This document shows positions 1-64,000 of a stretch of 64,000 nucleotides of DNA, in pieces. Source of the DNA: Eubacteriales bacterium mix99 (GTDB lineage: Bacteria; Bacillota; Clostridia; Caldicoprobacterales; DTU083). The DNA is taken from positions 2,388,500-2,452,499 of the forward strand of contig CP121690.1 of assembly GCA_038396605.1 (NCBI GenBank), in the 5' to 3' direction. Position 1 is the first letter of the stretch; every line of letters begins with the position of its first letter. The notes beneath the pieces were generated by a model. It was given only the letters and a program-made list of their open reading frames with translations, searched no databases and had not been told where the DNA came from. The translations under genes and the position numbers were made by a program.

Positions 1-163
1 GGGAGTATCTGAGTGAGCCAAACAGCCCGAAAGCTCACGAGCTTCTGCACACACATTATACCGTACGAAGCAGATACTGATGAAACGTGTCCACCCGAGC
101 CATGAAGCCTGTTCCAGATTGCCAGGTGCAGGAACCAGGACAGACAAACAGGATGGAAACAAA
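1..163. other. Unidentified structured non-coding stretch
   Basis: No credible reading frame covers this stretch, but it folds well. Bases 5-11 (GTATCTG) pair with 71-77 (CAGATAC) and enclose two hairpins, 13-18 with 33-38 (GTGAGC/GCTCAC) and 42-45 with 67-70 (CTTC/GAAG), giving a possible three-way junction. Further on, 108-115 pairs with 131-139 (CCTGTTCC/GGAACCAGG, one bulge), and 88-92 could instead pair with 138-142. An intrinsic terminator follows at once. It may be the 3' part of a small RNA or a structured 3' UTR of a gene left of the window. I compared it by memory with RNase P RNA, tmRNA, SRP RNA and common riboswitches and recognised none. The strand is inferred from the terminator polarity. 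Confidence 0.35.
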
Positions 164-190
164 CCAGTCGCGAGCCGGCTGGCTTTTTTT
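164..190 (+). terminator. Intrinsic terminator upstream of queG
   Basis: A 7-bp stem (CCAGTCG at 164-170, CGGCTGG at 176-182, with one T-G wobble) and a 5-base loop are followed by C and seven T. It ends transcription coming from the left of the window and isolates the queG promoter. Confidence 0.8.
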
Positions 191-202
191 ATTGCCGGTA
201 CT

Positions 203-230
203 TTGGAAAAACGGGATTTTCGTGTATAAT
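203..230 (+). promoter_or_regulatory. Probable sigma-A promoter for queG
   Basis: TTGGAA at 203-208, a 16-bp spacer and a perfect TATAAT at 225-230, placed just after a terminator and about 45 bp before the queG start. The -10 is consensus and the -35 matches partially. Confidence 0.65.
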
Positions 231-274
231 CATTCTGATAAGGTTCTGCAGTAATCTCCGGGGAGGGAAAGAAA

Positions 275-1429
275 TTGGATCAGACAGACAGAAAGGAAAT
301 CATCCGGAAGAGGGCGGAGGAACTGGGACTGGATCCCATTGCGTTTTTGCCGGTCCGGTCTTTCCCGCTTTGGAAAAAGGGAATTCAGATACGCAAATTT
401 TTTGATCCGGACACAGCCGGTTACTGGGAGAAAAGAGGACTTACCCAGGACGCCCGGACGGTACTGCCGGATGCGGGGACGATTATTGCGGCTGCCTGTC
501 CCTATGCTGTGTATCAATATCCTTTTTCCCCGGGCAAAGGGTATTACAGCGCACACTATGCCGCCTATCCGAAAGCAAGAGAAGCCATGAAGGACCTGGG
601 AGCCGTTCTTCAGAAAGACGGATATCAGGTAAAAGTCGATCCTCCTCTGCCGATGAAGGAAATTGCCTATCGCGGAGGTCTTGGAAAATATGGCAGAAAC
701 GGACTGATCCACAATCATCAGTCCGGGTCTCTTATGACCCTGCATGTCCTTCTTACGGATGCAGTCCTTCCTGCCGATAATATTGACCCGGGGGAGCTGT
801 GTGATTGCGGGGATTGCCGGCTGTGCATCCGGGCCTGCCCCATGAATGCCATAGCGGAAAACGGTGTAGTGCAGATCCGGCGCTGTCTGCGCTCCTACAT
901 GATGTCTCCGGGAATCGTGCCTGTCGGGGTACGGGAAAAGCTCGGGGACCGCATGCTGGGCTGCGAGGATTGTCAGATTGCCTGTCCCAGGAACCGGGAA
1001 GGGTACCGTAATGCTGTGGAAGCAGAATCCGGGCAGGAAATCTTTCCAATCCGAAAGCTGCTTTCCGATTATGCTGCCGGTCTGAAGAAATATATGGTGC
1101 CGGTTGCGGATACCATAGGGAAAAATTATGCCAGGCCACGTAGAATTCTGTCCATGGCCGTAATTGCCGCAGGAAATTCCGGGGATCTGTCTTATCTTCC
1201 CTTGCTGGCTCATACACTTCGCCATCCTCATCCCCCCATCCGTGCCCACAGCGCGTGGGCTATCGGAAAACTGGGCGGAGTGCCGGCTGAAGGTATCCTG
1301 AAGGCTGCCGGGGAGGAGGAAAACAACCCGGAAGTACAGGAGGAGATTCGTCTGGCGGAAGATCGGATCCGGCAGGCTTTTCTTTCCAAAAGCGGTTCCC
1401 GGATGATTTTACACCGGGATAATCCGTGA
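275..1429 (+). CDS. queG: Epoxyqueuosine reductase QueG
   Basis: A 384-residue protein. QueG is the cobalamin- and iron-sulfur-dependent enzyme that reduces epoxyqueuosine to queuosine in the wobble position of tRNAs reading NAY codons. Two ferredoxin-like clusters are visible: CGDCRLCIRACP near residue 180 and the later CEDCQIACPRN near residue 230. The C-terminus (about 285-375) has alternating hydrophobic helices like the HEAT-type repeats of the family. The start is TTG at 275 with GGGGAGGGAAAG just upstream; no in-frame ATG is better placed. Length fits Gram-positive QueG. No other queuosine genes are nearby. parE begins 62 bp later. Confidence 0.93.
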   Translation: MDQTDRKEIIRKRAEELGLDPIAFLPVRSFPLWKKGIQIRKFFDPDTAGYWEKRGLTQDARTVLPDAGTIIAAACPYAVYQYPFSPGKGYYSAHYAAYPKAREAMKDLGAVLQKDGYQVKVDPPLPMKEIAYRGGLGKYGRNGLIHNHQSGSLMTLHVLLTDAVLPADNIDPGELCDCGDCRLCIRACPMNAIAENGVVQIRRCLRSYMMSPGIVPVGVREKLGDRMLGCEDCQIACPRNREGYRNAVEAESGQEIFPIRKLLSDYAAGLKKYMVPVADTIGKNYARPRRILSMAVIAAGNSGDLSYLPLLAHTLRHPHPPIRAHSAWAIGKLGGVPAEGILKAAGEEENNPEVQEEIRLAEDRIRQAFLSKSGSRMILHRDNP

Positions 1430-1491
1430 TATAATGGGAAAAGAGCATACAACAGGAACGTTTGTTCTTTATGGGGAGGACGAAAGGAACT

Positions 1492-3438
1492 ATGACCAAA
1501 AGCTACGGAGCAAATGATATACAGGTATTGGAGGGATTGGATGCAGTCAGGCTGCGGCCTGGAATGTATATTGGCACAACCGGTGCCAGGGGCCTTCACC
1601 ATCTATTATGGGAGATTGTCGATAACGCCGTGGATGAAGCAGCGAACGGCTTTGCAACCACCGTGGAGGTGATATTGCACGACGATTGCAGCGTTACAGT
1701 CCGGGATGACGGCAGGGGGATCCCCATCGGGATGCATGACACCTTGAAAATACCAGGTGTCCAGGTGGTATTTACGCAACTTCATGCCGGAGGCAAGTTC
1801 AATACAAATAATTACAATTATTCCGGAGGGCTCCACGGTGTGGGAGCTTCTGTAGTCAATGCACTTTCCAGATGGCTGGAAGTGGAAGTGGCCATTGATG
1901 GACAATTATATCGGCAGAAATATGAAAGTTATGAGGAAAACGGTAAGATGCAGGTGGGCAAACCGGTTACGCATCTGGAACATGTGGGGGAAACGGAAAA
2001 GAAAGGGACAAAGATCCGATTTTTGCCGGATGACCGGGTTTTTCCGGATATTCACATGAATGCAGATGTGATCGCCAAGAGATTAAAGGAACTGGCCTTT
2101 CTGAATAAAGGGATTCAATTGATTCTCATAGATGAAAGGAAAGCAAAGGGGAAAAAGGATGTTTTTCATTATTCCGGCGGCCTGAAGGACTTTGTGGAAT
2201 ATTTGAATGAGGACAAATCCGTGATCCATCCGGAAGTGATTTATTTTGAAGGGGAAAAGGAAGGCATCCATGCTCAGGTAGCCATTCAATATACCGATTC
2301 GTATACGGAAAGTATTTTTTCCTATGTCAACAATATTCCGACCAGTGAAGGCGGGGCCCACGAAACGGGCTTCAAGACAGCAGTTACGAAGATGTTGAAC
2401 GATTTTGTACGAACGCAGAACCTGTACAAGGGAAAAAATGGGGGGCTGAGCGGGGAAGACTTTCGGGAAGGTATGACCGCCGTGCTCTCGATTAAGATGC
2501 ATAATGTCCAGTTTGAAGGTCAGACAAAGACCAAGCTGGGCAATCCGGAGGCCCGTATCGGCATGGAAGCCATCGTATCGGAACAGCTGGGCCTTTATCT
2601 GGAGGATATTGATCATCAGGAGACCCTGAAGCTTATACTGGAAAAGGCAATCCGCGCAGCAAAGGTGCGGGAGGCAGCCAGAAAGGCAAAGGATATCACG
2701 CGGAAGAAAAACAGTCTGGAGGCTGCGCCGCTGGTGGGGAAGCTGGCCAGCTGTACGGGCAGGGATACCAAACAGAATGAGCTGTTTATTGTCGAAGGGG
2801 ATTCTGCAGGAGGCTCTGCCAAGCAGGGAAGGGACAGACGGTTTCAGGCAATCCTTCCGCTTCGGGGGAAACCGCTGAATGTGGAAAAAAAGCGTCTGGA
2901 TCAGGTATTGGCCAATGAAGAATTCCGCACGATTATTTCCGCATTGGGTACCGGTATTGAAGAAGAATTCAAGTTAAGCAACCTGAAATATCACAAGGTC
3001 ATTATCCTGGCCGATGCGGATCAGGACGGAGCCCATATCCGGGCGATATTGCTCACGTTCTTCTTTCGCTATATGAAGGAACTGATTACCAAAGGGCATG
3101 TCTACATCGGACTGGCACCCCTTTACCGGATCGCCGGGAAAAGCCGTGTGGAATATGCGTACGATGATAACGAACTGAGGGAAAAGGTGCAGAAGATAGG
3201 AAAAGGGTATACTGTTCAGCGATATAAGGGGCTGGGAGAGATGAACCCGGAACAGCTCTGGGAAACCACCATGAATCCCGCCAATCGTGCCATTGTGAAG
3301 GTGGGGATTGAGGATGCGGCAGAGGCGGAGAAACGGATCACCATCCTTATGGGAGACAAGGTCGAATCCCGGCGCAAATACATAACCGCTTATGCGAACT
3401 TCAACAAAAAAGACATTATTCAGGAAATGGGGGTCTAA
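1492..3438 (+). CDS. parE: Type IIA topoisomerase ATPase subunit (ParE/GyrB-like)
   Basis: A 648-residue ATPase and TOPRIM subunit of a type II DNA topoisomerase, which forms an A2B2 enzyme with the next gene. The N-terminal GHKL ATPase shows EIVDNAVDEA and the glycine lid GGLHGVGASVVNALS. The TOPRIM domain shows EGDSAGGSA near residue 435 and DADQDGAH near 512. The C-terminus has KGLGEMNPEQLWETT. The frame is open from TTG at 1462 with ATGs at 1471 and 1492; 1492 is preferred because GAAAGGA lies 5-6 bases upstream and the protein then begins at the conserved YGANDIQVLEGLDAVR. The lack of recF/dnaA context favours a second topoisomerase (topo IV) over the primary gyrase, but sequence alone does not settle it. 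Confidence 0.85.
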   Translation: MTKSYGANDIQVLEGLDAVRLRPGMYIGTTGARGLHHLLWEIVDNAVDEAANGFATTVEVILHDDCSVTVRDDGRGIPIGMHDTLKIPGVQVVFTQLHAGGKFNTNNYNYSGGLHGVGASVVNALSRWLEVEVAIDGQLYRQKYESYEENGKMQVGKPVTHLEHVGETEKKGTKIRFLPDDRVFPDIHMNADVIAKRLKELAFLNKGIQLILIDERKAKGKKDVFHYSGGLKDFVEYLNEDKSVIHPEVIYFEGEKEGIHAQVAIQYTDSYTESIFSYVNNIPTSEGGAHETGFKTAVTKMLNDFVRTQNLYKGKNGGLSGEDFREGMTAVLSIKMHNVQFEGQTKTKLGNPEARIGMEAIVSEQLGLYLEDIDHQETLKLILEKAIRAAKVREAARKAKDITRKKNSLEAAPLVGKLASCTGRDTKQNELFIVEGDSAGGSAKQGRDRRFQAILPLRGKPLNVEKKRLDQVLANEEFRTIISALGTGIEEEFKLSNLKYHKVIILADADQDGAHIRAILLTFFFRYMKELITKGHVYIGLAPLYRIAGKSRVEYAYDDNELREKVQKIGKGYTVQRYKGLGEMNPEQLWETTMNPANRAIVKVGIEDAAEAEKRITILMGDKVESRRKYITAYANFNKKDIIQEMGV

Positions 3439-3441
3439 ATC

Positions 3442-5901
3442 ATGGCAGGAAAGAAGAAAAAGGAATCGTTTGTACAGGACCCCAGTAAGGTTTTTCGGAA
3501 ACCTCTGGAGGATGTCATGCACGAATCCATGATGCCTTATGCGGAATATGTCATTATGGAGCGGGCGCTGCCCAGGGTGGAGGACGGGCTGAAACCGGTT
3601 CAGCGGCGGATACTTTACACGATGAATGAACTTGGACTGACACCGGACAAGCCCTATAAGAAATCTGCCAGAATTGTCGGGGACTGTCTGGGAAAATATC
3701 ATCCCCATGGAGATACTTCCGTATACGACGCCATGGTCCGCATGGCCCAGAACTTCAATATGCGGGATCCCCTGGTGGACGGTCATGGGAACTTTGGCTC
3801 CATGGACGGGGATTCCGCTGCTGCAATGCGTTACACGGAAGCCAGGATGACGCCGCTTGCCCTTGAACTGCTTCGGGATATTGAAAAAGAGACCGTACCG
3901 TTTGACCTGAACTTTGATGATACCCTGAAGGAACCGGCTGTCCTGCCGGGGCGCTATCCCAATCTGCTGGTGAACGGCTCTTCTGGTATTGCCGTGGGCC
4001 TGGCTACCAATATACCGCCTCACAATCTCGGAGAGGTCATCGACGGTGTCATTGCCGTTATGGATGATCCGGAGATTTCCATGGATCAGCTGCTTCAAAA
4101 GATCACCGGGCCGGATTTCCCCACCGGGGGTTACATTATTGGCAGGGATGGTATCCGAAAAGCCTATGAAACGGGAAAAGGGAAAATCGTTCTGCGTGCA
4201 AAGGTGGATATCCGAAAGCTCCCGGGTGGGAAAAAGCAACTGGTCATTACTGAAATCCCCTATCAGATCAACAAAGCTGCCCTGCTGGAGAAAATACTGC
4301 ATCTCAGTGAAAAGAGAAAAGGCGTCCTGACCGGTATTTCAGATATCCGGGACGAGTCGGACCGTACCGGGATCCGGGCTGTCATTGAGATCAAAAAGGA
4401 TGCGGATGCGCAGAAAGTACTGAATTATTTGTACAAATATTCCGATCTTCAGACGACTTTTGGTGTGAACATGGTAGCGATTGCAGATGGAAAACCGAGG
4501 CAGCTGGATCTGAAATCCATGGTCCAATACTATATCCGGCATCAGGAAACGGTTGTCACCCGGAGGACCCAGTATGATCTGGACAAGGCCAAAGCCCGGG
4601 CACATATCCTGGAGGGTCTGATTATCGCCGTTGACAATATTGATCAGGTGATTTCCATCATTCGCTCCTCCAAAAATCCGAAGGAAGCACGCAAAAGGCT
4701 GCAGAAGGAATTTACCCTGACGGAGGTGCAGGCGCAGGCCATTCTGGACATGCGGCTTCAGAGGCTGACAAATATGGAAATTCTGAGTTTGGAGAAGGAA
4801 TATGCCAGGATCCGGAAATGGATGGATCGCCTGATGACGATTCTATCTTCCAAAACTCAGCTGCGCAAGGTGATTCAGAAGGAATTGCAGGAGATCCGTG
4901 AAAAATATGCGGACAAAAGAAGAACGGAGATCGTGGAAGATGCCGGCAAAGCGGAAATCAAGACGGAAGACCTGATTTACATTGAAGATATCATCATAGC
5001 GCTGACCCGAAATCAGGAAATCAAAAGCATTCCGGCGAAATCATTCCGGCATTCCAATCATGATACGGGAGAGGGGAAGCCCGGGGAGACAAACTATATT
5101 GAATTTCTGGTGAACTCCGCCACCCATCACCGGATCCTTTTCTTTACTGATATGGGAAATTGTTACGGAATTCTCGGCAAGGATATTCCGCAGGGAAAAT
5201 GGAAGGAGAAAGGGGTTCCGTTGGCCCGGCTGTTCCGCGGGCTGGACAGCAGGGAGAAAGTGGTCGGGGTGATACCGGTTTCCGAATTTCAGGACTCCCG
5301 GTATGTCCAATTCTACACGGAAGGCGGTCTGGTGAAACGAACCGCATTGGCCGAATACGATTCCCGGAAGGCAAAGCTGAAAGCCTGCGGCCTGAGGAAA
5401 GGGGACCGGGTTCTTTCAGCGGAATACAGCGACGGAAGTCCGGATGTCATGATTGTCACGTCCAATGGTATGAGCCTCCGTTTCCGCGGCAGTGAGATAA
5501 AGCCCATGGGCAGGACGGCAACAGGGGTTAAGGCAATCCAGCTGAAGAAAAACGACCGGGTCGTTTTTGCACAGCAGGTGGAAAAAGACGGAGAGCTGAT
5601 TGTTTTGACGGACAGAGGATTTGCAAAACGTTCGCCGATTGCGGATTATGAACGACAGGGCCGTGGAGGGATTGGTTTTCGGACCATTACGTTTGCCCGG
5701 AACCGGTCCAACGGCCGGGAGATTATCCGGGCTTTTTACCGGAAGGAGCCCTATGATGTGATCCTGATTCAAAAGGACGGGACAACAACAAAGCTCGACC
5801 CGGATCGGCTTTTCATGGAAACACGGGCCGCCAGGGGCCAATCCGTGGCGATGGTATTGATGGATAATGAGATTCAGTTTGCATACCGCAACTATGAATA
5901 A
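3442..5901 (+). CDS. parC: Type IIA topoisomerase cleavage subunit (ParC/GyrA-like)
   Basis: An 819-residue DNA breakage-reunion subunit. The catalytic tyrosine is Tyr131 in [10 protein letters not shown], preceded by the winged-helix PHGD motif ([14 protein letters not shown]). A coiled-coil arm follows, with the [12 protein letters not shown] segment near 435. The C-terminal beta-pinwheel holds a degenerate GyrA box, QGRGGIG at 739-745, instead of QRRGGKG. An intact box gives gyrase its DNA-wrapping and negative-supercoiling ability, so the variant leaves the choice between topo IV and gyrase open. The gene starts 3 bases after parE and is co-transcribed with it. A terminator follows. Confidence 0.85.
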
Positions 5902-5928
5902 TAGCTGCCTGTGCTGCCCCATTCCGGT

Positions 5929-5963
5929 CTGTCCTTTTCTGCCGGAAAGGACAGCCTTTTTTT
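5929..5963 (+). terminator. Intrinsic terminator after the topoisomerase pair
   Basis: Perfect 9-bp stem CTGTCCTTT/AAAGGACAG (5929-5937 and 5946-5954), 8-base loop, then a seven-T tract. Confidence 0.9.
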
Positions 5964-6045
5964 ATATGTCCTGCAGGACGCTGCTGTAAAATAAGTCATA
6001 AGCCGGATTGCCCTGTAATAGATTACTAGTAGCGAGGTGTTGTAC

Positions 6046-6834
6046 ATGCAAGTTATTTATCTGTCCAGGGCAAAGGGCACCAGGCTGCTGTTGGTGATCT
6101 GTCTGGTCATGTTGTCCCTCCTATTTCTTGATAACAGCTATGGGAAGGAGGTACGAAAGACGGCAGCGGTTTTTTTGAATCCAAGGAAGGAGCTTCCCAT
6201 TTATTCGGTGGAAACGAAGGAGAAGAAGATAGCGATTTCCTTCGATGCGGCCTGGGGAGCCGAATATACCTCAAAAATCATGGATATTCTTGAGGAAAGA
6301 GATATTCGAACCACCTTTTTTTTGGTCGGGATCTGGGTGGATAAGTATCCCGAACGGGTAAAGGAGATCGCAGAAAGAGGGCATGAGATCGGCAATCATT
6401 CCACAACTCATCCGGAAATGTCAAAGCTGAGCAAGGAACAGATGACTTCCGAGATTACGACCACACAGAAAAAGATCGGCAAATTGGCCGGCAGCCATGC
6501 AGTTCATCTGATTCGCCCGCCTTACGGGGACTACAATGACCTGCTGATACAAACCTGCCGCGAGCTGGGCTTCTATCCCATACAATGGGACGTGGATTCC
6601 CTGGACTGGAAGGAGGAAGGGGTTCAGCCAGTGGTGGACCGGGTGATGCATAAAGTGAGGAACGGATCCATTATATTGTTTCACAATAACGGGAAATATA
6701 CGACGGAAGCCCTGCCGCAGATTCTGGATCAACTTTTGAAGGAAGGATACACGATTATCCCGGTCTCCGAATTGATTTATAAGGATCATTACCGCATGGA
6801 TCATACAGGAAGACAGATAAAGACAGAAGATTGA
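6046..6834 (+). CDS. pdaB: PdaB-like polysaccharide deacetylase (sporulation type)
   Basis: A 262-residue NodB-fold deacetylase with an N-terminal membrane anchor (about residues 10-27, hydrophobic after the KGTR charge cluster). The NodB motifs are the PdaB variants: SFDAAWG (motif 1, metal aspartate), HSTTHP (motif 2, metal histidines), RPPYG (motif 3) and LFHN near the end. It should act outside the membrane on N-acetylated wall glycans. In Bacillus PdaB is needed to maintain spores late in sporulation; that role here is inferred. The frame opens at GTG 6037, but ATG 6046 has AGCGAGG about 8 bases upstream and gives the usual short N-terminus. It stands alone between two terminators with no clear sigma-A promoter. 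Confidence 0.85.
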   Translation: MQVIYLSRAKGTRLLLVICLVMLSLLFLDNSYGKEVRKTAAVFLNPRKELPIYSVETKEKKIAISFDAAWGAEYTSKIMDILEERDIRTTFFLVGIWVDKYPERVKEIAERGHEIGNHSTTHPEMSKLSKEQMTSEITTTQKKIGKLAGSHAVHLIRPPYGDYNDLLIQTCRELGFYPIQWDVDSLDWKEEGVQPVVDRVMHKVRNGSIILFHNNGKYTTEALPQILDQLLKEGYTIIPVSELIYKDHYRMDHTGRQIKTED

Positions 6835-6913
6835 TCCCGAACGGCAGAACAGTTCTTTGCAAAACAGATCGTGCTTGTCAACACCGGAGAAGCAGAAGGG
6901 AGAGGGACGTGGA

Positions 6914-7591
6914 ATGACGGAATATACCACGGATAATAATTGGGTTACTCTGGCAGGGAAAGTAAGTACAGCCCTCAGTTTCAGCCATGAGATGTACGGA
7001 GAAGGGTTTTACAGTTTTATTCTTGCCGTCCCAAGGCTCAGTAATTATGTGGATCAGCTGCCGGTTACCATTTCCGAACGTCTGATTGGAGGGGTTGATC
7101 TGAATGTCGGTGCGGAAGTTTTGATTGAGGGACAGTTCCGGTCCTATAATAAGTTTGCCGATGGTGCAAACCGGTTGGTGCTGACGGTTTTTGCACGGGA
7201 AATATCCAACCGGACGGAGGAAGTCCATAATCCCAATCAGATATTCCTGAACGGGTTTCTCTGCAAACCGCCGGTTTATCGAACGACACCGTTCAAACGG
7301 GAAATAGCCGATTTATTGGTGGCAGTCAATCGCGCCTATAATAAATCGGATTATATACCGACCATCGCATGGGGAAGAAATGCCAGGTTCTGCCAGGATC
7401 TTGATGTGGGGGATCACCTGAAAATCTGGGGCAGAATCCAGAGCAGGGATTATCAGAAGAAGCACCCCACAGGTGAGGTGGAGGAAAGAGTGGCTTATGA
7501 GGTGTCGGTATCCAAGATGGAAGTTGCCGGAGAGGAAGAAGAAAGCGGAGAGGATCCACAGCAAAGCGAACCGGATCAAACGGAGCAATAG
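6914..7591 (+). CDS. SSB-like protein with two OB-fold halves
   Basis: A 225-residue protein of the single-strand DNA-binding family found in Clostridia beside the canonical SSB. The second half (about 108-205) is the better conserved: NGFLCKPP, then REIADLLVAVNRAYN, PTIAWGRNARF and HLKIWGRIQSRDYQ match the OB-fold strands of SSB/PriB. The first half (about 8-105) has a similar strand pattern and may be a diverged OB fold. The tail is acidic (EEEESGED) but lacks the DIPF tip that recruits partners. ATG 6914 is preferred over an upstream in-frame ATG at 6857 because GAGGGACGTGGA lies right before it. Single-strand DNA binding is the likely role; a link to the downstream helicase is contextual. 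Confidence 0.72.
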   Translation: MTEYTTDNNWVTLAGKVSTALSFSHEMYGEGFYSFILAVPRLSNYVDQLPVTISERLIGGVDLNVGAEVLIEGQFRSYNKFADGANRLVLTVFAREISNRTEEVHNPNQIFLNGFLCKPPVYRTTPFKREIADLLVAVNRAYNKSDYIPTIAWGRNARFCQDLDVGDHLKIWGRIQSRDYQKKHPTGEVEERVAYEVSVSKMEVAGEEEESGEDPQQSEPDQTEQ

Positions 7592-7600
7592 AGGAAATTA

Positions 7601-7626
7601 AAAAAGTGCTGTACCAGCACTTTTTT
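7601..7626 (+). terminator. Intrinsic terminator after the SSB-like gene
   Basis: AAAAAGTGCTG, a TAC loop and CAGCACTTTTTT form a near-perfect hairpin with A and T flanks (stem GTGCTG 7606-7611 with CAGCAC 7615-7620). It could work in both directions. Confidence 0.88.
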
Positions 7627-7642
7627 GATTGGAACGCAGCTA

Positions 7643-7671
7643 TTCATTTTATTGTTCTGCTGTGTTAAAAT
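7643..7671 (+). promoter_or_regulatory. Probable promoter for the YerC-like regulator
   Basis: TTCATT at 7643-7648, a 17-bp spacer and TAAAAT at 7666-7671 with a TG one base upstream (extended -10). It lies between the preceding terminator and the regulator start. Confidence 0.6.
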
Positions 7672-7740
7672 AGAGAAGCAGGCAAACAAATATCGGAATC
7701 TCCGACGGAAAGGAGAAATCAGCATTACGGGAGGATCAGA

Positions 7741-8034
7741 ATGAAATACGAATCCAAATTACAGAGTGTACAGATGGATACTTTATTTGATGCGATTTTA
7801 TGTTTGAAGAATCGGGAGGAGTGTTATCGCTTTTTTGAGGATCTTTGTACGGTCAATGAGATTCAGTCCCTGGCGCAGAGGCTGGAGGTTGCCAGGATGC
7901 TGAGGGAGGAATGCACATACCACGAAATTGCGGATCGGACAGGAGCCAGCACAGCCACCATCAGCAGGGTGAACCGATCCCTGACATACGGAGCGGACGG
8001 GTACAGCCTGATTCTGGACCGGCTTGGCAAGTAA
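7741..8034 (+). CDS. yerC: YerC/YecD-type TrpR-family DNA-binding protein
   Basis: A 97-residue all-helical protein of the TrpR-related YerC/YecD family. Residues 35-80 hold the helix-turn-helix: SLAQRLEVARML, then TYHEIADRTGASTATISRVNRSL as recognition unit. The N-terminal helices (about 10-35) form the dimer core in TrpR. Regulatory targets are not known from sequence. ATG 7741 has ACGGGAGGA 6-7 bases upstream. In Firmicutes this gene is often just ahead of pcrA, as here, though a separate promoter-like site precedes pcrA. Confidence 0.85.
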   Translation: MKYESKLQSVQMDTLFDAILCLKNREECYRFFEDLCTVNEIQSLAQRLEVARMLREECTYHEIADRTGASTATISRVNRSLTYGADGYSLILDRLGK

Positions 8035-8101
8035 AAGCATTCCAAAGCAGCTTTGACGTTGAGAACAGCAGAAAGACGTCTTTTTTGTTACTTTTCCTTA
8101 T

Positions 8102-8130
8102 TTTTAAGACGGCTGCAAACATGATATAAT
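8102..8130 (+). promoter_or_regulatory. Possible extended -10 promoter for pcrA
   Basis: TGATATAAT (TATAAT at 8125-8130 with an upstream TG) about 30 bp before the pcrA start. The -35 region (TTTTAA at 8102-8107) is poor, so it would rely on the extended -10. Confidence 0.5.
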
Positions 8131-8161
8131 GGAAGAAATATCAGCATAGGTGTGTGATGGA

Positions 8162-12701
<4,540 letters not shown>

Positions 12702-12728
12702 AGAAGTTTCTTTGCAGGACGCGGCTTC

Positions 12729-14039
12729 TCAATCGGACCGAAGCAGTTCCATCAGCGACCGGAGCGCTTCCAGTGCCGGGGAATCCAGTTTCATGGAGAA
12801 AGCCGCTTTCTCCTGAGCGTTTGTTTCCGGGATGGAAAGCAGGGAATGGCAAAGAAAAAGGAGTTCCGCCTGGTTGATGATATTTTTGCGGCTCCAGTCC
12901 GGCACAGGACCCGGATATCGAAGCTGCAGCCTCTTTGGAAACAGGGTAAGGACAACGGGCTTTTCCTTCATGGAAACCCGCCCTTCCCGGGACAGATAAA
13001 TCCATCGGAGAAGCTTTCGTATTTCCTTCTCATGGATCGGAGCATAGGATTGGATCATGTGGTCCAGAAAGGTATTCCTTATCCGGTCTATCGCTGCTTT
13101 TTGTTCCGTTTCCCCGGAATAGCGGGAGATCTCCTCCAGGCAGGACAGGACGGATCCGATCTCAAATGCGGTATAGCTGATGGCTTTCTTTTTGAAGGTA
13201 AACAGATTAAAAGCTTGCTGATAGGCAATGTTGTAAAGATTGCTGAACAGATGGAATATCTCTTCCAGCACGGTTTCCAGATTGACAAAGGGAAAGGAAC
13301 GCAGCAGGGCATTCAATATGTAGAACTGCTGGCCCATGGGAGCGGAAGCGGATCCGTCCGGTCCGTAATGAAACAGTCCGGACCGGCTCCGGCGGCTCAG
13401 GATTTCCAGAGAGGTGGCAGTCAGGAAAGAGTCCCGCCCGTGCCCGCCATTTTGGGTGTCCCGGACAGAGGCCGCCAGGGCGGCATGGGCCAGATCCATG
13501 GTCCGGATGTTGGAAATGTCCGTATCCCCGGCTATTTTGTCATACAGGCGGCGGATTTCCGGATCAAAATCAGAGGCGCTTTTCTGTGCAGGGCTGGTTT
13601 GAAGAAAGGTGGATCCCCCTTCCAGGACAGTGGAGATTTCTTCAATGGAGCAGGGGGTTTCTGCGACATATTCCAGACAAAACTGCAGCTGCAGCCCGGC
13701 AATGGCGCTCCATTCCTGCCGGTAGGATGGCTTTGCCAAAAAGGATTGCTCTTCGGTGACAAATTTGGGTAAAATTTCAGACAGGCGGGATAATACCTGT
13801 ATGGAGTATCCGGTTGCTTTCATACTGGGCCGGTCTGTATGGGGCAGCATCCCCAGTTTCCTTCCGGCCGCCTTTTCATACAGTGCGACAACCGGAGGAC
13901 AAGGCAGTCCGCGGATCAGGGGATCCTCGGAAGTCTGCCATTTTACCATTGGCAGAGTTGCCTCCGACAGATAAAATATGGACAGGGATTGAACCAGGGT
14001 AAAATCCAATATGGGATTTCCGGTTATGGATTGTGACAT
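12729..14039 (-). CDS. Conserved-looking protein of unknown function
   Basis: A 436-residue protein that I do not recognise. It is soluble by eye: no signal peptide, no membrane segment, no nucleotide-binding or metal motif. The sequence is mostly predicted helical with mixed charge; the middle (about 200-245) carries a Gly/His-rich stretch (QNGGHGRDSF ... GLFHYGPDGSASAPMG) between helical arrays. Evidence that it is real: GGAGGG 6 bases before the ATG, one long uninterrupted frame, a sensible amino-acid mix, and its position in the convergent and divergent gaps between ligA and yicC. A 308-codon frame on the opposite strand (12846-13772) is arginine/proline/glycine-rich and judged a shadow. 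Function unknown. Confidence 0.75.
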   Translation of the reverse strand: MSQSITGNPILDFTLVQSLSIFYLSEATLPMVKWQTSEDPLIRGLPCPPVVALYEKAAGRKLGMLPHTDRPSMKATGYSIQVLSRLSEILPKFVTEEQSFLAKPSYRQEWSAIAGLQLQFCLEYVAETPCSIEEISTVLEGGSTFLQTSPAQKSASDFDPEIRRLYDKIAGDTDISNIRTMDLAHAALAASVRDTQNGGHGRDSFLTATSLEILSRRSRSGLFHYGPDGSASAPMGQQFYILNALLRSFPFVNLETVLEEIFHLFSNLYNIAYQQAFNLFTFKKKAISYTAFEIGSVLSCLEEISRYSGETEQKAAIDRIRNTFLDHMIQSYAPIHEKEIRKLLRWIYLSREGRVSMKEKPVVLTLFPKRLQLRYPGPVPDWSRKNIINQAELLFLCHSLLSIPETNAQEKAAFSMKLDSPALEALRSLMELLRSD

Positions 14040-14143
14040 GCCAAGCCCTCCAATGAAAAGATTCTACATACTATCCATATGCGGGAAGGCCGACGCGTAG
14101 AAACAATATCGCGGAACCGTTTCACGAATTTTCCGGTTACCAC

Positions 14144-14173
14144 TTGCAAAGCCTGCCTGGACTGGGCTATAAT
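14144..14173 (+). promoter_or_regulatory. Promoter for the yicC-remA-gmk-rpoZ operon
   Basis: TTGCAA at 14144-14149, an 18-bp spacer and TATAAT at 14168-14173, about 40 bp before the yicC start. It sits in the divergent gap with the minus-strand unknown gene. Confidence 0.75.
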
Positions 14174-14213
14174 ACAAGGAAAGATGGTAAACAGGAAAGA
14201 TGGGAGGCTGTTC

Positions 14214-15092
14214 ATGGTTCTGAGCATGACGGGATTTGGACGGGGGGAAGCGGAAGATGCCCGCCGTAAAGTCCATGCGGAAATAAAAACCGTCAATCAT
14301 CGTTATTTGGATATTCATATGCATATGCCACGGTGTATGTCCATGCTGGAAGAGGATGCCAAGAAACAGATCCAGCAGGTGGTTACCCGCGGGCGGGTGG
14401 ATGTTACGGTGGAGTATGAAAACAAAGCACAGGATCTGATCGCTGTTTCCGTAAACGAACGTGTGGCAAATGCATATCGAAAGGCTTTTCAGGAGTTGGC
14501 TGAAAAGTTTGATATAGAGGATAAGCCGGATCTGGCGACTCTGTCCGGTATTGGGGATATCTTTACCGTAAACGAAGCTGAGGAGGATGAAGATGCTCTG
14601 CGGACCCTGTTGACTTCTGCACTGGAGCAGGCACTGCAGGCATTGACGAGGATGAGGAAAAAGGAAGGACAGTTTCTGATGGAGGATATCCGGGACCGTT
14701 CCGTTGTGATTCTGAAAATGGTGGATGCTATCGGGGAGCGTTCTCCCCTTGTAGTGGAGGAATATCGCAGAAAGCTGGAACAACGTCTGAAGGATTTGCT
14801 TTCGTCTTCCGATCTGGAGGAAACCCGTTTCAATACAGAGGTTGCCTATTTCGCAGATCGGTCCAGTATTACGGAGGAAATCATCCGGTTGCGAAGTCAT
14901 ATCGGGCAATTGCAGCAAATATTGAAAACAGGCGGCCCGATTGGAAGAAAGTTGGATTTTCTGATGCAGGAAATGAACCGGGAGGCGAATACCATCGGCT
15001 CCAAGGCGTCCGATCTTTTCATCACCAATCAGGTGGTTTCCCTGAAAAGTGAGATGGAGAAAATCCGTGAACAGGTTCAAAATCTTGAGTAA
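14214..15092 (+). CDS. yicC: YicC/YloC-family endoribonuclease
   Basis: A 292-residue protein of the YicC (YloC in Bacillus) family, reported as RNA-cleaving enzymes. It opens with the family signature MTGFGRGE and RKVHAEIKTVNHRYLDIHMHMPR, and ends with the conserved FLMQEMNREANTIGSKASD ... EMEKIREQVQN. The frame is open from 14079, but ATG 14214 has TGGGAGG about 6 bases upstream, lies after the promoter at 14144-14173, and gives the family's usual length. It heads the operon with remA, gmk and rpoZ, the same order as in Bacillus. Confidence 0.92.
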   Translation: MVLSMTGFGRGEAEDARRKVHAEIKTVNHRYLDIHMHMPRCMSMLEEDAKKQIQQVVTRGRVDVTVEYENKAQDLIAVSVNERVANAYRKAFQELAEKFDIEDKPDLATLSGIGDIFTVNEAEEDEDALRTLLTSALEQALQALTRMRKKEGQFLMEDIRDRSVVILKMVDAIGERSPLVVEEYRRKLEQRLKDLLSSSDLEETRFNTEVAYFADRSSITEEIIRLRSHIGQLQQILKTGGPIGRKLDFLMQEMNREANTIGSKASDLFITNQVVSLKSEMEKIREQVQNLE

Positions 15093-15116
15093 TACAGAAA
15101 GCAGGTAATTTCAGAT

Positions 15117-15389
15117 ATGAGGATCAAGTTAATCAACATCGGGTTTGGAAATATAGTTTCCGTAAACCGAATGATTGCGATCGTGAGTCCGGAGTCCGCT
15201 CCCATTAAGCGGATTATCCAGGATGCCAGGGACCGGGGCATGCTGATCGATGCCACCTATGGACGCAGGACCAGGGCAGTGATCATTATGGACAGTGATC
15301 ACATTATTCTCTCTGCGGTTCAACCGGAGACAGTGGCTCATCGGCTGAATTCCAGGGATACCGCCAATATGGATGGAGAAGAGGAGTAA
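15117..15389 (+). CDS. remA: RemA-like DNA-binding regulator (DUF370)
   Basis: A 90-residue protein of the RemA/DUF370 family. The family core is plain: INIGFGNIV near the N-terminus, [27 protein letters not shown] in the middle (basic, DNA-contacting) and [13 protein letters not shown] at the end. In Bacillus RemA oligomerises on DNA and activates matrix and osmoprotection genes; targets here are unknown. The gene lies between yicC (24 bp) and gmk (34 bp), its usual place in Firmicutes. Confidence 0.9.
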
Positions 15390-15423
15390 GCCGGGAAATG
15401 AATCATCTTGAAAGGATGAAAGC

Positions 15424-16035
15424 ATGAGGAAAAAGGGTTTGTTGATTGTGATATCCGGTCCATCCGGAGCGGGTAAGGGTACCATTTGTAAGGAATGGCT
15501 CCGCAGGCATCCGGAGACGGTTCTGTCTGTTTCGGTTACCACCAGGCCGCCCAGGCCTGGGGAGAAGGATGGAATCAATTATTTCTTCCGGACACCGGAA
15601 GAGTTTAAAAAAATGAAAGAGGAGAATGAGTTTCTCGAATACGCAGAGGTCTACGGACATCATTACGGTACGCCCAAAAAGTACGTACAGCAGCATTTGA
15701 TGGCAGGACAGGATGTGATTCTTGAAATTGACATTCAGGGTGCCCTTCAGGTGAAGGATCGTTTTGAAAAGGGTGTGTTTCTCTTTATCGTGCCTCCGAC
15801 CATGGACGAGCTGAAGGAGCGAATTACCAGGCGTGGAACCGAGGGCCGGGATGTTATACTGAAACGCTTTCATTGTGCCTTTGAAGAAATCAATTTTGTC
15901 AGGCGATATAATTATATTATCGTAAACGACACGGTGGAGGAAGCCGTTCAAAAGATAGAAGCCATCCTTCTGGCGGAAAAATGTCGTGTGGATCGGAATG
16001 AGGAATTGATATTGCAATTGCAGGGAGGAATATGA
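15424..16035 (+). CDS. gmk: Guanylate kinase
   Basis: A 203-residue guanylate kinase, phosphorylating GMP to GDP with ATP. The P-loop is GPSGAGKGT (11-19). The GMP-binding region shows SVTTRPPRPGEKDGINYFF and EYAEVYGHHYGTP, and the LID carries RITRRGTEG. Length is standard. ATG 15424 has GAAAGGATGA upstream. It is translated in tandem with rpoZ, whose ATG starts one base after the gmk stop codon. Confidence 0.96.
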   Translation: MRKKGLLIVISGPSGAGKGTICKEWLRRHPETVLSVSVTTRPPRPGEKDGINYFFRTPEEFKKMKEENEFLEYAEVYGHHYGTPKKYVQQHLMAGQDVILEIDIQGALQVKDRFEKGVFLFIVPPTMDELKERITRRGTEGRDVILKRFHCAFEEINFVRRYNYIIVNDTVEEAVQKIEAILLAEKCRVDRNEELILQLQGGI

Positions 16036-16036
16036 A

Positions 16037-16252
16037 ATGATTTTACCGACTCAGAATTCTTTGCTGGAAAAGGTAGACAGTAAATATACGCTTGTCGTGG
16101 AAGTGGCAAAGCGGGCAAGGCAGCTGGTAGCAGGGGAAAAGCCGCTGATAGGGGAAGAAGAGGACAACGAAGCTGCGAACCCGGTTTCCATAGCGGTAAA
16201 GGAAGTGGATGCCGATCTGATTCATTATCAGCATGAAAAAAAGCAGGCATAG
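16037..16252 (+). CDS. rpoZ: RNA polymerase omega subunit
   Basis: A 71-residue omega subunit, which helps RNA polymerase assembly by latching beta-prime. The conserved core is visible as LLEKVDSKYTLVVEVAKRARQL, followed by PVSIAVKEVDADLIHY. The ATG is 1 base after the gmk stop with the GGAGG of CAGGAGGAATATGA inside the end of gmk, so translation is coupled. coaBC, which usually follows in Firmicutes, is absent; a terminator comes next. Confidence 0.92.
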   Translation: MILPTQNSLLEKVDSKYTLVVEVAKRARQLVAGEKPLIGEEEDNEAANPVSIAVKEVDADLIHYQHEKKQA

Positions 16253-16272
16253 GAATTACCGCATTGTTTTAA

Positions 16273-16295
16273 AAAGGTACCTGGTACCTTTTTTT
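16273..16295 (+). terminator. Intrinsic terminator between rpoZ and priA
   Basis: AAAGGTAC (16273-16280), a CTG loop and GTACCTTT (16284-16291), then more T. Perfect 8-bp stem. Confidence 0.85.
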
Positions 16296-16354
16296 GTTTG
16301 CCGGAGAAAACCGCTTTCCCATTCTGCCGGGCAAGGAAACGGTGAAAGGAGTGC

Positions 16355-18610
16355 ATGTCGTTGGAAAACAGAAAGTATGCCGGAGTGGTGATCGATCAGG
16401 CGCATCCTGCCCTGGATAAACTGTTTCATTACAGCATTCCGCCGACCCTTGCCAACAAAGTCGAAGTCGGCCTGAGGGTTCAGGTCTCTTTCGGCCGCAG
16501 TATCCTCCAGGGGTATATTTTGTCGCTGGACGAAAAAGCCGATATCCCGGAGGAAAAAATCAAGCCTCTGAAAAAGTTGATGGATCCCCATCCTGTTTTG
16601 GGAAAAAGCATGATACCCCTGATTTACTGGATGAAAGAGGAGTATCACTGTATGTTGATCGAAGCGATCCGCTGCTGCATCCCTCCCGGTATCCGGGGGA
16701 ATGTAAAGGGGAAGACACAGCAGGTGGTTTATCTGACCGATACAGATTCCCTGAAGGAGTGGATTTCCTCCGTGGAGAACCGTTCCCCCAAAATGGCCGG
16801 TATTCTGCGGGCCCTGGAGCATAGAGACGGGATGCCGACAGGGGAGCTGCTGGAGTTGACCGGTGCATCCCGGTCCAGTATTCACTCCCTTCGGAAAAGG
16901 GGATATATCCGGATCCGGGAAGAAGAGACCTATCGGAATCCATGGCAGGCAGAGGAGATTTCCACCGTCCCGCCCATACTCAACGAAGAGCAGAAAAAAG
17001 CAATGCAGGCGATTTTGGTGCGCATTCGTGTCGGACACGGAACCTTGCTGTTGCATGGTGTAACAGGCAGCGGCAAGACCGAGGTCTATATGAAGGCAGC
17101 GGATCTTGTCCTGAAGCAGGGGAAACAGGTCATTGTTCTTGTACCGGAGATTTCCCTGACGCCCCAGACGGTGGGACGCTTCAAGGGGCGTTTTGGGGAC
17201 AATGTCGCCGTTCTCCACAGCGGCCTGTCCCTTGGAGAGCGTTATGATGAATGGAGAAGAATCCGGAATAATGAGGTGCAGATTGTCGTTGGAGCCAGAT
17301 CTGCCGTGTTTGCTCCCATGGAGCATCTTGGGATGATCATCATTGACGAAGCCCATGAAGACAGCTATAAGTCCGAAGTGAGGCCGCGATACCATGCGCG
17401 GGATGTTGCAGCCAGGCGCTGTGAGACGGAAGGCGCTGTCCTGGTTCTGGGAAGTGCCACGCCGGCACTGGAGGATTATACCAGGGCATTGCGCGGAGAA
17501 TATCAACTAGTGGAAATGAACGAGCGGGTGGATCATCGGGTGCTCCCGCCGGTTGATATCATTGATATGCGCCGGGAACTGGAGCTGGGCAACCGCAGTA
17601 TTTTCAGCCAGGAAATGTATCGTTCCCTTTGCGATACCCTTCGCCGCGGCGAACAGGCAATCCTTCTGATTAACCGGCGGGGGTATGCACAGTTTGTTTC
17701 CTGCAGAAGCTGCGGCGCTGTCATTAAATGCAGGAATTGCGATGTTTCCCTGACCTATCATGCAAAGGAGCGAATGCTGAAATGCCATTACTGCGGTCAC
17801 CAGGAACCTTATCCGAGAAAATGTCCGGAATGCGGCAGCCGCTATATCAAGAACTTCGGTCTGGGGACGCAAAAGGTGGAGGCGGAGCTGGGAAAGCTTT
17901 TCCCATCCGCAGGTTTGCTTCGGATGGACATGGATACCACCAGCCGGAAAGGAGCTCATCACCGGATTCTGGATGCTTTCGGGAAAGGGGATTATGATAT
18001 TCTGCTGGGAACCCAGATGGTTGCGAAAGGGCTGGATTTTCCCAATGTAACTCTGGTTGGGGTATTGGCAGCGGATGCTTCCCTGAACCTTCCCGATTAC
18101 CGAAGCTGTGAAAAAACTTTTCAATTGATTACCCAGGTAGCCGGGCGGACAGGAAGGGGCAGAAAGCCGGGACATGTGGTGGTCCAGTCCTACCAACCGG
18201 AACATTATGCCATCGAATATGCTTCGCATCATGATTATGAGGGATTTTACCGGAAAGAGATTGACATCCGGCGACAATTTGATTATCCTCCTTTTTCCCA
18301 TATTATTCGCGTTCTGATCACCGGGGAAAAAGAAAGGGAATTGGCACAATTCTCAAATAATATGGTAGAATGGATAAGGAAGCATATTGGCAGGGATATG
18401 CTTTTGAAGAGAGGGTTGCTGGATCTGGGTGCCTATCCCGCTCCGATTGAGAGAATCAACAATAAATACCGGTGGCAGGTTCTGGTTCGGATCCGGACGC
18501 AGCAGGAATTCCAGGATCGTTATCATATTCTGGCAGGGGGACTGTTGAAAACGTTCTATCCGACCCAATTCTCCATTACCCTGGATTTCAACCCCCTCAG
18601 CCTAATATAG
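16355..18610 (+). CDS. priA: Primosomal replication restart helicase PriA
   Basis: A 751-residue superfamily 2 helicase that reloads the replisome at collapsed forks. The N-terminal 3'-DNA-binding domain (about 1-105) has VIDQAHPALDKLFHYSIP and RVQVSFGRS. The helicase core has Walker A GVTGSGKTEVY (near 235) and DEAHEDSYK as motif II. The zinc-binding insert carries eight cysteines (CRSCGAVIKCRNCDVSL ... CHYCG ... CPECGS, about 450-495). Late motifs are GTQMVAKGLDFPNVTLV and QVAGRTGRG. ATG 16355 follows GAAAGGAG closely; TTG 16361 is an alternative. def follows 16 bp later. Confidence 0.95.
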   Translation: MSLENRKYAGVVIDQAHPALDKLFHYSIPPTLANKVEVGLRVQVSFGRSILQGYILSLDEKADIPEEKIKPLKKLMDPHPVLGKSMIPLIYWMKEEYHCMLIEAIRCCIPPGIRGNVKGKTQQVVYLTDTDSLKEWISSVENRSPKMAGILRALEHRDGMPTGELLELTGASRSSIHSLRKRGYIRIREEETYRNPWQAEEISTVPPILNEEQKKAMQAILVRIRVGHGTLLLHGVTGSGKTEVYMKAADLVLKQGKQVIVLVPEISLTPQTVGRFKGRFGDNVAVLHSGLSLGERYDEWRRIRNNEVQIVVGARSAVFAPMEHLGMIIIDEAHEDSYKSEVRPRYHARDVAARRCETEGAVLVLGSATPALEDYTRALRGEYQLVEMNERVDHRVLPPVDIIDMRRELELGNRSIFSQEMYRSLCDTLRRGEQAILLINRRGYAQFVSCRSCGAVIKCRNCDVSLTYHAKERMLKCHYCGHQEPYPRKCPECGSRYIKNFGLGTQKVEAELGKLFPSAGLLRMDMDTTSRKGAHHRILDAFGKGDYDILLGTQMVAKGLDFPNVTLVGVLAADASLNLPDYRSCEKTFQLITQVAGRTGRGRKPGHVVVQSYQPEHYAIEYASHHDYEGFYRKEIDIRRQFDYPPFSHIIRVLITGEKERELAQFSNNMVEWIRKHIGRDMLLKRGLLDLGAYPAPIERINNKYRWQVLVRIRTQQEFQDRYHILAGGLLKTFYPTQFSITLDFNPLSLI

Positions 18611-18626
18611 AAAAGAGTGATATAGT

Positions 18627-19085
18627 ATGGCCTTAAGGAAGATTCGGAATTACCGGAAAGATGATATTCTTCGAAAAAAGGCAAAAGAAGTGACAAAAGC
18701 CGATGACAGGGTGCGGTTACTGATCTCGGACATGATTGATACCATGTATCACGCGGATGGAGTTGGCCTGGCCGCCCCCCAGGTCGGAATATTGAAGCGG
18801 ATTGTGGTGATTGACGTGGGAGATGGGGTTCATGCTTTGATTAATCCGGAGATTATCAGTCAGTCCGGGGAGGAAATTGATTATGAAGGCTGTCTGAGCC
18901 TCCCGGGCATCCGGGGGAAAGTCAAACGGCCTGCCCATGTTGTCGTAAGGGCTCTGGACCCGGACGGGAAGGAAACAGAGCTCAGGGCAGACGGACTGCT
19001 GGCCCGGGCCGTGTGCCATGAAACCGATCACCTGGATGGAATATTGTTCATTGATAAAGTCCTGCCGGAAACATTGGAGGGCTGA
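18627..19085 (+). CDS. def: Peptide deformylase
   Basis: A 152-residue metalloenzyme that removes the formyl group from new N-termini. All three family motifs are present: GVGLAAPQVG (motif 1), EGCLSLPG (motif 2, metal cysteine) and CHETDHLDG (motif 3, HExxH). The protein begins ALRKIRNYRKDDILRKKAKEV as in type 1 Gram-positive and Clostridia enzymes. Its stop lies 3 bases before fmt, which does the opposite reaction on the initiator tRNA, the usual pairing. Confidence 0.96.
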   Translation: MALRKIRNYRKDDILRKKAKEVTKADDRVRLLISDMIDTMYHADGVGLAAPQVGILKRIVVIDVGDGVHALINPEIISQSGEEIDYEGCLSLPGIRGKVKRPAHVVVRALDPDGKETELRADGLLARAVCHETDHLDGILFIDKVLPETLEG

Positions 19086-19088
19086 GTA

Positions 19089-20045
19089 TTGAAAATTATC
19101 TTTATGGGTACCCCGGATTTTTCCATTCCTTCGGCAGATGCCGTTCAAAAGAGTGGAAATGATTTGATTGCCGTCGTTACACAGCCGGACCGACCAAAGG
19201 GCAGAGGAAAACAGGTTACCTTTTCTCCCGTCAAGAAGTGGGCGGAGGAGAGGAATATTTCCATTTATCAACCGGTCCGGATCAAGGGGGATATGGCCTT
19301 TCTGGAAAAAATCAGGCAGCTGCAGCCGGATCTGATCGTAACGGCTGCCTTTGGCCAGATTCTTCCAAAGGATTTTCTTGCCGTTCCTACGCTTGGCTGC
19401 ATCAATGTCCATGCATCCCTGCTGCCGGCCTACAGGGGGGCGTCCCCCATTCAGCAGGCTCTCATCAGTGGAGCGGACCGAACCGGCATATCGGTTATGT
19501 ATATGGATGCAGGGATGGACACCGGGGATATCATCCAACAGGAGGAAATCCGGATTGCAGAGGAGGACGATGCAGGGCAACTTCATGACAGACTTGCTGT
19601 CCTGGGCGGGCGCGTCCTTTCCCGGGTTCTGAAACAGTTTGCAGACGGGAAACCGGAAGGGGTTCCCCAGGATGCCGCAAAGGCGACCTACTGCAGCAAA
19701 ATAGAGAAATCCATGGGCGAAATCCGCTGGGAACAAAAGGCTTCCACGGTCCGGAACCTTGTACGGGGCCTGACCCCCTGGCCGGGCGCCTATACCTTTC
19801 TCCGGGAAACCCGTTTGAAGGTATGGAAGGTCATGGAGTGGGAATACTTTACAAATAACACTGTTCCAGGTACGGTTCTCCGGGCGGACAGGAATATTGG
19901 CCTGATCGTGGCCTGCCGGGACGGTGCCCTGCGCGTTGCAGAGCTTCAGATGCCTGGCGGCCGGCCCATGTCGGATCTGGATTATCTGAGGGGCAACCGG
20001 ATTGAGGTGGGCATTTGTCTGGGCAGGACAAAAAGGGGAGAGTGA
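19089..20045 (+). CDS. fmt: Methionyl-tRNA formyltransferase
   Basis: A 318-residue enzyme that formylates initiator Met-tRNA with 10-formyl-tetrahydrofolate. N-terminal formyltransferase core: FMGTPDFSIPS, VTQPDRPKGRG, and the catalytic INVHASLLPAYRGASPI with the Asn/His pair, then DAGMDTGDI. The C-terminal OB-like tRNA-binding domain runs from about 205. The start is TTG 19089, with TTGGAGGG about 7 bases upstream inside the end of def. Its last codons overlap rsmB by 4 bases. Confidence 0.95.
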   Translation: MKIIFMGTPDFSIPSADAVQKSGNDLIAVVTQPDRPKGRGKQVTFSPVKKWAEERNISIYQPVRIKGDMAFLEKIRQLQPDLIVTAAFGQILPKDFLAVPTLGCINVHASLLPAYRGASPIQQALISGADRTGISVMYMDAGMDTGDIIQQEEIRIAEEDDAGQLHDRLAVLGGRVLSRVLKQFADGKPEGVPQDAAKATYCSKIEKSMGEIRWEQKASTVRNLVRGLTPWPGAYTFLRETRLKVWKVMEWEYFTNNTVPGTVLRADRNIGLIVACRDGALRVAELQMPGGRPMSDLDYLRGNRIEVGICLGRTKRGE

Positions 20046-21430
20046 ATTCCATAGAAACAGCTGGTTCCGGCGGGACGCGGACACGGTATCTGGCGCTGAA
20101 AATATTGAAGGAAATCAACCAGGAGGGGAAGTATTCCAATATTGCCCTGAAAGAAGGCCTGCGCGGGCAATCCCTCCAGGAAAGGGATGTTGCTTTTGTT
20201 ACCCAATTGGTGTACGGTACTCTGGAAAGGCAGATTACCATTGATACCCTTCTGAAGAAGTTCGCATCTCTCCGGCGGGTAAATCCATGGGTTCTGAATA
20301 TATTGCGGCTGGGGGGATATCAGATCCTGTATCTGGACCGGGTGCCGGACTCTGCTGCCTGCAATGAGGCGGGAAAGCTCTGTGGGATGCACGGGCTGTC
20401 TGCATTGAAGGGATTTGTGAACGGCGTCCTGCGTAATGTTTCCCGAAACAGGGAACGGCTTCTGGTTCCGGAACCGGGCATTTCCCTGCCGGAAAAGCTG
20501 GCCTTTCAATATGCGTTTCCCCTATGGCTTGTTAAGAAATGGATTGCGGATTATGGCCCGGAGCAGACAGAGACGATACTGAAACCTTTCCATACAGGCG
20601 ACGTGTCCGTTCGTGTCAACACAGGGAAGCTGCCCCCCACTGCGCTGAAGGAGAAATTAACACGATGGGGATTTCATGTATTGGATGGATATTACATGAA
20701 AGAGGCGCTTCGCATCAGGGATGCAGGGGATATTGGAGCAAATTCCTTTTATCAGGATGGATCCTTTGCGGTACAGGGGGAAAGCTCCGTGCTGGATGTC
20801 CGTCTTGTGGATCCGCAGCCCGGCGAGATCCTGCTGGATGCCTGCAGTTCCCCGGGGAACAAAGCCATTTATATGGCCGAACGGATGAAGGGAAAGGGAC
20901 AGGTGACGGCCTGGGATATCCATGAACACCGGGTACGTTTGATACAGCAGAACTGTAAACGCATGAATGCCCGGATTGTGGTGCCTTCCGTTCAGGATGC
21001 CTCGTCTTATCAGCCGGAGTTCCGGGAAAGGTTTGATCGGGTATTGGTGGATGCCCCATGCTCCGGCCTTGGTACGATTTCCAAAAAACCGGATATTAAG
21101 CTGAGGGTCCGGCCGGAAGGATTATCCGGGCTTTCGGATCTTCAGGGAAAAATTCTGGAAGTATGCAGCCGTTACGTCAAACCAGACGGAGTCCTTGTAT
21201 ACAGTACCTGTACCATCAATCCTCAGGAGAATGCGGATGTGGTTTACAGGTTGCTGAAGAAAAGGCGAGACTTCGTTCTGGAGGATCCGCTGCCCTGGCT
21301 GCCGGACGCCCTTCGATCCACAGTGCGGGGCCGGATGATCCAACTGATTCCATCCCGTGATCATATGGATGGGTTTTTTATCGCCAGGTTGAGGAGGAAG
21401 AATGGAGTTGGCAAGCAATCCAAACAATAA
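20042..21430 (+). CDS. rsmB: 16S rRNA m5C967 methyltransferase RsmB
   Basis: A 462-residue SAM-dependent rRNA cytosine-C5 methyltransferase. An N-terminal NusB-like domain (about 10-135, TRYLALKILKEIN ... LGGYQILYL) precedes the Rossmann domain: LLDACSSPGNKAIYMAE for SAM binding, VDAPCSGLGT with the first active-site cysteine, and VYSTCTINPQEN with the nucleophilic cysteine. The start is unsure. GTG 20042 overlaps the fmt stop as GTGA but its AAGGGGAG sits very close; TTG 20015 is the only upstream alternative seen. Its 3' end overlaps rlmN by 29 bp. Confidence 0.92.
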   Translation: MNSIETAGSGGTRTRYLALKILKEINQEGKYSNIALKEGLRGQSLQERDVAFVTQLVYGTLERQITIDTLLKKFASLRRVNPWVLNILRLGGYQILYLDRVPDSAACNEAGKLCGMHGLSALKGFVNGVLRNVSRNRERLLVPEPGISLPEKLAFQYAFPLWLVKKWIADYGPEQTETILKPFHTGDVSVRVNTGKLPPTALKEKLTRWGFHVLDGYYMKEALRIRDAGDIGANSFYQDGSFAVQGESSVLDVRLVDPQPGEILLDACSSPGNKAIYMAERMKGKGQVTAWDIHEHRVRLIQQNCKRMNARIVVPSVQDASSYQPEFRERFDRVLVDAPCSGLGTISKKPDIKLRVRPEGLSGLSDLQGKILEVCSRYVKPDGVLVYSTCTINPQENADVVYRLLKKRRDFVLEDPLPWLPDALRSTVRGRMIQLIPSRDHMDGFFIARLRRKNGVGKQSKQ

Positions 21431-22556
21431 CATGTCACCGGGAAAAAGGGATATTCTGAACCTGTCTCCGGAGGAGTTGAAGGAAGAACTGACAGCCATG
21501 GGGGAGAAGCCTTTTCATGCCGGTCAGATTATCAGATGGATGTATAAGGGAACAACATCCTTTCAGGAAATGTCAGATTTGTCCGGATCGCTGCAGCGCA
21601 AGCTGGACAGCCGATTTTTCGTTGGGACGCTGCAGCAGCTGAAACGGCTGGTTTCGTCGGATCACCAGGCGATAAAATATTTGTATTTGCTTTTGGATGA
21701 TAATATAATAGAATGTGTTGTGTTGAAATATCATCATGGCGTGACGCTTTGCCTGTCCACACAGGTGGGATGTGCCATGGGCTGCCGATTTTGTGCTTCC
21801 ACCCGGGGCGGTCTGGTACGGAACCTGACCGCCGGTGAAATGGAAGCTCAGGTTCTTTCCGTTCAGCGTGATTTAACCGGACATGACTCCGGGAACCTTG
21901 GAGGCCTGGTTCTCATGGGGTGTGGAGAGCCACTGAATAACTATGTCAATGTACTGAAGTTTATCCGGCAGATCCATGATCCGGGGGGATTTGACATGGG
22001 ATATCGGAATATCACATTATCCACCTGTGGGCTGGTTCCACAAATGCGTCGCCTGGCAGAGGAAGGTCTCAGTATCAATCTTGCGGTTTCCCTTCATGCA
22101 CCCAACGACGTCCTGCGCAGGAAAGTCATGAAGGTTGCGAACGCATACACCATACAGGAGGTTGTGGATGCCGGCAGATATTATTATGAGAAAACCGGCC
22201 GGCGGGTTACCTTTGAGTATACCCTGATCAGGGGATTGAATGACAGGCCGGAGCATGCCAGGGAACTTGCTGCTCTTTTGGACGGGTTTCCCTGTCATAT
22301 CAATCTGATCCCTTTAAACGAGAACGGGCAGGATGGTCTCAGGCGCAGCAGTGAAGGATCGGTTCACCGTTTTGAAATGGAGCTGGAGCATGCCGGGAAA
22401 AATGTAACCCGCAGACGGGAACTGGGATTGGATATCCAGGGTGCCTGCGGTCAGCTGAAAGCCGCTTATCTGGAAAGGAAACAGGATGGATCGGGGAGGT
22501 CGGATCATGGAATACGGAGCATACAGTCGCCAGGGAATCCGCAGGAAAACCAATGA
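21402..22556 (+). CDS. rlmN: 23S rRNA/tRNA adenine-C2 methyltransferase RlmN
   Basis: A 384-residue radical SAM enzyme that methylates A2503 of 23S rRNA and A37 of some tRNAs. The cluster motif is CAMGCRFCAS (CxxxCxxC, near 126-135), followed by LVLMGCGEPLNNY and ITLSTCGLVP. The family normally ends near DIQGACGQLK; this one continues for about 30 more residues of low-complexity sequence that overlap prpC by 50 bp. ATG 21402 follows GAGGAGGAAGA and lies inside rsmB, indicating tight coupling. Confidence 0.94.
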   Translation: MELASNPNNNMSPGKRDILNLSPEELKEELTAMGEKPFHAGQIIRWMYKGTTSFQEMSDLSGSLQRKLDSRFFVGTLQQLKRLVSSDHQAIKYLYLLLDDNIIECVVLKYHHGVTLCLSTQVGCAMGCRFCASTRGGLVRNLTAGEMEAQVLSVQRDLTGHDSGNLGGLVLMGCGEPLNNYVNVLKFIRQIHDPGGFDMGYRNITLSTCGLVPQMRRLAEEGLSINLAVSLHAPNDVLRRKVMKVANAYTIQEVVDAGRYYYEKTGRRVTFEYTLIRGLNDRPEHARELAALLDGFPCHINLIPLNENGQDGLRRSSEGSVHRFEMELEHAGKNVTRRRELGLDIQGACGQLKAAYLERKQDGSGRSDHGIRSIQSPGNPQENQ

Positions 22557-23250
22557 AGACCATTACTATATTCCAGGGAACGTTTCGGAGCAGCCGGGCA
22601 TCATGATTGTGGCAGACGGCATGGGAGGGCATAACGCCGGTGATCTGGCAAGCCGCATCGCCGTGGAGGAGATTTGCTCCTGCTTCAGGCGGTCCCGGAC
22701 TTCGGAGGATTTGCTGGGTGTCATCCATCAATCCGTACAGAAGGCCAACAGCAGGGTGTATGCCCTGTCCGGGACGGACGCCCGTTATTCCGGAATGGGA
22801 ACAACGCTGACCATGGCGGTATTTGAAAGAAACCGCTTCCTTGTGGCCAATATCGGAGACAGCAGATGCTATCTGCTGCGCAACGGGACGGCCCGTCAGA
22901 TCACACGGGATCATTCCCTGGTTCAGGAGTTGCTGGACAACGGGAGCATTACCCGGGACGAGATGAACCTGCACCCGAAAAAAAATGTGATCACCCGGGC
23001 ACTGGGTACGGAACAATCCCTTCGCGTGGATTGTTTTGAAGAAAATCTGAAAGATGGGGATATTGTCCTTTTGTGCACCGATGGGCTGATTAACTATGTC
23101 CATCTGGAGGACTATGTACCAAATCTACCGACGAATCTCTCCATGGCAAGGCTGACGGAGATCCTGGGGAACGAAGCCCTGTCCTCAGGCAGCACCGATG
23201 ATATCACAATTGTGGCGGCAAGATACGTTCCGAATGAGGAAAAGAGGTGA
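22507..23250 (+). CDS. prpC: PP2C-type Ser/Thr protein phosphatase PrpC
   Basis: A 247-residue PPM-family phosphatase, partner and antagonist of PrkC. Metal-binding motifs in order: GIRRKTNEDHYY (RxxNED), IVADGMGGHNAGDLAS, NIGDSRCYLLR, TRDHSL and SSGSTDDITIV. It needs Mg or Mn. ATG 22507 has GGGGAGG about 8 bases upstream and fits the family N-terminus (YGAYSRQG); ATG 22486 is less likely. Its stop overlaps the prkC start region, so the pair is co-translated. Confidence 0.95.
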   Translation: MEYGAYSRQGIRRKTNEDHYYIPGNVSEQPGIMIVADGMGGHNAGDLASRIAVEEICSCFRRSRTSEDLLGVIHQSVQKANSRVYALSGTDARYSGMGTTLTMAVFERNRFLVANIGDSRCYLLRNGTARQITRDHSLVQELLDNGSITRDEMNLHPKKNVITRALGTEQSLRVDCFEENLKDGDIVLLCTDGLINYVHLEDYVPNLPTNLSMARLTEILGNEALSSGSTDDITIVAARYVPNEEKR

Positions 23251-25190
23251 TGTCCCTGGTGGGTAAAATGCTGGGAGGCCGATACGAATTACTTGAAAAA
23301 ATAGGGGAAGGCGGCATGGCTGTGGTGTATAAAGCCAAATGTCACCTTTTGAACCGGTATGTGGCGATTAAGATCCTACGGCCGGAGCTGGTGGAAAATG
23401 AGGAGTTTCTTGCCCGATTCCAGCGGGAGTCCCAATCAGCTGCCAGTCTCTCCCATCCCAATATCGTAAATATCTATGATGTTGGACAGGAGGACGGGAT
23501 CCATTACATCGTAATGGAATATGTCAACGGGAAAACCCTGAAGGAGTATATCCGTGAAAAGGGCAGGCTGACCGCTGAAGATGCGGTCCGGATCGGTTCG
23601 CAGATTTGCTCTGCACTGCATCATGCGCACAGCCGCAATATTATTCACCGGGACATCAAGCCCCAGAATATCCTGCTGAGCGAAGACGGGACAGTGAAGG
23701 TCGCAGATTTTGGCATTGCCAGGGCTGTTACCTCTGCTACCGTTACCATGGCCGGTGCGGATGTAATCGGTTCCGTGCATTATTTTTCCCCGGAGCAGGC
23801 AAGGGGAGGTCATGTGGACAAAAAATCCGATATTTACTCTCTGGGGATTGTTCTGTATGAAATGGTAACCGGAGCGGTCCCCTTTGAGGGAGACAGTGCC
23901 GTTTCTGTTGCCCTGAAGCATATACAGGAGAAGGTAACGCCTCCGGGTGAGATGAATCCGGATATCCCCAAAAGCATTCAATTTATCATAGAAAGAGCGA
24001 TCGAGAAGGACTGCAACAGACGATATGATGATGCGGATGAGATGCGCTCCGATCTGAAACGGGCATTGAAAGAGCCGGACGGCAAGTATGTAAAGCGTTT
24101 TGTGGAAGACGATCAGGCGACGCGGATTCTTCCGGCCATTCACGATCCGGGAAATCCGGAGGAAGAGCCGAAAGGGAAATCCCAGGGGGATTCTTCTCCG
24201 GAACCGGAAAAGAAGGACGCCGGGAAAAAGCACAGCCGGATTGGAAACGGGGTAATTGTTGGTGTGATACTCGTTGCCTTTCTTGTTCTGTTTTTTTTGC
24301 TGCGGGGCATCTACCTGCGGGAATTTGCCCGTAAGGATACCATGGTGCCCGGCGTGGTGGGATATGATGAGAAGGCAGCCAATAAGATGCTGAAAGGCGA
24401 AGGCCTTGTCATGAAAATTGTACAATGGAAAAACAGTGACACGGTACCAAAAGGCCAGATCCTGTTTCAGAATCCTCCGGAAGGTCAGACGGTCAAGTCG
24501 GACAGCTCTGTGGAGGTTACCGTCAGTGATGGTGTGAAAAAGGTGACGGTACCGGATGTGGTGAATTTGCCGCAGAGGAATGCGGAAATCAAACTGGAGG
24601 ACTCCGGATTGAAGGTGGGAACGCCGGAATATGTGGACAGTGACAAGGTCAGTGGGTATGTGGTAAAGCAGGAGCCCTCCGCCTATACAAAAGATGTTCC
24701 GGCGGGAACGGAGGTCCGGCTTTTTGTCAGTACAGGCCCCAGGGATCATATGACAGAGGTGGGCAAGGTGGTTGGACTACAGGAAGATATGGCCCGGGAA
24801 CGGCTTCGAAAAGCAGGCCTGGATTCCAATATTACAAGAGAGTACAATGACGGGGTGGAAGCTGGTGTGGTATATGAGCAGTCCCCTGATCCCGGAACCA
24901 ATGTGGAAAAAGGCAGGAAGGTGGATGTGTGGGTCAGTTTGGGGGAAAAGGTTGTGAGCCATAAAAAGATGACCATTGAAATGACCGGAACCGGCGAAAA
25001 GGTTCGGGTGCAGGTAATTCGCGCCTCAGATGACAAGGTGATGTATGATGAGGAGCACAGTCCTTCGGATGGAGCGGTTCAGATTCCTCTGGAGGACAGC
25101 GGAATACAGAGTTATGCCATCTGGATTGACAATATTTATCAGGGGACACAAACTCTGGATTTTTCCAGAAAGGAAAGGGAACAGGAATGA
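23250..25190 (+). CDS. prkC: PASTA-domain Ser/Thr protein kinase PrkC
   Basis: A 646-residue membrane kinase sensing muropeptides or lipid II outside and phosphorylating growth, wall and sporulation targets inside. The kinase domain has GEGGMAVVYKA, Lys41 in VAIKIL, HRDIKPQN with catalytic Asp135, and DFGIARA. A Pro/Lys-rich juxtamembrane linker leads to one membrane segment (about 332-354). Three PASTA repeats follow (about 362-430, 431-500, 505-575), then an extra beta-rich C-terminal domain without PASTA features. Starts are close together: GTG 23247, ATG 23250 and GTG 23259; the last has the best-spaced AGAGGTGAT. Spore-germination control is known for Bacillus PrkC and only inferred here. 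Confidence 0.94.
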   Translation: MSLVGKMLGGRYELLEKIGEGGMAVVYKAKCHLLNRYVAIKILRPELVENEEFLARFQRESQSAASLSHPNIVNIYDVGQEDGIHYIVMEYVNGKTLKEYIREKGRLTAEDAVRIGSQICSALHHAHSRNIIHRDIKPQNILLSEDGTVKVADFGIARAVTSATVTMAGADVIGSVHYFSPEQARGGHVDKKSDIYSLGIVLYEMVTGAVPFEGDSAVSVALKHIQEKVTPPGEMNPDIPKSIQFIIERAIEKDCNRRYDDADEMRSDLKRALKEPDGKYVKRFVEDDQATRILPAIHDPGNPEEEPKGKSQGDSSPEPEKKDAGKKHSRIGNGVIVGVILVAFLVLFFLLRGIYLREFARKDTMVPGVVGYDEKAANKMLKGEGLVMKIVQWKNSDTVPKGQILFQNPPEGQTVKSDSSVEVTVSDGVKKVTVPDVVNLPQRNAEIKLEDSGLKVGTPEYVDSDKVSGYVVKQEPSAYTKDVPAGTEVRLFVSTGPRDHMTEVGKVVGLQEDMARERLRKAGLDSNITREYNDGVEAGVVYEQSPDPGTNVEKGRKVDVWVSLGEKVVSHKKMTIEMTGTGEKVRVQVIRASDDKVMYDEEHSPSDGAVQIPLEDSGIQSYAIWIDNIYQGTQTLDFSRKEREQE

Positions 25191-26065
25191 AGTCCGGAGT
25201 GATCCTCCGGGGGATCGGCAGTTTTTATGACGTCCTTTCCAATGGAGAAGTCTTCCGCTGCAGGGCCAGGGGACGGTTTCGCAGACTGGGGATCTCTCCC
25301 ATGGCGGGGGATCGGGTGCGTTTTCAGCCGGAAACGGAGATATCCGAGGGAATTATGGAGGAGATTCTTCCCCGGAGAAACGCCATGAAGCGGCCGGCGG
25401 TGGCCAATGTGGATCATCTGGCTGTCGTGCTGGCGGCAGCGGATCCCAAACCGGATCTTTTTCTGGTGGATAAGCTGCTCATTACGGCGGAACGGACGCA
25501 GATTTCACCATTGCTGATTTTCAATAAGACAGATCTGGCAGGTCCGGAGGAAGAGGATGCCTTCCGGATCGAATATGGCCGGACAGGATATCCCATCCAT
25601 CGTATTTCCGGAAAATCCGATATTGGCATAAAGGAGCTGAGCCAGACCCTGCAGGGGATAACGGTTCTGGCCGGGCAGTCCGGTGTCGGAAAATCCTCTA
25701 TTATCAACAAGCTTCGTCCGGATGCCTATCTGGAGACCGGTGCACTCAGCGAGAAGATCAGGAGGGGAAAAAATACGACCCGTCTGGTGGAATTGATTTC
25801 TTTGCCTGGTGGCGGCATGATTGCGGATACACCGGGTTTCAGCCGGATGGATCTTCTGGAATTGGATCCGGCGCAGCTGGCAGGGTACTATCCGGAATTC
25901 CGTGCCTGTCAGGCGGAATGCCGGTTTCAGGGATGCCTGCATGTGGCAGAACCGGGATGTGCGATTCGTCGTGGTGTGGAGGAGGGCAAAATTCCTTCGC
26001 AGCGGTATGATCGGTATCGGAAATTGATCAAAGCAATCAGGGAAAACAGGAGGGACGCATGGTGA
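25187..26065 (+). CDS. rsgA: Ribosome small-subunit GTPase RsgA
   Basis: A 292-residue circularly permuted GTPase for late 30S maturation. An N-terminal OB fold (RARGRFRRLGISPMAGDRVRF) is followed by the permuted motifs: G4 NKTDL, then G1 GQSGVGKSSIIN, then G3 DTPGFS. The C-terminal zinc region has Cys/His ligands in CQAECRFQGCLHVAEPGC. ATG 25187 overlaps the prkC stop as ATGA. Order prkC-rsgA-rpe is as in Bacillus. Confidence 0.95.
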   Translation: MKSGVILRGIGSFYDVLSNGEVFRCRARGRFRRLGISPMAGDRVRFQPETEISEGIMEEILPRRNAMKRPAVANVDHLAVVLAAADPKPDLFLVDKLLITAERTQISPLLIFNKTDLAGPEEEDAFRIEYGRTGYPIHRISGKSDIGIKELSQTLQGITVLAGQSGVGKSSIINKLRPDAYLETGALSEKIRRGKNTTRLVELISLPGGGMIADTPGFSRMDLLELDPAQLAGYYPEFRACQAECRFQGCLHVAEPGCAIRRGVEEGKIPSQRYDRYRKLIKAIRENRRDAW

Positions 26066-26727
26066 TCAAAATTGCACCATCTATTTTGGCTGCAGATTTT
26101 TCAAGGCTGGGAGAAGAAGTTGCAATGCTGGATAAGGGGGGAGCGGACTTTATCCATATTGATGTTATGGACGGGCATTATGTGCCGAATCTGTCCATAG
26201 GGCCAATGGTGGTGAAAGCCATCCGCAGGACGACCGAAGTTCCTTTCGATGTTCATCTGATGATGGACAATCCAATGGAATTTGTGGATGAATTTATCCG
26301 TGCAGGGGCAGATAGCATCACACTTCATGCGGAAGTATTGCCTCATCTGCATCGCTGCATCGCCTGTCTGAAGGAAAAGGGAGTCCGGGCTGCTGTTGCG
26401 TTGAATCCCTCCACACCGCTGAATGTATTGGATTATGTGCTGGAAGATCTTGATATGGTTCTTCTTATGACAGTGAATCCGGGTTTCGGGGGACAGACAT
26501 TTATTCCTGCCATGCTGGATAAAATTCGGGATCTGAAGGATATGACGGAAAGGCGGGGAAGAAATACGGAGATTCAGGTAGACGGCGGAATCACCCTGGG
26601 CAATGTCGGCAGGGCAGTAAAGGCTGGGGCGAACTGTATTGTGGCAGGATCGCTGGTTTTCTCGGCGGCAGATCCGACATCCATGATACAAAAAATAAGA
26701 GAAGCGGGAGAAGCCTCTTTTTCGTAA
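26059..26727 (+). CDS. rpe: Ribulose-phosphate 3-epimerase
   Basis: A 222-residue TIM-barrel epimerase interconverting ribulose 5-phosphate and xylulose 5-phosphate. Motifs: KIAPSILAADFSRLGEE, HIDVMDGHYVPNLSIGP (metal and catalytic Asp), DVHLMMDNP, LMTVNPGFGGQ, QVDGGI with the second catalytic Asp, and AGSLVF for phosphate binding. It overlaps the end of rsgA by 7 bases with GGAGG of ACAGGAGGGACGC upstream. Confidence 0.96.
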   Translation: MVIKIAPSILAADFSRLGEEVAMLDKGGADFIHIDVMDGHYVPNLSIGPMVVKAIRRTTEVPFDVHLMMDNPMEFVDEFIRAGADSITLHAEVLPHLHRCIACLKEKGVRAAVALNPSTPLNVLDYVLEDLDMVLLMTVNPGFGGQTFIPAMLDKIRDLKDMTERRGRNTEIQVDGGITLGNVGRAVKAGANCIVAGSLVFSAADPTSMIQKIREAGEASFS

Positions 26728-26830
26728 ATTGACACAAGCTCTTCCATGGGAGTCACGTTTTTTCACAGCCCGGAATAGAATGTAGTAAATTCCCGGATTT
26801 TTGACCGGTTTGCCTTGGAGGGGTGTTATT

Positions 26831-27016
26831 ATGTATAATGGGATGAACTGTCGGAAGCATCCCAGACCGCCCAAAAAAACCAACGTTCTTTCCATTGTGC
26901 TGATTGTCATCGGCACTTTGCTGGTATTTTTTTATACGCCGCCATGGGTATGGTGCTTTTCGCTTGGCCTGGGCCTTATAGTGGCCGGCATATTTACCCT
27001 GAAAAAATGGAGATAA
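26831..27016 (+). CDS. Small membrane protein, unknown function
   Basis: A 61-residue protein. A short basic N-terminus with one Cys and several prolines (NCRKHPRPPKK) is followed by two hydrophobic segments (about 23-38 and 43-57) split by YTPPWVW, ending in KKWR. That suggests a two-helix hairpin in the membrane with both ends in the cytoplasm. ATG 26831 is preceded by TTGGAGGGGTG at good spacing, so translation is likely; the in-frame ATG at 26801 is less well placed. It lies where Bacillus has thiN and spoVM, but it does not resemble SpoVM. Function unknown. Confidence 0.7.
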   Translation: MYNGMNCRKHPRPPKKTNVLSIVLIVIGTLLVFFYTPPWVWCFSLGLGLIVAGIFTLKKWR

Positions 27017-27020
27017 GACC

Positions 27021-27050
27021 AAAAAAACGTGCCGGACAGCACGTTTTCAA
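27021..27050. terminator. Bidirectional terminator between the small membrane gene and rpmB
   Basis: AAAACGTGC (27024-27032), a 6-base loop and GCACGTTTT (27039-27047). The A-flank and T-flank make it usable from both converging genes. Confidence 0.8.
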
Positions 27051-27054
27051 TGGC

Positions 27055-27249
27055 TCACTTTGAGAGAGCATTCACTTTACCGGAACGAATGCAACGGGTA
27101 CAGACATTCAGCGTTACATGAGATCCGTTTACTTCTGCACGGACTTTTTTCAGATTCGGCGTCCAGGTCCGGTTTCCACGCCTGTGAGAGTGGCTCACGG
27201 TGTTTCCGGATAACTTCCCTTTTTTGCAGATATCACAAACCTTTGCCAT
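27055..27249 (-). CDS. rpmB: Ribosomal protein L28 (zinc-binding form)
   Basis: A 64-residue large-subunit protein. Core: VSHSHRRGNRTWTPNLKKV then NVCTRCIRSGKV. Two CxxC pairs, CDIC at 5-8 and CTRC near 51-54, make this the zinc-ribbon (C+) form. The ATG at 27249 has AAAAGGAGGT about 8 bases upstream; the in-frame upstream ATG at 27258 is not used. Transcribed from its own promoter, divergent from the gls24-fakA-recG block, as in Bacillus. Confidence 0.95.
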   Translation of the reverse strand: MAKVCDICKKGKLSGNTVSHSHRRGNRTWTPNLKKVRAEVNGSHVTLNVCTRCIRSGKVNALSK

Positions 27250-27357
27250 GATTTCCACCTCCTTTTAAACGGAAAAAACCATATTGTCTTCTTCCTGCCA
27301 TCGAAGGACTCCATGATACAACCATGGGTGTTTTCAACAACTCATAAAACATGTATT

Positions 27358-27386
27358 ATTTTAACACCTTGCAATCGTTTTGGCAA
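27358..27386 (-). promoter_or_regulatory. Promoter for rpmB
   Basis: Read on the minus strand: TTGCCA (27386-27381), 17-bp spacer, TAAAAT (27363-27358). Five of six bases match at the -10 and four of six at the -35, with ideal spacing. Confidence 0.75.
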
Positions 27387-27422
27387 GAAAAACAAAAACA
27401 TTGCCGGGTTCATGGTTCGTTG

Positions 27423-27451
27423 TTGCATTTCCCCTGTGTTTGAGATAAAAT
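27423..27451 (+). promoter_or_regulatory. Promoter for the gls24-fakA-recG block
   Basis: TTGCAT at 27423-27428, 17-bp spacer, TAAAAT at 27446-27451, divergent from the rpmB promoter about 40 bp away. Confidence 0.72.
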
Positions 27452-27546
27452 AAACGGGTATAATGACGTTAAGAATGTATCATTCTGCAAATGATGCTCA
27501 CAACAGGATCCATCCGAATCAGAGCGAATGTGAAGGAGGAAGGAAA

Positions 27547-27897
27547 ATGGGAGTTGTAAAATCGAATTCTCTGGGTGAACTTATCATACCGGACGACGTA
27601 TTGGCCGTTCTGGCAGGCATTTCGGCCATCGAGTGCTATGGTATCGTTGGAATGGCTTCCCAGAAAGCAACGGACGGGCTGGTGGAGCTTTTGGGAAATG
27701 AAAACCTGTCACGCGGTGTAAAGGTTGTCAGTCAGGGCAATGAAGTGAGTATTGATCTTCATATTATCGTTGAATATGGTATCTCAATTGCCACTGTCGC
27801 CAAAAACATCATTGAAACAGTCAAATATAAAGTGGAAAATCTAACAGGTGTTACAGTGAAAAAAGTTAATATAGTGGTAGAAGGCGTGAGGGTATGA
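27547..27897 (+). CDS. Asp23/Gls24-family envelope stress protein (YloU-like)
   Basis: A 116-residue protein of the Asp23/Gls24 family (YloU in Bacillus). Family signs: LGELIIPDDVLAVLAGISAIECYGIVGM at the N-terminus, VSIDLHIIVEYG in the middle and VTVKKVNIVVEGVRV at the end. Members bind or coat the inner membrane face and are linked to envelope stress. The frame is open from 27463, but ATG 27547 has GAAGGAGGAAGG just upstream. It directly precedes fakA, the usual partner. Confidence 0.92.
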   Translation: MGVVKSNSLGELIIPDDVLAVLAGISAIECYGIVGMASQKATDGLVELLGNENLSRGVKVVSQGNEVSIDLHIIVEYGISIATVAKNIIETVKYKVENLTGVTVKKVNIVVEGVRV

Positions 27898-27934
27898 GGC
27901 TTTCCCTTTTTATGCCTGAAGGAGGTTACTCATT

Positions 27935-29641
27935 TTGAATCAGGATATTCTGGATGGAGCAAAGCTGAAGCTCATGCTTTTATCGGCTGCCCAGTTTATG
28001 GAAGATAATAAAGAATCAGTGAATTCGTTGAATGTTTTCCCGGTACCGGATGGAGATACCGGTACCAATATGTCTCTGACCATGTTATCTGCTGCAAGGG
28101 AGATTCAGGCAGCTTCATCCGGGGATCTATCCCGGGTCGCAGATGCCTTGTCCCGCGGCTCCCTGAAAGGTGCAAGGGGAAACTCCGGAGTGATTCTTTC
28201 CCAATTATTCCGTGGATTTGCCAAATCCATGCAGGGGAAGGAAGAGATTACGACAGCGGAATTTGCGGATGCCCTGGAGTCCGGTGTAAATATGGCCTAT
28301 AAGGCAGTGATGAAGCCGGTGGAGGGTACCATCCTCACCGTTGCCCGTGAAACGGCGAAGGAAGCAAAAAAGATTGCCGGACAGATCCATGATTTTGAAG
28401 TGTTTTTTGACCGAATTATCGATACGGCAAAGGAAACCCTGGATCGCACCCCGGACATGCTTCCGACTTTAAAACAAGCCGGTGTGGTGGATTCCGGCGG
28501 TATGGGTCTGGTTTACATTCTGATGGGACAGTTTCATGCTCTGGAGGGCGATTTTGATCCGGAGGTTTCCTATGGGCTCCCGGATTCCAAAATTTCCACG
28601 GGCGGGGGAGAGCCGGTTCCCGCTTCGGCAGGGGATGCGGCTTCCGGCCCGGCAGGCGTCCCGGAAGGATCCATTCAATATATTTACTGCACGGAATTTT
28701 TTATCAAGCATCTATATCCGTATATCCGTGAAGAAGACATTGAAAAGCTGAAGAGGAGACTGGAACGATTGGGGGATTCCATCGTTGTTGTAGGGGACAG
28801 GGATATGATCAAGATCCACTTTCATACGAATATGCCTGGAAAAGGCCTACAATTGGGATTGCAATTCGGTGAGCTTTCCGGTATCAAGATTGATAATATG
28901 AAGGAACAGCATCATCATGTGATCGACATGGGAACTGCAGCGCAGCTGCCGGAGAAAGAAAAGGAACCCGGGGAGCCGGAGAAGGATACCGGTATGGTAT
29001 CCGTTTCCATGGGGAAAGGGATTAGAAATATTTTCCAGGATTTAAATGCGGATTATATTATTGAGGGCGGACAGACCATGAATCCCAGTACGGAAGATAT
29101 TCTGGATGCCGTGAATCAGGTGAATGCAAAGGAAATTTTCATACTGCCCAACAATGGAAACATTGTCTTGTCAGCCAACCAGGCGGCGGAAATCAGCGAG
29201 AAAAAGATCCATGTTGTTCCGTCCCGGACGATTCCGCAGGGAATGGCTGCCATGATTGCCTATAATTCCGAAGCAGATGCCGAATCCAACCTGGCTGCCA
29301 TGACCAGGGCGATGAGTCAGGTGAAAACCGGCCTTGTGACTTATGCAGTGCGGGATTCCCATGTGGATGGACTTGCGATTCAAAAGGAAGATATCATGGG
29401 TATGATGGAAGGCAGAATATCCGTTGTAGGGAAAGATATCGCGGATGTCACCAGGCGGCTGCTGGATGCCATGCTGCAGCAGGAGGATGGCGAAATCGCC
29501 ACCATACTGTATGGCAGCGATGCCAGGGAGGAGGATACGGAAAGCATTGGTTCCTACCTGAGTGAGAATTACCCGGATCTGGAGGTCGAGGTTCTTTCCG
29601 GGGGACAGCCGTTGTATTACTATATCGTTTCCGTGGAATAA
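27935..29641 (+). CDS. fakA: DAK2-domain fatty acid kinase subunit (FakA/YloV-like)
   Basis: A 568-residue protein. FakA phosphorylates fatty acids held by a FakB (DegV-type) carrier, feeding exogenous fatty acids to PlsX/PlsY. The N-terminal DAK2 domain (about 1-200) has VFPVPDGDTGTNMSLTM, with Asp residues for Mg-ATP, then LKGARGNSGVILSQLFRG and DSGGMGLVYI. A low-complexity Gly/Pro/Ala linker (about 215-245) joins the middle and C-terminal domains. The start is TTG 27935 with GAAGGAGGTTA about 8 bases upstream. recG starts 2 bases after the stop. Confidence 0.9.
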   Translation: MNQDILDGAKLKLMLLSAAQFMEDNKESVNSLNVFPVPDGDTGTNMSLTMLSAAREIQAASSGDLSRVADALSRGSLKGARGNSGVILSQLFRGFAKSMQGKEEITTAEFADALESGVNMAYKAVMKPVEGTILTVARETAKEAKKIAGQIHDFEVFFDRIIDTAKETLDRTPDMLPTLKQAGVVDSGGMGLVYILMGQFHALEGDFDPEVSYGLPDSKISTGGGEPVPASAGDAASGPAGVPEGSIQYIYCTEFFIKHLYPYIREEDIEKLKRRLERLGDSIVVVGDRDMIKIHFHTNMPGKGLQLGLQFGELSGIKIDNMKEQHHHVIDMGTAAQLPEKEKEPGEPEKDTGMVSVSMGKGIRNIFQDLNADYIIEGGQTMNPSTEDILDAVNQVNAKEIFILPNNGNIVLSANQAAEISEKKIHVVPSRTIPQGMAAMIAYNSEADAESNLAAMTRAMSQVKTGLVTYAVRDSHVDGLAIQKEDIMGMMEGRISVVGKDIADVTRRLLDAMLQQEDGEIATILYGSDAREEDTESIGSYLSENYPDLEVEVLSGGQPLYYYIVSVE

Positions 29642-29643
29642 AA

Positions 29644-31728
29644 GTGAAAGAGCAAGCAGGAAAAAATGGCCTGTCGGACAGCATTCAGACAATCAGGGGA
29701 ATTGGTCCCAAAAAAGCAGATTTATGCAGGAAGCTGGGGATCGAAACCCTGTTGGATGCTGTGGGATATGTTCCAGGGGAATATGAGCTCCGAAGAGCCG
29801 TACAGCCCGTATCCTCCGTTTCGGACGGAAAGGATGTTTCGCTGTGTCTGGAATTCATTTCTCCTCCGCGTGTAAACCGGATCAGAAAAGGGTTCAGCAT
29901 GACTTCCATGAAAGGCAGGGATTCGACCGGCACCGTGGAATGCATATGGTTCAACCAGCCTTATCGCGGTAGGAACTGTAAGCACAATCATCATTATTTT
30001 GTAATGGGCAAGGCAGCTAAAGGGCCGTCCGGTATGCAGATTCAAAATCCATTCGTGGAAAACTATGAAGAAAAGCATCATAGCCGGGAACAATATCTTC
30101 CGCTGTATCGCCTGACTGACGGATTGACCCAGAAGGATCTGCGTCATATTGTTTCCGAGGCTTTGAAACGATTGCCGGATGGGCAGGGAGATCCGGACAG
30201 GGTGGATGTCCGTCTGTCTGAAAAATATGGATTTCCCGGACGGGCAGAAGCCTGGCGCAGCATTCATTTTCCGGAGAGCCGGGACCGGCAGGAAAAGGCA
30301 CGGCAGAGGCTGGCCTTTGAGGAGTTTTTGTCCTTGCTGACGGCACTGGCATTTATCCGGAAACATACCGGGAGCAACAAGGGAGGAATCCCGATTCCTG
30401 TTTCACAGGGGAAACTGAACGCCTTTCTGAATCGTCTGCCCTTTCGCCTGACCGATTCCCAGACAAGGGTATTGCACGAAGTCCTGAAGGATTTGTCCGG
30501 TGGAAATAGCATGAATCGACTCATACAGGGAGATGTGGGATCCGGGAAAACCGTCATTGCTGCAGCTGCGTTATTTGTGGTTGCGTCCGCCGGATACCAG
30601 GGAGCCCTGATGGCTCCGACGGAAATCCTGGCCAGGCAGCATCTGGCAACATTGAACCGGATGATGGAAGGCAGCGGGATACGCCTGGAATGCCTGACAG
30701 GCAGCAGGACGGAGTCTCAGAAAAAGCAGGTGAAGAAAGCCCTTGCGGATGGAGAAATTGATATCCTGATCGGGACACATTCCTTGATCCGGGAGGATGT
30801 TGCCTTTCGCAACCTGGGACTGGTCATTACAGATGAACAGCATCGTTTCGGGGTGCGGCAGCGGGCTATGCTTCAGGAGAAGGGAACCGTTCCCCATGTT
30901 CTGGTTTTGTCCGCGACTCCCATACCAAGGACTCTGGTACATGTTCTTTACGGGGATCTGGATCTTTCCGTCATTGATTCCCTTCCTCCCGGCAGAATTC
31001 CAATTCGTACGTATTGTGTCCCGATGTTCTATCGCGAGCGAATTTACCGGTTTGTCCGGAAATATGCAAAAGATGGCTGCCAGTCCTACGTGGTTTGCCC
31101 TTTGGTGGAGGAATCCAAAGCAAAGCCGGATATCCATTCCGTGGAAGAAGTCTATGAAGAACTGTCCCACGGACTCTTGTCCGGAATCCGTATGGGCCTG
31201 CTTCATGGCAGAATGAAGCCACAGGATAAGAATCAGGTCATGGAGGACTTTGCGGCCGGCAGAGTGCAGGTGTTGGTTTCCACCACAGTAATTGAGGTTG
31301 GTGTGGATGTACCCAATGCCAGGATCATGGTCATTGAAAATGCGGATCATTTTGGCCTGGCACAGCTTCATCAGCTGCGTGGCAGGGTGGGACGGGGGAA
31401 TCAGCCGTCTTTCTGCATTCTGATTTCAGATCAAAAGGAAGAACGGGCCATTGCACGTATGAGAACCCTGGTGCACTCCACGGATGGATTTGAAATTGCG
31501 GAGAAGGATCTGGAACTGAGAGGGCCGGGGGACCTGTATGGATTACGGCAGCATGGCATACCGGATTTCAGGATAGCCGACCCGCTGAAGGATTCTGCGC
31601 TTTTGCAGCTGGCCGGCAAAGAGGCGGATAGAATGGTACATCATCCGGAAGGTTCCTGGGACCGTGCCTATGTAAAAGCATCCGTAGATCAATTCATGCG
31701 GGAGTCCGGGGAAATCGTTTCGGCATGA
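29644..31728 (+). CDS. recG: ATP-dependent DNA helicase RecG
   Basis: A 694-residue branch-migrating helicase for fork reversal and recombination. It opens with IRGIGPKKADLCRKLGIETLLDAVGYVPGEY, the RecG wedge-domain lead-in, followed by an OB-like wedge (about 60-150). Helicase motifs: GDVGSGKTVIA (Walker A), APTEILARQH, DEQHRFGVRQR (DExH variant), LSATPIPRTL, STTVIEVGVDVPNA and QLRGRVGRG. The start is GTG 29644, 2 bases after fakA; its ribosome site is weak and coupling is likely. Confidence 0.94.
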   Translation: MKEQAGKNGLSDSIQTIRGIGPKKADLCRKLGIETLLDAVGYVPGEYELRRAVQPVSSVSDGKDVSLCLEFISPPRVNRIRKGFSMTSMKGRDSTGTVECIWFNQPYRGRNCKHNHHYFVMGKAAKGPSGMQIQNPFVENYEEKHHSREQYLPLYRLTDGLTQKDLRHIVSEALKRLPDGQGDPDRVDVRLSEKYGFPGRAEAWRSIHFPESRDRQEKARQRLAFEEFLSLLTALAFIRKHTGSNKGGIPIPVSQGKLNAFLNRLPFRLTDSQTRVLHEVLKDLSGGNSMNRLIQGDVGSGKTVIAAAALFVVASAGYQGALMAPTEILARQHLATLNRMMEGSGIRLECLTGSRTESQKKQVKKALADGEIDILIGTHSLIREDVAFRNLGLVITDEQHRFGVRQRAMLQEKGTVPHVLVLSATPIPRTLVHVLYGDLDLSVIDSLPPGRIPIRTYCVPMFYRERIYRFVRKYAKDGCQSYVVCPLVEESKAKPDIHSVEEVYEELSHGLLSGIRMGLLHGRMKPQDKNQVMEDFAAGRVQVLVSTTVIEVGVDVPNARIMVIENADHFGLAQLHQLRGRVGRGNQPSFCILISDQKEERAIARMRTLVHSTDGFEIAEKDLELRGPGDLYGLRQHGIPDFRIADPLKDSALLQLAGKEADRMVHHPEGSWDRAYVKASVDQFMRESGEIVSA

Positions 31729-31845
31729 CATTACAGGTATAGAGCAATTCTCCTGTCTTAGAAGAAAATACCTGTTGCCATCCTGGTTAAAAACGGGCGG
31801 ACTGGACAAAGTAATAGTACCCTATCAATCAGGAGGTGAGGATTC

Positions 31846-32049
31846 ATGGCGCAGACCAACAACCGTCAGATGATCCCGGAGGCAAAAAATGCTTTGAACA
31901 ACATGAAATATGAAGTGGCCGGACAGCTGGGTGTGAATCTGAAGGAAGGATATAATGGTGATCTGACTTCAAAGGAAAACGGATATGTCGGCGGATATAT
32001 GGTAAAGAGAATGATTGAGCAGGCAGAGAAACAGATGAGCGGAAGATAA
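31846..32049 (+). CDS. Small acid-soluble spore protein, alpha/beta type
   Basis: A 67-residue DNA-coating spore protein. Signs of the alpha/beta family: PEAKNALNNMKYEVAGQLGV and the C-terminal GYVGGYMVKRMIEQAEKQM. These bind spore DNA and protect it from UV and hydrolysis. The germination-protease site, usually like E-I/F-A-S-E, reads EVAGQ here. A strong site, CAGGAGGTGAGG, precedes ATG 31846. Expression in the forespore under sigma-G is expected from the family; I could not point to a convincing sigma-G promoter. A terminator follows, so it is a single-gene unit. Confidence 0.93.
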   Translation: MAQTNNRQMIPEAKNALNNMKYEVAGQLGVNLKEGYNGDLTSKENGYVGGYMVKRMIEQAEKQMSGR

Positions 32050-32083
32050 AAGGGACCGGAAGTTATTTGAACAAATAACGAAG

Positions 32084-32109
32084 GGAACGGATGGTATCCG
32101 TTCCTTTTT
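32084..32109 (+). terminator. Terminator after the spore protein gene
   Basis: Perfect 9-bp stem GGAACGGAT/ATCCGTTCC (32084-32092, 32096-32104) with a 3-base loop and five T. Confidence 0.9.
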
Positions 32110-32122
32110 GCTGTTCCCGCCT

Positions 32123-32152
32123 TTTCGGAGAGGATGTCCGCCCTCTCCGAAA
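32123..32152. repeat. Inverted repeat, 11-bp stem
   Basis: TTTCGGAGAGG (32123-32133) and CCTCTCCGAAA (32142-32152) with an 8-base loop. There is no T-tract after it, so it is not a standard terminator. It is the second of three strong hairpins in the 359-base gene-free gap 32050-32408. Confidence 0.7.
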
Positions 32153-32200
32153 GCCATTGGTTTTTCCGGATCATTTTCTGTCAATTTTCCTTTGAAGGAA

Positions 32201-32232
32201 AACACTGGTGACGTTGTTTCATCACCAGTGTT
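32201..32232. repeat. Inverted repeat, 11-bp stem
   Basis: AACACTGGTGA (32201-32211) and TCACCAGTGTT (32222-32232) with a 10-base loop. It is the third hairpin in the gap between the spore protein gene and rsmD. The rest of the gap (32233-32408) has no gene I can support; it should contain the rsmD promoter, which I could not place firmly. Confidence 0.7.
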
Positions 32233-32408
32233 GGAGAGGAGAAATTGAAGGAAGAGCTCTATGGGGAATATTGAGATTTGCTCTCAATACTCCTATTATT
32301 AACCGTCAGGAATAAATTATGCATGTTTCCTTCTTGTCCACTATTTGGGATTATGTTAAAATAAAATCACCGACGAGAAAATTCAGGGAATGGGAAGGAT
32401 CGTGGATC

Positions 32409-32975
32409 ATGCTTCGAATTATAGCAGGAGAGTGCAAAGGCAGGATTTTGAAGACTGTCCCCGGAAGGAGCACCCGGCCTACCACCGATCGGGTAAAGGA
32501 ATCGGTATTCAATATTCTTCAGCCCAGATTGTATGGAGCTTCAATATTGGATCTTTTTTCCGGTACCGGAAATTTAGGACTGGAGGCGATGAGCCGGGGG
32601 AGTCGAAATGCGGTTTTTGTGGAGAGGGCTCCTGCTGCGTTGGCGGTTCTCCGTGAGAACTGTCAGGCACTGCATTATACCGATGCTGTGGAGATTCTCG
32701 CACAGGATGTCCAAAGGGCGATTTCCCTGCTTTCCGCAAGGCGGGGAGTGTTTGATATTGTTTTTATGGATCCTCCCTATGACAGCGATCTGGAGGCCGT
32801 GACGATTGCCGCATTGGATGTTTCCCATCTGGTGGCAGACGGCGGAAAGATCGTTGTGGAGCACTTGCTTCAGGATGAACAGGAGGACAATATCGGCGGT
32901 TTTATCCGATATGATATGCGTAAATATGGGAACACCGCCGTCAGCTTTTATGGAAAGGAAACAGCACAGAAATGA
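32409..32975 (+). CDS. rsmD: 16S rRNA m2G966 methyltransferase RsmD
   Basis: A 188-residue SAM-dependent N2-guanine methyltransferase. Motifs: RIIAGECKGR at the N-terminus, VKESVFNIL, SAM-binding ILDLFSGTGNLGLEAMSRG, and the catalytic DPPY (MDPPYDS). The frame opens at 32319 but the conserved protein begins at ATG 32409 with GGGAAGGATCG upstream. It overlaps coaD by 4 bases, the standard rsmD-coaD pair. Confidence 0.94.
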   Translation: MLRIIAGECKGRILKTVPGRSTRPTTDRVKESVFNILQPRLYGASILDLFSGTGNLGLEAMSRGSRNAVFVERAPAALAVLRENCQALHYTDAVEILAQDVQRAISLLSARRGVFDIVFMDPPYDSDLEAVTIAALDVSHLVADGGKIVVEHLLQDEQEDNIGGFIRYDMRKYGNTAVSFYGKETAQK

Positions 32976-33451
32976 AAACAGCAGTATATCCCGGTAGTTT
33001 TGATCCCATTACCAACGGACATCTGAACATCATTCAAAGGGCTTCCCGGATGGTTGACCGTCTCATTGTTGCAGTGGTAAAGAATCAGAGCAAGGACCCA
33101 TTGTTTACAGCAAAAGAGCGTATGGAGCTGATCCGGAAATCGGTCCGTGAGATTCCCAATGTGGAAGTGGCACATTTTGATGGCCTGTTGGTTCGTTTTG
33201 TTGCAGACAGAAAGGCCGATTTCATTATCAAGGGCCTGAGGTCAAACGCCGATTTTGAATATGAATTGCTGATGGCATCGGTGAACCACAGCCTTCTGCC
33301 GGATGTGGAGACTCTGTTTCTAATGACCAATCCGAAATATGCTTATTTAAGTTCCGCTGTGGTCAGGGAGGTCGCAGGTCTTGGAGGCGATATCCGGGAT
33401 TTTGTACCGGATGTAGTAAGGAAGGACATATTGGACAAGTTCAGGGAATAG
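32972..33451 (+). CDS. coaD: Phosphopantetheine adenylyltransferase
   Basis: A 159-residue enzyme making dephospho-CoA from 4'-phosphopantetheine and ATP. Nucleotidyltransferase signature YPGSFDPITNGHLNII with the (T/H)xGH motif, then KGLRSNADFEYE and the late YLSSAVVREVAGLGGD (SSxxR-type motif). Length is typical. ATG 32972 overlaps the rsmD stop as ATGA. Confidence 0.96.
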   Translation: MKTAVYPGSFDPITNGHLNIIQRASRMVDRLIVAVVKNQSKDPLFTAKERMELIRKSVREIPNVEVAHFDGLLVRFVADRKADFIIKGLRSNADFEYELLMASVNHSLLPDVETLFLMTNPKYAYLSSAVVREVAGLGGDIRDFVPDVVRKDILDKFRE

Positions 33452-33462
33452 GGGTGGAGAAC

Positions 33463-33912
33463 ATGGATATTTTCGGTCTTTTGGACGTTCTGGAGGATGA
33501 ACTGCAAAAGGGAGCGAATCTTCCGTTTGCTTCCAGGGCACTGATTGACAGGGACAAGTGTCTGGAAACGATAAAGGAAATCCGGCTCAGTCTTCCGGAA
33601 GAAATGAAACAGGCAGAGTGGGTCAAGAAAGAACGTCAGCGGATTCTGGTGGAGGCGCAGAAGGAAGCGGATACCATCTCCACGGAGGCGGAGCAGCGGA
33701 TCAAGTCATTGGTGGATGACAATGAAATTACCCAGAGCGCCTATCAGCAGGCAAGGGAGATTACAGAAAATGCTCAGAACAGTGCCAAGGAAATCCGCCT
33801 GGGGGCAAAGGAATATGCAGATAACCTTCTGGAGAATGTGGATGGATATTTGTCAGAGCAGCTGCAGATCCTGCGCGGCAACCGCCAGGAACTGAACGTC
33901 AAAAAGCGGTGA
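33463..33912 (+). CDS. Coiled-coil protein of unknown function downstream of coaD
   Basis: A 149-residue soluble protein. After a short N-terminal part (DIFGLLDVLEDELQKGANLPF), residues about 50-140 form a long charged helix rich in Glu, Ala, Lys and Gln (RILVEAQKEADTISTEAEQR, then AREITENAQNSAKEIR), resembling the stalk helices of ATP synthase b/E subunits or DivIVA-like proteins. Such proteins commonly follow coaD in Clostridia; function is unknown. ATG 33463 with GGGGTGGAG upstream is preferred to GTG 33454. Its stop codon abuts the stop of convergent ylbJ with no base between. Confidence 0.75.
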   Translation: MDIFGLLDVLEDELQKGANLPFASRALIDRDKCLETIKEIRLSLPEEMKQAEWVKKERQRILVEAQKEADTISTEAEQRIKSLVDDNEITQSAYQQAREITENAQNSAKEIRLGAKEYADNLLENVDGYLSEQLQILRGNRQELNVKKR

Positions 33913-35124
33913 TCAGTGTCTGCCCGACCGGGCTTTTTCCGATTTTTCGAAAAGACAGCACAGGACGGCAAGCAGGGCGATGCAGAGGATACCTGCAACA
34001 AGCAGATGCAGGGACGAAAGAAGGATCTCCTTCCACCCCGGGGAAAAGGCTCCCGGGAAAGGGCGAAATACTTCCGATGCTGCGGGATAAAGCAACCGGG
34101 TCAACGGAATGGACAGCAGGGCAGCCAGGATCCCATGAAGGAATTTGCACAGGGCATACAGGCTGAATCGCACCCCGGTTCCGGACAGGAGGCTGGCAGT
34201 CTGCGCATGGATAGACAGTCCGCTCCATCCAACCAGAAAGGAGACGGCTGCAATTTTCTGCTGCAGGGAAACAGAAGTCATGCTGACCAGTTTTCCGCCG
34301 GTGGTTACCTCAAGCATTCCACCGATGATGGACTTTACCAGGGAATGGCCGATATGGAATGGCTTAAGAGGAATGGACACGACAGTGGCAATCGCATCGA
34401 TTACTTTGATTCTCATCAGCAGATCGATGACTACGGAAAAAAACACTATAAAGCCTCCCACCATCAGCAGGACGTTGACGGAGTTCCGGACAGCGTCACC
34501 AAGGAGCTCTCCGATGGGTCTGCCGTCCCGTTCCCTTGCATCGCTGAGAGCCGACAGGGCTTTGGAAAGACGAACAGAGGATTTTTGCCTCTTTTCGCCT
34601 TTGGTATGATAAAAGCGGAATGCCAGGCCAATCAGGATGGCTGCACTGAAATGGCTGAGCAGGAGAATTGTTCCGCTTTCCGGACTGTTCAGCATACCGA
34701 CGGCCACAGCCCCCACCAGGAACAGTGGGCCGGAAGTGGAGCAGAAGCTCAGGATTCGCTGTGCTTCGTCCACGGTGATTTTTTTCTGCTTCCGAAACAG
34801 GGAAACCAGCCGAGCCCCTGTTGGATATCCGGAGGTGATACTCATGATCCAGATAAAGGAACTGCAACCGGGACAACGGAAGAGCGGCCCCATAACCGGA
34901 TCCAGGAGAACAGACAAAAAATCCACCACCCCCAGTCCTGCCATGATTTCCGATGCAATAAAAAAGGGAAGAAGGGCCGGAAATACTGAATGCAGGAAAA
35001 CATCCAGCCCGGACAGGGCGGCTTTGTAAGCTTCTTTTGGGAATGCCAGAATGGATATCAAGAGGAGAAGGGCAGTCAGACCGGGAAGAGCAGCATGCCA
35101 GGTCCTGGATTTCTGATGATTCAT
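33913..35124 (-). CDS. ylbJ: Sporulation integral membrane protein YlbJ
   Basis: A 403-residue polytopic membrane protein of the YlbJ family, needed in Bacillus for proper spore cortex. Roughly eight to ten hydrophobic segments are visible. Conserved pieces: SVFPALLPFFIASEIMAGLG, the SGYPTGARLVS motif and FCSTSGPLFLVGAVAVGM, arranged like the gate-domain nucleoside-transporter fold. A signal-like N-terminal helix starts at about residue 12. ATG at 35124 has CAGGAGGCTT upstream. It is transcribed away from ylbK and converges on the coiled-coil gene without spacer. Confidence 0.92.
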   Translation of the reverse strand: MNHQKSRTWHAALPGLTALLLLISILAFPKEAYKAALSGLDVFLHSVFPALLPFFIASEIMAGLGVVDFLSVLLDPVMGPLFRCPGCSSFIWIMSITSGYPTGARLVSLFRKQKKITVDEAQRILSFCSTSGPLFLVGAVAVGMLNSPESGTILLLSHFSAAILIGLAFRFYHTKGEKRQKSSVRLSKALSALSDARERDGRPIGELLGDAVRNSVNVLLMVGGFIVFFSVVIDLLMRIKVIDAIATVVSIPLKPFHIGHSLVKSIIGGMLEVTTGGKLVSMTSVSLQQKIAAVSFLVGWSGLSIHAQTASLLSGTGVRFSLYALCKFLHGILAALLSIPLTRLLYPAASEVFRPFPGAFSPGWKEILLSSLHLLVAGILCIALLAVLCCLFEKSEKARSGRH

Positions 35125-35171
35125 ATAAAGCCTCCTGAAGATGATCAGATTACTGTTTTCAATCCGTAAGT

Positions 35172-35198
35172 TTATCCAATAATATATGTATTGGATAA
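35172..35198. promoter_or_regulatory. Perfect 10-bp palindrome between ylbJ and ylbK (operator or hairpin)
   Basis: TTATCCAATA (35172-35181), a 7-base AT spacer and TATTGGATAA (35189-35198), ending just before the ylbK ribosome site. It may be a repressor operator serving either divergent gene or an RNA hairpin in the ylbK leader. No T-tract follows. Confidence 0.55.
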
Positions 35199-35209
35199 GG
35201 AGGGATTCT

Positions 35210-36013
35210 ATGAACCAAAAACCGAAAATCGGCCTTGCACTGGGAGGCGGTGCCTCCAGGGGCTTTGCCCATATCGGTGTGATTCAGGTGCTGGAGGACA
35301 TTGGGATAAAGCCGGACTACATAGCCGGGAGCAGCATGGGAGCCATTATCGGTGCCCTGTACGCCGCCGGAGCAACTCCGTATATGATCGAAGGGATTGC
35401 CAACAATGTCAATGCAAAGCTCTGCTATGACGTCGGCTTTTCCAGAAAGGGCCTGATACGGGGAAAGCGGCTGGAAGAGCTGATTCAGCTCCTTACCCGG
35501 AATATGGACTTTAGGGATCTGCCCATTCCCCTGGGAGTGACTGCCGTGGATCTGATCACAAATGAGCGGGTGGTGATCAACGAAGGAAAAGTATATAAGG
35601 GAGTGCGTGCAAGTGTTTCCATTCCGGGGATTTTTCATCCGGTACCGGACGGCGACAGGGTTTTGATTGACGGCGGCATTCTGGAGCGTGTTCCGGTGCG
35701 TGTTGTGCGTGAAATGGGGGCAGACATTGTAATAGGAGTGGATGTGGCATTCCACGGAAAGCATCGTCCTCCGGAAAACTTTGTGGAGACCATCCTTCAG
35801 ACCATTGAGGTAATGGATCTGGAGATTTTAAAACACACTGTTCCCACGGGTGACATTATGATCCGTCCGGAGGTGTATCTCCCCAATCCCATGTCCCTGG
35901 AGAATGTGGACGTCGCAGTGGAAGCCGGCAAAGAAGCAGCGCTGAAATCTGTGGATCAACTGAAGACTCTGGTGCAGGGGCAGGATCCGGAGCAGCCGGA
36001 ACCGGGAAAATAA
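35210..36013 (+). CDS. ylbK: Patatin-like phospholipase (RssA/YlbK type)
   Basis: A 267-residue patatin-fold hydrolase. The oxyanion motif LGGGASRGFAHIGV, the nucleophile elbow GSSMG (GxSxG, near residue 44-48) and DGG of the catalytic dyad (IDGGILERVPV) are all intact, so lipid acyl hydrolase activity is likely; the substrate is unknown. It is the RssA/YlbK branch by sequence and by its place between ylbJ and tmcAL. The track frame opens at 35186, but ATG 35210 has AAGGAGGG upstream. A perfect palindrome lies directly in front. Confidence 0.88.
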   Translation: MNQKPKIGLALGGGASRGFAHIGVIQVLEDIGIKPDYIAGSSMGAIIGALYAAGATPYMIEGIANNVNAKLCYDVGFSRKGLIRGKRLEELIQLLTRNMDFRDLPIPLGVTAVDLITNERVVINEGKVYKGVRASVSIPGIFHPVPDGDRVLIDGGILERVPVRVVREMGADIVIGVDVAFHGKHRPPENFVETILQTIEVMDLEILKHTVPTGDIMIRPEVYLPNPMSLENVDVAVEAGKEAALKSVDQLKTLVQGQDPEQPEPGK

Positions 36014-36043
36014 AATAAGACTTTTTTCCTGGCAGCAGTTAAA

Positions 36044-37297
36044 TTACGGAATGGGCAGAATCCTGTGGGTAAAATCCCTGTCCCCTTTGCGTCCATTTGG
36101 GTTTTTCATTCCCAGACTGTAAAGATCCCCGGCCAGCCGGTCAAATGCGAACATTTCCTGGACGGGCTTTCCCTCCTTGGCAATATGGGCAGCTTTCGTG
36201 ATAATGGGGACACGGGCTGTTTTCTTCAGCTGCTTCAGAAGGGGCGCAGCATGTTCGGAGAATGCGAGGATGCGCAGGTATTTCGGGCCCGTGTCGTCAT
36301 TCAGCGTGCGGAAGGTTTCCGTGGTCAGATCAAGCAGACCATGGACCAATATCCTCTGCAGTCTGGTTTGCGTATATCGCCTGGTTTTCAGGGAGGAAAT
36401 CAGCTCTTCCAGGCTGGACGCATTTTGAGCGGATTTTCGGATCCGATTTTCCAAACCTTCGCTGACATCCATCCAGGATTTTATTTCTGCTGTGGTACTG
36501 CGTCTTAGGATTCCCAGGAACAAATTTTCCAGGGATTCCGTGCGTACTGGCCCCATTCCGTCCGCAAAGGCATCGGATAATATCTGAAAGACGGCCTGCG
36601 GTACGGCATTTTCCACTTTGCTGTCCAGCCCGTGCTGAAGGATCTCCTTTCGGATGGAGGCGGCACTTGTGATTCCCTTTTTGATCCGTTGGGAGCCGTA
36701 GGAGGAGCGAATGCGATGAACGGTTACCGGGGCAATCGGACTTCCGGTCTGCTTCAGCGCTTTCAGATATTCCACTGCCAGAATGGCGTTGCTGTCGGAC
36801 AGAATACTTCTGATGCTCCCGGCGGATTCTTCCGAAGAAGGGGCCAGATAGTGAAGGACAGCCTGAGATCTTGCAGCAGGAAAGGACAATCCCTGCTGCA
36901 GAAAGGATTTCAGATTGTTCCGATAAACTTGGCTTTCCGGGACAAATAGTTCTGCGATGGTTTTCAGCTGCTCCAAATCATTGATTTCACTGCCGAAGCT
37001 GAGATAATCGGTCAGCCCGGTATGATTGAGAGTCTGAACGGCACCGTAGGCAAAGAGCTCAGCGGTTTGAACCGCGTAGACGACCGGAAGTTCCAGCACC
37101 AGGTCGGCTCCACAGTGTACGGCAGCTTCTGCCCGTATCCATTTATCGGCAATGGCAGCTTCTCCTCGCTGCGTAAAATTGCCGGACTGGACGACGACGA
37201 CAAAATCCGGTCGTACCAACTCTTTTGATTTCATTAAGTGATAAAGATGTCCATAATGAAAAGGATTGTATTCTGCTATGATTCCCAGAACTTTCAT
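36044..37297 (-). CDS. tmcAL: tRNA-Met cytidine acetate ligase TmcAL
   Basis: A 417-residue enzyme (YlbM in Bacillus) that activates acetate with ATP and makes N4-acetylcytidine at the wobble C34 of elongator tRNA-Met. The nucleotidyltransferase signature is GIIAEYNPFHYGHLYHL (HxGH), followed by SGNFTQRGEAA and DLVLELP. The C-terminal helical half holds a basic, tRNA-contacting RRYTQTRLQRILVH. The start ATG (37297) has AAGGGAG upstream. It is a single-gene unit on the minus strand, convergent with ylbK and divergent from pta. Acetate is also the ackA product or substrate next door, which may be coincidence. Confidence 0.93.
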   Translation of the reverse strand: MKVLGIIAEYNPFHYGHLYHLMKSKELVRPDFVVVVQSGNFTQRGEAAIADKWIRAEAAVHCGADLVLELPVVYAVQTAELFAYGAVQTLNHTGLTDYLSFGSEINDLEQLKTIAELFVPESQVYRNNLKSFLQQGLSFPAARSQAVLHYLAPSSEESAGSIRSILSDSNAILAVEYLKALKQTGSPIAPVTVHRIRSSYGSQRIKKGITSAASIRKEILQHGLDSKVENAVPQAVFQILSDAFADGMGPVRTESLENLFLGILRRSTTAEIKSWMDVSEGLENRIRKSAQNASSLEELISSLKTRRYTQTRLQRILVHGLLDLTTETFRTLNDDTGPKYLRILAFSEHAAPLLKQLKKTARVPIITKAAHIAKEGKPVQEMFAFDRLAGDLYSLGMKNPNGRKGDRDFTHRILPIP

Positions 37298-37384
37298 TGT
37301 TTGCTCCCTTATGGATAGTAGTCCGCTCCATTGGAATAATATTTAGCGGCGGGGAAGATCTTTCCGAAAAATCTTCCTGTTGTA

Positions 37385-37413
37385 ATTATATAGAAATTCC
37401 ATTGGCCGGGCAA
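37385..37413 (-). promoter_or_regulatory. Promoter for tmcAL
   Basis: On the minus strand: TTGCCC (37413-37408), 17-bp spacer, TATAAT (37390-37385). Between it and the gene a 7-bp inverted repeat (GGAAGAT 37353-37359 / ATCTTCC 37371-37377) lies in the leader. Confidence 0.7.
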
Positions 37414-37537
37414 GACAAAAAGGTCCTGTAATAAATAATATGGAGGAATTTTGACTTTTATGTAGAATAATTATCTGGTTGACTATTTTTAATATGATCC
37501 TATTCGTTTGTAATGGACAGGGAAAGGAGTTGGATAA

Positions 37538-38530
37538 ATGTCTGTATTGCAGCAGATACGCGAAAGAGCATCCAAATTGGGTAAGACAATCGTATTGCCG
37601 GAAGGAGAGGAGCAGCGGGTGATTGAAGCCGCTTCCATCCTTGCCAGGGAGGGCATTGCAAAGGTGATTCTTCTTGGTGATCCGGAAAACATTTTCGGAA
37701 AGGCAAAAGAAGCGGATCTGACCAATGTTACGATTCTGGATTATCTGCATTCGGATAAAATGGAGTCCTATGTAAGAAAATTTACGGAGCTTCGGAAGAA
37801 AAAGGGAATGACCCCTGAAAAGGCTGCCGAAATCATGAAAGATCCGCTTTATTTTGGGGCTATGATGGTTAAAATGGGGGATGCGGACGGTATGACAGCC
37901 GGTTCGGTTCATGCTACCGGAGATGTCCTTCGTCCCGCATTTCAGATTATCAAGACGGCTCCCGGGATATCGGTGGTATCCAGCTGCTTTGTCATGGAAC
38001 TGCCGGATTCCCGATATGGAGATGACGGGGTTCTTGTTTTCGGAGACTGCGGCGTCAATCCGGATCCCACTGCAGAGCAGCTTGCGGATATTGCCGTATC
38101 CACCGCCAGGACGGCAAAAACCATTGTGGGCATGGAGCCGGTTACGGCATTGTTGTCCTTTTCCAGCAAGGGCAGCGCATCCCATGATCGGGTGGACAAG
38201 GTAAGGGAAGCTGTCGGACTGGCCAGGAAATCGGCTCCGGAGTACTTATTTGACGGGGAGCTGCAGGCTGATGCCGCTTTGGTCGAAGACGTGGCAATGA
38301 GCAAGGCTCCCGGCAGCAAGGTGGCAGGCAAAGCCAATGTATTGGTATTCCCGGATCTGGATTCCGGCAATATCGGATACAAGCTGGTGCAGCGTCTGGC
38401 AAATGCGCAGGCGGTCGGACCGATCTGCCAGGGGCTGGCCAGGCCGGTCAATGATTTGTCCCGCGGATGCAATGCCCGCGATATTGTGAACGTCGTTGCC
38501 ATTACCGCCATTCAGGCGGGATTGGAGTAA
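37538..38530 (+). CDS. pta: Phosphate acetyltransferase
   Basis: A 330-residue enzyme interconverting acetyl-CoA and acetyl phosphate. Signatures: [15 protein letters not shown] near the N-terminus, [34 protein letters not shown], then [10 protein letters not shown] and [26 protein letters not shown] in the C-terminal half. It is the short form without regulatory N-terminal domains. ATG 37538 has AAAGGAG 6-7 bases upstream. Followed 18 bp later by ackA; together they yield ATP and acetate during fermentation. No firm promoter identified, although the AT-rich 37440-37510 stretch is the likely place. Confidence 0.96.
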
Positions 38531-38548
38531 TAAGGAGTGTTTGATCAA

Positions 38549-39763
38549 ATGAAAATATTGGTAATCAACGCGGGGAGTTCTTCCGTGAAATACCAGCTGA
38601 TTGACATGGAGGAGGAAGGCGTTCTGGCCAAAGGCAATGCGGAGCGCATCGGTCTGGAAGGATCCTGTCTGAAGCATACCCCGGCCGGGAAAGAAACAGT
38701 AAATATAACTGCAGAATTCAAAAATCATGAAGATGCCATCAAGAAGATCATCGAAGCCCTGGTTTCTCCGGAGTATGGGGTCATAAAGGATATGAGCGGG
38801 ATCGATGCAGTAGGGCACCGCATTCTGCACGGCGGCACGAAATTGATTCAGCCTGTTCTGATTAATGATCAGGTTGTGGAGACCATAAGGGAAAACATCG
38901 ATCTGGCTCCCCTGCAGAATCCGGCCAATATCATGGGCATCGAAGCATGTCGCAGGGTGATGCCGGATACGCCCATGGTCGCCATCTTTGATACGGCATT
39001 TCATCAGACCATGCCGCCGAAGGCATTTCTGTACGGCCTTCCCTATGAGCAATATGAAAAATATCAGATCCGGAAATATGGATTCCATGGAACATCCCAC
39101 AAGTATGTGGCACGTCGTACCGCTCAATTCCTGCACAGGCCGCTGGAGTCCCTGAAGATGATCACCTGCCATCTGGGCAACGGCTCCAGTATTGCAGCGA
39201 TCCGCTATGGGAAGTCTGTGGATACCAGCATGGGCTTTACTCCCCTGGCCGGTGTTCCCATGGGGACCCGCTCCGGCAGTATTGATCCGGCCATAATAAA
39301 TTATATGATAAAAAAGGAAAATATGACCGAGGATCAGGTTTACAATCTCCTGCACAGGGAATCCGGTATGCTTGGAATTTCCGGTATCAGCAGTGATTTC
39401 CGTGATTTGGAGGCTGCTGCAAAGAAAGGCGTGGAGCGGGCTCAGCTGGCATTGGATGTTTTCAGCTATCAGGTGAAGAAATATATTGGCGCCTATGCAG
39501 CGGTTCTGGACGGGGTGGACTGTATTGTATTTACAGCCGGTGTTGGTGAGAATACGGTTTGTGTCCGGGAAGCTGCCTGCCAGGGTCTGGATTACATGGG
39601 AGTAAGGATTGACCCGGAAAAGAATCAGAATATAGCAAGCTGGAAAACAAAGGAAGGTATCATTTCCACTGCGGATTCCAGGGTTCAGCTATTGGTCATA
39701 CCGACCAACGAGGAATTGATGATTGCCCGGGAAACGATGGAATTGGTGCATCCCGGATCCTGA
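38549..39763 (+). CDS. ackA: Acetate kinase
   Basis: A 404-residue ASKHA-fold kinase making ATP and acetate from acetyl phosphate. Signatures: [17 protein letters not shown] (N-terminal adenosine/phosphate region), [41 protein letters not shown], and [12 protein letters not shown] 38549 is preferred; TAAGGAG lies about 11 bases upstream, slightly far, and the in-frame GTG 38537 overlaps that site, so it is less likely. Confidence 0.96.
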
Positions 39764-39802
39764 TTTTGTTTTCCCTTGGGAATCCGACCTGCTTTTCGCT
39801 AC

Positions 39803-39831
39803 TTGACAAACCGGCAGAGGATTCATATAAT
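39803..39831 (+). promoter_or_regulatory. Consensus sigma-A promoter for yceD-rpmF
   Basis: TTGACA (39803-39808), 17-bp spacer, TATAAT (39826-39831): a full match to the consensus, suited to strong expression of ribosomal protein L32. Confidence 0.9.
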
Positions 39832-39852
39832 TTATAAGTCAAAGGTTGTGAG

Positions 39853-40389
39853 ATGAAGATGAAGCCTCTGAAGATCGACATAACGAATATCCGAAGGGAA
39901 ATTGCTGCAGAACAGAATTTTGACCGGAAGTGGATTCCAGAGGATATGATCTGGCAGGGAGAGCCCTTGCGGTTCCGGGATCCTTTGCACGTGAAGGGCA
40001 GGATTTTCAACGGAGGGGATGTATTGTTGCTGACTGCAGATGTAAAGGGCAATATCATCCTGCAGTGTGGAGCCTGCCTGGAGAGTTATGTGCAGGGTTT
40101 TGACTTTCCCATTGAGGCAAGGCTGAAAAGTGCTCCGAATAAGGAAAACCCGGATTATTTTGTGTATAAAGGAAATGAAGTGGACCTTTCTGAAATCGTC
40201 CTGGAATTTCTTTTATCGGAGCTTCCCATCCGAAGACGATGCCGGAAGGATTGCAAGGGCCTGTGTCCGGTATGCGGGGCCAATCGGAACGATGGGGAAT
40301 GCTCCTGCACCATCACCGGGAAAACGGATCCGGAACTTACGGTTGATGAACGGCTCAAGCCTCTCCGGGATTACTTTTTCAATCAATAA
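39853..40389 (+). CDS. yceD: YceD-family protein (DUF177), partner of rpmF
   Basis: A 178-residue protein of the YceD/DUF177 family, linked to 23S rRNA processing or accumulation and nearly always next to rpmF. Signs: an N-terminal beta-rich part, a CGACLESY motif near residue 75, then the Cys-rich C-terminal CRKDCKGLCPVCGANRNDGEC that may bind zinc. ATG 39853 begins just after GGTTGTGAG; a second in-frame ATG is 6 bases downstream. rpmF follows 12 bp later. Confidence 0.9.
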   Translation: MKMKPLKIDITNIRREIAAEQNFDRKWIPEDMIWQGEPLRFRDPLHVKGRIFNGGDVLLLTADVKGNIILQCGACLESYVQGFDFPIEARLKSAPNKENPDYFVYKGNEVDLSEIVLEFLLSELPIRRRCRKDCKGLCPVCGANRNDGECSCTITGKTDPELTVDERLKPLRDYFFNQ

Positions 40390-40401
40390 GGAGGTGTGGA
40401 A

Positions 40402-40581
40402 ATGGCAGTACCAAAAAAGAAAACGTCCAAGGCAAGACGGGATAAGAGAAGAGCCCATTGGAAGCTCAGCGCACCGGAAATTGTGACCTGCCCCCAATGT
40501 GGGGAACCCAAATTGTCGCATCGCATTTGCAAACATTGTGGTTATTATGATGAGAAACAGGTTATCAAAGAAGCAGAATGA
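40402..40581 (+). CDS. rpmF: Ribosomal protein L32
   Basis: A 59-residue protein of the large subunit. [21 protein letters not shown] at the N-terminus, then a zinc finger CPQC ... CKHC. ATG 40402 follows AAGGAGGTGT. Zinc-binding (C+) form. Confidence 0.97.
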
Positions 40582-40585
40582 AAAG

Positions 40586-40613
40586 AAAACTGTCCGAAAA
40601 GGGCAGTTTTTTT
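40586..40613 (+). terminator. Terminator after rpmF
   Basis: AAAACTGTCC (40586-40595), GAAAA loop, GGGCAGTTTT (40601-40610) and further T; one T-G wobble in the stem. It separates yceD-rpmF from the FapR-controlled operon. Confidence 0.87.
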
Positions 40614-40635
40614 CAATAAATGAAGGGATTCAGTA

Positions 40636-40664
40636 TTGCAAAACAAGTGTAAATACTTTATACT
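40636..40664 (+). promoter_or_regulatory. Promoter for fapR-plsX-fab operon
   Basis: TTGCAA (40636-40641), 17-bp spacer, TATACT (40659-40664). Overlapped and followed by FapR-like boxes. Confidence 0.8.
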
Positions 40665-40686
40665 GATCTTAATACTTGATACTAAT
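40651..40686 (+). promoter_or_regulatory. Two tandem FapR-like operator boxes
   Basis: A 17-base unit at 40670-40686 (TAATACTTGATACTAAT) resembles the known FapR box (TTAGTAC...TACTAA type). A second copy 19 bases upstream, 40651-40667, matches it at 14 of 17 positions and covers the -10 element. A further inverted half-site (AAGTATTA) lies at 40697-40704. FapR bound here would block initiation, and malonyl-CoA would release it, giving autoregulation of fatty acid and phospholipid synthesis. The mechanism is inferred from the family. Confidence 0.75.
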
Positions 40687-40725
40687 ACGAGATCCTAAGT
40701 ATTATATTTGTTCGGGGTGAGTTAT

Positions 40726-41304
40726 TTGAGCAAGTATACGCCGCTGAAGAAAGAAAGACAGCAGGGATTGTTTGATACTTTGAAGAAAGATCCTTTTATT
40801 ACAGATGAAGAACTTAGCGAGACATTTCATGTCAGTATTCAGACCATCCGGCTGGATCGACTGGAATTGGGGATACCGGAGCTGAGAGAACGGATTCGCC
40901 ATGTTGCTTCCGAAAATCAGAAAAAGCTTCGGACAATGGATGCTACAGAGGTCATCGGCGACATTGTGGATCTGGATCTGGGGGTCCGGGGGATTTCCAT
41001 TCTGCAGACGACAGAGGAAATGGTATTTGAACGAACGCAGATTGTTCGCGGCCATTATATATTTGCCCAGGCCGAATCCCTCGCCATAGCTGTCATTGAT
41101 GCAAAGGTTGCCCTGACGGGAGTCGCCAATATCAAATACAAAATACCGATTTTTGCAGGTGATAAACTGGTGGCGAAGGCGCAGGTTGTGCGTACCCGGG
41201 GCAATAAATATTTTGTATGGGTCTTTATCAGAGTGGGGCAGGAGGAAGCATTTCGCGGTAAATTTATATTGGTATCCATTGGGGAAGGAAGGAAATCAAA
41301 TTGA
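40726..41304 (+). CDS. fapR: Malonyl-CoA-responsive lipid regulator FapR
   Basis: A 192-residue repressor of lipid genes. An N-terminal helix-turn-helix ([32 protein letters not shown]) is joined by a linker helix to a hot-dog fold effector domain (about 70-190) that binds malonyl-CoA in relatives. The frame starts upstream at 40708, but TTG 40726 has CGGGGTGAG at best spacing and gives the family length. It is first in the operon with plsX, overlapping it by 4 bases, and has its own operator at its promoter. Confidence 0.93.
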
Positions 41305-42308
41305 AAATCATCGTGGATGGCATGGGAGGGGATCATGCTCCCCGGGAGATCGTCCGGGGCAGTGTGAAAGCTGTTCTGGATTATAACATTGACATCACCC
41401 TGATCGGGGACCGAAAATGCCTGGAAGCAGAGCTCCAAAAGCAGAACGCTCCAATGGATCGTTTCCATCTGATTTCAGCTTCCCAGGTCATTACCATGGA
41501 GGACAGTCCGGTTGCAGCCATCCGGAAAAAGTCCGATTCCTCCATAGTGAAAGGATTGGAGCTTGTCCGGGAGAGCCCGGACCGTGTCCTGATTTCCGCC
41601 GGCGCCACAGGAGCATTGTTGGCAGGCGGCATGCTGAAGGTCGGAAGGATCCGGGGAATTGACCGTCCTGCGCTGGCGTCCATCCTGCCAAATCGGAAAG
41701 GTGGGACCCTGCTTCTGGATATGGGCGCCAATACGGAGTGCAAGCCGGAGAATCTGGCACAGTTTGCTGCGATGGGCACGATTTACATGGAAAGAGTCCT
41801 GGGCAGGCCCCATCCCACTGTGGGTCTGTTGAATGTCGGTACAGAAAGGACAAAGGGCAGCGGGCTTTATCGGTCTGCCTATCAACTGTTGGAGAAAAGA
41901 AAGGGAATCCGTTTTCAGGGCAACGTGGAAGCAAGGGAAATACCAGGCGGCGCAGTAGACGTCTTGGTATGCGACGGCTTTACCGGGAATGTGATCCTGA
42001 AATATACGGAAGGTTTGGCTTTCAGCTTTCTTGAAATGATGAGGGAAGAACCGAAACAGGCTCCGGCAAGCGAACCGTCCGGGAATTCCTTCCTGAAGTC
42101 CGGCCTGGCCGGATTCCGGAAGAGAATGGATTACACTGAAGTCGGGGGCGCTCCGCTGCTTGGAATCCGGGGCGGTATTATAAAGGCTCATGGCAGTTCG
42201 AATGCGACAGCTATCAAAAACGCAATTTACCAGGGCATATTATATCTGAAAAATGGTGTATTGGAAAGGATACAGGATGCGGTATCCGATCAGGAGGGGA
42301 AGAGATGA
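41301..42308 (+). CDS. plsX: Phosphate acyltransferase PlsX
   Basis: A 335-residue enzyme converting acyl-ACP to acyl phosphate for phospholipid synthesis by PlsY. Family signs: [17 protein letters not shown] at the start, [10 protein letters not shown]-like [37 protein letters not shown], and [23 protein letters not shown]. Start TTG 41301 has GGAAGGAAGGAAA upstream and overlaps the fapR stop. Overlaps fabH by 4 bases. Confidence 0.96.
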
Positions 42309-43303
42309 CAGAAACACTGTTTCCTGCAGGCATAGTTGGAACCGGTTCCTATGTGCCCGACAGGATTATGACAAATCAGGATTTGGAAAAATTAGTGGAT
42401 ACCAGTGATGAATGGATTGTCACCCGCACCGGGATCCGGGAAAGAAGAATTGCAGCGAAGGAGCAGGCGACCTCAGATTTGGGCACCATTGCAGCCAGAC
42501 GGGCTTTGGAGGATGCCGGGATGCAGGCCGGGGATGTGGATCTGATCCTTGTCGCCACGGCGACACCGGATATGAATTTTCCCTCCACGGCCTGCCTGAT
42601 TCAAAATAACCTGAAAGCCGTTCGTGCAGCAGCCTTTGATGTGGAAGCAGCGTGTTCCGGTTTCCTGTATTCCCTTTCCATTGCAGCACAGTTCATTGCA
42701 ACCGGATTCTATCGGAATGTCCTGGTGATCGGTGCGGAATGTCTGAGCCGATTTACCAATTGGAAGGATCGCAATACCTGTGTCCTGTTCGGTGACGGAG
42801 CAGGTGCAGCGGTAGTCCGCCGCGTGGAGCAGGGCTATGGGATACTGTCCGGCACCATGGGTGCGGACGGCAGCGGCGGTGATCTGCTGAAGCTGCAGGC
42901 AGGCGGTTCCAGGCTTCCCGCTTCACAGGAAACGGTAAGGAATCATCTTCACTATGTGCATATGGAAGGCAGCGAGGTGTTCAAATTTGCCGTCCGGATT
43001 ATGGTATCTGCAGCGAGAGAGGCAATGGACCTTGCCGGCATTACCACAGAGGATCTGGACTATCTGATTCCCCATCAGGCCAACATCCGTATTATCAAGG
43101 CGGCTGCAAAACATCTGAAGATCAGTGCGGACAAGGTGTGGATCAATCTGGACCGATATGGAAATATGTCGGCAGCCTCCATACCGGTTGCATTGGATGA
43201 AGCAGCCCGATCCGGAAAAATCCGGAAAGGGAACATCATCTGCATGGTAGGGTTCGGAGGCGGACTGACATGGGCATCCTCCATAATGAAATGGGCAAAA
43301 TAA
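42305..43303 (+). CDS. fabH: 3-oxoacyl-ACP synthase III
   Basis: A 332-residue initiating condensing enzyme joining acetyl- or branched acyl-CoA with malonyl-ACP. Catalytic triad: Cys117 in AACSGFLYSL, His in LIPHQANIRIIKA (about 252) and Asn in DRYGNMSAASIP (about 282). ATG 42305 overlaps the plsX stop as ATGA. Confidence 0.97.
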   Translation: MTETLFPAGIVGTGSYVPDRIMTNQDLEKLVDTSDEWIVTRTGIRERRIAAKEQATSDLGTIAARRALEDAGMQAGDVDLILVATATPDMNFPSTACLIQNNLKAVRAAAFDVEAACSGFLYSLSIAAQFIATGFYRNVLVIGAECLSRFTNWKDRNTCVLFGDGAGAAVVRRVEQGYGILSGTMGADGSGGDLLKLQAGGSRLPASQETVRNHLHYVHMEGSEVFKFAVRIMVSAAREAMDLAGITTEDLDYLIPHQANIRIIKAAAKHLKISADKVWINLDRYGNMSAASIPVALDEAARSGKIRKGNIICMVGFGGGLTWASSIMKWAK

Positions 43304-43324
43304 GAAGTACGGGGAGGCAATTCG

Positions 43325-44263
43325 ATGAAAACGGCGTTTCTTTTTCCGGGTCAGGGAGCTCAGTACATCGGCATGGGCAGGGAATTATACGAACATTCTG
43401 ATATTGTCCGGAACAGATTTGATCAGGCGGATCAGATTCTGAACGAAGATTTTGTGGATCTTATTTTTCATGGCAGTGAAGAGGATATCCGGAAAACAGA
43501 GAATACACAGCCCGGCATTCTCATGGTAAGCACTGCAATATCCGAGCTGCTCAGAAGCAGGGGGATTGTTCCGGCCATGACCGCAGGACTGAGCCTTGGA
43601 GAATACAGTGCTCTTGTTGCAGCCGGAGCCATATCCTATGAGGATGCCCTGCCTCTGGTCCGGAAAAGAGGACAGCTCATGAACGGGGCGGTGCCGTCAG
43701 GCAAGGGTGCCATGGCTGCCGTAATTGCATTGGATGCAGATAAGTTGACGGCGTGCTGCAAGCAAGCTGCTGCATTTGGGACAGTCGGGATAGCCAATTA
43801 CAATTGCCCGGGCCAATTGGTTCTGACCGGCGGGGCTGCTGCAGTCCAAAAGGCGTCGGAGCTTGCGCAGGAAGCCGGTGCAAAGAAGATCGTACCTCTC
43901 CAGGTGAGCGGACCATTCCATTCTCCTCTGCTTGAGCCTGCAGGAAAGGCATTGGCAGTGGAGCTGGATCGGATTGCAATAAGGGATCCGGAGATTCCGG
44001 TCATAACCAATGTGGAAGCGTTGCCTGTTTCATCTGCGGCCGATGTGAAACGGCTGCTGATTCAGCAGGTCAGTCATCCGGTCCGTTGGGAAGACTCCAT
44101 ACGATACATGCTTTCCTGTGGGGTCGATACCTTCCTTGAGTTGGGCCCCGGGAAGACCCTGACCGGATTTATGAAACGAATCGACCGGTCTTCTGCTTCT
44201 TACCATATAGAGGATAAGGCAACACTGGAAAAGGCACTGGCAGGATTGGAGGAGAAAAAATGA
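43325..44263 (+). CDS. fabD: Malonyl-CoA:ACP transacylase
   Basis: A 312-residue enzyme loading malonate onto ACP. Opening FLFPGQGAQYIGMGREL, nucleophile Ser90 in GLSLGEYSAL, His in VSGPFHSPLLEPA and LELGPGKTLTGF near the end. ATG 43325 with GGGGAGGCA upstream. No enoyl reductase gene (fabK or fabI) lies between fabH and fabD, where many Clostridia carry fabK. Confidence 0.97.
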   Translation: MKTAFLFPGQGAQYIGMGRELYEHSDIVRNRFDQADQILNEDFVDLIFHGSEEDIRKTENTQPGILMVSTAISELLRSRGIVPAMTAGLSLGEYSALVAAGAISYEDALPLVRKRGQLMNGAVPSGKGAMAAVIALDADKLTACCKQAAAFGTVGIANYNCPGQLVLTGGAAAVQKASELAQEAGAKKIVPLQVSGPFHSPLLEPAGKALAVELDRIAIRDPEIPVITNVEALPVSSAADVKRLLIQQVSHPVRWEDSIRYMLSCGVDTFLELGPGKTLTGFMKRIDRSSASYHIEDKATLEKALAGLEEKK

Positions 44264-45003
44264 ATCTGACTGGGAAAGTGGCTTTGGTGACGGGTGCTTC
44301 CCGTGGTATTGGAAAGGCCTGCGCCATTCATCTCGCGGATCTGGGAGCAAGGGTTGTTGTGAATTATGCGCACAACCGTGCAAAAGCGGAACAGGTGGTT
44401 ACTCAGATTCAGCAGAAGGGCGGGGAAGCGACTCCTATTCCGGCAGATGTTTCCAATCAGAAAGATGTGGAGGCTATGGTAAAAAAAGCAGTGGAGATTT
44501 ATGGAAGTCTGGATATTCTGGTCAACAATGCAGGAATCAACCGGGATATGCTTTTGCTGCGCATGAAGGAAGAAGACTGGGATTCGGTCATCAATACCAA
44601 CCTGAAGGGTGTGTTTCTGGTAACAAAAGCTGCTGCAAGGTATATGATGAAACAGCGGCAGGGCAGGATCATCAATATCTCTTCGGTGATCGGAATCACC
44701 GGAAACGCCGGACAGGCGAACTATGCTGCATCCAAAGCAGGGGTGATCGGGTTTTCCAAATCCATCGCCAGGGAACTTGCCGCAAGGAATATTCTGGTTA
44801 ATATGATAGCCCCCGGCTTTATCGATACCGATATGACAGAAGAATTAAACGACCAGGCAAAAAAAGGTATTCTGTCGAAGATACCGCTCAAACGTTGTGG
44901 AAAGCCGGAGGATGTTGCGTATCTGGCCGGATTTCTGGCTTCGGAGGAAAGCAGTTATCTAACCGGCCAGGTAATTCATGTTGACGGCGGAATGATTATG
45001 TAA
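44260..45003 (+). CDS. fabG: 3-oxoacyl-ACP reductase
   Basis: A 247-residue NADPH-dependent short-chain reductase. Cofactor motif TGASRGIGKACA (Gly-rich, 12-23), NNAG, and the catalytic Ser-Tyr-Lys set in NISSVIGITGNAGQANYAASKAG. C-terminal GQVIHVDGGMIM. ATG 44260 overlaps the fabD stop. Confidence 0.97.
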   Translation: MNLTGKVALVTGASRGIGKACAIHLADLGARVVVNYAHNRAKAEQVVTQIQQKGGEATPIPADVSNQKDVEAMVKKAVEIYGSLDILVNNAGINRDMLLLRMKEEDWDSVINTNLKGVFLVTKAAARYMMKQRQGRIINISSVIGITGNAGQANYAASKAGVIGFSKSIARELAARNILVNMIAPGFIDTDMTEELNDQAKKGILSKIPLKRCGKPEDVAYLAGFLASEESSYLTGQVIHVDGGMIM

Positions 45004-45067
45004 TATTATGTAAAGGTACTACATATTATTATTGTTTGTACAAATTCTATTGCAGGAGGTGAAAGGG

Positions 45068-45292
45068 ATGTTTGAAAAAATACGGGATATTATTGCGGAA
45101 CAGTTGGGCGTGGAATCGGATGATGTAAAAATGGACTCATCTTTTGTGGATGATTTAGGCGCCGATTCGCTGGATATCGTCGAACTGATCATGGCTTTGG
45201 AAGAGGAATTCAATATGGAAATTCCGGATGAAGAAGCGGAGAAGATTGCAACCGTAGGCGATGTTGTTGATTACATCAAGAAGAATTCCTGA
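45068..45292 (+). CDS. acpP: Acyl carrier protein
   Basis: A 74-residue acidic helix bundle. The phosphopantetheine site is Ser34 in [11 protein letters not shown]. The frame is open from 45032, but ATG 45068 has GCAGGAGGTGAAAG directly upstream. Confidence 0.97.
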
Positions 45293-45302
45293 TTGTTTTC
45301 TG

Positions 45303-45335
45303 GATCGGATTCCCGGAAATGGGAATCCGATCTTT
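45303..45335 (+). terminator. Strong hairpin after acpP, likely partial terminator
   Basis: Perfect 12-bp stem GATCGGATTCCC/GGGAATCCGATC (45303-45314, 45321-45332), 6-base loop, followed by only three T. It may attenuate rather than end transcription, allowing fabF to be partly co-expressed. The rest of the 164-bp gap to fabF is AT-rich without a clear promoter. Confidence 0.65.
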
Positions 45336-45456
45336 CAAGAATGATTTGTTTTTATTATAAAGTCGATGCAACACAGCTTGTAAACCTGTAGATTGCAAAG
45401 ACATTTTTTATCATACAAGCACTGGATGCTTTTCCAACCAGGCAGGAGGTTTTTAA

Positions 45457-46695
45457 ATGAGGAAAAGGGTCGTTATAACCGGAATGGGTGCCATCACCCC
45501 CCTTGGGAATGATGTGGATTCTTTCTGGAAGAATCTTTGTGATGGCAAATCCGGGATTGATCGCATCACACGCTTTGATCCGGAGAAATTTGACACTCAG
45601 ATTGCAGCGGAAGTAAAGGATTTTGATCCTCAGGATTATGTGGATAAAAAAGAGGCAAAGCGGATGGACCGCTTTACCCAGTTTGCCATGGCCGCTGCCA
45701 AAATGGCAGTGGAACAGGCGGATCTAGATTGGAGCAGAGAAAATTCACAGCGCTTCGGGGTTCTGCTTGGTACCGGCGTCGGTGGCCTGGAAACGATGGA
45801 GAAGCAGGCTGGGGTCCTGCATACAAAAGGACCCAGGCGGGTCAGTCCTTTTTTTGTACCTATGATGATCGCCAATATGGCTGCCGATCAGATCTCCATA
45901 GCTTATGGCGCCAGGGGAATGAACTCCACTGTGGTAACCGCATGCGCTTCCGGCACCGATGCCATTGGAGAAGCTTACCGGGCCATACGGGAAGGGTATG
46001 TGGATATTATGATCACCGGCGGAGCCGAGGCTGCCGTTACTCCTTTATCCCTGGCTGGCTTTAGTTCCATGAAGGCTCTGTCCCGCAGGAATGATGAGCC
46101 TCAAAAAGCCTGCAGGCCTTTTGACAGGGATCGGGATGGGTTTGTCCTGGGAGAAGGAGCCGGGATTCTTGTTCTGGAAAGTTATGAACATGCCATGAAA
46201 AGGGGAACCCGGATTCTGGCGGAGATGGCGGGATACGGACTGACTGAGGATGCGTATCATATTACCGCACCGGCACCGGAGGGGGAAGGAGGAGCCCGCG
46301 CCATGAAGGAAGCCCTGGACGACGGCAATATGGCACCGGGGGACATCGATTACATCAATGCCCATGGAACATCCACAGAATACAACGACAAGACGGAGAC
46401 TGCCGCTATCAAATCGGTGTTCGGTGACACCACAAAGGTGGCAGTCAGTTCCACAAAATCCATGACCGGGCATTTATTGGGGGCTGCCGGCGGGATTGAA
46501 GCAATTGCCCTGATCAAGACACTGGAGGATCAGTTTATTCCGGCAACGATCAACTACACGACTCCGGATCCGGAATGTGATCTGGATTATGTACCGAATC
46601 ATGGGCGCAGGGCAGCAATAAATGCCGCCATGTCCAATTCCTTTGGTTTTGGCGGACAGAATGCCTGCATTATAATGAAGAAATTTGAGGAATAG
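45457..46695 (+). CDS. fabF: 3-oxoacyl-ACP synthase II
   Basis: A 412-residue elongating condensing enzyme. Cys163 in [12 protein letters not shown] is the nucleophile; the two catalytic His lie in NAHGTST and [18 protein letters not shown] 45457 has GCAGGAGGTT upstream. It continues the fab series; rnc follows 39 bp later. Confidence 0.97.
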
Positions 46696-46734
46696 AGTTC
46701 CGGATAACAAATTCAAGGATGTGAACGGAAAGAA

Positions 46735-47445
46735 ATGAAACAGATCGATGACTTTGGCTGTTTGTATACGGCATTGGGATATGAGTTCCGGGACCCGCAG
46801 CGGATTGTGACGGCGCTGACCCACAGTTCCTTTGCAAATGAGGCAAAGGGTGATGTTCCCTTCAATGAGCGCCTGGAGTTCCTGGGAGATTCCGTACTTG
46901 GTCTGACGGTCAGCGATTATTTGTTCCGGACCTATCCGGATTTTCCGGAGGGAATCCTGACCAAACTCCGTGCGGGAGTCGTATCTGAATTGTCTTTGGC
47001 ACAGGTAGCCAGAAGATTGAAGCTGGGAGATTATCTCCGGTTGGGAAGGGGAGAGGAAAATACCGGCGGAAGAGTGCGGGATTCCATCCTCGCAGATGCT
47101 GTGGAATCCATCATTGGTGCCTTGTATCTGGACAGCAATCTGGAAACGACAAAGGTATTCGTTCTGAGGCAGTTGGTCCCTGCAATCGAAATCCTTATCG
47201 CCGGGAAGGGACACAGGGATTATAAAACGGATCTGCAGGAATTCCTGCAAAGCAAATCCACCCTTGGAATTACCTATCAGATTGTCGATGAAAAAGGTCC
47301 GGATCACAATAAGATGTTTACGGCTCAGGTTTGCCACGGGGATACCTTTATTGGCCGGGGCAGGGGGAAAAGTAAAAAGGAAGCGGAACAGCAGGCCGCC
47401 CGGGATGCCCTGGACAAGTTGAAGGCAGATGGTGAAAGAAGATAA
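46735..47445 (+). CDS. rnc: Ribonuclease III
   Basis: A 236-residue double-strand RNA endonuclease that processes rRNA precursors. The catalytic signature is ERLEFLGDSVLGL with later DAVESIIGALYLD supplying acidic Mg ligands. A C-terminal dsRNA-binding domain (about 165-232, DYKTDLQEFLQ ... SKKEAEQQAARDAL) is complete. ATG 46735 has GAACGGAAAG upstream. Precedes smc, as in Bacillus. Confidence 0.96.
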   Translation: MKQIDDFGCLYTALGYEFRDPQRIVTALTHSSFANEAKGDVPFNERLEFLGDSVLGLTVSDYLFRTYPDFPEGILTKLRAGVVSELSLAQVARRLKLGDYLRLGRGEENTGGRVRDSILADAVESIIGALYLDSNLETTKVFVLRQLVPAIEILIAGKGHRDYKTDLQEFLQSKSTLGITYQIVDEKGPDHNKMFTAQVCHGDTFIGRGRGKSKKEAEQQAARDALDKLKADGERR

Positions 47446-47514
47446 GGATTATCGGTTTGGGATCCGTCAGGCGGGATTTCTTTCATCAGGAACTTCGATT
47501 GAGGTGTTTGGAAA

Positions 47515-50500
47515 TTGATTTTAAAGAAACTGGAGATCTATGGGTTCAAATCTTTTGCAGACCGGATTTATATGAAATTTGACAACGGCATTACTGCCAT
47601 TGTCGGGCCCAATGGCAGTGGGAAAAGCAATATTGCCGATGCAGTCCGCTGGGTTTTGGGGGAGCAGAGCGTCAAATCCCTCCGTGGTTCCAAAATGGAA
47701 GATGTGATTTTTTCCGGTACCGAAACCCGAAAATCCCTGGGCTTTGCAGAGGTGTCCCTGACTTTGGACAATGCAGACGGCGCCCTTCCGGTGGAATATG
47801 CGGAAATCACCATTACCCGCAGGGTTTTTCGATCCGGGGAAAGTGAGTACTATATCAATCGCAGTGCCTGCCGCCTGAAGGATATTGTGATGCTGTTCAT
47901 GGACACCGGCGTTGGAAAGGAAGGATATTCCATTATCGGTCAGGGCCGTATTGATGAGATCCTGAGCAACCGGTCCGAGGAACGAAGATATATATTTGAA
48001 GAAGCTGCAGGAATCGTAAAATACAAGACAAGGCGGGAAGAGGCAGATAAAAAGCTGGAAAAGACACAGGATAATCTGCTGCGTGCGGAGGACATCCTGT
48101 CGGAATTGGAACAGCGGCTTCAGCCTCTGGAGGTGCAGTCCCGAACTGCAAAGGAGTACCTGAAGCGGAAAGAGCAACTGAAGGTTTGTGAAATCAATCG
48201 ATTTCTAAATCAATATACGCATCATATAAAACGGATTTCTGAATGGAAAAAGCAAATGGATGACCTGGAAAAGGAATTGGCATCGCGCAGGAATGAGCTG
48301 GCCAAAATCGAAGCCGGTCGGGACAAGCTGTCAGAATCCCTGAGCCGTCTGAAAGAACAGGCAGAGAAGCTGCGAAAGGAACGCTATGATTTACTGAATC
48401 ATTCTGAACGTCTCCGTGGTGAGCGGAATGTAAGTCTTGAGCGGATGGAGCAATTCAAAAAAGATTCCGTGAGGCTTCAGGACGAGATTTCCCAGGAACA
48501 GAAAGACACAGAGCATTGCTTCCTGCAGAGGAAAACGATGGACGGTGTTCTGACCGGTAAAAAGCAGGCCTTTGGGGAAGCTCAGAAGAAAGCATCCGGA
48601 CTGCAGACAAAAATAGCGGATCTGGACTTGGAAATCAGTTATAATCAAAAACAGACGGAGGAAACCAAAGAAAATATCATCCGGATCCTGAATGCCATTT
48701 CGGATTGCAAAAGTCGTCTGACCCGCTATGAAACGATGGAAACCAACCTGAATTCCAGGCTGGACACCATAACAAAGCGCTCCAATGACATCAGGTCGGA
48801 AAAGGAACATTTGTTGGAATCGGAATCCGCCTGTCGGAACAAGGCCCTGTCAACCATTCAAATGACCGAAAAGAAGCAAAAGGAAAAAGAAGCGCTGGAA
48901 AAGTCCATACAGGAAGAAAAACAGACCCTTTCAGATCAGGAAGAATCCATACAGAAGCAAAAACGGCAACTGGAGGGGGAACGGTCCCGATTGAAATTGC
49001 TCGGGGATATGAAGAGAAGCTATGAAGGTTTCTATCGGGCTGTCCGGGAGGTGCTGACCGCCTGCCGGTCCAATTCCGGCATTGCCGGGAAAGTATGCGG
49101 CGTGGTGGCTTCCCTGATACATGTTCCAAAGGATTTCGAAGTTGCCGTTGAGACAGTTTTGGGAGGCAGTCTCCAACACATTGTTACGGAGAATGAGGAG
49201 GACGCCAAACATCTGATTGGTTTTCTGAAAAAGAATCATTACGGCCGCGCAACCTTTCTGCCTGTTTCCTCCATCCGGGGAAGGACTTTAAACCGCAGGG
49301 AACGGGAGACGCTGGAAATGCCGGGTTGCCTTGGCGTTGCCTCGGAGATGGTTTCCTGTGATCCCAAATATCATGATATTCTGGAGAATCTGCTGGGCAG
49401 GGTTGTGATAGCAAATGATCTGGACGCTGCCATTCGCATTGCCCGGCGCTTTTCCTATTCCTTTCGCATTGTCACGCGGGCAGGGGACGTGGTAAACCCC
49501 GGAGGCTCCATGACCGGCGGAAGCAGTGCGGTGAAGGGAACCGGCATTCTGAGCCGGGACCGGGAAATCCGGGATACACAGCAGGCAATCACTTCACGGA
49601 AGTCCGGCATTGCAGACCTGGAATCCGAAAAAGAAAGATTGCAGATCGTTTATCGCGATCACAGGCAAAGCCTGGAGAAAGCGGGATCTGAGCTGAGAAA
49701 TATGGAAAAGATTCAGATTTCAGAGAAGGAAGATCTGCGTCGGGTAACGGCTCAAAAAGTTCAGGCGGAGAAGGAACTGGATGCATACCGGGAGGAGCGG
49801 AACCAAATTGATCAGGGCTTGAAGGAATTGCACTCTACCATCGAAAAGGCGAAACGGGAGATATCCTCACTGAAGGAAAAAAATGCGGATATTGAGACAA
49901 AAGTCGGGGATTCGGAACGCAATTGGAAGGAAAAACTGAAGAAAAAAGAAAGTCTTCATCAAAAATGGACCGATATCCGGATTCAGACGGCAGCTTTGCA
50001 GCAGGAGGTGCAGGGTCTGGAGGATCAGATAGGACGAATTCAGGAGGAGGCAGATCATCACAGTGCATCCATGGGTTCCAAAAAGCAAAAGCTTTTAAAT
50101 AACAAGGATGAGACGGAAAAAATCCAGGGATCCATGGAACAGATGAAAGGCAGAATCCAGGACATGGACAACCAGGCGGAGAGCATGCAAGTGAAAATGG
50201 AGGAAACAGAAAGGCAGAGGGGGAAAGCCGAATCCCGTCTTCAGGAGATGGAGAAGGATATCCGGAACTTGGATCAGTCTTCCGGGGAACTGACCGACAA
50301 AAAGTACCGGTTTGAGGTGCAATGTTCAAGATATGAGGCAGAACTGGAAAATTACCAGAATAATATATGGGAAGAATATGAGATCACCTACCGGAACGCG
50401 CTGTCCTATCGGGATGATTCCCTGACTCCAGGTGAGATAAAGGAGCGGATCCGGGCATTGAAAAAGGAAATTTCCGATTTGGGGGAAGTCAATGTCCGCG

Positions 50501-51084
50501 CCATTGAAGAGTACCAAAAGGTCCGGGAACGATATCAGTTTCTGAAGGAGCAGCGTAATGATCTGATCACGGCAAGGGAAAATCTGCAGGAAGTCATAGA
50601 AGATATTACGGAAACCATGAAGAAACAGTTCCGAAAAGAGTTTGACATCATCAATGAATATTTCGCCACCACATTTCACCAGCTGTTCGGCGGGGGACAT
50701 GCCCGGTTGGTACTGGAAGATCCAAAAGATGTTTTGAACTGCGGCATTGCTATTACTGCACAGCCTCCGGGAAAGAAACTGCAGAACCTGTCCCTGTTGT
50801 CCGGAGGAGAGCGCACCCTGACGGCAATAGCGATCCTTTTTGCCATATTGAAGCATAAGCCGACACCGTTTTGTGTACTGGATGAGATTGATGCTGCGTT
50901 GGATGACAGCAATGTAGAGCAGTTTGGGAAATATATCAGGGAATTTTCCCGGGATACCCAGTTTATCATTATTACGCACAGGAAGGGCACTATGGAAGCC
51001 AGTGATGTTCTGTATGGCATTGCTATGGAGGAAAAGGGAGTTTCCAGCCTTATTTCCGTCAAGTTTGATGAGATGGTCAGTTAG
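47515..51084 (+). CDS. smc: Chromosome segregation protein Smc
   Basis: An 1189-residue condensin ATPase organising the chromosome. N-terminal head with Walker [14 protein letters not shown] (about 32-44) and Q-loop region [14 protein letters not shown]. Two long coiled-coil arms (about 170-500 and 680-1020) flank the hinge (about 510-670, [23 protein letters not shown] and later PGGSMTGGS). C-terminal head: signature [12 protein letters not shown] (near 1094) and Walker [14 protein letters not shown]. The start is TTG 47515 with GAGGTG about 8 bases upstream. Next to ftsY; scpA and scpB are not in the window. Confidence 0.97.
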
Positions 51085-51100
51085 AGCAGGAGGAATCTGA

Positions 51101-52033
51101 ATGGAAAGCGACGACAGGAAGAAAAAAGGTTTTTTTTCAAGACTGAAGAACGGTCTCACCAGGACCAGGGGCAGTATCACAGATCGGGTGGATGAATTGA
51201 TCCGGTACTATCGTCAGATAGATGATGATTTTTTCGACGACCTGGAAGACACATTGATTATGGGGGATGTCGGGGTGCCAACCAGTGAAAAAATCATTTC
51301 CGGTATACGGGAAAAGGTAAAAGAGGATAAAATAGGGGATCCTTCAAGAATCAAGGACCTGCTAAAGGATAGTATTACCTCCATTTTGAAAAGGAATACA
51401 CAGCCTCTGATCCTTCCGCACCCGACGGTACTGTTGGTAGTCGGCGTCAATGGAGTAGGCAAGACCACTACCATCGGGAAGCTGGCGGACCGCTACCGAA
51501 AGCAAGGCAAAAAAGTACTGGTGGCTGCGGCAGATACGTTTCGCGCTGCTGCAGGGGAGCAACTGGAAATCTGGTGCAAACGGGCGCAGGTCCCCATTAT
51601 TCGCCATAAAGAGGGAGCAGACCCTTCTGCAGTGGTTTTTGATGCTATTCAATCTGCCAGGTCCAGGGGAACGGACATCCTGCTCTGCGATACAGCCGGG
51701 CGGCTTCACAATAAAAAGAATCTGATGAATGAATTGGAAAAGATGAATCGGATTATTGACCGGCAATTTCCGGAAGCCCATAAGGAAGTCCTTTTGGTCC
51801 TGGACGCCACAACCGGTCAGAATGCCGTTTCCCAGGCATCCCTGTTTCGGGAAGTGGTTGGAATCAATGGCATTGCCTTGACGAAACTGGATGGAACCGC
51901 AAAGGGTGGGGTCATCATCGCTGTGAAGTCCCTGCTTGATATCCCGGTTTATTATGTAGGCGTAGGGGAGCAGACAGAGGATTTGCAGCCTTTTGTACCA
52001 GAAGATTTTACAGATGCCCTGTTTGAATCTTAG
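51101..52033 (+). CDS. ftsY: Signal recognition particle receptor FtsY
   Basis: A 310-residue SRP receptor GTPase at the membrane. NG domain only; the acidic N-terminal A domain seen in E. coli is reduced to a short basic/charged stretch ([18 protein letters not shown]), likely a membrane-targeting helix. GTPase motifs: [49 protein letters not shown] and [15 protein letters not shown] 51101 has AGCAGGAGGAA upstream. Forms the receptor pair with Ffh two genes later. Confidence 0.97.
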
Positions 52034-52068
52034 GCCAAATGACGAACCTGGTTATCAAAGAAAAATGC

Positions 52069-52097
52069 TTGACGGATCCATTCAGCTATAGTATAAT
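52069..52097 (+). promoter_or_regulatory. Strong promoter for ylxM-ffh-rpsP operon
   Basis: TTGACG (52069-52074), 17-bp spacer, TATAAT (52092-52097): only one base from consensus. About 60 bp before ylxM. Confidence 0.88.
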
Positions 52098-52160
52098 AGC
52101 AACCTGTAAAGGAAAAATACTTGACTGCCGGAAAAGTATAACGCAGGGATGGAATGCAGG

Positions 52161-52499
52161 ATGAATAAATTTGAAGAAATGGCTTCCTTGCTGGATTTAT
52201 ACGGTGGACTGCTGACCGACAAACAGAAGGATGCCATGGATCAGTATTATAACTATAACCTTTCTTTACAGGAAGTGGCTGATAATGAAGGAATCACCAG
52301 GCAGGGGGTACATGATCTGATTCAGCGTTCGGAGCATACTTTACGGATCACCGACGAAAAGCTGGGCTTCCGGAGTCAGTTGTCTGAAATCCGCGCCGGT
52401 CTGGAGCATGCAGACCGGCAGCTGGAGGAACTGGCAGCTGGTTTGGACGCATGCCGGCAGGAAATGAACCGGCTGAAGAGCAACTGTATGGGAGGTTGA
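52161..52499 (+). CDS. ylxM: YlxM-type helix-turn-helix protein, SRP-associated
   Basis: A 112-residue protein of the YlxM/p13 family. A sigma-70 region 4-like helix-turn-helix is clear (LLTDKQKDAMDQYYNYNLSLQEVADNEGITRQGVHDLIQRSE), followed by a helical tail. Members sit before ffh and modulate the SRP in relatives. ATG 52161 is chosen on family N-terminus; ATG 52149 is also possible, and neither has an ideal ribosome site. ffh starts 4 bases after its stop. Confidence 0.88.
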   Translation: MNKFEEMASLLDLYGGLLTDKQKDAMDQYYNYNLSLQEVADNEGITRQGVHDLIQRSEHTLRITDEKLGFRSQLSEIRAGLEHADRQLEELAAGLDACRQEMNRLKSNCMGG

Positions 52500-52503
52500 G
52501 AAT

Positions 52504-53829
52504 TTGCCGTTTGAAGGTCTGGCGGATAAGCTGCAGGCAACTTTCAAAAAGCTTACCGGAAAGGGCAAACTGAATGAGAAGGATGTAAAGTCCGCCATGC
52601 GGGAAGTGAAGCTGGCATTGCTGGAAGCGGATGTCAACTTTGTCGTTGTGAAGGATCTGATCCGGAAAATAACTGATCGTGCTGTGGGGCAGGAGATTAT
52701 GGAAAGCCTGACTCCCGGGCATCAGGTCATCAAGATCGTGAACGAAGAACTGACTGCATTGATGGGAGGAACCCAAAGTAAGGTAACCATTGCTTCCAGC
52801 CCGCCGACCATTCTTATGCTGGTTGGGCTGCAGGGTGCCGGAAAGACGACTCATGCCGGCAAATTGGCCCGTTATTTCAGGAAGCAGGGCAAGAATCCAC
52901 TGCTGGTAGCTTGCGATATCTATCGCCCTGCCGCAATAGAGCAGCTAAAGATTGTTGGGGAAAAGGTGAATACACCGGTCTTTGAGCGCGGACGGGAAAA
53001 TCCTGTTGCCATTGCCAAAGAGGCTCTGGAGTATGCAAAGGATCATCAGTATGACATGCTTCTGGTGGATACGGCAGGACGGCTTCATATCAATGAAGAG
53101 CTGATGGAGGAACTGAAGTCCATCAGGAACGGCATCCATCCTCATGAGATTTTGCTTGTAGTGGATGCCATGACCGGGCAGGATGCTGTCAATGTGGCCC
53201 AGTCCTTTCATGAAAAGCTTGGAATAGACGGAGTGATCCTGACCAAGCTGGATGGGGATACCAGGGGAGGCGCTGCACTGTCCGTCCGGGCGGTGACCGG
53301 AAAGCCAGTCAAGTTTGTCGGTACGGGGGAAAAGCTGGAGGATCTGGAGGTGTTTCATCCGGATCGAATGGCATCCCGGATCCTTGGTATGGGCGATGTG
53401 CTGACTGTGATTGAGAAAGCACAGGCCAACATGGACAGCAGGAAAGCACAGGAAATGGAGAAAAAGCTCCGTACCCAGACGTTTACCCTGGATGATTATC
53501 TGGAGCAGCTGGAGCAGATCAAGGGAATGGGTTCCATGAGCGATATCCTGGCCATGATACCTGGGCTGAATGCAGGGAAACTGAAAGGAGTTCAGGTTGA
53601 CGAAAGACAAATCCCCAGAACCCAGGCAATCATTCAATCCATGACAAAGAAGGAACGGAACAATCCTTCTCTGATCAATGCCAGTCGCAGGAAACGAATT
53701 GCTGCCGGAAGCGGGGCCCGTATTCAGGATGTCAATCAACTGCTGAAATCCTATGAGGAATTAAAAAAGATGATGAAGCAGCTCAATGGAGCAAAAGGCA
53801 AAAAAGGCAGATTCCGATTGCCTTTTTGA
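52504..53829 (+). CDS. ffh: Signal recognition particle protein Ffh
   Basis: A 441-residue SRP54 GTPase that captures signal sequences at the ribosome. N-domain helices; G-domain with [15 protein letters not shown] (G1; the residue after GKTT is His, where Thr is commonest), [38 protein letters not shown]; and a C-terminal methionine-rich M domain (about 325-430, [12 protein letters not shown], then [13 protein letters not shown] and RIAAGSG) that binds SRP RNA and signal peptides. Start TTG 52504 with TGGGAGG about 8 bases upstream. The SRP RNA gene is not in this window. Confidence 0.97.
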
Positions 53830-53923
53830 TTGCCGGCACGCCGCAGATCTGCCGTTTCGGAGTTTGCGGCTGGTTTCCCGATCCTTTAAGGATTGGGTTG
53901 ATTCTTTTGTTGGAGGTGAGAAT

Positions 53924-54163
53924 GTGGTAAAAATCAGATTAAAAAGAATTGGGAAAAAGAAAGCACCTTTTTATCGTATCGTAGTTGCAGATTCCCGCTA
54001 TGCAAGGGACGGAAGGTTTTTGGAGGAAATCGGGCATTACAATCCCAATACCAATCCTTCCGAGATGGAAGTTGATGCGGATCGGGCAAAGGATTGGCTG
54101 AATAAAGGTGCTCAGCCTACAGACACGGTCCGTGCCCTTCTGAAGAAAAACGGTATACTATAG
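53924..54163 (+). CDS. rpsP: Ribosomal protein S16
   Basis: A 79-residue small-subunit protein: [24 protein letters not shown] and [10 protein letters not shown]. The start is GTG 53924, with TTGGAGGTGAG 7-8 bases upstream; the nearby ATG at 53922 is out of frame, and an in-frame ATG at 53786 lies inside ffh and would add 46 unrelated residues. Confidence 0.96.
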
Positions 54164-54175
54164 GAGGCATATGGA

Positions 54176-54403
54176 ATGGCTGAATTGGTGGAATTCCTGG
54201 CAAAGTCCCTGGTGGATCATCCGGATCAGGTGGATGTCCGGACAGTGGAGGGAAATGAAGGAATGACCATAGAGCTTCGGGTGGCATCCGATGACATGGG
54301 TAAGGTAATCGGAAAGCAGGGCAGAATTGCAAAAGCCATTCGAACGGTGGTCAAGGCGGCTGCTGTCAGGGAAAACAAAAAGGTTGCCGTTGAAATCGTA
54401 TAA
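54176..54403 (+). CDS. khpA: KH-domain RNA-binding protein KhpA
   Basis: A 75-residue single KH domain (YlqC in Bacillus). The GxxG loop is GKQGRIAKAIRTVVKAA. KhpA pairs with KhpB/Jag and affects cell division and small-RNA biology in relatives. Between rpsP (12 bp) and rimM (16 bp), the standard order. Confidence 0.93.
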   Translation: MAELVEFLAKSLVDHPDQVDVRTVEGNEGMTIELRVASDDMGKVIGKQGRIAKAIRTVVKAAAVRENKKVAVEIV

Positions 54404-54419
54404 AAGGCGTGAGAAAGGG

Positions 54420-54941
54420 ATGCTGGATTATTTATCCGTTGGCGTTGTGCTGAAGCCTCATGGCCTGAAAGGCGAAATCAAGGTGAAACCACTGTCGGAT
54501 GAGAAAAGACGTTTTGATGAATTGACATGCGTCTGTGTGAAGAAGGAAGAGGGCTACAAAGAGCTGGCAATTACAGCCCGGCGATATGACAGGGATTTTG
54601 TCTATCTGTATCTGAAAGACTGTTGCACGGTGGAATCGGTGGAGCCCCTGCGGGGTCAGTATCTGTGGATTCCCCGGAAAATGGCCCGTGTTTTGCCAAA
54701 AGATACTTTCTTTATCGGGGACTTGATCGGCTGCAGGGTTTGGACGGACGCCGGAAAATTTCTGGGAACCATTGAAAACATACTAAGAACCGGCAGCAAC
54801 GATGTATATGTTGTAGAAGGGCCGGAGGGAGAAATGTTGCTTCCTGCCCTGAAAAGCGTCGTGACCCGGGTGGATCCTTCAGTGGGAACGATTCTTGTGG
54901 ATCTTTCCGATATGAGGGGGCTGTTGCCGGATGAAAATTGA
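54420..54941 (+). CDS. rimM: 16S rRNA processing protein RimM
   Basis: A 173-residue 30S maturation factor. N-terminal beta-barrel with VGVVLKPHGLKGEIKVKPLSD, then PRC-barrel domain (DTFFIGDLIGCRVWTDAGKFLGTIENIL, then SNDVYVV and MLLPALKSVV). ATG 54420 follows GAGAAAGG. Overlaps trmD by 11 bases. Confidence 0.95.
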   Translation: MLDYLSVGVVLKPHGLKGEIKVKPLSDEKRRFDELTCVCVKKEEGYKELAITARRYDRDFVYLYLKDCCTVESVEPLRGQYLWIPRKMARVLPKDTFFIGDLIGCRVWTDAGKFLGTIENILRTGSNDVYVVEGPEGEMLLPALKSVVTRVDPSVGTILVDLSDMRGLLPDEN

Positions 54942-55668
54942 TATTCTTACTTTATTTCCGGAAATGTTTGATGCCTTTCGGATGACCAGCATTGTAGGCA
55001 GGGCTGTGGAAAAGAAGATTCTTGATCTGGAGATCTTCAATATTCGTGATTTTGCCGCAAATAAGCATAGCCAGGCCGATGATTACCCCTATGGCGGTGG
55101 CGCCGGTATGGTATTGATACCTCAGCCATTATCCGATGCGTTGGATTATGTTCTGTCCCGATATTTCGGTGAGAAGCCGAAGGTGATCTATCTGTCCCCT
55201 CAGGGGATGGTATGGAATCAGCGTCTGGCAGATGAGATTTCAAAAGAGCCTGCAATGATTTTGCTGTGCGGGCATTATGAGGGGATTGACCAGCGTATTA
55301 TTGATAAATATGTGGATCAGGAGATTTCCATCGGTGATTATGTATTGACCGGCGGGGAGCTTCCCGCCATGGTCCTGACAGACTGCGTTGCCCGCTTGAT
55401 TCCCGGTGTATTGGGCAGTTCCGAGTCCATCCTGGAGGAGTCCCACTCAACCGGCTTGCTGGAATATCCTCAATACACCAGGCCTGCGGAATATGATGGG
55501 AATACGGTACCGGAAGTTCTGCTGTCCGGGAACCATAAGGAGATCAGCAAATGGCGGAGGCGGCAGAGCCTGAAAAATACGTTTTTGAAACGCCCCGATT
55601 TGATAAAGAAAGCGGAGTTGTCGCAGGAAGATCAGGATTGGCTCAATGAGCAGAAGAATAATTTTTGA
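54931..55668 (+). CDS. trmD: tRNA m1G37 methyltransferase TrmD
   Basis: A 245-residue SPOUT enzyme methylating G37 next to the anticodon to prevent frameshifting. Trefoil-knot motifs: [42 protein letters not shown]; plus the earlier [14 protein letters not shown]-terminal domain complete. Starts inside the end of rimM. Confidence 0.97.
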
Positions 55669-55674
55669 CATTTC

Positions 55675-55704
55675 TTGCGCCGAAAATATAGATTATGATA
55701 TAAT
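55675..55704 (+). promoter_or_regulatory. Extended -10 promoter for rplS
   Basis: TATAAT at 55699-55704 preceded by TG one base upstream (TGATATAAT), with TTGCGC 18 bases further (55675-55680). A TTGACA at 55665-55670 is too far upstream to pair with this -10. It gives rplS separate transcription with a leader of about 70 bases. Confidence 0.7.
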
Positions 55705-55777
55705 CCAGGTTGTGACGGGCAGGAAGGCCGCTTTTCCTGAAAAGTCGGGAATGTCTTGTAAAAAGGAGGGAAGAAAC

Positions 55778-56128
55778 ATGAATATAATAGACACTTTGGA
55801 GCAGGAACAATTGAAAAAGGATATAACGGAATTTTCCGTTGGAGATACTGTAAAAGTATATGTAAAGGTCGTGGAAGGTACCCGCGAAAGGCTGCAGGCA
55901 TTTGAAGGCACTGTGATTCAGCGCAATGGCGGCGGTGTCAGCGAAACCTTTACGGTTCGAAGGGTTTCCTATGGAGTGGGTGTTGAGAGGACATTTCCTC
56001 TTCATTCTCCCAGAGTTGCACAGATTGAAGTCCTGCATCGCGGCAGGGTACGCAGGGCAAAGCTTTTCTATCTGCGGAACCGGGTCGGGAAAGCAGCAAA
56101 AGTCAGAGAAATTCAAGGCAATAAATAA
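55778..56128 (+). CDS. rplS: Ribosomal protein L19
   Basis: A 116-residue large-subunit protein at the subunit interface. [29 protein letters not shown] then [24 protein letters not shown]. The frame is open from 55646, but ATG 55778 has AAAAGGAGGGAAG directly upstream. Confidence 0.97.
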
Positions 56129-56133
56129 TGATG

Positions 56134-56165
56134 TGGGACCGGAAAAACGGTCCCATATTGTTTTA
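56134..56165 (+). terminator. Probable terminator after rplS
   Basis: TGGGACCG (56134-56141), a 6-base loop and CGGTCCCA (56148-56155), followed by ATATTGTTTTA. The T-tract is interrupted, so some read-through into lepB is plausible. Confidence 0.7.
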
Positions 56166-56192
56166 TATGTCCGATAAGGCAGGTGTTCCCCA

Positions 56193-56837
56193 ATGGAGGA
56201 AAAAGAGAGGAATTCTTCCGGTATAAATCCGGAAGGGAAAAATATCAGGCGGTCCACGACAGAAACAGATGCGGAAGGAAACAATGATGAAAAAAAAGTC
56301 TCTTCCAAAAAGGAAACGAACGATCCGCTGAAGGAAATGAAGGAATGGATTCAGGCAATCGTTACAGCCGTCGTGCTTGCGCTCCTGATCCGTACTTTTC
56401 TGTTTGAAATCATACTGGTGGATGGTTCTTCCATGCTTCCGACGCTCCATGACGCAGACCGGATTTTTGTCAATAAAATCGGATATTTCATAGGAGAGCC
56501 GAACCATGGCGATGTCGTGATTTTTAAAACTCCGGAAGATCCGCATACCAATTATGTAAAGCGGATCATCGGGCTGCCGGGGGATCGGGTTCGAATCAGG
56601 GACGGGGTCGTTTATGTAAATGATAAGGCTTTAATGGAACCATATATTCTGGAACCGCCTTATGATGATTACGAAGAAGTGACGGTTCCAAAAGGTACCT
56701 TTTTTGCTTTGGGGGACAACCGGAACGGCAGTAAGGACAGCAGGGATCTTCATGTGGGTTTTGTCCCTATGGACAATCTGCTTGGAAAAGCGGTATTCCG
56801 CCTGTGGCCACTGGATCGCCTGACACAGATTCATTGA
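56193..56837 (+). CDS. lepB: Signal peptidase I
   Basis: A 214-residue membrane protease releasing secreted proteins. An unusually charged N-terminal tail of about 50 residues precedes a single membrane helix (about 53-75). Catalytic Ser80 in VDGSSMLPTL and Lys123 in YVKRIIGLPGD form the dyad; GDNRNGSKDSR is box E. ATG 56193 lies after a short gap from the rplS terminator, with a modest ribosome site (GGTGTTCCCCA is poor), making the start a little uncertain. Confidence 0.94.
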   Translation: MEEKERNSSGINPEGKNIRRSTTETDAEGNNDEKKVSSKKETNDPLKEMKEWIQAIVTAVVLALLIRTFLFEIILVDGSSMLPTLHDADRIFVNKIGYFIGEPNHGDVVIFKTPEDPHTNYVKRIIGLPGDRVRIRDGVVYVNDKALMEPYILEPPYDDYEEVTVPKGTFFALGDNRNGSKDSRDLHVGFVPMDNLLGKAVFRLWPLDRLTQIH

Positions 56838-56872
56838 ACTTCATCCATCAAAAACGGAAAGAGGTTTTTATT

Positions 56873-57739
56873 TTGACAATCAACTGGTATCCCGGACATA
56901 TGGCCCAGGCCAAAAAGCTGATCCAGGAGAACCTGAAGCTGGTGGATATGGTAATTGAACTGCTGGACGCCAGGATCCCGGTCAGCAGCATCCACCCGGA
57001 TTTTCAAAGCATGTTCCGTGATAAAATCCTGGTAATGGTGCTGAACAAGAGCGACTATGCCGATCCGCGAAAAACAGGAATCTGGATAAAATATTTTGAA
57101 GAGCGGGGAAACGCTGCTCTTGCCATCAACTCCCTGGATGGGCAGGACGGAAAGCGTTTAAAAAAGATGGTTTTGGAACTGGCAGATCAGAAAAGCCGGG
57201 AAATCCGACGACGTAAAGGAATTCACAAGACCATCCGTGCAATGGTGGTGGGGATTCCGAACGTAGGGAAGTCCACTCTGATCAACCGGCTTTCCGGGGC
57301 GGTGAAAGCAAAAACCGGCAACCGCCCTGGCGTCACCAGGGCAAAGCAATGGGTAAGGGTTACTCCATATTTTGAATTGCTGGATACTCCCGGACTTCTG
57401 TGGCCCAGATTGGAGCAGGAAAGGACAGGTCTGCATCTGGCATATACTGGTTCCCTCCGGGAAGAGATCATGGACCAGGAGGAAATTGCCTGCCACTTTC
57501 TGAAGGAGATGGCCGGACTGTATCCGGAGCTTCTGACAGATCGGTATCACCTGAAGGATTTCAATAAGCATGGCGATGAACTTCTGCAGGATATTGCGCA
57601 AAACCGCGGTTGGCTGGATACCGGTGGGATACCGGACAGGGAGAGAAGTTCCAGGCAGGTGTTAAAGGAATATCAATCCGGGTTATTGGGCAGGACCACA
57701 TTGGAGATTCCGGAGGAGGGCGTGGCAGGTTCCAGGTAA
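56873..57739 (+). CDS. rbgA: Ribosome biogenesis GTPase RbgA (YlqF)
   Basis: A 288-residue circularly permuted GTPase for late 50S assembly. Opening INWYPGHMAQAKKLI is typical. Permuted order: G4 LNKSDYAD, then G1 GIPNVGKSTLINRL, then G3 DTPGLLWP. C-terminal helical ANTAR-like domain follows. Start TTG 56873 with AAAGAGG about 8 bases upstream; a longer frame from 56804 overlaps lepB and is rejected. Confidence 0.95.
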   Translation: MTINWYPGHMAQAKKLIQENLKLVDMVIELLDARIPVSSIHPDFQSMFRDKILVMVLNKSDYADPRKTGIWIKYFEERGNAALAINSLDGQDGKRLKKMVLELADQKSREIRRRKGIHKTIRAMVVGIPNVGKSTLINRLSGAVKAKTGNRPGVTRAKQWVRVTPYFELLDTPGLLWPRLEQERTGLHLAYTGSLREEIMDQEEIACHFLKEMAGLYPELLTDRYHLKDFNKHGDELLQDIAQNRGWLDTGGIPDRERSSRQVLKEYQSGLLGRTTLEIPEEGVAGSR

Positions 57740-57755
57740 GGGGGCTTTTGAAAAA

Positions 57756-58538
57756 GTGAACATACATAATATTTCCATCCCGGAAGTCCGCAGTATGCTT
57801 CGGAAGGAACCGAATCCGGAACAGCTGCTGGCAGCAATGGAAGAAGACAGCCGTATTGGTGTGAAAAAACTTCTGGTAAAATATTACCGCCTGCAGGAAG
57901 CACTCCAAAAGCAAAGGGAAAAGTCAGAAACGATGCTAGTTGAAGAGAGACGGTTATGGGCCGAAGGGTACGCTCTTGTTGGAGGAATGGATGAGGTTGG
58001 ACGCGGGCCTCTGGCAGGACCGGTTGTTGCAGCGTGTGTTATTTTGCCTCCGGATCTGGTCATTGAAGGAGTGGATGACTCCAAAAAGCTTACCGCCGGC
58101 AAACGGGAAAGATTTTATGATATCATTTCTGACAAGGCGGAGGCAATCGGAGTTGGCATGGTCGGTCCGGAGCGAATCGATGAAATCAATATCTACCAGG
58201 CAACCATGGAGGCCATGTTCCAGGCTGTGAATGCCTGCAGAAAAGCGCCGCAGTATGTTCTGATTGATGCCATGCACCTGGAATCCCTGTCTGTCCCTCA
58301 ACTGTCCATTGTAGGCGGGGATGGAAAGTCCCAGTCCATTGCGGCTGCTTCCATTATTGCAAAGGTTACACGGGACCGGATGATGGACAAGCTGGCAGGA
58401 ACCTATCCGCAATATGGTTTTGAGCAGCATAAGGGTTACGGCACAAAACAACATGTGGAGGCGATCCGGCGATATGGCATGTCACCCATCCATCGCCGGA
58501 GCTTCATGAAGAAGATCCTGCAGGGAAAGACTCTGTAA
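57756..58538 (+). CDS. rnhB: Ribonuclease HII
   Basis: A 260-residue enzyme removing ribonucleotides from DNA. An N-terminal helical extension (about 1-70, as in Bacillus RNase HII) precedes the catalytic core: GMDEVGRGPLAGPVVAA, VDDSKKLTAGKRE, LIDAMHL and the later SIAAASIIAKVTRDR. GTG 57756 is the start; AAGGGGG lies about 12 bases upstream, rather far. The usual follower yraN is missing. Confidence 0.95.
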   Translation: MNIHNISIPEVRSMLRKEPNPEQLLAAMEEDSRIGVKKLLVKYYRLQEALQKQREKSETMLVEERRLWAEGYALVGGMDEVGRGPLAGPVVAACVILPPDLVIEGVDDSKKLTAGKRERFYDIISDKAEAIGVGMVGPERIDEINIYQATMEAMFQAVNACRKAPQYVLIDAMHLESLSVPQLSIVGGDGKSQSIAAASIIAKVTRDRMMDKLAGTYPQYGFEQHKGYGTKQHVEAIRRYGMSPIHRRSFMKKILQGKTL

Positions 58539-58574
58539 GGAAAGGACTGCAAAGAGAAGGGGGGCTTCTTTGTC

Positions 58575-60110
58575 ATGCTGGCCAAGGTAAAAAGTTCCGG
58601 ACTGTTTGGCATCAATGGGTACATTGTGGATATTGAAGTGGATATTGCCAATGGACTGCCTGGATTTGAGATTGTCGGTCTGGCGGATACCGCAGTGAAG
58701 GAATCCAGGGAACGGGTTCGTTCTGCCATCAAGAACAGTGGCTTTGATTTTCCGGTAAAACGCATTACGGTCAATATGGCTCCCAGTGATACGAAAAAAG
58801 AAGGCTCTGCTTATGATCTGGCCATTGCAGTCGGTATTCTGAAGGCAACCGGTCAGATTACGGAGAGTCCGGATTTCCGCCCGGTTTATTTGGGGGAATT
58901 GTCCCTGGATGGATCCATTCGGCCGGTAAACGGCGTTTTGCCTATGCTGCTGTCGGTATCCGATACGGAGCATAAAACGGTTCTTTCCACGGCAAATGCT
59001 CCGGAAGCAATCCATGTCAAAGCGATGAGCGTATATCCCTTTGATCATCTCAGGGATCTGGTGTCTGCGTTGAATCAAGAAGGAACCCTTCGTCCCTGGC
59101 AACCCGACAGGGAAGCCCTGCCGGAACATCCGGTTCCTGCCCTGGAGGATTATTCTGATGTAAAAGGTCAGGAAGGAGCCAAAAGGGCTTTAAAGATCGC
59201 CGCAGCCGGTGGTCACAATATTCTGATGATCGGAAGCCCCGGAACCGGAAAAACCATGCTGGCCAAGAGACTGCCTTCCATTCTGCCGGATCTGACTTAT
59301 CCCGAAGCCCTTGAGATCACCAGGATTTACAGCGCTGCTGCCTTATTGGATCCTTCGAAGGGATTGATCCGAACCAGACCTTTTCGGGCCCCTCATCATA
59401 CGGTTTCTCGAATTGCCCTCGTCGGTGGAGGAAGAGTGCCCAAGCCAGGGGAAATCAGCCTGGCGCATCATGGAGTTCTTTTCCTGGATGAACTTCCGGA
59501 ATATAAAAGGGAGGCGCTGGAAGTTCTCCGGCAGCCTTTGGAAGATGGTTATATTACCGTGTCCCGGGCACAGGGGAGTGTTTCTTTCCCCTCCAAATTC
59601 ATGCTGGTTGGGAGCATGAATCCATGTCCCTGTGGCTATTTTCGTTCAATTGACCCGTCTCATGAGTGCAATTGCACTCCCCACCAAATTTCACGATATC
59701 TGGATAGGATTTCCGGCCCTCTTCTGGATCGTTTTGACATGCATATTGAAGTGGATCCCGTCAGTTTTGAAAAACTGACCGGCAAGCGGGAAGGAGAAAA
59801 TTCCCGGGAAATGAAGGGGTGCGTTGACAAAGCCCGGGCAATTCAGCTTCAGAGATATCACAAAAAGGGTATTTTCAGCAATGCCCAGTTAAGTTCCAGG
59901 CAAATCGATACCTATTGTAAACTGACCGACAGTCAAAAACTTATGATCAAGGATGCCTTCCGCGTTTTGTCCCTGAGTGCAAGGGCCTATGACCGTATTT
60001 TGCGTGTGGCACGGACCATAGCGGATCTGGGGGGGGAAGAAAACATACAGGACGCCCATCTGGCAGAGGCGATTCAATATCGCAGCCTGGACCGGCAATA
60101 CTGGGGATGA
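58575..60110 (+). CDS. comM: YifB/ComM-family Mg-chelatase-like AAA ATPase
   Basis: A 511-residue protein. The N-terminal ChlI/Lon-like domain (about 1-165; KVKSSGLFGINGYIVDIEVDI, then GLADTAVKESRERVRSAI) is followed by an AAA+ domain with Walker A GSPGTGKTMLAKRLP (near 217), Walker B LFLDELPEY, sensor SMNPCPCG and a C-terminal helical lid. In naturally transformable bacteria ComM is a helicase aiding branch migration during DNA uptake. ATG 58575 has AGAAGGGGGG upstream at slightly long spacing. Next gene is a prepilin. Confidence 0.93.
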   Translation: MLAKVKSSGLFGINGYIVDIEVDIANGLPGFEIVGLADTAVKESRERVRSAIKNSGFDFPVKRITVNMAPSDTKKEGSAYDLAIAVGILKATGQITESPDFRPVYLGELSLDGSIRPVNGVLPMLLSVSDTEHKTVLSTANAPEAIHVKAMSVYPFDHLRDLVSALNQEGTLRPWQPDREALPEHPVPALEDYSDVKGQEGAKRALKIAAAGGHNILMIGSPGTGKTMLAKRLPSILPDLTYPEALEITRIYSAAALLDPSKGLIRTRPFRAPHHTVSRIALVGGGRVPKPGEISLAHHGVLFLDELPEYKREALEVLRQPLEDGYITVSRAQGSVSFPSKFMLVGSMNPCPCGYFRSIDPSHECNCTPHQISRYLDRISGPLLDRFDMHIEVDPVSFEKLTGKREGENSREMKGCVDKARAIQLQRYHKKGIFSNAQLSSRQIDTYCKLTDSQKLMIKDAFRVLSLSARAYDRILRVARTIADLGGEENIQDAHLAEAIQYRSLDRQYWG

Positions 60111-60140
60111 TCTTTATTTTTTCACAAGGGAGGATTTCAG

Positions 60141-60566
60141 ATGGAAAAGCAGGGAAAGAAGATCCGAAACAGAAAGGGATTCACCCTGATTGAACTCATT
60201 GTTGTCATTGCGATTCTGGGAATTCTGACGGCAGTTGCCGTGCCGAAGCTGACAGGATATCAGAAAAAGGCAAAGGTATCAGCGGACAGGACGACATTTT
60301 CCACTTTGAACAATGCGATTGCCATAGTTGCAGCAGACGGAAGCATAACATCTGGTCAGGTTGTCATCGCGGTCGAAGAGAAGACCGGTGCGATAACGGT
60401 GGATCCATCCGGCAGTTTACAGGGCGGAGCGGACCTGATTGAACCAGGGGCGGCGTTCCAGCTGGACACCAATAAAGGGCGTCAGTTTACCTGGGAGATA
60501 TCGGAGGGTGAGATCACAAGTGCTCCTGCCATCGACAAAAACGGCGAAATAGCCAACGGAGAGTAA
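60141..60566 (+). CDS. Type IV prepilin-like protein
   Basis: A 141-residue pilin-like protein. Leader of 13 residues ending in KG, then FTLIELIVVIAILGILTAVAVPKLTGYQ: prepilin peptidase would cut at Gly13/Phe14 and methylate Phe; Glu18 (+5) is present. The hydrophobic helix (14-33) should insert in the membrane before assembly. The soluble part is a short beta-rich head with few charged residues and no cysteine pair. No secretion ATPase, platform protein or peptidase gene is in the window. ATG 60141 has AAGGGAGGATTTC upstream. It could serve a competence pseudopilus; that is inference from the adjacent comM. Confidence 0.85.
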   Translation: MEKQGKKIRNRKGFTLIELIVVIAILGILTAVAVPKLTGYQKKAKVSADRTTFSTLNNAIAIVAADGSITSGQVVIAVEEKTGAITVDPSGSLQGGADLIEPGAAFQLDTNKGRQFTWEISEGEITSAPAIDKNGEIANGE

Positions 60567-60746
60567 GCTTTCTGTCCGGAACAGCCGGCAACAGAATTGA
60601 TCAGGAAAGAAAGGCGGATTGTTGGGAATAGTATAGCTGTAAAGCAATCCATCACAGGAAGCCGGGAGAGATGACAAGGGCTGGTTTGATATGAAGAAAT
60701 AATCACGGCAGGAAGGCAAAACATCAGAATATAGGAAGGAAGCAGC

Positions 60747-60784
60747 AAAAAGAGCGAATCTTTTCCGGGGATCCGCTCTTTTTT
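60747..60784. terminator. Bidirectional terminator between pilin and small membrane gene
   Basis: AAAAAGAGCG (60747-60756) and CGCTCTTTTT (60774-60783) with a 17-base loop region that can extend the stem through a GATC pairing. A-tract on one side and T-tract on the other serve both converging genes. The gap 60567-60746 before it has no gene I can support. Confidence 0.85.
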
Positions 60785-60798
60785 GTGTTGCCTAACGC

Positions 60799-61017
60799 TT
60801 ATTCTGCAGTGGCGCAGCCACCGGGGCCTCCTATAAATGCTCCTCCAAAAAGAAAGACGAGTATCAGGAAGAAGAACAGCAATTCACTTCCATTATCGAA
60901 AAATTCGCAGTTGCAGAAAATAATTATCAAAAGCAGGAAGAAGAACAGCAGCGAATCATCTGCTCCGCCAAAGAAGCCACGACCATCCCTGCCTTCCGTA
61001 CCAAAGCCGTATCCCAT
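60799..61017 (-). CDS. Small glycine-rich, two-helix membrane protein
   Basis: A 72-residue protein. A glycine/phenylalanine-rich N-terminus (GYGFGTEGRDGRGFFGG) is followed by two very hydrophobic stretches, LLFFFLLLIIIF and LLFFFLILVFLF, which look like copies of each other, and ends GGAFIGGPGGCATAE. The DNA has a matching direct repeat (CAGGAAGAAGAACAGCA twice on the plus strand). The start ATG (61017) has AGGAGGTGA 8 bases upstream, a strong reason to believe it. Such small Gly-rich membrane proteins in spore formers are often spore-associated (YjcZ-like); that is a guess. No family assigned. Confidence 0.72.
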   Translation of the reverse strand: MGYGFGTEGRDGRGFFGGADDSLLFFFLLLIIIFCNCEFFDNGSELLFFFLILVFLFGGAFIGGPGGCATAE

Positions 61018-61122
61018 CGATTTCACCTCCTATGCTATCCTTGATTTATATTATTAATATCTTTGGCTGTTTGTGCATGTCAGAGAAATATGGTAATCCA
61101 GGCAGATATTAAAAATGTCTTG

Positions 61123-61151
61123 TTGAATTCCGCCCATACATATAGTATGAT
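61123..61151 (+). promoter_or_regulatory. Probable promoter for gcvT-gcvH-gcvPA
   Basis: TTGAAT (61123-61128), 17-bp spacer, TATGAT (61146-61151), 24 bp before the gcvT start. The leader is too short for a glycine riboswitch. Confidence 0.6.
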
Positions 61152-61174
61152 TAAAGCAAAAAGGGGGGATTTGA

Positions 61175-62305
61175 TTGGATCATCTTCACAAAACGGCTGT
61201 TTATCCTGCCTACGGAGGGGTTGGAGCAAAAATTGTTAATTTTGAAGGATGGGCACTTCCTCTTCAGTTTGAAGGGATCCTGGCGGAGCATCAGGCAGTC
61301 CGGAAAGCAGCCGGTGTATTTGATGTTTCCCATATGGGAGAAGTCGAAGTGGCAGGGAAAGATGCTTCTATTTATTTGAATATGCTTTTATCCAATGATA
61401 TTTCCAGGATTCGGGACGGTCAGACGCAGTATAGCATCCTGCTCAATGAAAACGGCGGAGCAGTGGATGATGTCATGGCCTATCGTTTCTCCGGACAGCA
61501 TTATATGATTGTCGTCAACGCTGCCAATCGGTTCAAGGATGTAAAATGGATGATGGATCATACGGAGGGATATCAGGTCACAGTAAGCGACCGGTCTGAT
61601 GATGTTGCCCAATTGGCCATCCAGGGTCCCAAATCGGTGGACCTGATGAGAGCCTTTATCGGAGAGGAAGCAGGCAAGATCCGCTTTTTCCGCTTTTCCG
61701 ATTCGATCCGTATCCAGGGAGTATCCTGTCTGGTCTCCCGGACAGGTTACACCGGAGAAGACGGCTTCGAAGTTTATTTGAGTCCGGATCATGCGATGAA
61801 GCTATGGGAGGATCTGCTGGAGGCCGGGAAGGAGTTCGGCCTGAAGCCAGCCGGCCTGGGGTGCAGGGATACGCTGCGGTTTGAAGCTTGCCTGCCGCTA
61901 TATGGCAGGGAACTGACAGAAGATATAACACCGTTGGAGGCAGATCTTGAACATTTTGTAAAAATGGAGAAAACGGACTTTATGGGGAAAAAGGCCCTTG
62001 CCGCGCAGAAGGAAAGGGGTCTTGAAAGAAAGATTGCCGGCTTTGAGATAAAGGGCCGGGGAATACCGAGAAGTGGTTATGAGATCCGGAAGAATGGGAA
62101 AAAAGCAGGTCGTGTGACCACCGGTTATTATTCGCCCACCCTGGAGAAAAATCTGGGGCTGGCATTGGTGGATGCCGGAATTGCCGCTCCGGGAAATACC
62201 ATCGAGGTTGCGATACGGGGAAAGTCGGTTCCCGGCATCACCGTGGAAACCCCTTTCTATAAAAAGAAATATCAGAAATATTTACCGGAACCATATTTTT
62301 CATAG
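61175..62305 (+). CDS. gcvT: Glycine cleavage system T protein (aminomethyltransferase)
   Basis: A 376-residue enzyme transferring the methylene group from lipoyl-H protein to tetrahydrofolate. Motifs: FEGWALPLQFEGILAEHQAVR, GVFDVSHMGEVEV (folate/catalytic Asp region), GGAVDDVMAYR, and SRTGYTGEDGFEVYL. C-terminal barrel ends KSVPGITVETPFYKKKY. Start TTG 61175 with AAGGGGGG about 6 bases upstream. First in the glycine cleavage operon. Confidence 0.96.
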   Translation: MDHLHKTAVYPAYGGVGAKIVNFEGWALPLQFEGILAEHQAVRKAAGVFDVSHMGEVEVAGKDASIYLNMLLSNDISRIRDGQTQYSILLNENGGAVDDVMAYRFSGQHYMIVVNAANRFKDVKWMMDHTEGYQVTVSDRSDDVAQLAIQGPKSVDLMRAFIGEEAGKIRFFRFSDSIRIQGVSCLVSRTGYTGEDGFEVYLSPDHAMKLWEDLLEAGKEFGLKPAGLGCRDTLRFEACLPLYGRELTEDITPLEADLEHFVKMEKTDFMGKKALAAQKERGLERKIAGFEIKGRGIPRSGYEIRKNGKKAGRVTTGYYSPTLEKNLGLALVDAGIAAPGNTIEVAIRGKSVPGITVETPFYKKKYQKYLPEPYFS

Positions 62306-62358
62306 GAAAGGTATTGAGGCAGACTTTCAGGCTATAAATAGAATTGGGGGGAATCAAA

Positions 62359-62745
62359 ATGAAAGTTTTGGATGGCTTGTATTACTCAAAGGATCATGAG
62401 TGGGTCAAGCCAGAAGGCAGCCATGCCCTGGTGGGCATCACCGATCATGCACAACTGGGGCTTGGAGATGTGGTTTATGTGGAATTACCGGAGGAAGGCG
62501 ATGAATTTCAGGCGGGGGATCCGATTGGCGTTGTGGAATCCGTAAAAGCGGCGTCCGATGTCTATACTCCGATTGCCGGCAAGGTCATCAGGGTCAATGG
62601 GAAGTTGATCGACCATCCGGAGCGTATCAATCAGGATCCATATGGCAGTTGGCTGATCGAACTGGAAACCACAGATGCAGATATGGAAGAGGGCTTGCTG
62701 TCCCCTGAAGAATATAAAATGTGGTGTCTTGAGGAGGATGAGTGA
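62359..62745 (+). CDS. gcvH: Glycine cleavage system H protein
   Basis: A 128-residue lipoyl carrier. Lipoylated Lys63 in [16 protein letters not shown]-terminal [12 protein letters not shown] and [20 protein letters not shown] fit the family. ATG 62359 has GGGGGGAATC upstream; the in-frame ATG at 62344 is less likely. Confidence 0.97.
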
Positions 62746-64000
62746 TGTTTCCCTATCTTCCTGCCACGCCGGAGGACGAAACGAAAATCCTCGAAAAACT
62801 GGGACTGCATTCGGCAGAGGACGTATTCGAAGATATCCCGCCTTCCATCCGGTTACAGAAGGATCCGAATCTGGAGAGACCCAAATCGGAGCTGGAAGTG
62901 GAACGAATCCTGAAAGATCTGTGCAGCCGGAATCTGGATGCAGAAAGGGCTGTGATATTTCTGGGCGCCGGGTCGTATGACCACTATATCCCTTCCACAG
63001 TCCGGTACGTCACCGGGAGGTCCGAGTTCTCCACATCCTATACTCCGTATCAGCCGGAAGTCAGTCAGGGGACCCTGCAGGCCATATTTGAGTATCAATC
63101 CATGATTTGCGCCATTACCGGGATGGATGTATCCAATGCGTCTCTGTATGACGGCGCCAGCGCTGCAGCTGAGGCGGCACGGATGGCAACGAACCGTACC
63201 CGGAGAAGGCAGATCCTTGTCTCGGAGACCGTTCATCCGGAGACCAGAAAAGTACTGTCCACATTTCTGGGTTGCCATGGGATTGCATGTGAAGTTCTCC
63301 CAGTGAAAAGCGGAGTGACCGATATGGAGATGCTGGAGGAGAAAGTGAGCCGGGAGACGGCAGGAGTGATCCTTCAGAATCCCAATTTTTTTGGCTTTTT
63401 CGAGGATATCGGAAGTGCGGAAAAGATCATACACAATAAAAAAGGACTGTTGATTTTGTCCGTTGATCCCATTTCATTGGGATTGTTCAAAACACCCGGG
63501 GAGTGGGGCGCGGATATTGCCATTGGAGAAGGACAGAGCCTTGGGAATCCCATGTCCTTTGGCGGACCGTATCTCGGGTTTCTGGCCTGCACAAAATCCC
63601 TTATGAGAAAAATGCCCGGCAGGATCGTTGGTCAAACCCGGGACACAGAAGGGAAAAGAGGGTTTGTTTCCACCCTGCAGACCAGAGAACAGCATATCCG
63701 ACGGGAAAAAGCGACGTCCAACATTTGTTCCAATGAGTCCCTGAACGCGCTGGCTGCCAGTGTATATCTTGCCACCATGGGAAAGGAAGGTCTGAAGGAG
63801 GTTGCCAGGCAATGCTATGACAAAGCTCACTATGCCGCATCGATACTTACGGCTTCCGGCAAATACCGTCTGCTATACGATCATCCGTTTTTTATGGAGT
63901 TTCCTGTTGTCGGGGCCCCTTCGGATGAAAGGATTCACGAAGCACTGCTTCGGGAAGGAATCCTGGGCGGATATGCGTTCCAAAAGGATTACCCACAGCT
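62745..64000 (+). CDS. gcvPA: Glycine dehydrogenase (decarboxylating) subunit 1, partial
   Basis: The first 418 codons of the P-protein N-terminal subunit; the frame is still open at the window edge, and the family is about 440-450 residues, so little is missing. It begins [19 protein letters not shown], continues with [34 protein letters not shown], and shows [12 protein letters not shown], typical of the split, two-subunit form. The catalytic PLP lysine is in the other subunit (gcvPB), which should lie just beyond. ATG 62745 overlaps the gcvH stop by one base (TGATG). Confidence 0.95.

Follow-up and report, generated by a model that had tools for sequence, protein, structure and literature searches.

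The window analysed here is a stretch of 64,000 nucleotides of contig CP121690.1 from Eubacteriales bacterium mix99. On its minus strand, at positions 12729 to 14039, lies a gene of 436 codons, with its ATG at 14039 and its stop at 12729, whose product is a predicted (alpha/alpha)6-barrel protein, as judged from the reading frame, its orthologues, structure models and fold searches. The gene is flanked by ligA (10662–12701) and yicC, both on the plus strand, and a ribosome-binding site, GGAGGG, can be read from the sequence at 14046–14051 (minus strand). A preliminary description of the window had placed a 436-residue ORF with a strong GGAGG site on the opposite strand between ligA and yicC, exactly as found here. 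GGAGG-like sites are also present 5′ of the start in those orthologues whose upstream DNA was examined; in genome G004 the site lies 5′ of a downstream ATG. The gene is single copy in its own genome (the next match has an E-value of 0.13), and its product has no membrane-like segment, the highest 19-residue Kyte–Doolittle mean being 1.1 here and 1.1 to 1.9 over 12 orthologues. No RNA family was found near the gene, within positions 10000–20000 of the window.

The frame is open in all 12 full-length orthologues, the own copy counted, and the frame loss in close relatives that the preliminary description had suggested looking for was not seen. Antisense frames, in contrast, are open for up to 347 codons in the own genome and its nearest relative, but for 29–135 codons in 10 others. 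A 308-residue ORF on the plus strand (12846–13772), antisense to the gene, is not open in relatives beyond the nearest one (G001), and is a shadow ORF of the gene. Third codon positions hold 85 of the 158 differences between the gene and its nearest relative; for this pair, dS is 0.315 and dN is 0.081 (dN/dS of about 0.26), as compared to ratios of 0.21 for yicC, 0.13 for ligA and 0.16 for gmk in the same two genomes. The gene is under purifying selection, if less constrained than these housekeeping neighbours. That it could be a spurious ORF or a decaying remnant might be argued from its absence in G007, G018 and G024, three f1 and f4 genomes in which the locus was examined (see below), but this reading, to which we assign practically no probability, is already refuted by the results: the frame is kept in 12 of 12 copies while the antisense frames are not, dN/dS is about 0.26, the upstream element is conserved and the predicted fold is confident (see below). 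The ORF is confirmed as a genuine gene rather than a chance ORF.

A protein search of 61 genomes (the own genome and 60 relatives) found matches in 13, and a profile built from 12 orthologues recovered exactly these 13 among the 30 genomes examined for the order. These comprise 11 of the 13 genomes of the own family (f1) and two of the four genomes of f4; none of the seven genomes of f2 and none of the six of f3 has the gene. In one f1 genome, G006, the gene is split over two contig ends, and full-length copies therefore number 12 of the 13. A wider search of 391 genomes of the class gave only six matches, all in members of the same order, and in 398 genomes of the phylum no genome other than the own one matched below an E-value of 0.01. 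Matches in 14 other genomes of the phylum (E-values of 0.011 to 0.44) were rejected; they are short stretches, nine of them with internal stops. The gene had been described as an orphan; in the strict sense it is not one, with orthologues in 13 of the 30 genomes of the order. If the gene were mobile or viral, relatives would be expected on phages, on plasmids or in viral contigs; none was found in such sequences, and none of 16 candidate stretches checked was related. The only named relative, with 85% identity, comes from the metagenome assembly ‘Firmicutes bacterium UBA4874’, which is unclassified below Bacillota in the NCBI taxonomy; this sequence is the same contig as G001 and was not counted as a further genome. 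No literature on the gene or on UBA4874 was found among the matches listed.

The gene is oriented away from yicC in all 13 copies. It adjoins yicC in f1, whereas in the two f4 genomes that carry it one gene lies between the two: an AIRS-domain protein gene in G015 (by Pfam) and a 330-codon gene in G021. On the opposite side the neighbour is convergent with it in all copies. In three genomes (the own one, G001 and G009) this neighbour is ligA; G005 has an Amidase-family (GatA-type) gene there, G004 and G015 have gatB, and G008 has a gene for a peptidoglycan-binding amidase. These identities cover seven of the 13 copies, those in G003, G006, G010, G011, G012 and G021 falling outside. Sixteen genomes that lack the gene nevertheless keep the yicC cluster, and nothing similar to the gene was found there among ORFs of at least 90 residues. 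The gene preceding yicC in these 16 is an AIRS gene in nine, gatB in five and an amidase gene in two; in one f1 genome, G007, about 100 bp separate gatB from yicC. The seventeenth genome without the gene, G002, has no yicC match either and is uninformative on the locus. The preliminary description had the gene ‘inserted’ into, and interrupting, a conserved block. This is misleading, since the gene occupies the same position across its family, and it is not a recent insertion into the own genome. What sets the own locus apart is the absence of the adjoining gatA/gatB genes that many relatives have there.

Several features of the interval between ligA and yicC can be noted beside this. In relatives (loci L017, L022, L024, L026 and L070–L085) the interval often holds gatA/gatB, a peptidoglycan-binding amidase gene or an AIRS-domain gene (AIR synthase related); none of these is present in the interval of the own genome, G001 or G009. 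The AIRS-domain gene lies directly before yicC in seven of seven f2 genomes and in at least three of the four f4 genomes, those other than G021 (L072–L076, L082–L085, L026), and is absent from this position in the f1 and f3 loci examined.

The history of the gene was considered on a tree of YicC and SpoIVA covering 24 of the 30 genomes; the six left out (G002, G004, G010, G012, G017 and G025) lacked one of the two proteins or had one that the motif did not pick up. This tree does not place f1 and f4 as sister families (support 93/91). The presence of the gene, in 10 of the 24 genomes, requires three changes by parsimony, against a mean of 8.0 with shuffled labels. Since f1 and f4 are not sisters, either descent from an ancestral copy, lost about five times, or a transfer into the same site could account for the distribution; ancestry is favoured over transfer because both the site and the upstream element are shared. 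An ancestral gene with several losses would thus fit best.

No significant match to Pfam, NCBIfam, PHROG or PADLOC was obtained with the protein or with any of its 12 orthologues (best E-value of about 0.03), in line with the preliminary description, which could not place the protein in a family. A single-sequence search against the sequences of solved structures returned nothing better than an E-value of 0.39; in a profile search of the same kind, poxvirus A49 (76 positions, E-value of 0.002) was taken as a chance match between helical stretches. The protein represents a sequence family undescribed in the libraries searched, with a fold that is well known.

The fold was predicted with AF2. 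The model of the protein has a pLDDT of 82.7 and a pTM of 0.87, from a shallow alignment of 12 rows (Neff of 3.1). It shows six helical hairpins, 9–24/73–92, 104–127/132–148, 155–171/180–196, 204–215/235–252, 255–272/291–307 and 311–330/390–401 (the pairing of helices is our reading of the model topology), and an extra helix at 337–351. A second model, of the G015 orthologue (25% identical), has a pLDDT of 77.1 and a pTM of 0.85; the two are not fully independent, as most alignment rows are common to both. With VIA-align, run on the Foldseek top 1000, the best match of the first model is the cellobiose 2-epimerase 5zhb_B (Z of 24.6, rmsd of 3.8, 318 residues aligned, spanning residues 7–410) and all of the best 50 rows have a Z of at least 19.5; the best match of the G015 model is 4z4j (Z of 26.7, rmsd of 3.6, 317 aligned). 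Both best scores are well above about 14, the value quoted with this tool for helical models that have no clear match. The best 50 rows of each list are mostly sugar epimerases and isomerases, GH76 enzymes, unsaturated glucuronyl hydrolases and related carbohydrate-active barrels. Foldseek against the PDB gave 793 matches, only three of them at an E-value of 0.001 or below, with poor superpositions (query TM-score of 0.33–0.48 and rmsd of 7.7–12.1 for the best 50 of the 793); its best matches are cellobiose 2-epimerases and related ones, interspersed with GH76 enzymes and linalool dehydratase. The viral structure library BFVD held no fold match to the model at an E-value of 0.001 or below. Over its full length the protein is predicted to form an (alpha/alpha)6 barrel, with the cellobiose 2-epimerases as its closest match, and both models support the alpha/alpha toroid that had been guessed at from the sequence. 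The Gly/His-rich loop that had served as the clue (around residue 200), however, is variable between orthologues.

Polar residues invariant in all 12 orthologues are Tyr54, Thr76, Gln117, Cys121, Glu140, Glu212 and Tyr273; Ser20, Ser25, Lys56, Arg216 and Gln238 are kept in 11, and Lys369 and Arg370, among others, in 10. Glu140 and Glu212, both on helices, are the only invariant acids. No Asp column is invariant in the alignment (position 12, in helix 1, has Asp in 10 of 12), and no His is conserved, the commonest His column, at position 336, having it in eight of 12. No signature acid or His pair of a known barrel enzyme was apparent.

These columns bear directly on the AGE superfamily (PF07221: cellobiose 2-epimerases, N-acylglucosamine 2-epimerases and YihS), with which the protein shares the predicted (alpha/alpha)6 barrel over nearly its full length, at 7% and 8% identity in the best VIA alignments. 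A highly diverged AGE member, still epimerising or isomerising a sugar, would agree with the position of AGE structures at the top of both VIA lists, and PMC6333288 cites a report of one AGE whose catalytic pair is not made of histidines. Against it, none of the 12 members matches PF07221 up to an E-value of 5, in searches where the HMMER filters drop most matches above about 0.1, and hhalign of the two families gave a probability of 0.1%, a weak test with only 12 and eight rows. Moreover, eight aligned AGE proteins all keep Arg55, Tyr111, Asn172, His176, His248, Glu251 and His383 (YihS numbering), among other residues, and none of these has a visible counterpart in the present family. Two histidines, His247 and His377, are described as essential in CsCE (in a passage of PMC5726027), and whether AGEs proper use catalytic histidines is disputed, as also cited in PMC6333288; the two catalytic histidines of the superfamily are in any case absent from the present family. 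With no conserved His and no detectable sequence link, we do not file the protein in the AGE superfamily, and we consider a diverged AGE member improbable; the predicted likeness is one of architecture, and membership is not claimed.

The same comparison can be made for the other barrels. GH76 alpha-mannanases and GH88/GH105-type unsaturated glucuronyl hydrolases have the barrel of our model (Z of about 19–23). Glycosidases of these types use Asp residues in catalysis, as the titles of Asp mutants among the structure matches partly show; their catalytic Asp pair is not found here, and no Pfam glycosidase family, GH76, GH88 and GH105 included, was matched by the 12 members up to an E-value of 5 (under the same HMMER filters). 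The helical architecture is also shared with the AprG transaldolase (Z of 20.0–20.7), DsbH-type proteins (19.9–20.9) and drimenyl diphosphate synthase (19.5), and, by Foldseek only, with linalool dehydratase-isomerase (E-value of 1.5e-3 or weaker). Class II cyclases carry a DxDD signature and linalool dehydratase paired Cys residues, neither of which is a conserved column in this family. Because the VIA lists also hold the AprG transaldolase, drimenyl diphosphate synthase, DsbH-type proteins and phage-tail domains, the fold alone gives no function.

The protein could instead be an (alpha/alpha)6 toroid without catalytic activity, either a pseudoenzyme or a scaffold that binds, for instance, another protein or a glycan. 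The lack of a conserved His, the confinement of the invariant acids to two helical positions and the hydrophobic or structural nature of many invariant residues would all suit such a protein, as would the peripheral role suggested by the absence of the gene from sporulating relatives that keep the locus (see below). Yet seven polar residues are invariant down to 25% identity, seemingly more than a bare scaffold needs, and the rows of the fold lists are mostly enzymes. We regard a non-catalytic toroid as possible, if less probable than an enzyme; the ‘scaffold’ of the preliminary description is likewise unproven, the nearest folds being mostly carbohydrate-active enzymes.

Our preferred reading, to which we give a probability of about 0.5, is that the gene has been inherited vertically within one clostridial order and encodes an (alpha/alpha)6-barrel protein that is soluble, intracellular and probably active on carbohydrates. 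The product is most likely an intracellular, lineage-restricted and dispensable carbohydrate-acting enzyme; just two kinds of evidence, the predicted fold and the conserved polar residues, point to this role, which we consider the likeliest. The enzyme would act in the barrel cavity on a small ligand, probably a carbohydrate. In the model the cavity would be built from the long loops and, in each hairpin, the N-terminus of the second helix, and its region, with residues assigned solely from helix topology, would keep Tyr54, Lys56, Thr76, Gln238 and Tyr273, as well as Lys369 and Arg370 (10 of 12) and, on a helix, Glu140. As no histidine is kept, its chemistry would not be the histidine-pair epimerisation seen in cellobiose 2-epimerases. 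The undescribed sequence family joins the many carbohydrate and terpene enzymes that have this fold; should the protein prove enzymatic, it would be an (alpha/alpha)6 enzyme lacking the catalytic signatures known so far. As things stand, this is a sound annotation of an undescribed gene, and no surprise.

Upstream of the gene, a −10-like GCATA (14078–14082, minus strand) is present in 13 of 13 orthologues, the split copy included. It ends 36–39 nucleotides before the called start in 11 of them; the exceptions are G004 (20 nucleotides as called, 35 from the downstream ATG) and G006 (75 nucleotides). A −35-like TTCTAC, identified by comparison of the upstream elements, lies 14 nucleotides from it (14097–14102, minus strand), and 10 of 13 orthologues have the full element, T[TA]CTA[CT]-N14-GCATA, without any mismatch; G012, G015 and G021 deviate from it. 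When the two halves were sought with 13–15 nucleotides between them in 592,986 bases of the loci, five further matches were found, none with exactly 14, against seven for the reversed control. In 500 mononucleotide shuffles no 5-mer occurred in more than eight of the 13 regions, against 11 for GCATA in the stretch counted, a contrast that is inflated by kinship. We infer that the element is the gene's own promoter, from which it would be transcribed.

The −10 half looks like that of a mother-cell (sigma-E/sigma-K type) sporulation promoter. By eye, GCATA resembles the sites that the same family has at SpoIVA (CATATACAT) and at dpaA-like genes (CATATGATG); across the order the sites upstream of SpoIVA are TCATATT-N12-CATATACAT-like and those upstream of the dpaA-like genes GCACC...CATATGATG-like, the latter read at 22 of 25 loci, some with poor starts or little sequence and with the own-genome copy (L171) outside. 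We write ‘dpaA-like’ because the 25 strong matches to the dpaA family are all below the curated cut-off and weak matches occur in 14 of 14 control genomes. In B. subtilis the −10 consensus is KCATANANTN for sigma-E and GCATANNNTA for sigma-K (in a table of PMC3416734); the −35 element is given as ATA for sigma-E and AC for sigma-K in PMC3789822. With the B. subtilis consensus of PMC3416734 and the spacings in a figure legend of PMC517825, the sigma-E scores of the 13 upstream regions did not stand out from shuffles (p of 0.0975–0.995), and sigma-K scores reached p < 0.05 in four, only two of which (G009 and G004) were at the conserved site. A CATA at promoter distance, as in the mother-cell regulons, is present, but the key −35 bases are not: most orthologues have CTA at the sigma-E register. 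As the consensus test went against the mother-cell reading, we keep a sporulation promoter only as a lead.

The pattern AC-N14-GCATANNNATA has 10 matches in the own genome, the gene and nine others, against one control match. Seven of the nine lie inside open frames of more than 200 codons, and a single one precedes an ORF with a ribosome-binding site without being enclosed in a larger open frame. If the spacing is lengthened by one base, the gene itself is missed and the counts are six matches against 15 for the control, and five against 10.

The gene could belong to the mother-cell programme, as a coat, cortex or spore-polysaccharide enzyme, a reading that is compatible with the preferred one. 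The order sporulates, with SpoIVA in 28 of 30 genomes, and the GCATA of all 13 orthologues is like the SpoIVA and dpaA-like sites by eye. However, the 13 upstream regions mostly score no better than shuffles against the B. subtilis consensus, the −35 CTA of most copies is neither ATA nor AC, and only one of the nine other own-genome matches is suitably placed. SpoIVA is, moreover, present without the gene in G007, G018 and G024, in seven of seven f2 genomes and in five of six f3 genomes. We hold a sporulation gene to be possible but doubtful; if expressed in the mother cell, it would be a lineage-specific spore gene. Rather improbable, in our estimate, is the most specific version, a new non-histidine (alpha/alpha)6 enzyme family that would be expressed in the mother cell, would modify a spore-surface or cortex sugar and would have stayed at one site since the origin of the order while being repeatedly lost. 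YabG, described in PMC10681294 as a genomic signature of endosporulation, could not be used as a sigma-K yardstick, as one weak partial match was all that the 30 genomes of the order contained.

Two further features of the window may be mentioned. A scan with the sigma-A consensus places a putative promoter of the divergent yicC, TTGCAA-18-TATAAT, at 14144–14173 on the plus strand; the scan found two such sites, against a mean of 1.3 in shuffles. At 33913–35124, on the minus strand, lies a gene for a sporulation membrane protein, which we take to be YlbJ-like, with CATATATTA upstream, in line with a spore former.
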